Source: a virus. From it: DNA of 21,878 nt. The notes beneath the pieces are model-generated. The model did no database searches. It worked only from the letters and a program-made list of their open reading frames with translations, and had not been told where the DNA came from. The position numbers and the translations under genes are program-made. Location of the stretch: the IMG/VR virus record IMGVR_UViG_3300021963_000738, positions 1 to 21,878 of that record; one strand, given 5' to 3'. Shown piece by piece: positions 1 to 21,878 of this stretch (its first letter is position 1; each line of letters starts with the position of its first letter).

Positions 1-288
1 CCCCAGCGTGAACCCTTGGAGCGACCCTTGACCTTGGAAGGCTTTGAGAACTGGTGTGCCGATGCAGGGATAATTGATGGACTCGAACACTACTTCGCCA
101 ACACAAAGGGTAACTACTCGGACTATTTAAGCATCTGTTCACGCATAAAGAGGGTCATTCGCCAAGACCAAATCGAGGGGGGCATGGTCGGTCAGTACAA
201 CGCAAGCATCACCCAGCGTTTGAACTCATTGGTGGACAAGCAAGAGAATCAGGTGTTCATTGAACAATGGACCGAGGAAGATGAATGA
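1..288 (+). CDS. Terminase small subunit, gp3-like (5'-partial)
   Basis: Likely the small terminase subunit, which recognises phage DNA and loads it onto the packaging motor. The reading frame is open to the left edge of the window, so the true start is probably upstream; a TTG at 16 is the first possible start inside the window. The visible part contains RPLTLEGFENWC followed by an alpha-helical segment and ends with a segment ITQRLNSLVDKQE. That layout (a 'P-[LM]-T-[LI]-x-G' helix-turn-helix entry and a 'xxL..LxDKQE' end) is what I recall of the P22 gp3-like DNA-packaging family. Its stop overlaps the start of the large terminase gene by four bases (ATGA), the classic terS-terL arrangement. 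Family assignment is from memory and context; the ORF and its position are clear. Confidence 0.7.
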   Translation, partial: PQREPLERPLTLEGFENWCADAGIIDGLEHYFANTKGNYSDYLSICSRIKRVIRQDQIEGGMVGQYNASITQRLNSLVDKQENQVFIEQWTEEDE

Positions 289-1460
289 AGGTCATAAACA
301 CCACCGCCAAGCGGAAGATTGAATCGCTGACCCAACGCAAGAGGGTCATCCAAGGAGGGACATCGGCATCCAAGACCTTCAGCATCCTGTGCGTTCTCAT
401 CAAGCAGGCTTGCACGAAGAAGACCGAAATCAGCATCGTCGGGGAAACCGTGCCTCACCTTCGGAGGGGTGCGATTCGGGACTTCATCAAGATAATGATT
501 GCCAAGGGCATCTTCGTTCCGGCAAGGTGGAACAAGACCCTGCTGACCTACCAGTTCGCCAACCGTAGCACCATCGAGTTCTTCTCGGCTGACCAAGAGG
601 CAAGGCTCCGAGGAGCAAGAAGGCAGGTCCTGTTCATCAACGAGGCGAACAACATCGACTTTGAATCCTACTACCAACTCGCCATCCGTACCAGCGAGGC
701 GATATACATTGACTTCAACCCGACCCACGAATTTTGGGCGCATACCGAGGTCCTAAGGGAAGCGGATTCCGAACTGCTGATTCTCACCTACCAAGACAAC
801 GAGGCCCTGCCTGACACCATCCGCAAGGACATCGAACTGAACCGCACCAAAGCCGAAACCTCCGCATACTGGGCGAACTGGTGGAAGGTGTACGGCCTCG
901 GTCAGGTCGGAACGCTACAGGGTGCGATATACGGCGATTACACGGTGGTTGAGGGTATTGACCCATCCACGATGAAATTCGTCGCCTACGGGCTTGACTG
1001 GGGTTTCAGCAACGACCCTACGGCCTTGGTCGCCGTGTACCGCAGGGGTGATGACCTCTTCATTCACGAACTGCTCTATCATCGGGGGCTGACCAACTCG
1101 GACATAGCGGTGCGGTTAAAAGAGTTCGGGATTACACGGGCTTGGGAGATTGTGGCCGATTCGGCAGAACCCAAGAGCATTGAGGAAATCTACCGCCTCG
1201 GATTCAACATCAAGCCCGCAAGCAAGGGTCCCGATTCTGTCAGGCAGGGGATAGATGTGGTCAAGCGGTTCAACCTTCATGTGACCAAGGATAGCACAAA
1301 CCTGATCAAGGAACTACGATCGTACACTTGGGCGACCGACAAGGAGGGCAAGAACACGGGGGTGCCGATTGATTCCTACAACCACGCCTGCGATGCCCTG
1401 CGCTATGTGGCCCTCAACAAATTGGCGGTCAGTAATTCGGGGAAGTATCTTGTGGTGTAA
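285..1460 (+). CDS. terL: Terminase large subunit (TerL)
   Basis: ATP-driven DNA packaging motor with a C-terminal nuclease that cuts the concatemer. The ATPase Walker A motif is GGTSASKT at residues 24-31. Walker B is VLFINEAN at 115-122, ending in the catalytic Glu120. The RNase H-like nuclease domain supplies three acidic residues: Asp238 in GLDWGFSNDPTAL, Asp292 in VADSAEP and Asp370 in YNHACDALRY. This motif pattern fits the PBSX/SPP1-type large terminases. At 391 residues it is at the short end for the family, but all motifs are present and the frame is intact. The ATG at 285 overlaps the small terminase stop, suggesting coupled translation. Confidence 0.95.
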   Translation: MKVINTTAKRKIESLTQRKRVIQGGTSASKTFSILCVLIKQACTKKTEISIVGETVPHLRRGAIRDFIKIMIAKGIFVPARWNKTLLTYQFANRSTIEFFSADQEARLRGARRQVLFINEANNIDFESYYQLAIRTSEAIYIDFNPTHEFWAHTEVLREADSELLILTYQDNEALPDTIRKDIELNRTKAETSAYWANWWKVYGLGQVGTLQGAIYGDYTVVEGIDPSTMKFVAYGLDWGFSNDPTALVAVYRRGDDLFIHELLYHRGLTNSDIAVRLKEFGITRAWEIVADSAEPKSIEEIYRLGFNIKPASKGPDSVRQGIDVVKRFNLHVTKDSTNLIKELRSYTWATDKEGKNTGVPIDSYNHACDALRYVALNKLAVSNSGKYLVV

Positions 1461-1465
1461 CTTTA
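1458..1465 (+). promoter_or_regulatory. Possible -7 element TAACTTTA before the small membrane ORFs
   Basis: TAACTTTA overlaps the TerL stop codon and is followed by CCCCC and the ATG at 1471. It matches TAnnTTTG, the Bacteroidetes -7 consensus, except for the last base. No convincing -33 TTTG is visible. The same TAnnTTTA followed by CCC recurs at 4503 and 18469, which is the main reason for listing it. Confidence 0.25.
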
Positions 1466-1470
1466 CCCCC

Positions 1471-1569
1471 ATGAACCTCGAATCCCTCCTTGACCTCGCC
1501 CTCGCCATCGGTCGAGTCGTGCTTGCCTTGGTCTTCATCGGCTGCATCTTAACCCTCCTTATGCTATGA
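1471..1569 (+). CDS. Tiny single-span membrane peptide (32 aa)
   Basis: A 32-residue ORF, MNLESLLDLALAIGRVV and onward, ending in ILTLLML. Residues 5-32 are almost wholly hydrophobic and would form one transmembrane helix. It begins 10 bases after the TerL stop and its own stop is overlapped by the next start in an ATGA at 1566-1569. No family is recognised. Its size and hydrophobicity would suit a small inner-membrane effector or holin-like peptide, but a holin-like gene already exists at 20509. The start is chosen because it is the only ATG giving a chain of overlapping junctions through this gap. It could be a chance ORF, though the tight coupling on its 3' side argues against that. Confidence 0.5.
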   Translation: MNLESLLDLALAIGRVVLALVFIGCILTLLML

Positions 1570-1697
1570 TTCCATCCCAGTTAAACGCCATCGGTCACAT
1601 GATTGAAAAATACGGGTGCTTGCCTGTCTTTTTGGGACTATTTCTTGCGATTGCTATCTTTTGGATATGTTGGCTTATTGTTTATATCGCCCTATGA
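1566..1697 (+). CDS. Tiny single-span membrane peptide (43 aa)
   Basis: A 43-residue ORF. Residues 1-19 are polar and include HMIEKYGC; residues 19-43 are a hydrophobic stretch rich in Leu, Ile, Phe and Trp (IAIFWICWLIVYIAL), which predicts a single membrane helix at the extreme C-terminus. It overlaps the preceding 32-residue ORF by ATGA and overlaps the following glycosyltransferase gene by ATGA at 1694-1697, so it fits exactly between two neighbours. The exact double overlap is strong circumstantial evidence that it is translated. Function unknown. A role anchoring the neighbouring sugar-modifying enzymes to the membrane, or as a small superinfection-exclusion or lysis-timing peptide, would be speculation. 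Confidence 0.55.
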   Translation: MIPSQLNAIGHMIEKYGCLPVFLGLFLAIAIFWICWLIVYIAL

Positions 1698-2353
1698 AAC
1701 TCATCCACTACTACCACATCTACTGCGGCGGCGGCGGCCAATGGCAGTTAATCATGCACCAACACATGATGGCCCTGTGCAACTACGGGCTGATAGAACA
1801 GTTGGACGAGATTCGTGTCGGCATCGTTGGCCCTCCCGACCAGCGGAAGGCGGTCAAGGAAATCTTGGACAACTCGCTCGTGGCGGCAAAGATTAAGGTG
1901 GTAGTCACTCGCACAAACGCATGGGAGCAAGCAACGCTGACCGAGATGTACAAGGCGAGCCAAACCGAGGATGCGGCCTACCTCTACGGGCATACGAAGG
2001 GGTCCGCTGACCCGTCGCTTGTGAAGCAGATGTGGTGCAGGTCTATGGTGTTTTTTAACATCGTCGCATGGGAACGCTCTCTTGCGGAACTGGAGAAAGT
2101 GGACTGCGTTGGAACGCATTGGCTCACCACCGAGCAGTTCCCCCAAATAGCGGACCAAAACAACCCCGACGGGTATCCCTACTTTGCAGGGAACTTTTGG
2201 TGGGCCAAGTCAAGCCATGTGCGGGAACTTGGCGAACCCGTAAGGGAACACCGCTACCAAGCCGAAACTTGGATTGGAAAGCGGGAAGGGATGACCGTGT
2301 ACGACCCCAACCCAGGATGGCCCGACCCAAGTAAATTCGTCATCACATTCTAA
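1694..2353 (+). CDS. Glycosyltransferase-like protein
   Basis: 219-residue protein resembling a group of phage and bacterial glycosyltransferase-like proteins. Visible signatures are YLYGHTKGSA (His100-Thr-Lys-Gly103), a central hydrophobic segment, and FAGNFWWAKSSH (residues 164-175) followed by RYQAETWIG. The HTKG and GN-(F/Y)-WWA pairs are what I associate with RgpF-like or related sugar transferases, but the donor and acceptor cannot be told. The reading frame extends upstream to 1616, but the ATG at 1694 is preferred because MKLIHYYHIYCGGG is a typical start and it overlaps the preceding stop by ATGA. It precedes a second glycosyltransferase by two bases, so the two probably act together. 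It lacks an obvious DxD motif. Confidence 0.7.
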   Translation: MKLIHYYHIYCGGGGQWQLIMHQHMMALCNYGLIEQLDEIRVGIVGPPDQRKAVKEILDNSLVAAKIKVVVTRTNAWEQATLTEMYKASQTEDAAYLYGHTKGSADPSLVKQMWCRSMVFFNIVAWERSLAELEKVDCVGTHWLTTEQFPQIADQNNPDGYPYFAGNFWWAKSSHVRELGEPVREHRYQAETWIGKREGMTVYDPNPGWPDPSKFVITF

Positions 2354-2355
2354 CC

Positions 2356-3090
2356 ATGAAACTGCTCGCCAATATCGCCTACCACCACCATCCGAACAGG
2401 GTGGAGAACTTGACCAAGGTCATTGAGGCCATCAAGTACTACCCTGTGCAGTCGGACATCTTCGTGGACACCAACGACCCCCAAGCAGCGCAAGAACTCG
2501 CTCACCTTCCCGTCACCTTCCACGCCCACACGGCGATGGGACACCCTTGGGAACTGACCAGCAAGCACCGCAACAGGATTGCAGAGGTGTACCAGCACTT
2601 TGACTGGGTGGCGTATTTCGAGGACGACATGATGCTTCCCAAAGAGGGTTTCGTCAACTTCACCAAGCAGTTCGATGCGATGTTTGAGGACAACTTGTAC
2701 CCGTCCTTTACTCGGATTGAAACCTACCCAAATGTGGAAGGCGAATTTAGCCCCGACATTGCATTCAATCCTACACCGAATATGTGGAAGGAGTGGAACG
2801 GGAAGACCTACGCAAGCCTTCCGTTTTACATCAACTATCACGCTTTTTGGATGTTCAGCACGAAGCGGCTTGCCGAGGTGTTGAGCCGTAACCCGCAAGC
2901 GTTGCAGACAATACCAAACAACGGCCTCTATCGTGAATCCCTTGCCTCCCTGCCGATTTGGTCCTTGGAACTAAAGCCGATGCTGGAGATGGACGAGAAC
3001 GGCGAACTTGCGGACCATTGCAAGGTCTATCACCTATCCAACAATTATCGGGACAACAGTAGGAACATCAAAGAAATCTTTAAGCGATGA
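2356..3090 (+). CDS. Glycosyltransferase, GT-A-like
   Basis: 244-residue protein with features of a GT-A fold glycosyltransferase. The N-terminus (MKLLANIAYHHHPNRVENL) is a beta strand followed by a polar loop. VAYFEDDMMLP at residues 85-95 carries the acidic Glu89-Asp90-Asp91 cluster, which fits a DxD-type metal and nucleotide-sugar site at the end of a hydrophobic strand. A downstream segment with YINYHAFWMFS resembles an acceptor-side region. The stop of the previous gene, two C bases and this ATG form a TAACCATG junction. The following methyltransferase starts in an ATGA overlap at 3087. Substrates are unknown. Confidence 0.75.
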   Translation: MKLLANIAYHHHPNRVENLTKVIEAIKYYPVQSDIFVDTNDPQAAQELAHLPVTFHAHTAMGHPWELTSKHRNRIAEVYQHFDWVAYFEDDMMLPKEGFVNFTKQFDAMFEDNLYPSFTRIETYPNVEGEFSPDIAFNPTPNMWKEWNGKTYASLPFYINYHAFWMFSTKRLAEVLSRNPQALQTIPNNGLYRESLASLPIWSLELKPMLEMDENGELADHCKVYHLSNNYRDNSRNIKEIFKR

Positions 3091-3638
3091 AACACGACCA
3101 CATCTTCGGCTGGTCCAGCCCACAGGAACAAGGCCAACTCCTTCAGTTCATCCTTGATACCCTGCCCCCCAAGCCTCGCATCACTATGGCTGAAATTGGG
3201 GTCTATCTCGGACGAGGCACGGCCATCTTTGACGAGGTCTTTGTCAGCAGGGGGCAGAACTACAAGTTGATAGCGGTGGACCACTTTGAGGGTTCACCCG
3301 AACACAAGGCCAGCAACTCGGTCCCATCCTACGAGGTTTTCAAGCAGAACATCGCCCCGATAAGCGACAAAATCAAGGACCACAACTGCGATTCCATCGC
3401 TGCCTCCAAACTATTCAAGCAGGGCGAATTTGACATCGTTTACATCGATGCGGCCCACGAATACGAACCCGTACTTGCGGACCTGGAGGCTTGGTTCCCG
3501 AAGGTCAAGCGGGGAGGGTTTATTTGCGGGGACGACTACACGGCGGGATGGCCAGGGGTTGTGAAGGCGGTGGGTGAATTTTTCGGGGGACGGCACGGAG
3601 TTGTCCCAGGCACGCAACAATGGTACTTTCAAAAATGA
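3087..3638 (+). CDS. SAM-dependent methyltransferase (class I)
   Basis: 183-residue Rossmann-fold methyltransferase of the Methyltransf_24 type. Motif I is AEIGVYLGRGTA (Glu36-x-Gly38-x3-Gly42-x-Gly44), which binds S-adenosylmethionine. The next acidic strand is LIAVDHFEG, and FDIVYIDAAHEYEPVLADL with RGGFICGDDY forms the usual motif IV and post-IV region. Relatives often methylate small molecules or sugars, and position directly after two glycosyltransferase-like genes (ATGA overlap upstream) suggests it modifies a glycan or nucleotide-sugar product. A DNA methyltransferase role is unlikely: there is no DPPY-type motif and no target-recognition domain. Its stop overlaps the start of the tail chaperone gene. 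Confidence 0.85.
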   Translation: MKHDHIFGWSSPQEQGQLLQFILDTLPPKPRITMAEIGVYLGRGTAIFDEVFVSRGQNYKLIAVDHFEGSPEHKASNSVPSYEVFKQNIAPISDKIKDHNCDSIAASKLFKQGEFDIVYIDAAHEYEPVLADLEAWFPKVKRGGFICGDDYTAGWPGVVKAVGEFFGGRHGVVPGTQQWYFQK

Positions 3639-4201
3639 AACTCCAAGACCTCACCATCGACCAGTTCCAGCGTATCGGAGCCATTGAGTTCTCAAGCGTC
3701 CTTGGGGACTACGACAAGCGTGCAGGGGTCGTTGCAATCGTTGAGGGGGTGGATATATCACTCGTCCGAGAAATGCCCGCCAAGAGCGTCCTAAAGCGTT
3801 ACAAGGCCATTATCAGCGAGTGGAACGCATTGCCTGCCCTTGGGTACAAGAGGCGGTTCAAAGCAGGCGGCAAATGGTGGATTCCGACGGTATTCACGGA
3901 TGAACTGACCGCTGGACAACTGATAGACCTCATGGACACGGATACGACGGACGAAAAGAAGTTGGTCCAAAACCTGCACCGCATCATGGCGACCCTTTGC
4001 AGGGAGGGCGGGTTGTTCGGTTACTTCCCCAAGAAATACGATGGGGCCAGTCACCAAGAGCGTGCCGAACTATTCAAGTCCCACGCCAAAATCGGAGATG
4101 TTTGGGGGGTGGTCAGTTTTTTTTTGCTAAGTTCAGAATCCTACTTGAAAGTTTTGAGCGACTATTCCAAGCACCTGACGAAGGGGATGCAGGCCCAGTA
4201 A
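3635..4201 (+). CDS. Tail assembly chaperone, zero-frame product (gpG-like)
   Basis: 188-residue acidic and helical protein, MKLQDLTIDQFQRIG and onward. I read it as the gpG-like tail assembly chaperone of a siphovirus, which coats the tape measure protein before tail-tube assembly. The C-terminal part contains DVWGVVSFFLLSSESYLKVL, where FFL at residues 162-164 is encoded by a run of nine T. An upstream ATG at 3620 exists, but 3635 is preferred because it forms the ATGA overlap seen throughout this cluster. The call rests on the slippery run with a long -1 continuation (next entry) and general helical character. It lies about 4.5 kb upstream of the tape measure gene, farther than in the lambda-like layout. 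Confidence 0.65.
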   Translation: MKLQDLTIDQFQRIGAIEFSSVLGDYDKRAGVVAIVEGVDISLVREMPAKSVLKRYKAIISEWNALPALGYKRRFKAGGKWWIPTVFTDELTAGQLIDLMDTDTTDEKKLVQNLHRIMATLCREGGLFGYFPKKYDGASHQERAELFKSHAKIGDVWGVVSFFLLSSESYLKVLSDYSKHLTKGMQAQ

Positions 4202-4380
4202 CCAATCCGCTTGCTGGCTACGGTTGGTTGATGGTCGTTTGGCGGATGGCCAACAAGGATGTACTGAAATTTGATGCCATCTTCGCAATGAAGGCGGTGG
4301 AGTTCCTGAACTACGCCCTGCTGATTCACGATATTTTGGAAGCGGAGCGGATGGAGGCTGAAAGAGCGAGAAGAAAGTAG
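3635..4380 (+). CDS. Tail assembly chaperone, predicted -1 frameshift product (gpGT-like)
   Basis: A -1 slip at the T run would join residues 1-164 of the zero-frame protein to the frame that continues AKFRILLESFERLFQ and ends at the TAG at 4378-4380, giving about 248 residues. The extension is clearly protein-like: it contains NPLAGYGWLMVVWRMANKD, then KAVEFLNYALLIHDIL, and a charged end rich in Glu, Arg and Ala. Lambda G/GT and many siphoviruses make a long chaperone form this way, with the extension recruiting the tail-tube protein. Without a slip, bases 4202-4380 would need a separate start; an in-frame ATG at 4231 is the alternative. Deposited annotations may show only one of the two frames. 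Confidence 0.6.
4117..4126 (+). promoter_or_regulatory. Programmed -1 frameshift site (T9G)
   Basis: Nine consecutive T (4117-4125) followed by G. In the zero frame the codons read AGT TTT TTT TTG, so the heptamer T TTT TTG at 4120-4126 has the X XXY YYZ form of a -1 slippery site. After the slip translation continues with GCT at 4126. I did not find a clear-cut pseudoknot or Shine-Dalgarno-like stimulator next to it. Confidence 0.55.
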
Positions 4381-4388
4381 TATATTTG
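4381..4388 (+). promoter_or_regulatory. Promoter -7 element TATATTTG upstream of the tRNA-like gene
   Basis: TATATTTG matches the Bacteroidetes -7 consensus TAnnTTTG exactly, and it lies five bases before the start of the tRNA-like gene at 4393, the distance expected for transcription starting at or near the tRNA 5' end. No good TTTG -33 element stands at the usual spacing. Confidence 0.45.
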
Positions 4389-4392
4389 CATT

Positions 4393-4485
4393 AGTCAGGT
4401 GGCGGAATGGCAGACGCTATACGTAGGGTACAACCGTTAATTAAAAGGGCGTGTACTCGCACAGGTTCGAATCCTGTCCTGACTA
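4393..4485 (+). tRNA. tRNA-like gene, Leu-like outline, anticodon not assignable
   Basis: The acceptor stem AGTCAGG (4393-4399) pairs fully with CCTGACT (4478-4484), followed by discriminator A4485; no CCA is encoded. The D arm GCG...CGC encloses a loop with GG (GAATGGCAGA), and the TGGCGGAATGGCAGACGC outline is typical of tRNA-Leu. The T arm ACAGG-TTCGAAT-CCTGT (4461-4477) is perfect. The 43 bases between the D and T arms do not fold into a normal anticodon arm. The best helix found, TATACG with CGTGTA, encloses 26 bases rather than 7, and a GCG/CGC pair could be a small variable arm. It may carry a small insertion, be degenerate, or fold in a way I cannot work out by eye. Confidence 0.6.
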
Positions 4486-4502
4486 CACATTCCAGCACGG
4501 GG

Positions 4503-4510
4503 TACATTTA
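4503..4510 (+). promoter_or_regulatory. Possible -7 element TACATTTA
   Basis: TACATTTA followed by CCC lies five bases before the ATG at 4516, in the short gap after the tRNA-like gene. It differs from TAnnTTTG only at the last base. The identical TACATTTACCC occurs at 18469. If it is a promoter, the transcript would have almost no leader. Confidence 0.3.
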
Positions 4511-4515
4511 CCCAC

Positions 4516-5184
4516 ATGGAAACCAAAGTTCTCGCCAAGTTCGGAAGCGGCAGTTTGAAGGAGGTCAACATTGCCGACCTTCAAGCCATTGGTATAACCG
4601 TAGGCCCGAAAGGTGGAGGCGTTGACCCAAGGCAGCAGGTGCTGATTGATTGGTTGAAGAATATCATCGCCCTCGCACAAAAGAACCTGCTCACAGGTCG
4701 GGAGGACGGCAAGGATGTGAACGCCAAGGGAACGCTATCCGCAAGCCTTGATTTTGACCCTATCCCCTTGACTGCCGAAAAGATTGCGGTCAACTTGCTC
4801 GCCAACCCTTATTGGAAATTCGTGGACCAAGGAGTGCGGGGGACCGTCAGTTCAACCCGTGCGCCAAACTCACCATTCTCGTTCAAGAAGAAGGGTGGAG
4901 GCAAGAGCGACCAAGTTGGCCCGATGACCCAAGCCATTGCGGACTGGATTACCGACAAAGGGATTTTGGTCACCCCGACCTATTCCCGTGAGAAGAAAGC
5001 CATGCGGACGGTGGAGGAGCAGAAACTCGCAGACGCAAGGTCTATCACCTACTTTGTCCGCAGGCGTGGACTTTACGCCACCAAGTTCCTCAGCAACGCT
5101 CTCACCCCCGAACAAATAGATTTGCTCGTCAATACTATTTCCGAGGTCTTGGGCAAGCAGGTCAGCCTTTCAACTTCCCGATAA
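4516..5184 (+). CDS. Tail completion / neck protein, HK97 gp10-like
   Basis: 222-residue protein. The region GTLSASLDFDPIPLTAEKIAV followed by NPYWKFVDQGVRGT resembles the HK97 gp10-like family, whose members bind at the head-tail interface or complete the tail. The middle (residues about 115-135) is Lys- and Gly-rich with SFKKKGGGKS. The C-terminal YFVRRRGLYATKFLSNAL ends in a helix. It starts just after a short gap that holds the TACATTTA motif and is followed by a tail protein gene after three bases. No domain beyond the gp10-like one is recognised. Confidence 0.6.
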   Translation: METKVLAKFGSGSLKEVNIADLQAIGITVGPKGGGVDPRQQVLIDWLKNIIALAQKNLLTGREDGKDVNAKGTLSASLDFDPIPLTAEKIAVNLLANPYWKFVDQGVRGTVSSTRAPNSPFSFKKKGGGKSDQVGPMTQAIADWITDKGILVTPTYSREKKAMRTVEEQKLADARSITYFVRRRGLYATKFLSNALTPEQIDLLVNTISEVLGKQVSLSTSR

Positions 5185-5187
5185 CCC

Positions 5188-6363
5188 ATGTCCATAACCG
5201 TATTATCAGGGTCGCCCCTTGTGGCCACGCCCGTCTTCAACAAGATGCTTTACAAGGTCAGCGGCTCGCTGATTGCCCAGCCTAACTACCGCTATGTCTG
5301 CGATGTAAAGAACCCCGCAGGGACGACGCTGGCACGGCTGAAGTGCGACAAATTGCCCACCACCAACTTTGGATTCTTCGATATGCAGAAGGTCGTGGAA
5401 ACTCTGGTAAGCCCGACCAAGCCGTCCTTAACGCAGACGGGTTTCGTGGAGCATTCGGGGTTCTATTCGGGGTACAGGTTGGACTTCACGCAGGAGTACG
5501 GGAACACGCCCGTCGTCACAGGGGCGACCACAACGGTCAGCGGGGTGATGGCGTTTGCGGGGAACTTGGAGCAGTTGGAATTGGCTGACTGGAGCCTAAG
5601 CCCATACTTCCGCATCGGTAGCAGTTTCAACTCGGTCCGACCGCTGACAACCCCTACAGCCTTCACGGTGTACCACGGGGGCAGCAACTTCCTTGCAATC
5701 AACGGGACCAAGTACACAACCGTATCACCCAATGACACTTGGCTCGTATCGGCCCAAGTCACTTACAAGGGAACGGATTACAACTTCGCCGTCAGCCCAA
5801 GCCTTTCGGGGACAACGGATTTCAATATCCAGCGTTTTGCTTGCGGTCCTGCAAACCTATCGGGAACCATCACGGCATTGAGCGGAGCGGTAGAGGGCGA
5901 TTCCTACACGGTGCGTTTCATATCCAATGCGGCTGGTCAGTCGGACACAACCACCTTCACCTTTGGCCCCTGCCAGCGGTTCAACTCCATCCCCGTCCAT
6001 TTCGTCAACAAGTACGGCGGGATTGATTCGTACACCTTCACCATGAAGAACCGCAAGCGGGCGAACATTGAGCGAGAGGTCTTTGGGTACAACTCGGATG
6101 TCTATGCGACCACCACCTACAACAAGGTATGGGCGGGGTCGTTTGATTATGTCTATGCGCTGAACTCCGATTGGCTGACCGATGCCGAATCCGAGTGGCT
6201 GATTGAGATGGTACGCAGCGGGTATGTATGGATCGAACTCAACGGAACCCTTGTGGAAGCGGTGGTCAACGCCAACCAGTATCAATTTGTAACCAGAAGG
6301 AATGACCGCCTCACGCAGATGCAGATTGAGATTGCCGTGGCCTACGACAACAACATCCTATGA
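5188..6363 (+). CDS. Phage tail structural protein
   Basis: 391-residue protein, rich in beta strands, Thr, Ser and Gly, with no catalytic motif. The segment VHFVNKYGGIDSYTFTMKNRKRANIER (about residues 270-297) resembles the 'N-x-(F/W/Y)-G-x-x-D-x-(F/Y)-x-F' signature common in structural proteins of Bacteroidetes phages, but I cannot name the family. The C-terminus (QYQFVTRRNDRLTQMQIEIAV) is a beta hairpin with a closing strand. Its position before the large tail protein and tape measure suggests a distal tail or baseplate component. Its stop overlaps the start of the next gene by four bases (ATGA at 6360). Confidence 0.6.
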   Translation: MSITVLSGSPLVATPVFNKMLYKVSGSLIAQPNYRYVCDVKNPAGTTLARLKCDKLPTTNFGFFDMQKVVETLVSPTKPSLTQTGFVEHSGFYSGYRLDFTQEYGNTPVVTGATTTVSGVMAFAGNLEQLELADWSLSPYFRIGSSFNSVRPLTTPTAFTVYHGGSNFLAINGTKYTTVSPNDTWLVSAQVTYKGTDYNFAVSPSLSGTTDFNIQRFACGPANLSGTITALSGAVEGDSYTVRFISNAAGQSDTTTFTFGPCQRFNSIPVHFVNKYGGIDSYTFTMKNRKRANIEREVFGYNSDVYATTTYNKVWAGSFDYVYALNSDWLTDAESEWLIEMVRSGYVWIELNGTLVEAVVNANQYQFVTRRNDRLTQMQIEIAVAYDNNIL

Positions 6364-8726
6364 GCGTAATTCTCATAGCCTACCCGACCGCCAACTTCAT
6401 CGACGACTTAACGGCGTGGAATAACTTCAACACCCGTGCGACTGCCGATGGAGCGGATGCGGTTGAAGAAGCCTGCTTTGACTGCCTATACCTGCGATTT
6501 GCGGGGCTGAACGGGATGCCCGAACTTGCCTATGTGCTGGACACCATGGGCGGCACGGACATCGCTGTAACCTATTCCATCGGGGATATTGAAGATGTAA
6601 CCAAGCAGCGGGGTTCGTTCAGCAAAACCATCACTCTGCCCAACACCCCGACGAATCGGGCCTGCTTTGCCTACGCTTACAACATCCAGTCCTTCGTGGG
6701 TGGATTCCAACCGAACAAGCGGATTCGTGCCGCAATGTGGGAGGATGGGGTGCAGGTATTCAGCGGAGTGCTGCAACTGCTCTCCATGTCCAAGACCAAG
6801 GGAACCGTCACCTACGAGGTGGGATTGTTTACGGACAATGTGAGCCTGTTCAAAGCGATTGAGGGGAATATGCTCGTCAACACGGCGGGCGTTACAGGAA
6901 TGAACCACACGCCCAATAGCGGCCATGTGTCGGGTACCTGGACGGCATCGGGCAGCGCAAGCAGCGGGTATGTTTACGGGATTGTAGATGCAGCGGGGTT
7001 CAGCGACTTGACCCAAGGGAACTTGGTCGCAGGGTGGTGGCAGTTGGGGCCAAGCATCTATGTCAAGAAGATGGTGGACCTCATCTTCACCCAAGCGGGA
7101 TTCCGTTACTCGTCCACATTCTTCAACTCGGCACTATTCAACAAACTGGTGATTCCGTATGCGGCGGGGACCATGCCCGTCAACCTATCGGGGTCCAATA
7201 TCTTCGCCCAAGCCACGGGGAACACGGCGAATTTTATCAAAGGCGCAAACCAAACGCTCGCATTCCCGAAAGACACGCCTGCACCGTTCTACGACAACCC
7301 AGGGTATTGGGTCGCATCGTCCAGCACCTTCGTCGCTCCTGCACTCCCGACCCGTTGGAATGTGGATGTCACCCTGAATGTCAGCGGCTCAATTTCGTTT
7401 AGCGGGAGTATTCGTTGCAATATGTCAATCCGAAACATCACCAATTCAACGGATGTGTCGGTAATCAGCAACATCACCGCAAGAACTCAAAACCAGTTCA
7501 CAGTCCGCTTTGAAAACATAACCATCCCCGCAAACATTACCGCCAATGTGGGGTTTGTCATTACCGCTGATACCGTTGTTGCAACCCAAAACTTTAGTGT
7601 CCTTTCGGGGACAACCGTGCAATGGACTTGCTTGGAGAACCCGTTGGGCATCGGTGTGTTGGATATGCGGACGGCCTTGCCTGCCGATGTGAAGCAGAGC
7701 GACCTGTTGCAGGACTTGCAAAAGATGTTCAACCTGCAATTCATGCCTGACCCGCAAGACCCAAGGCTGATTTACATCGAGCCGTGGAAGGACTTTTATA
7801 CTTCGGGTGTAGTGGATTGGTCGCAGAAATCCGACGAGAACGCCGAGCAGGTGCTGACCAATGGCGACCCGAACGCCTACACCAACATCGTGTTCAAATA
7901 CAAGGACATGGGGGATTACCTGTCCAAAACTTACAAGCAGTCCTACCCCTTGGCCCGTGAAGGCTACGGAGGGCGAATCTTCAACACCTCCAACTTTTAC
8001 GGCAAAGGCGATAAGGTCGTTGAAACCCTATGCGGCACACTCATCCCCGCATCGTTTGCCTCGGATAAGATTCTTGGCCGCACTTGGGATTTGGAAGGCA
8101 CTCGGTTGAGCGGAAGCATCAAGCCCCTGCAAACGGGCTACCGCATTGCCCAATACAACCGCATCACAAGTCAATCCCCTTGGCTCTATTGGTTTGGTCT
8201 TGAAGAGGACGGGTTTGCTGCAACAACCCCGATAACCGCCCTGCCCTTTATATCCCACATTGACAACCCCTACGCCCCCAGCGTGGACTTGGCCTTCGGG
8301 CAGCCTCGCTTGGTGTACTACAACGCAGTCAACGCAAGCGGGTCGCCGTACGCCTACACGAACAACAATCTGTACAACACCTATTGGTTGAACTACATCA
8401 ACGAAACGGTGTCCCAAGAGGCATTGCAGTTGGAACTGACCATGCTGCTATCATCCGTGGACATCTACCAACTGGACTTCCGAAAGCCCATCTATTACGG
8501 CGGCATCCGTTGGCGGTTGCTTGAAATACGAGATTATTTGGTCGGGCAAATGAAGCCTTGCCGTGTAACCCTGCGCAGAATCTTGAACCTATCCGAGTTT
8601 GCTGCTACAAGCACGACTCCGATTGCAAACGACCCGTCGGCCCTGTTCAACGGACCGATTGACCCCGACCCAACCGACCCAGGCTACGAACCACCCATTA
8701 ACCCCGAACTACCCTCCGAAGGATAA
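6360..8726 (+). CDS. Large tail protein with an N-terminal add-on module
   Basis: 788-residue protein. After about 52 residues a second protein-like beginning appears: MPELAYVLDTMGGTDIAV then YSIGDIEDVTKQRGSFSKTI and LPNTPTNRACF. In Bacteroidetes phages I recall a tail protein family that starts in just this way with fSKTi.LPgT..N motifs, so residues 52 onward are probably the main tail body (hub or receptor-associated). The middle is beta-rich, including repeated NITA and SGSI stretches around residues 340-420. The C-terminus is Pro-, Asp-rich (DPDPTDPGYEPPINPE). The first 50 residues match the separate gene at 18784 (see findings). The ATG overlaps the upstream stop. Confidence 0.65.
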   Translation: MSVILIAYPTANFIDDLTAWNNFNTRATADGADAVEEACFDCLYLRFAGLNGMPELAYVLDTMGGTDIAVTYSIGDIEDVTKQRGSFSKTITLPNTPTNRACFAYAYNIQSFVGGFQPNKRIRAAMWEDGVQVFSGVLQLLSMSKTKGTVTYEVGLFTDNVSLFKAIEGNMLVNTAGVTGMNHTPNSGHVSGTWTASGSASSGYVYGIVDAAGFSDLTQGNLVAGWWQLGPSIYVKKMVDLIFTQAGFRYSSTFFNSALFNKLVIPYAAGTMPVNLSGSNIFAQATGNTANFIKGANQTLAFPKDTPAPFYDNPGYWVASSSTFVAPALPTRWNVDVTLNVSGSISFSGSIRCNMSIRNITNSTDVSVISNITARTQNQFTVRFENITIPANITANVGFVITADTVVATQNFSVLSGTTVQWTCLENPLGIGVLDMRTALPADVKQSDLLQDLQKMFNLQFMPDPQDPRLIYIEPWKDFYTSGVVDWSQKSDENAEQVLTNGDPNAYTNIVFKYKDMGDYLSKTYKQSYPLAREGYGGRIFNTSNFYGKGDKVVETLCGTLIPASFASDKILGRTWDLEGTRLSGSIKPLQTGYRIAQYNRITSQSPWLYWFGLEEDGFAATTPITALPFISHIDNPYAPSVDLAFGQPRLVYYNAVNASGSPYAYTNNNLYNTYWLNYINETVSQEALQLELTMLLSSVDIYQLDFRKPIYYGGIRWRLLEIRDYLVGQMKPCRVTLRRILNLSEFAATSTTPIANDPSALFNGPIDPDPTDPGYEPPINPELPSEG

Positions 8727-8728
8727 CC

Positions 8729-10261
8729 ATGGCAGATGTAACAAAAGAAATCGTACTTGAGGTTGGCCTCAAGGATTCCACCGCCGCTGGCACGACCAGC
8801 GCAAAGACCCGCTTGCGGGAATTGCAGAAGACCCTTGCGGATATGGCCCTCGCAGGTCAAGACGGGACCAAAGCATTCCGTGAAATGGAGAAAGAGGCGG
8901 GCCGCCTCAAAGACCAAATCGGGGACACGCAGCAGAGGATTAAGCAACTCGCCTCGGACACCCGAACCATTGACACCTTCGTATCAGCGGTCCAAGGCAT
9001 CACGGCGGGATTTCAAATTGCCCAAGGAGCGGCGGCACTATTCGGAGCGGAGGAAGAAGAACTGCAAAAGTCCCTCGTCAAGGTACAAGCGGCGATGGCC
9101 CTCGCCAACGGTGTGCAACAGGTGGCCAACCTGCTCAACAAGGATTCCATCCTAATCACCCAAGGCCAAGCAGCGGCGCAGGCACTCTACGCCGTGGCGG
9201 TGGGAACCAGCACAGGAGCGATGAAGGCTTTCCGAATCGCACTCCTTGCTACGGGTATCGGTGCAGCAGTCGCAGCCGTAGGGCTTTTGGTTGCCAAGTG
9301 GGACGACCTCACCGCAGCGGTCCGCAGGTTCCTGAACCTACCCGACCCAGCCATCGCAGCCAAGGCGAGGGAGGACGCTTTGATGCGTGAAGAAGCAGCG
9401 TTGTCCAATTATCGGGATGCATACGAAGCCCATACCGAGGCGCAGATTCAAGCCAACAGGAAGCGTGAAGAAGATGACAGGAAGACCGCAGAGGCTCGCA
9501 GGTTAATGATGGAAGAACAGGCTCGGTCAAGGGCTATCATGGCCGAAACCGAAGTACTGCAAGCCAAGACAACGGCTGACGCTTTGGTGCAGATTACGGC
9601 TGACCAAAACGCCAAGCAGGACGCTTTGAACGCCCAAGCGATGCAGACCGAGATGGAGCGTCGCATCAAGTTCAACGAGGACATGAAGGCGAACGAGCAA
9701 ACCTTGGCCGACTTCAAGAAACAGGTGGTTTTGGACTCATTGCAATCGGTTCAAAACATCTTGCAGTCCTTTGGCAACGAAAGCAAGGGTCTTGCTATTG
9801 CAGCCTTGGCCTTGGAGAAAGGTCTTGCCGTAGCCAACGTAATCGTGAATCTGCAAAAAGAGATGGCAGCCAATGCGGTCATGGCAGCAGCCAATCCCGC
9901 CAATGCTATAACCGGAGGGGCAGCAGGTGTTGCACAACTCAAAGCCTACAACACTTTGTCAAAGATTCGTGCAGGTTTACGCATCGCAGCAATTACCGCT
10001 GCTGGCATTCAGGCAGGTAAGGCTATCACAAGCGGGGGCGATGGTGGCAGCGTTCCAGCAGGAGCAGCAGGCGGTGGCGCACCGGGTGCAGCAGTAGCAC
10101 CCCCACCAATCTTCGCAAACCCAAATGTTACCGACCTGTCGGGATTTGGTCAAGGCCAAGGCCAAGGCTCATCCCCGATGCGGGCCTATGTGGTTGAACG
10201 GGACATCCAGCAGACGACTAGCAGGGTGCGCAGGTTAAGCGAATTTGCAACATTAGGCTAA
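8729..10261 (+). CDS. Tail tape measure protein
   Basis: 510-residue protein with the profile of a tape measure, which sets tail length and is ejected with the DNA. The N-terminal half is predicted to be coiled-coil (LRELQKTLADMA, REMEKEAGRLKDQIGDTQQR, roughly residues 27-80). A hydrophobic stretch LLATGIGAAVAAVGLL lies at about residues 169-184. A long charged helix follows (residues about 210-330, KREEDDRKTAEARRLMMEEQ), then another hydrophobic helical region around 350-430 and a Gly/Ala/Pro-rich spacer (GGDGGSVPAGAAGGG). Using the usual rule of about 0.15 nm per residue, the tail would be roughly 75 nm. It starts two bases after the upstream stop (TAACCATG). Confidence 0.85.
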   Translation: MADVTKEIVLEVGLKDSTAAGTTSAKTRLRELQKTLADMALAGQDGTKAFREMEKEAGRLKDQIGDTQQRIKQLASDTRTIDTFVSAVQGITAGFQIAQGAAALFGAEEEELQKSLVKVQAAMALANGVQQVANLLNKDSILITQGQAAAQALYAVAVGTSTGAMKAFRIALLATGIGAAVAAVGLLVAKWDDLTAAVRRFLNLPDPAIAAKAREDALMREEAALSNYRDAYEAHTEAQIQANRKREEDDRKTAEARRLMMEEQARSRAIMAETEVLQAKTTADALVQITADQNAKQDALNAQAMQTEMERRIKFNEDMKANEQTLADFKKQVVLDSLQSVQNILQSFGNESKGLAIAALALEKGLAVANVIVNLQKEMAANAVMAAANPANAITGGAAGVAQLKAYNTLSKIRAGLRIAAITAAGIQAGKAITSGGDGGSVPAGAAGGGAPGAAVAPPPIFANPNVTDLSGFGQGQGQGSSPMRAYVVERDIQQTTSRVRRLSEFATLG

Positions 10262-10278
10262 CCGCTACATATCCCACC

Positions 10279-10872
10279 ATGGAACTTCCCGTGTACCGAA
10301 TGACCGTGGACGAAGTGGACGAAGGTGTGCAATTCGTCGCCCTCGTCGATATGCCCGCTATCGAAAAGCCTTTCCAAGCCTTCGCCAAGACCCCGCAGCG
10401 GTTCGCCGAAACGGGAGAACGCAGGGTGCTGACTGGACCGCTCATGCTTGCCGATACGCCCATCTTCCGGAAGGACGACACCTACGGAGAGTACTATGTC
10501 GTGTTCGACAAGGCGACCATTCGAAAGATTGTCCAAAAGTACTTCAAGCAGGGGAACCAGCACAATGTGAACGCTTATCACCACGAGGAACTGCTCGGGG
10601 TGTTCATGTTTGAGAGTTACATCACCGACGCAGAACGGGGCATCCTTGCACCCAAGGGATACGAGGACACCCCCGACGGCTCTTGGTTCGGCTCCTTCAA
10701 AGTGGAGAACGATGAAGTTTGGGAGAATCGCCACGCCTTCAAAGGTTTCTCCGTGGAGGGCTTGTTCGGAATGAAGAACACAGGAACTGAACTGGAGGTC
10801 GCACTCGCTGGCCTCGCAGACGACTTAACCGCTTTTTTGCAACAATTACAACCCAACTACAAATCCCAATAA
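10279..10872 (+). CDS. Prohead protease, XkdF-like (Peptidase_S78_2)
   Basis: 197-residue protein with the layout of the XkdF-type putative phage serine protease that trims scaffold and capsid proteins during prohead maturation. The first half runs PVYRMTVDEVDEGVQFVAL-VDMPAI, then PLMLADTPIFRKDD, and EYYVVFDKATIRKI. VNAYHHEELLGVFMFESYI (residues 97-115) provides the candidate catalytic His101 or His102, and the GFSVEGLF motif at 156-163 provides candidate Ser158. GSWFGSFKVENDEVW is the conserved strand between them. It lies directly before the scaffold and major capsid genes, the expected order for a maturation protease. Catalytic residues are assigned by family resemblance, not tested. Confidence 0.85.
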   Translation: MELPVYRMTVDEVDEGVQFVALVDMPAIEKPFQAFAKTPQRFAETGERRVLTGPLMLADTPIFRKDDTYGEYYVVFDKATIRKIVQKYFKQGNQHNVNAYHHEELLGVFMFESYITDAERGILAPKGYEDTPDGSWFGSFKVENDEVWENRHAFKGFSVEGLFGMKNTGTELEVALAGLADDLTAFLQQLQPNYKSQ

Positions 10873-10875
10873 TCT

Positions 10876-11508
10876 ATGAACCTAAAAGCAGCCATTGACA
10901 CTCTCCGCACCGAGTTGCGGAAGTTCACAACCCAAAAGCAAGCCTTCGCCGACTACAAGTTGGTAGATGGTACGGTCATCCGTGTGGATGGCGACCTCGT
11001 TGCTGGAACTCCTGTCTATGTCATCACCGAAGACGAAACCCTACCCGCTCCCGATGGTGAGCATGAAGTTGAGGGCGTTGGTGTAGTCAAAACCGAAGGC
11101 GGCAAAATCACCGAAGTTGTCGTAGCCGAAGCCCCTGCCCCTGCCGAAGAAGTAGCCGTTGCCGCTGAGATAACCCCCGAAGTTGCAGGTGAAGTGGTGA
11201 GTGAAATCGCCGAAGGCTACCCATTGGTGGACCCCGCCATGGTGGAAGAAATCGTCAAGAAGCACCTGGTCAGCATCATGGAGGAACTGAAGGCCGCCTA
11301 CACCGAGATGGGTAAGATGAAGGAAAAGATGGCCTCCTTTGCAAGCCAAATGGAAACCATGACCGACATCGTTGAGAAGGTCGCTGAACTTCCATCCGAA
11401 ACTCCCAAGCCAACCGCCTCTGCCATCGTGGAGCAGCGCAAGGCCGCAACCCAGCAGAACTTCAACGCCCTCGCACAAGCAATCCAAAACCTAAAAAAAT
11501 CTAACTAA
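10876..11508 (+). CDS. Scaffold-like head protein
   Basis: 210-residue acidic protein between the protease and major capsid genes, the usual place for a scaffold. The N-terminal part has a beta-like repeat (YKLVDGTVIRVDGDLVAGT, then PAPDGEHEVEGVGVVKTEGG), followed by an Ala-, Pro-, Glu-rich linker (EAPAPAEEVAVAAEI). Residues about 120-165 (EEIVKKHLVSIMEELKAAY and EKMASFASQMETMTDIVEK) form an amphipathic helix or coiled coil. The end is basic and polar (LKKSN), as in scaffolds that bind the capsid inner face. No catalytic motif is visible. Scaffold versus decoration protein cannot be separated by sequence alone, but position favours scaffold. Confidence 0.75.
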   Translation: MNLKAAIDTLRTELRKFTTQKQAFADYKLVDGTVIRVDGDLVAGTPVYVITEDETLPAPDGEHEVEGVGVVKTEGGKITEVVVAEAPAPAEEVAVAAEITPEVAGEVVSEIAEGYPLVDPAMVEEIVKKHLVSIMEELKAAYTEMGKMKEKMASFASQMETMTDIVEKVAELPSETPKPTASAIVEQRKAATQQNFNALAQAIQNLKKSN

Positions 11509-11532
11509 CCTTAACCCCCCAAAAACAAAGCC

Positions 11533-12471
11533 ATGAGTTATTCATTTGTTGCACCGCTGACTACCTATACCGAGCAGCAGCGTTTGCCCCTCATCACCAA
11601 AGCGGTATTCTCCGCTCGTTCCGCTGCCTTGTTCACCAAGCAAGTTGGTATCAAGTCAGCCGCTGCCCTCAACCTGATGGACACCGATGCCGCTATTGCA
11701 AGCGGTGATTCTTGCGGATGGACTTCTTCGGGAACTACCACCTTCACCCAACGGAATATCACCGTTGGTCGCATGAAGATTCAAGAAGAACTCTGCCCTC
11801 GCTCTTTGGAGCAGTACTGGATGCAGTCACAGTTGACCGCAGGTTCCTCTTACGACGGTGTTCCATTTGAACAAGCATTCTCCGAGCAGAAAGCACTCCG
11901 TATCGCCGAAGCCTTGGAGAACGCTATTTGGCAGGGCAACGCTTACTTCAGCGGTGTCAACCAACTGCTGAACGCTGCATCGGGTTCAACCGTTCTTGCT
12001 AACGCTTCCAGCACTACCTGGAATCCAGTATCGGCTTCCGTTGGTATCACGACTTCCAATGTCATCAGCATCTTTGACAAGGTGTACAATGATATCCCAC
12101 AGGCCATCTTGACCAAGACCGACCTCGTCATCTTCTGCGGTTGGAACAACTTCCGCACCTTGATTGGTGCCATGAAGTCGCAGACTGGTGTTATGTACAA
12201 CCAGGTTGACCTTCAAGGTTTGGCCGATGGCGACATCATCTACCCTGGTACCAATGTCCGTGTAGTTGCCGTCCCAGGTTTGACATCTACCAACCGCATC
12301 GTTGCAACTTACCTTGGCAACCTGTTCTACGGAACCGACCTCTTGTCCGACGAGGAGCAATTCTCCATCTGGCTGTCACGCGACAACGACTCTATCCGTT
12401 GGCAGGCAGCCTTTAAGGCAGGAGTGAATTTTGCGTATCCAGACTTGATGGTTGACTTCCGCTTGGCCTAA
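11533..12471 (+). CDS. Major capsid protein
   Basis: 312-residue protein that would form the icosahedral shell. Features consistent with the HK97 fold: an N-terminal arm (SYSFVAPLTTYTEQQRLPLI), a long central helix region (FEQAFSEQKALRIAEALENAI), a Gly/Ser/Thr-rich loop (NAASGSTVLANASSTTWN), and a beta-rich C-terminal half containing DIIYPGTNVRVVAVPGL and ATYLGNLFYGTDL. It follows protease and scaffold genes and is followed by a strong terminator and then the tail-tube candidate. The codon use is smooth, with no sign of mosaicism. The 24-base gap before it holds no obvious promoter. Confidence 0.85.
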   Translation: MSYSFVAPLTTYTEQQRLPLITKAVFSARSAALFTKQVGIKSAAALNLMDTDAAIASGDSCGWTSSGTTTFTQRNITVGRMKIQEELCPRSLEQYWMQSQLTAGSSYDGVPFEQAFSEQKALRIAEALENAIWQGNAYFSGVNQLLNAASGSTVLANASSTTWNPVSASVGITTSNVISIFDKVYNDIPQAILTKTDLVIFCGWNNFRTLIGAMKSQTGVMYNQVDLQGLADGDIIYPGTNVRVVAVPGLTSTNRIVATYLGNLFYGTDLLSDEEQFSIWLSRDNDSIRWQAAFKAGVNFAYPDLMVDFRLA

Positions 12472-12477
12472 GTGTAA

Positions 12478-12507
12478 GGGGGGAGGGAAACTTCCCCCCG
12501 CTTTTTT
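12478..12507 (+). terminator. Rho-independent terminator after the major capsid gene
   Basis: GGGGGGAGG (12478-12486) pairs with CTTCCCCCC (12491-12499) around a GAAA loop, nine base pairs including one G-T, followed by GC and six T. This is a textbook intrinsic terminator and ends the head-gene transcript or lowers read-through to the next gene. Confidence 0.85.
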
Positions 12508-12538
12508 ATTCTTGCAACTCCTAAAATAAAAATACACT

Positions 12539-13072
12539 ATGTCCTGTTCACTCACCACGGGCTACGCCCTCGGATGCCGCAACTCGGTTGGCGGTATCAA
12601 AACTATTTATGTCCAAGCGTTGAACGCTACTGGCTCCGTAAACACGAACGGAAGCGGCTTGGTAACTGGATTCACTCCTACTTCGGTGTCAGGGTCGTTC
12701 TTTGAGTACGACTTGACCAAGGCTACCTCTTCAATGACGGAAACCTTGAACGCAAGCACCGAGAATGGCACTTTGTTCTACACCCCCGAAGTCACTTTCA
12801 CCATCAATAAGTTGCAGACCTCGGTCCGCAATGAACTGCGCCTCTTGGCTCAAAATCGTTTACTTGTTATCGTTCAAGACAACAACAACCGCTACTGGGT
12901 GTTGGGTGCTGCGAATGGCTTGGAGGCATCTGCTGGAACCGCTGGAACGGGTACTGCATTCGGTGACCGTAGTGGCTACGAGATGACGCTCACGGGAATG
13001 GAACCCGACCCGATGCTGAACATCGCCGCCGCAACTTTCTCTGCGCTGACCGCACAAATCAGCGGTTCGTAG
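12539..13072 (+). CDS. Major tail (tube) protein candidate
   Basis: 177-residue beta-rich protein, likely the tail-tube subunit. The start MSCSLTTGYALGCRNSVGGIK contains the 'lttG-x3-(g/d)C(r/k)-x-s-vGGIK' pattern that I recall from tube-type structural proteins of Bacteroidetes phages. Later parts include TPEVTFTINKLQTSVRNELR, RLLVIVQDNNNRYWVLGA (a strand-turn-strand) and YEMTLTGMEPDP near the end, which is typical of tube subunits. It sits alone between two terminators, so its level can be set separately from the capsid gene. A decoration protein of the head is the main alternative. Confidence 0.65.
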   Translation: MSCSLTTGYALGCRNSVGGIKTIYVQALNATGSVNTNGSGLVTGFTPTSVSGSFFEYDLTKATSSMTETLNASTENGTLFYTPEVTFTINKLQTSVRNELRLLAQNRLLVIVQDNNNRYWVLGAANGLEASAGTAGTGTAFGDRSGYEMTLTGMEPDPMLNIAAATFSALTAQISGS

Positions 13073-13074
13073 AG

Positions 13075-13082
13075 TATCTTTG
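13075..13082 (+). promoter_or_regulatory. Possible -7 element TATCTTTG
   Basis: TATCTTTG matches TAnnTTTG exactly, directly after the tail-tube stop. A start about seven bases downstream would produce a short RNA of roughly 60 bases ending at the terminator at 13121-13152. No -33 element is clear. It could equally be a chance match. Confidence 0.3.
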
Positions 13083-13120
13083 ACCTGCGGTTCTCATACG
13101 CCGCATGGTTTAGTGGTCAG

Positions 13121-13152
13121 GGGCCATCCTTTCGGGGGTGGCCCTTTTTTTT
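13121..13152 (+). terminator. Rho-independent terminator after the tail-tube gene
   Basis: GGGCCATCC (13121-13129) pairs with GGGTGGCCC (13136-13144) around TTTCGG, nine base pairs with one G-T, followed by eight T. This would end the transcript of the tail-tube gene. Confidence 0.85.
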
Positions 13153-13153
13153 G

Positions 13154-13161
13154 TACCTTTG
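13154..13161 (+). promoter_or_regulatory. Promoter -7 element TACCTTTG before the glycosyltransferase
   Basis: TACCTTTG matches the Bacteroidetes -7 consensus TAnnTTTG and lies three bases before the ATG at 13165, directly after the terminator. It would restart transcription for the downstream operon with a leaderless or nearly leaderless message. A TTTC at 13130 lies about where a -33 TTTG would be, but it is a poor match. Confidence 0.5.
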
Positions 13162-13164
13162 GGT

Positions 13165-14241
13165 ATGAGAATTTGCATCGTTTACAACGCCCATCCAACG
13201 GGCTGCTCGTTCTATCGGCTGGAAATGCCGAACGCTTACCTCGGCGACAATTACACCGAGTTTGACTATGTATGCGTAGACAATATCGCCAATGTCAAAG
13301 ATGAAGACCTTAAGACCGTTGATATATGGCTTTTCAATCGCCTTTGGTGTCAAGGTACCTTGGACCAAATTCGCAATGTCTACAAGGCTCTCACGGCGTT
13401 TGGAGCGAAGGTGATATTGGACTTGGATGACTACTGGGTGCTGGAGAGCGGCCATATCATGTATCGGCACTACCTGTCCACGAAATTGGATGAGCAGATT
13501 CGTGAACACATCCGCTTGGCTGACCATGTGACCACGACCACGGAACACCTTGCGCAGAAGATACGCCTGCTGAACAAAGCCGTGACCATCCTCCCTAACG
13601 AGCCTTACGAAGCCTACCAGCAATACCTGCCCGACACGACGGCAGAACCCGAGCCGCACCTGTTCAAGATTGGATGGTTTGGCGGGGCGCAGCATCAGGA
13701 AGATATTGCGCTCGTTGAGCATTCCTTCGGCTTGCTGGCCCACGACCATTCCATTGACGGGAGATACAAAATCTACCTTGGCGGGTGGAACGACAACAAT
13801 CCAGTTTACGATGATTACGAGCGGATGCTATCGTGCAGGGGACTGAACAAGAACTACGGACGCATCCAAGCGGCTGACATTTACTCCTATGTCGGGGGCT
13901 ACAACTTCATCAACGCCACCATCGCACCGCTCCGAGATACCAAGTTCAACCGCCTCAAATCCGAGTTGAAGGTGGTCGAAGCAGGCTGGATGGGCAAGGC
14001 TATCATCGCCTCGGAAACCATCCCCTACACCGACATATTGGTCCACGGCCACAACGGCTTGGTCATCCCCTACGGGAAGAAAGACGCTTGGTACAAGGCG
14101 GTCAGGAAATTCGTGAACGAACCCGACTACGCTCGCTCACTTGCCGTGCAGTTGTCCAAGGATGTGCGTGAAAGGTTTGACATTACCAAGACCGCCGAGC
14201 GCAGAGCCGAACTGTACCGAAGTATCGGGCGCAAATTGTGA
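13165..14241 (+). CDS. Glycosyltransferase, GT-B (family 4)-like
   Basis: 358-residue protein with features of GT-B fold sugar transferases. The N-terminal Rossmann half starts MRICIVYNAHPTGCSFYRLEMP and includes WLFNRLW and AKVILDLDDYWVLE. The C-terminal half starts at KIGWFGGAQHQEDIALVE (Gly170 onward), and ELKVVEAGWMGKAIIASE near residue 270 resembles the glycan/nucleotide-binding 'E-x7-E' region of family 4. The frame also has an earlier start at 13138, but that lies inside the terminator hairpin; ATG 13165 directly after a -7 element is preferred. It stands between the tail-tube candidate and further structural genes, so it may act on virion proteins or the cell surface. Substrates are unknown. 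Confidence 0.8.
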   Translation: MRICIVYNAHPTGCSFYRLEMPNAYLGDNYTEFDYVCVDNIANVKDEDLKTVDIWLFNRLWCQGTLDQIRNVYKALTAFGAKVILDLDDYWVLESGHIMYRHYLSTKLDEQIREHIRLADHVTTTTEHLAQKIRLLNKAVTILPNEPYEAYQQYLPDTTAEPEPHLFKIGWFGGAQHQEDIALVEHSFGLLAHDHSIDGRYKIYLGGWNDNNPVYDDYERMLSCRGLNKNYGRIQAADIYSYVGGYNFINATIAPLRDTKFNRLKSELKVVEAGWMGKAIIASETIPYTDILVHGHNGLVIPYGKKDAWYKAVRKFVNEPDYARSLAVQLSKDVRERFDITKTAERRAELYRSIGRKL

Positions 14242-14256
14242 AATTCGGGCGCAAAG

Positions 14257-14264
14257 TACATTTA
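14257..14264 (+). promoter_or_regulatory. Possible -7 element TACATTTA
   Basis: TACATTTA followed by GGG lies eight bases before the ATG at 14273, in the 31-base gap after the glycosyltransferase. One base from TAnnTTTG, and identical over eight bases to those at 4503 and 18469. Confidence 0.3.
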
Positions 14265-14272
14265 GGGTTAGG

Positions 14273-14671
14273 ATGATATACCTATCCCCCAACACCACCA
14301 ACACGATTGTAGTCACTTGGACGCAGCGGGCATCATCGGGCGACCGCTATATCTTGCGCCTGACCAACATCGCCAAGAATGTGACCACCGACTTCACCCT
14401 GCTGAAATCGGCCAACCTTTCCAACTACACCGAACGCTATGACAAGTTTACCATCGTTGTCGGCTCTCTTGAAACGGGGTCGTATAAGTATGAGGTTTAC
14501 GATACCAATAGCACGGTTGGTGCAGCCGTTGCGGTGGTTGAAACGGGCTTGGCGTATGTACAAATAGTTTCGCTGACATTTAACACCTTCGCAAATTCCA
14601 TCCAGTACACCGTCTTCGGTTCGTCCGACGAAGGTGTCTTTGACACAACCTTTGACCAATCTTTCGCATGA
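14273..14671 (+). CDS. Beta-rich structural protein (132 aa)
   Basis: 132-residue protein starting MIYLSPNTTNTIVVTWTQR. Alternating hydrophobic residues (RYILRLTNIAKNVTTDFTLL, then YTERYDKFTIVVGSL, SYKYEVYDTNS) suggest an Ig-like or fibronectin-III-like beta sandwich, as used for accessory domains on phage heads and tails. A longer ORF in this frame begins at 14141, inside the glycosyltransferase gene; the ATG at 14273 is favoured because it follows the TACATTTA motif and a GGTTAGG stretch. Its stop overlaps the next ATG (14668). No specific family is assigned. Confidence 0.65.
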   Translation: MIYLSPNTTNTIVVTWTQRASSGDRYILRLTNIAKNVTTDFTLLKSANLSNYTERYDKFTIVVGSLETGSYKYEVYDTNSTVGAAVAVVETGLAYVQIVSLTFNTFANSIQYTVFGSSDEGVFDTTFDQSFA

Positions 14672-15222
14672 GCGTACAAACCCGAAGCCAGTTGGCGGCA
14701 TCTGCTGCTACCATCACCAACGAAACCTCCGCAGGAGCGAACACCGCCGCCCGTGTGGGTGGTTTGTTTGACGACATTGCCGATACCGCCACCCTTGACC
14801 GAGAGAGGGGTGTGGGCAACCTGTACTTGGACCAAGCAACCAACTGGACTCCGACCCAAGGGCAAGCCGTCAAGTTGACGACTGCAATGAAGTTGGGGCT
14901 ACTTTCAACCTACAACTTTTCACGCACCACCACATCGCTGACCTACACAGGAACGACGAGTGCAGCCTTACGGGTGGCGGTGAATATGGTTATCGCTCAA
15001 AACAATCAAACCCAAATAAAAATCTACATCGCCAAGAACGGGAACATCATCGCCCAATCCATGGCTGACCTGACCACAACGCACACCAACGGCCATGCGG
15101 TGTTCACCGAAACCGTCCTCCAAGGTGCGCTGAACGACGAGTTCACTATCTACATCAACGCCGTGGATTCAGCGCAGACCATCGTCATTTCGGCCCTATC
15201 CTTTACAGTCCACACGCTATGA
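14668..15222 (+). CDS. Head fibre/decoration-like protein with C1q/TNF-like domain
   Basis: 184-residue protein. The N-terminal region (TRSQLAASAATITNETSAGA, then AARVGGLFDDIADTATL) is a helical segment of the kind that anchors small phage fibre proteins. Residues about 80-184 are a run of short strands (TTTSLTYTGTTSAALRVAVN, QIKIYIAKNGNIIAQS, ALNDEFTIYINAV, TIVISALSFTVHTL) that fits a trimeric C1q/TNF-like beta sandwich. Such domains occur in phage fibres and decoration proteins. Both ends overlap neighbours by ATGA. A tail-associated adhesin is the alternative reading. Confidence 0.6.
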   Translation: MSVQTRSQLAASAATITNETSAGANTAARVGGLFDDIADTATLDRERGVGNLYLDQATNWTPTQGQAVKLTTAMKLGLLSTYNFSRTTTSLTYTGTTSAALRVAVNMVIAQNNQTQIKIYIAKNGNIIAQSMADLTTTHTNGHAVFTETVLQGALNDEFTIYINAVDSAQTIVISALSFTVHTL

Positions 15223-17339
15223 GCAGTATAAAGCAATCGTTCACCCAATGGTTGGGTATTGAGCATAAAGTCCCCGTGATGCTTGAAAACAAAGCGGGCA
15301 AATACATCACCTACGGGGCGTTCAATGAATACCCCTACTACCTGTTGGACAACTACCGCCGCAGTTCCAAGCACAATGCCATTGTGAACGGCAAGGTCAA
15401 CTACATCGTGGGCGGTGGATGGCAACCTGGCGAAAAGATGACCGTTGAGCAACAAGCCCGCTACGCCAAGTTTTTTGACGGGTTGAGTGAGCATGACGAT
15501 GTGACGGACATCACCGAGAAACTTGTCCTTGACTTGGAAATATTCAACGGGTTCGCCGTTGCGGTCACTTGGAATAAGATGGGAACCATTGCGAAAATGG
15601 AGCATATCCCCTTTGAGAAAATCCGAGTGGACAAGGAGGAGCGGATGTTCCAAGTGGCCGATTGGTACAACGACGACATGGTGCAACTTTACCCCAAAAT
15701 CGGGGATATCGAGAAAATCCCCGCCTTTGACGCTGACAACCGCATCGGCAAGCAACTGTTCTACTATCGGGTCTATGCAGCGGGTGTCAAGTCCTATCCG
15801 CTACCCGAATACATGGGAGGCTTGGCGTGGATAGAAGCGGATGTGCAGGTGGCTAATTTTCACAACAACAACCTCCGCAACAATTTTTGGGGCGGGTATT
15901 TAATTAACTTCAACAACGGCATCCCAACGCCCGAAGAGCAGGGCGACATTGAGCGGCAAATCAAACGCAAGTTTTCGGGCACCGACAACGCAGGCCGCTT
16001 TGTGGTGACCTTCAACGACGATGTCAGCAAGGCCCCGACGCTTGAACCGCTGACCCCGTCCGACATGGACAAGCAGTTTGAGATTTTGAACAAGGCCATT
16101 CAATCGGAAATATTTATTTCGCACCGTGTCGTGAACCCGATGCTATTCGGGGTGAAGACCGAAGGCCAACTGGGAGGGCGGCAGGAACTGGTGGAGGCGT
16201 ACGAACTATTCAAAGCGACCTATGTGAACGACCGAGTTCGCAAGGTGGAGCGGATGATTAACTATTTGGGGTCCTTTAACGGCGTGGAAGGGATGGAACT
16301 TATCCCCGTGGAGCCTATCACGGAGCGACTATCCGAAGCCGCCCTGCTGCAAATAATGACACCCGAAGAACTCCGTGAGAAAGCGGGCCTCCCTGCGTTG
16401 GAAAAGCAACCCGCCGATGTGGTGGGTCCCAATCCCCAGCCCGACGAGCAACCGCAAACACCAGCGGTGATGAGCAACGACAACATCAAGAAGTTGTCGG
16501 GCCGTGAGTACCAAAACCTCATGCGTATCGTTCGGCACTATGCCCAAGAAAAAATCACCTTGGAGATGGCCCGCACGATGTTGTCCGCTGGTTTCGGGTT
16601 GACCCCCGAAGAAGTGAACACCCTGCTCGGAGTGCAAGAGCAAGCGTTTTCCGAGCCTACATGGGGCGAAGAAGATACCGAGGACTACGGATGGGGGGAC
16701 GAGGAATTTAAGGTCTTGGAGGTGGTTGCAAGCAAGTTTGGGAGCAACGCAGACGAGTATGTTGTCATGCACAGTAAGCCAATGCGGTTTGATGCCGATT
16801 TAGACGACCAAGTGCGACAAGCGTTCGCTGAACTGGGCGAGGAAGAGAAAGAGTTGGACAAAAAAATTGAAGCCTACCGCAAGAAGAACCGTGACGCAAG
16901 CGTGGAAGAAATGGCCAAGGAGTTTGGGGTCAGCAAGGCCAAGGTCGCCAAGCGTGTCGCTTACCTAATCACAAAAGACCGTTACCCCATTGCAAGAGCG
17001 GTGGACCAAATCGCAGAGCAGAACCTGCCCAAGAATATCAAGGAAGTGGCCGAGCCTGTACTGGAGGTCCGCTACAAATACGCATGGGCCGCAGGGTTCA
17101 GCAACAAGGACAAAGGCTCCAGCCGTGAGTTCTGCAAGGTGATGCTGGACCTGGCTGACCAAGGCAAGGTGTACACACGGGACGATATTGACGGCATCTC
17201 CAACATCATGGGTTACTCCGTTTGGAATCGCCGTGGTGGTTGGTACCATACCGCCAGCGGAGTGAACCGCCCCCAATGCCGCCATGTATGGGAGCAGCAG
17301 ATTGTAATCCGTAAGGGCAACAAAATTTCAAAAGCATGA
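15219..17339 (+). CDS. Portal protein with C-terminal HTH-like and MuF-like extension
   Basis: 706-residue protein. Residues about 1-400 are the portal core through which DNA enters and leaves the head: YPYYLLDNYRRSSKHNAIVN, an EIFNGFAVAV strand, IPFEKIRVDK and NNNLRNNFWGGY, with VVNPMLFGVKTEGQLGGRQEL and a final LLQIMTPEELREKAGLPALE. A Pro/Gln linker follows (about 405-420). Residues about 550-590 (VEEMAKEFGVSKAKVAKRV) look like a helix-turn-helix. The last 90 residues (YKYAWAAGFSNKD, SSREFCKVMLDLADQG, PQCRHVWEQQ) resemble the MuF-type head morphogenesis domain with Cys and His residues. Normally the portal and MuF proteins are separate; here they are one chain. Confidence 0.8.
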   Translation: MSSIKQSFTQWLGIEHKVPVMLENKAGKYITYGAFNEYPYYLLDNYRRSSKHNAIVNGKVNYIVGGGWQPGEKMTVEQQARYAKFFDGLSEHDDVTDITEKLVLDLEIFNGFAVAVTWNKMGTIAKMEHIPFEKIRVDKEERMFQVADWYNDDMVQLYPKIGDIEKIPAFDADNRIGKQLFYYRVYAAGVKSYPLPEYMGGLAWIEADVQVANFHNNNLRNNFWGGYLINFNNGIPTPEEQGDIERQIKRKFSGTDNAGRFVVTFNDDVSKAPTLEPLTPSDMDKQFEILNKAIQSEIFISHRVVNPMLFGVKTEGQLGGRQELVEAYELFKATYVNDRVRKVERMINYLGSFNGVEGMELIPVEPITERLSEAALLQIMTPEELREKAGLPALEKQPADVVGPNPQPDEQPQTPAVMSNDNIKKLSGREYQNLMRIVRHYAQEKITLEMARTMLSAGFGLTPEEVNTLLGVQEQAFSEPTWGEEDTEDYGWGDEEFKVLEVVASKFGSNADEYVVMHSKPMRFDADLDDQVRQAFAELGEEEKELDKKIEAYRKKNRDASVEEMAKEFGVSKAKVAKRVAYLITKDRYPIARAVDQIAEQNLPKNIKEVAEPVLEVRYKYAWAAGFSNKDKGSSREFCKVMLDLADQGKVYTRDDIDGISNIMGYSVWNRRGGWYHTASGVNRPQCRHVWEQQIVIRKGNKISKA

Positions 17340-17917
17340 AGGCACTATTCATAAGCGAACAAACCCTGCTGGACAATTCCGTAATCAACGAGAATGTATC
17401 GTTTACGCAGATTCGGCCAACCATCGTGAAGGTGCAGGAGATGCGCATTCAGCCAATCGTTGGGTCGGCCTTGTACTCGGAGATGGTGACGCAAGTGGTC
17501 AGCGGCACGACCACGGCACTCAACACCACGCTGCTGGAAGATTACATCCAACCCGCTATGGTGCAATGGCTCTACTATGAGTTACCCATGGTCCTTGCCT
17601 TCAAGTACATGAACAAGGGAATGGTCCGCAGAACCAGCGAGGAATCTTCGCAGATGAGCATGGACGAGATTACCCGCTTGACGGACAAAGTGAAGAACGA
17701 TGCCGAGTGGTATTCGGAACGCATTACCAGGTTCCTGATGGAGAACCGCACCGACTACCCGCTATTCAACTCCCCGCCATCGGCACTTGACACCATCTAT
17801 CCCAACGGAACCAACTACAACACGGGGATGGCTTTGGATGCTCGGACCCTGCGCCGTGGTGCTGGCTTGGACCGCCCTTGGCCTTACGGATATGACCCCT
17901 ACTGCAATAACTGTTGA
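17336..17917 (+). CDS. Head-tail connector, DUF6712-like
   Basis: 193-residue mostly helical protein immediately after the portal, with the layout of the head-tail adaptor (HK97 gp6-like) called DUF6712 in Bacteroidetes phages. Features are IRPTIVKVQEMRIQPIVGSA, LLEDYIQPAMVQWLYYELP, FKYMNKGMVRRTSEESSQ and KNDAEWYSERITRFLMEN with YPLFNS. The helices plus the 'n.gv.r.......s...l......A..y..r...fL..n...yP' pattern are the basis. The tail end is Gly-, Tyr-, Cys-rich (PWPYGYDPYCNNC). It starts in an ATGA overlap with the portal. The adaptor would sit under the portal and form the platform for the tail. Confidence 0.7.
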   Translation: MKALFISEQTLLDNSVINENVSFTQIRPTIVKVQEMRIQPIVGSALYSEMVTQVVSGTTTALNTTLLEDYIQPAMVQWLYYELPMVLAFKYMNKGMVRRTSEESSQMSMDEITRLTDKVKNDAEWYSERITRFLMENRTDYPLFNSPPSALDTIYPNGTNYNTGMALDARTLRRGAGLDRPWPYGYDPYCNNC

Positions 17918-17962
17918 ACCCTATGGGAGCGCACTCAAAAAATATTCTGAAATTACAGGCTT

Positions 17963-18466
17963 ATGTCATGGATAAAAATCAAGCAAGCACTCCTTGCGCT
18001 TGCAAATGCCCATCCCCAGGTCAACTCCTTCGGGACGGGCGACCCGCTTGCAATCGGAACGGACAACACGATAAACCTTCGCACCCCAAGCCGTGAGCGC
18101 ATCGTCTATCCACTCGTATTTGCGGATGTGCAGTCAGCGACTACTGACTTGGGTACTCTCAACCTTACTGTGGGTGTCTATTTTAGCGACCGAGTGGAAT
18201 CCATTGCCACGATGGGTGGCGTGGTTTCGGGCAGTCCGACGCTTGGCTGGCAGGATAATGAGGACGAAGTTTTGAGCGACCAACTGCAAATCGCACAGGA
18301 CTTCATTTCAAGCCTTACAAACGACCCGACGCAAGAGTGGACGCTAAGTACCAGCGTCAGCCTTACGAGGTTTGTAGAGAGCCGTGATGACCGCACAGCG
18401 GGATGGGTGGCTACGATGTCGTTCCAAATCCCATACAGTCATTCCGTTTGTGAAATTCCGACCTAA
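17963..18466 (+). CDS. Tail terminator / neck protein candidate
   Basis: 167-residue protein in the position of a tail terminator, which caps the tail tube and joins it to the head. It begins MSWIKIKQALLALANAHPQV; the middle is beta-rich (YPLVFADVQSATTDLGTLNL, VGVYFSDRVESIA) and the end carries SVSLTRFVESRDDRTAGWVA with FQIPYSHSVCEIP. The 'D.. aGw....i..p.....C.iP' ending is one I associate with tail-terminator-like proteins of Bacteroidetes phages. It begins 45 bases after the connector gene, a somewhat AT-rich gap with no clear promoter. Start ATG 17963 is the first good ATG in frame. Confidence 0.6.
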   Translation: MSWIKIKQALLALANAHPQVNSFGTGDPLAIGTDNTINLRTPSRERIVYPLVFADVQSATTDLGTLNLTVGVYFSDRVESIATMGGVVSGSPTLGWQDNEDEVLSDQLQIAQDFISSLTNDPTQEWTLSTSVSLTRFVESRDDRTAGWVATMSFQIPYSHSVCEIPT

Positions 18467-18468
18467 CC

Positions 18469-18476
18469 TACATTTA
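18469..18476 (+). promoter_or_regulatory. Possible -7 element TACATTTA
   Basis: TACATTTA followed by CCC lies 23 bases before the ATG at 18500 and would drive the fibre operon. It is the same ten-base-plus motif (TACATTTACCC) as at 4503. Confidence 0.35.
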
Positions 18477-18499
18477 CCCTTACAAGCAACCCCAATAAA

Positions 18500-18781
18500 A
18501 TGCCAACTCCTATTCTTCAACAAATGCTCGGACAGGGCGGTACTTGCGAACTGATTGATTCAGGTGCAGCCGCAACGGGCAAGAACTACGACTTTCTTGT
18601 CGTCAATTCAGCCGCAACTATGACCACCCTCACGGGTACAGGCAGCGAAAACTTGCTGACCGCTTACAACTTTTCCACCAAATCCATCTCCGCAGGCATC
18701 GTGATTTGCGGGAGGAACGGCGGCAAGATTACGGCGGTAACGGTTTCGGTTGGTTCGGTCATCGGATACACCTTCCTCTAA
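18500..18781 (+). CDS. Small beta-rich structural protein (93 aa)
   Basis: 93-residue protein of unknown family, starting MPTPILQQMLGQGG. It is rich in Gly, Ser, Thr and Val, with predicted strands (YDFLVVNSAATMTTLTG, ISAGIVICGRNGGKI, TAVTVSVGSVIGYTFL) and no charged surface clusters or membrane helix. Its place at the head of the tail-fibre cluster, two bases before a small adhesion module, suggests an accessory fibre or decoration protein. It follows the TACATTTA motif. Function is inferred from context only. Confidence 0.5.
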   Translation: MPTPILQQMLGQGGTCELIDSGAAATGKNYDFLVVNSAATMTTLTGTGSENLLTAYNFSTKSISAGIVICGRNGGKITAVTVSVGSVIGYTFL

Positions 18782-18783
18782 CC

Positions 18784-18957
18784 ATGCTGATAGGCTACGG
18801 CTACGGATACCCCCGCTCCATGGTGATGGGCAAGACCCCCGCAGAACTTGCGTGGGATGCCTTCAACGCCCGTGCTACGACCGACGGGGCAGCAGCGGCA
18901 GAGGCCGCCGTCAGCGGTTGCCTGCAAGCCCGATTCGCTATTCTATTTAACTTCTAA
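18784..18957 (+). CDS. Small 'FN-RA-DGA' module protein (57 aa)
   Basis: 57-residue protein. After a Gly/Tyr-rich start (MLIGYGYGYPRSM) it contains AWDAFNARATTDGAAAAEA and GCLQARFA. This aligns with residues about 18-50 of the large tail protein at 6360 (AWNNFNTRATADGADAVEEA). Similar 'F.-R(v/a)-(e/t).DG-...-C-L' modules are found at the N-terminus of phage tail-fibre or adhesion proteins. It begins in a TAACCATG junction and ends two bases before the fibre gene, so it may once have been, or still is, part of the same functional unit. Role unknown; an assembly or anchoring module is plausible. Confidence 0.55.
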   Translation: MLIGYGYGYPRSMVMGKTPAELAWDAFNARATTDGAAAAEAAVSGCLQARFAILFNF

Positions 18958-18959
18958 GA

Positions 18960-20234
18960 ATGCCCACGCCTTCACTACTCATAGTTCCCGCCCGATTCAA
19001 GACGGGCAAGTTGTATTCCCAAATCCCAACAAGCGGGGCGGGGGACTTCACCGTTACCCGCAACACGGCGGCACGGCGGTTTGATTCTGCTGGCTTGGTC
19101 GCATCCGTAGCATCGGGAATACCGAGGTTGGACTACTACACCAGCGGAGGCGTGACGGGGTGTCCTGCGCTTTTGGTAGAACCTGCGGCGACGAACACAG
19201 CGTTGCAGAGTGCGGGATTTGAACTTTCGGGAACTTGGGTTCCAACAAATATATCAGTAACAACAGGCACAACCTCTGCTTTTACCGCTCCTGACGGCTC
19301 AACTGATGCGGATTTATTGGCTGATAATTCCACTAATGGACGGCATAGAGTACAACAAAATTTATTGTCATTTACAAGCGGGACCACCTACACCTTTTCG
19401 GTTTTTGTAAAGAAAAATTCAAGCAACAGGTTTTTGCTGATAAACGCCAATACTGCTTTCAATTCAGTAGCGGTATTGAGTTTGGACACTTTGGCAATAA
19501 CGAATATAAGTGGAAGTGGAGCGTCCGTTGAGAATTATGGAAATGGTTGGTATCGTTTTTCTATTCGAGGAACCGCATCGGCCACAACCGCTGGTGGCAC
19601 GGTGTTTGTGCAAATGCAAGACGCAGCGACCGATACAACATATATTGGTAACGGGAGCAGTTTCTACCTATGGGGCGCACAACTTGAAACAGGCTCGGTA
19701 GCCACCTCCTACATCCCCACAACCACAGGAACAGCAACCCGAAACGCAGACGTTATCAACGTAACAGGCGCAGTCAGCGGTTGCATAGGTCAGACCGAGG
19801 GGACGATTTATGCGGAGGTGGATTCAAGGAATCAGCAAACGGGCAGAATCGTGTCGTTCCAAATTGCTGGCACGGCTGTGTCGGGGCAGGTTAGGATTGA
19901 CACGGTTGGAGCATCTTTGAGATGCCGCCTTGTCAATGCAAGCGGAACGGATATCTATAACCAAACAATAGCGCCAGCAATGTCCGTAGGTATTAACAAG
20001 ATGGCCTTTGCGTTCAACTCTGCTGCAAGTGGCCTCGTCGTCGCACTCAACGGTTCAATTGTAGACGCAAGAACCGCATCGGCATCAACGGTTCACAATG
20101 CTACGCAGTTAACAATCGGGGCGCAAGATAGCATTGCAGGCTTTGGTTCTTTCTTCAACGACCGCATCCGTGCCGTTGCCCTCTACACCACTCGCTTAAC
20201 AAACGCTCAACTCGCTGCCCTCACCACCCTCTAA
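18960..20234 (+). CDS. Tail fibre / receptor-binding protein with carbohydrate-binding-like and LamG-like domains
   Basis: 424-residue protein. The start (SLLIVPARFKTGKLYSQIPT, then GDFTVTRNTAARRFDSAGLV) and LVEPAATN are the linker and repeat found in many phage adhesins. Residues about 84-252 are a beta-sandwich resembling a carbohydrate-binding module, ending FYLWGAQLETGSVATSYIPT. The C-terminal third (residues about 265-424) resembles a LamG/concanavalin-like domain, ending NDRIRAVALYTTRLTNAQLA. It probably binds a surface glycan of the host. The stretch 19216-19640 is visibly richer in A and T than its surroundings, a sign of domain exchange. The gene overlaps the next ATG by one base (TAATG). 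Confidence 0.75.
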   Translation: MPTPSLLIVPARFKTGKLYSQIPTSGAGDFTVTRNTAARRFDSAGLVASVASGIPRLDYYTSGGVTGCPALLVEPAATNTALQSAGFELSGTWVPTNISVTTGTTSAFTAPDGSTDADLLADNSTNGRHRVQQNLLSFTSGTTYTFSVFVKKNSSNRFLLINANTAFNSVAVLSLDTLAITNISGSGASVENYGNGWYRFSIRGTASATTAGGTVFVQMQDAATDTTYIGNGSSFYLWGAQLETGSVATSYIPTTTGTATRNADVINVTGAVSGCIGQTEGTIYAEVDSRNQQTGRIVSFQIAGTAVSGQVRIDTVGASLRCRLVNASGTDIYNQTIAPAMSVGINKMAFAFNSAASGLVVALNGSIVDARTASASTVHNATQLTIGAQDSIAGFGSFFNDRIRAVALYTTRLTNAQLAALTTL

Positions 20235-20494
20235 TGGCTACCTTCCGCAAGTACGCATTCCCCAAGCAGGCCGACGCTGACAAGGTGCTGGCTCTATGCA
20301 CAGGCACGACCGCTGCGGTGGCCCTTGGGGTCTTGGATGGACTTGTCTGCTACGACATCCTTTGGGAGGCAGACCCACCCAAGGAAGCGACCCCCTACGA
20401 AACTTGGCCCGCCCCGTGCGGAGTGCATTCATTCAGCGGGTGGGAAGAACAATACACGAAGGATTATCAAGAATTTGCAACACCTTCCAAATAA
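20234..20494 (+). CDS. Small protein downstream of tail fibre (86 aa)
   Basis: 86-residue protein, MATFRKYAFPKQADADKV onward, with ALCTGTTAAVALGVLDGLVC in the middle and GWEEQYTKDYQEFA near the end. It is small and acidic, with three Cys. It overlaps the tail fibre stop by one base, so the two are probably translated together. Small fibre-partner proteins (assembly chaperones or tips) are common directly after receptor-binding genes. No domain is recognised. Confidence 0.5.
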   Translation: MATFRKYAFPKQADADKVLALCTGTTAAVALGVLDGLVCYDILWEADPPKEATPYETWPAPCGVHSFSGWEEQYTKDYQEFATPSK

Positions 20495-20508
20495 AAACAT
20501 TTCACTAT

Positions 20509-20739
20509 ATGCGCCTATTTCGCCGCCGTCAAGACAACCCCGACCAACCCAAATTACCACTTATGAAATCAGCCGTCATCGCTCTGCTCCGTCACTTGCT
20601 CACCTTCATCGGTGGCACACTTGTCGCCAAAGGTATCATCGACACCACTACACTCACCGAAATCATTGGCTCGGTATTGACCTTGTTGTCAGTCGGTTGG
20701 ATGGCGTTGGATAAATCAAAGGGCGAACCCAACAAGTAG
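20509..20739 (+). CDS. Holin-like small membrane protein
   Basis: 76-residue protein. The first 17 residues are basic and polar (RLFRRRQDNPDQPK). Residues about 20-70 form two hydrophobic helices: SAVIALLRHLLTFIGGTLVA, and EIIGSVLTLLSVGWMALDKS, with a short IIDTT turn. The size, charge distribution and helix spacing fit small phage holins (Pam3 gp28-like), which perforate the inner membrane at lysis. The ORF in this frame extends upstream to 20296, but that overlaps the previous gene; ATG 20509 is the first start after its end. It is followed by a spanin-like protein in a TAGTG junction. Confidence 0.65.
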   Translation: MRLFRRRQDNPDQPKLPLMKSAVIALLRHLLTFIGGTLVAKGIIDTTTLTEIIGSVLTLLSVGWMALDKSKGEPNK

Positions 20740-21014
20740 TGAACCTAATTGAAACCACCATCATCGGCACGGTCAGCGCAATCGTTGGCGGTGCAGTTGC
20801 TTGGCTGACACGGGGTCGCTTTACTGCGGACTCCCTCCAAGTCAAGCAAGCCCAAGCGGTGCTGGCTATGTGGCAGGCGACCGCCGAGGCCCAGAACAAA
20901 GAGTTAACAGAATTACGCAATGAACTTGTAGTTTTGCGTCAGCGGATAGAGAGTTTGGAGAACACAATCCAAGCCCTTGAAGCCGAGAACGCAAACCTCA
21001 AATCATTGCAATGA
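20739..21014 (+). CDS. Spanin-like membrane-anchored coiled-coil protein
   Basis: 91-residue protein starting at GTG 20739, in a one-base overlap with the holin stop. Residues about 6-23 (TTIIGTVSAIVGGAVAWL) form a single transmembrane helix followed by a basic TRGRF. The rest is a heptad-like coiled coil (ELTELRNELVVLRQRIESLE and NTIQALEAENANL). This N-terminal anchor plus periplasmic coiled-coil layout is typical of inner-membrane spanin (Rz-like) proteins that break the outer membrane of Gram-negative hosts. No overlapping small lipoprotein (o-spanin) was recognised here. Its stop overlaps the next ATG (ATGA at 21011). Confidence 0.55.
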   Translation: MNLIETTIIGTVSAIVGGAVAWLTRGRFTADSLQVKQAQAVLAMWQATAEAQNKELTELRNELVVLRQRIESLENTIQALEAENANLKSLQ

Positions 21015-21878
21015 TTCTACCACTAACCAAACACGCTCGCAACATCCACGACCTGACCTGCCAAAGCGGGCAGGAGTTCTTGCTAATTTCCGACCTGCAT
21101 TGGGACAACCCGCATTGTGACAGGGGGCTACTTACCAACCACCTCAAAGAGGCACAACGCCGCAATGCAGGAGTCATCGTTAATGGTGACTGCTTTTGCC
21201 TCATGCAGGGGAAGGGCGACCCACGCAGGAGCAAGGAAGACATCCGAGAAGAACACAACAATGCAAGGTACCTGGATAGTATCGTGAACACGGCGGTGGA
21301 ATGGTTTGCCCCATACGCAAAGAATCTTCTGCTGGTTGGCTACGGGAACCACGAAACCTCCATTATACACCATCAGGAAACCGACATCCTGCAACGATTC
21401 GCCAGTACGCTGAACTACGCCACAGGGTCAGCAGTTGAAGTTGGCGGCTACGGCGGCACGATAGACATCCGAGTGAACCACGACCCCAATCGGGGGATGA
21501 ACTTCGTCCTGCATTATTTTCATGGGGCAGGTGGGGGAGGGGTCATCAGCAAGGGCGTAATTCACGACTCAAGGTTAATGATGACAATGGAAGGATATGA
21601 CTGCACCTGGATGGGCCATGTCCATGAGTTATACTACCACCAAAACATGATTCACAAATATGACCGTCAAACCAAGACCCTTATTCAAAAGCCTGTTCAC
21701 CAGTTGCGTACTGCGACTTATAAAGAGGAATGGGACGGCGGCTACATGGGATTTCATACTGAGCGAGGAAGAGGCCCGAAGCCTTTGGGTGGATATTGGA
21801 TGAAACTTGAAACCAGCAGGAACGCAAGCAAGGACAACAAGGGGACCGAACTGCAACTCCACGCCACCTTCACACCTG
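21011..21878 (+). CDS. Metallophosphoesterase, calcineurin-like (3'-partial)
   Basis: At least 289 residues, open through the right edge. The calcineurin-like phosphoesterase motifs appear in order: LISDLHWD (Asp28, His30), NGDCF (Gly59-Asp60), YGNHE (Gly112-Glu115), FHGAGGGG with His171, and MGHVHE (Gly202-His205). These ligate two metal ions and cleave phosphodiester bonds. Relatives include phage and bacterial nucleases of the SbcD/Mre11 type and cyclic-nucleotide phosphodiesterases; which substrate applies is not decidable. It is translated from an ATGA overlap with the spanin-like gene. The stop is not in the window. Confidence 0.85.
   Translation, partial: MILPLTKHARNIHDLTCQSGQEFLLISDLHWDNPHCDRGLLTNHLKEAQRRNAGVIVNGDCFCLMQGKGDPRRSKEDIREEHNNARYLDSIVNTAVEWFAPYAKNLLLVGYGNHETSIIHHQETDILQRFASTLNYATGSAVEVGGYGGTIDIRVNHDPNRGMNFVLHYFHGAGGGGVISKGVIHDSRLMMTMEGYDCTWMGHVHELYYHQNMIHKYDRQTKTLIQKPVHQLRTATYKEEWDGGYMGFHTERGRGPKPLGGYWMKLETSRNASKDNKGTELQLHATFTP

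Follow-up and report, generated by a model that had tools for sequence, protein, structure and literature searches.

A tRNA-like element in an environmental virus record is one member of a class of phage RNAs that is apparently both undescribed and widespread, with hundreds of environmental sequences carrying unrelated inserts. The reading that we favor, and consider moderately probable, is that of a natural "tRNA scaffold," in which a tRNA-Leu-like body presents a swappable folded payload instead of the anticodon and variable arms. What was computed directly is a kept body, a set of dissimilar payloads at one locus, a payload fold that covaries, and the presence of one payload in a non-tRNA scaffold. 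The main point is the hypervariable, modular middle, which is invisible from a single sequence. The original prediction, a tRNA-like gene with an abnormal anticodon region, is confirmed as an observation and partly supported in its interpretation; of the four options that it offered, the best match is a tRNA-shaped RNA that has another job.

Layout and detection of the element

The element occupies positions 4393–4486 of the window, by which we mean the entire 21,878-base virus record analyzed here, and is flanked on the same strand by two frames of the structural module, one of 127 aa that ends at 4380 and one of 222 aa that begins at 4516. Its acceptor, D, and T arms are perfect, as had been stated at the outset (7/7 acceptor pairs, a GCG/CGC D stem, and a 5-bp T stem). 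The order of its parts is AGTCAGG-TG-GCGGAATGGCAGACGC-(43 bases)-ACAGGTTCGAATCCTGT-CCTGACT-A-C, with the following features.

4381–4388 (+): TAnnTTTG-type −7 element TATATTTG, directly after the stop of the upstream frame
4393–4399 (+): acceptor stem, 5′ strand AGTCAGG, pairing 7/7 with CCTGACT at 4478–4484
4400–4401 (+): U8-G9, between the acceptor and the D arm
4402–4417 (+): D arm GCGGAATGGCAGACGC, with a GCG/CGC stem, A14 A15, and GG; tRNA-Leu type
4418–4460 (+): payload, 43 bases replacing the anticodon arm and variable region; identical in eight orthologous loci
4421–4423 with 4450–4452 (+): putative crossing helix a, ACG with CGT, proposed from the letters alone
4426–4432 (+): payload helix b, 5′ strand GGGTACA; covariation among eight distinct sequences
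4452–4458 (+): payload helix b, 3′ strand TGTACTC; stops two bases short of the T stem
4461–4477 (+): T arm ACAGG-TTCGAAT-CCTGT, 5-bp stem
4478–4486 (+): acceptor 3′ strand CCTGACT with A73 (4485) and C74 (4486), from the Rfam fold and the letters

The promoter-like TATATTTG reported upstream is present and matches TAnnTTTG, which we take to be the −7 consensus of Bacteroidota promoters; its spacing to the acceptor is four bases, not the five first given. A promoter of its own is not general in the class, since TAnnTTTG lies within 40 bases upstream of just 20/220 unique elements (12 at the window's spacing). The window terminase is 50% identical to terminases of Flavobacterium psychrophilum phages, and the terminase and portal families match as well, which points to a likely tailed phage with a likely Bacteroidota host. 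A glycosyltransferase (phrog_7162) is encoded among the structural genes at 13138–14241 (+).

With respect to detection, the Rfam tRNA model (RF00005) scores the element at 39.2 bits (E 4.4e-7; 301-base search with lax filters), which exceeds the gathering score of 29 and thus places the match above chance; the tRNA model outscores one lower-scoring, unnamed match from the same clan. A 7-bp acceptor, a D stem-loop with GG, and a 5-bp T stem with a TTCRANT loop are all present. No 5-bp anticodon stem with a 7-base loop and U33 was found in the window element, in agreement with the earlier claim that the 43 bases between the D and T arms (4418–4460) hold no standard anticodon arm. The covariance model likewise yielded no regular tRNA with a clear anticodon, RF00005 placing 26 bases where a 7-base loop is expected. 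Default ARAGORN and a filtered whole-window Rfam scan both miss the element. Permissive runs, which had been suggested as a check, did return calls for 4201–4700, namely "tRNA-Pro(agg)" with a 21-base intron when introns were allowed and "tRNA-???" in a permissive run; the default run gave none. An ordinary tRNA is disfavored by the lack of a default ARAGORN call and of support for the proposed anticodon helix (see below), and a tmRNA by the presence of a D stem and the empty result of ARAGORN's tmRNA mode. A large variable arm, one of the options initially put forward, fails because no anticodon arm precedes it.

Payload replacement at an orthologous locus

The gene upstream of the element was recovered in 31 fetched loci at 78–87% identity up to the element. 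At these 31 orthologous loci, the middles fall into 10 families without detectable mutual similarity (acceptor pairing is a parser requirement in this set, as in the parsing of 475 three-prime halves and in the 418-element set described below). The window's own 43 bases are unchanged in eight orthologous loci whose upstream gene is 84–87% identical to that of the window; this identity could reflect recent transfer rather than constraint. Two large phage contigs, L307 (322 kb) and L382 (200 kb), have the same payload family too, L387 has it on the wholly different acceptor ACGGGGG/CCCTCGT, and 18/18 stretches found in a search with the window payload lie in tRNA bodies.

Relatives with a normal 7-base loop, proposed at the outset as support for an insertion, were obtained in part. 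Family 20, found at 8/31 loci (L091, L097, L124, L188, L206, L207, L218, and L224), shares the window's acceptor, and its L097 copy, on whose ARAGORN run the reading of the family rests, is called tRNA-Leu(UAA) with a 7-base loop; in this copy, however, one of the five anticodon-stem pairs is mismatched, the D arm is different, and the middle is dissimilar. When default ARAGORN was applied to one copy from each of the ten families, only family 20 was named, and one more (L383) was returned as "tRNA-???". Family 20 may be the likeliest hint of the body's origin, and it is the sole fact leaning toward a tiny insertion in an anticodon loop, an idea that is otherwise mostly unsupported. Specifically, the window middle has no detectable similarity to this tRNA-Leu(UAA)-like family, and nine more families, again dissimilar, are spread over the remaining 23 loci, which argues for replacement of the arm rather than insertion. 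The comparison indicates that payloads are swapped whole at one locus.

Folding of the payloads

In terms of payload structure, helix b (4426–4432 with 4452–4458) is paired in 56/56 cells among the eight distinct sequences of the window's family, the window included. Variants of its GGGTACA/TGTACTC strands are GGGTATA/TATACTC, GGTAACA/TGTTATC, GATAACA/TGTTATC, and GAACACA/TGTGTTC. Three pairs are changed on both sides; the covariation score of 0.541 was reached by 0/500 shuffles, and the bare number of doubly changed pairs by 66/500. Crossing helix a consists of 3 bp that are invariant across the eight aligned sequences, with position 4452 common to both helices if b is 7 bp long. As for the helix noted originally, TATACG (4418–4423) with CGTGTA (4450–4455), its letters can pair around the 26 enclosed bases, but the outer pair fails in 4/8 aligned sequences and no double change is seen.

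These results bear directly on a decoding tRNA interrupted by an intron or insertion, such as tRNA-Pro(AGG) with a 21-base intron. Such a tRNA is what intron-allowing ARAGORN returned, and eight of the 31 orthologous loci do carry family 20 with its tRNA-Leu(UAA) copy. Nonetheless, the proposed anticodon stem is the one that loses its outer pair in half of the aligned sequences and shows no double change, and it competes with the supported helix; furthermore, the body is Leu-like and not Pro, and the other middles, as judged by eye, lack common halves of one anticodon arm. Exons joining to a conserved regular tRNA were not found either, the window middle being without the arm of family 20. We regard this reading as very improbable.

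Preference for a helix beside the T stem extends beyond the window's family. Among 202 dereplicated payloads, 46 have a helix of −7 or better whose 3′ strand stops exactly two bases short of the T stem, as compared with a mean of 10 and a maximum of 16 in 60 single-base shuffles, while other tails fall nearer to expectation (one base, 22 versus 16; three bases, 17 versus 10.5). Payload families 3, 5, and 14 keep this T-stem-proximal helix through changed bases. Given the 3′ helix, a crossing helix that pairs the start of the payload with the loop, forming a pseudoknot, reaches −7 or better in 38/68 cases (shuffle mean 22.8, maximum 30), and its average strength lies above that of every one of 100 single-base shuffles. 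A dinucleotide-shuffle test agrees on the crossing pairs (71/202 versus 36, maximum 51). Nested pairs of an anticodon arm and a variable arm are also raised in the 202 representatives against dinucleotide shuffles (50 versus 31, maximum 46, at −12; 27 versus 16, maximum 27, at −14). Nested folding of the payloads is only slightly stronger than in flanking controls, which may contain tRNAs (mean z −0.72 versus −0.44; p 0.0006).

Several other candidates for a common feature were considered. A single closing "anticodon stem" around the whole middle was rejected as a general rule, since the weakest cut gives 53/202 versus a mean of 47 in dinucleotide shuffles. The strongest cut gives 13 payloads versus 5.5, over the shuffle maximum of 11, and such a stem may be true of a minority. 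Anticodon arms of the 5-7-5 type show no excess, with 22/418 within four bases of the D arm versus 36 in shuffles, a count that excludes nearer arms already sorted as normal. No convincing shared payload motif was found beyond a CCGAAAGG-type loop, and antisense or guide complementarity of the 202 payloads to neighboring phage DNA showed no excess within the fetched loci (mean −0.02 bases).

Occurrence of a payload outside the tRNA body

One payload family was found in two settings. It is carried by tRNA bodies in L197 and L187, and elsewhere (L191, L237, L245, L252, and L256; about 80 bases each) it lies between AGAGTAAG and CTTACTCT, which form a plain stem. This stand-alone setting has a T run downstream in 4/5 loci and TAnnTTTG a few bases upstream in 5/5, and the inner helix of the payload changes by compensation between the two settings, in a comparison of four sequences. 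A second family looks similar (L098 and L108 versus L044). More broadly, 61 payload matches fell outside the parsed elements; among 40 inspected by eye most were in elements missed by the parser or at contig ends, and no tRNA body surrounds at least six, which belong to families 52 and 58. The recurrence of a payload in a non-tRNA scaffold argues that the payload may be the part that functions, with the tRNA body serving to carry it.

A reading in which the body does the work alone is that of processing punctuation, with the body as an RNase P and 3′-nuclease cut signal between genes or tRNAs and the middle as a neutral spacer. The position of the window element between two same-strand structural-module frames would suit such a role, as would the hypervariable middle and the frequent occurrence of elements within tRNA clusters. 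A neutral spacer, however, predicts neither a 7-bp helix kept by double changes nor the reuse of a payload in another scaffold, and the payload is identical in eight orthologous loci despite 84–87% identity of the flanking gene. We therefore consider punctuation improbable.

Selection on the body and its tRNA-Leu character

The body varies in sequence while keeping its shape. Pairing acceptors include AGTCAGG/CCTGACT, AGTCCTG/CAGGACT, AGTCAAG/CTTGACT, AGTCCAG/CTGGACT, AGTGCAG/CTGCACT, AGTTAAG/CTTAACT, AGTAAGA/TCTTACT, and others; because the parser required pairing, it is the variety of these acceptors, not their pairing, that constitutes evidence. Within the window's family, 4/7 acceptor pairs are changed on both sides, all four in the single homologue L387. 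T stems, for which pairing was not required, vary with compensation (AGAGG/CCTCT, GAAGG/CCTTC, and ACTGG/CCAGT). The elbow is also retained, with U8-A14 in 186/220 elements, GG in 205/220, and the T loop TTCGAAT in most, and the Levitt pair 15:48 covaries (A-U 264, A-C 14, G-U 5, G-C 9; Fisher p 3.5e-8). Taken together, these observations suggest that the body is under selection as an RNA shape.

Two further readings are weighed by the same data. The first is a recombination target, with the constant arms as sites of homologous exchange in a cassette platform that has no common biochemical role. Constant ends around dissimilar middles at one locus are what it would predict, as is the same payload on different bodies; yet the T stems and the L387 acceptor keep pairing rather than sequence, and 15:48 covaries, which argues for selection of RNA shape and not of DNA identity, so that we hold this reading to be quite unlikely. 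The second is a decayed tRNA pseudogene, another of the options raised originally. Default ARAGORN makes no call on the window element, and a near-normal tRNA-Leu(UAA)-like family sits at the same locus in 8/31 loci. Decay is disfavored, however, because double changes preserve pairing in the body as well as in the middle; perfect arms and hundreds of relatives with paired bodies also stand against it, and it appears scarcely credible.

The scaffold body resembles tRNA-Leu in particular. In the class (297 elements), A73 has a frequency of 0.95 and A15-U48 of 0.79; among the phages' own tRNAs the corresponding values are 0.99 and 0.99 for Leu and 0.86 and 0.90 for Gln, the next closest. D-arm similarity is 0.68 for the class, 0.74 for Leu, and 0.29 for Gln. 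The consensus 5′ half shares an exact stretch of 22 bases with an annotated Salmonella tRNA-Leu, and the class is probably descended from a phage tRNA-Leu. According to a review (PMC9976931), the features on which E. coli LeuRS relies are A73, A15-U48, G18G19, and the elbow, and a tRNA-Leu without its anticodon and variable arms stays active with this enzyme. The class thus keeps much of what LeuRS requires, given its retention of A73, A15-U48, GG, and the elbow. In the window, A73 (4485), G18 G19, and the D-loop/T-loop elbow are present, and position 48 is C (4460) so that the Levitt pair is A15-C48 rather than the A15-U48 of tRNA-Leu; because of this pair, leucylation of the window member may be weak. 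A15-U48 is found in 5/8 aligned sequences of the window's payload family.

Size and boundaries of the class

A scan of viral contigs with the D-to-T-arm pattern returned 21 stretches, mostly ordinary tRNA-Leu, and located the exact window arms with other middles in L004/L015, L010, and L021. The 3′ half of the body occurs in at least 120 IMG/VR stretches, and variant-acceptor patterns gave 97 and at least 120 stretches, some of them ordinary tRNAs. In the first loci, a usable 5′ half was found for 234/243 three-prime halves (230 at a stricter score), and the 220 unique elements from these loci have middles of 3–132 bases (median 52). The enlarged set of loci contains 418 unique abnormal-middle elements in 242 loci, with middles of 4–161 bases, and abnormal middles of at least 25 bases form 276 families. 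Left out of the element set were 52/475 three-prime halves without a pairing acceptor partner; loci were found by body search, and phages without a body at the locus are uncounted. The conserved AGT..ACT end is partly selected by the search patterns, and 98% of elements have a C directly following position 73. L045 holds nine elements in 5 kb (the later parser records at most eight per locus), and several multi-element loci are rich in normal tRNAs.

A middle was scored as abnormal when no 5-bp stem with a 7-base loop and U33 started 0–2 bases past the D arm, a rule that passes some tRNAs and sorts some class members as normal. It missed the anticodon arm of family 20 because this arm begins five bases into the middle as cut. 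Of the 418 abnormal elements ARAGORN called 83, assigning both an amino acid and a three-letter anticodon to 59 of them and Leu to 16; it also called 146/169 elements sorted as normal. Since ARAGORN calls these 83 and family 20 reads as tRNA-Leu(UAA), some of the counted elements may be real or recently real tRNAs; this check slightly lowers our confidence in the scaffold reading and slightly raises the odds of an intron or insertion and of decay. Orthologous-locus families 0, 1, and 7 are also tRNA-looking, and a few elements with the window-type acceptor resemble true tRNAs (L067, L091, and L264). Conversely, ARAGORN skips 335/418 unique elements and labels some tRNA-Ser, -Pro, -Glu, or tRNA-???, and it is because a tRNA finder skips or mislabels its members that the class has been hidden so far.

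Additional departures from the common layout were seen. An extra hairpin in the D loop was noted in 17 candidates, at least one of which (L051) fitted the search expression falsely; members include L178, L283, L314, L327, L329, L133, L088, and L151. The family 8 payload occurs both with and without this hairpin, which argues that hairpin and payload are independent modules. L035, L051, L081, and L151 (orthologous-locus family 2) have an apparent second T arm (GGTCGGTTCGAGTCCGATGG) near the D-arm position. L089, L142, and L079, examined by eye, are short members whose middle is a hairpin with a small 3–6-base loop replacing the anticodon loop.

Distribution and genomic neighbors

The class seems to be viral. 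Scanning genome contigs of 84,980 species for the body's 3′ half gave 12 stretches, each of them from a MAG or an uncultured bin, and by eye the frames beside the elements in L157 and L158 resemble phage replication genes. The body pattern was present in 1/395 genomes of one phylum, namely the bin holding L158. The window payload was found in 0/395 genomes under strict filters and in 0/6 records, in searches without a positive-control genome. The exact full 3′ half was absent from 50,697 records of isolated phages (best 60 of 1,467 matches; top match 87% over 94%). Members with other acceptors occur in the 735-kb record LR756501 and in MW202828, a circular genome of 60.8 kb that came from a spring.

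No class-specific gene partner emerged among the 22 most widespread neighbor families in 291 loci. The three most widespread of these belong to the window's own lineage, and the commonest neighbor outside it, a protein of 269 aa, accompanies 17 loci at a distance of about 0.9 kb. Other structured RNAs were also encountered. A freshwater-1 RNA (RF02979; L051:4124–4186 (+); 70.1 bits versus a gathering score of 72) adjoins tRNA-like elements, and similar stretches are present in L200, L212, L078, and L165. At L044:7609–8193 (−), a phage tmRNA adjoins an intron, the tmRNA match overlapping the last part of a group I intron match. A tmRNA at L085:553–939 (−) lies beside three tRNA-like elements in a 94-kb phage contig.

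Proposed function

Building on the scaffold reading, we propose that the RNA would be transcribed, cut out, and trimmed in the manner of a tRNA by RNase P, 3′ processing, and CCA addition. It would be stabilized and probably leucylated, given that LeuRS does not need the missing arms, and it would be unable to decode. The payload would then be the active part, with every payload binding its own host or rival-phage molecule, and as targets change, payloads would be exchanged through homologous recombination at the constant arms. That payloads probably act on the host or on rivals is suggested by their being hypervariable and multiple, and this is the weakest step. In its broadest form, which we offer only tentatively, Bacteroidota-type phages would use a host-chargeable tRNA-Leu chassis for an open-ended arsenal of small RNAs against different host or rival targets, exchanged like cassettes; as part of the same tentative proposal, targets might include a defense enzyme, the signal molecule of such an enzyme, or a translation factor contacted via the charged tRNA end.

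A related possibility is that the element evades defense as a decoy, luring tRNA-cleaving or tRNA-sensing systems with a tRNA shape that lacks a cleavable anticodon loop. In the parts of two reports consulted here, phage tRNAs are described as evading anticodon nucleases (PMC10264068) and retron effectors (PMC11555353); the complete tRNA elbow would also serve such a role, and the hypervariability suggests an arms race. On the other hand, the window element has no anticodon loop to cut, and one payload occurs without a tRNA body, and we judge a decoy to be unlikely.

If the payloads of the proposed scaffold do act on hosts, the class would amount to a collection of several hundred natural RNA effectors that already come with a handle for expression and pull-down. 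Should the body be leucylated, the question arises of what a charged, non-decoding tRNA does in the infected cell. The arsenal, should it prove true, would be an RNA counterpart of variable anti-defense gene islands. The class also makes the role of some "odd" phage tRNAs testable.

Comparison with known systems

Such a class is not named in the sections of the open-access literature covered by our search, including those of PMC2864571 and PMC13015707. Defense-evading phage tRNAs are likewise phage-encoded and tRNA-shaped with an altered anticodon region, but as presented in part of one report (PMC10264068) they stay tRNAs with anticodon-loop mutations, whereas the window element has no such loop.

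Bacterial tRNA-Leu shares with the class its D arm, A73, U8-A14, A15-U48, and GG, as seen in the phages' own tRNA-Leu; it differs in that the window element has neither an anticodon arm nor a class II variable arm and that its acceptor starts with A1-U72. In tmRNA, a tRNA-like domain has its anticodon arm replaced by other RNA, including pseudoknots, and its D loop lacks a D stem. By contrast, the GCG/CGC D stem of the window is paired in 8/8 aligned sequences, members of the class are shorter than the 374-position tmRNA model (RF00023), and tmRNAs occur separately in L044 and L085. GOLLD-type RNAs are linked to phages, metagenomes, and tRNAs. They resemble the class as large structured, non-coding bacterial RNAs (PMC12286853) but are, by description, of far greater size and have no tRNA body at their base.

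The closest likeness is to the laboratory "tRNA scaffold" used for RNA production in E. coli, in which, according to the portion of the source consulted, the acceptor, D, and T arms are kept, the anticodon stem-loop is the insertion region, and host factors recognize the scaffold (PMC3753655). Whereas the laboratory scaffold is engineered, the phage class is apparently natural, with many exchanged payloads on a tRNA-Leu-type body, so that nature would here be performing the RNA engineers' trick of embedding a folded RNA in the body of a tRNA.
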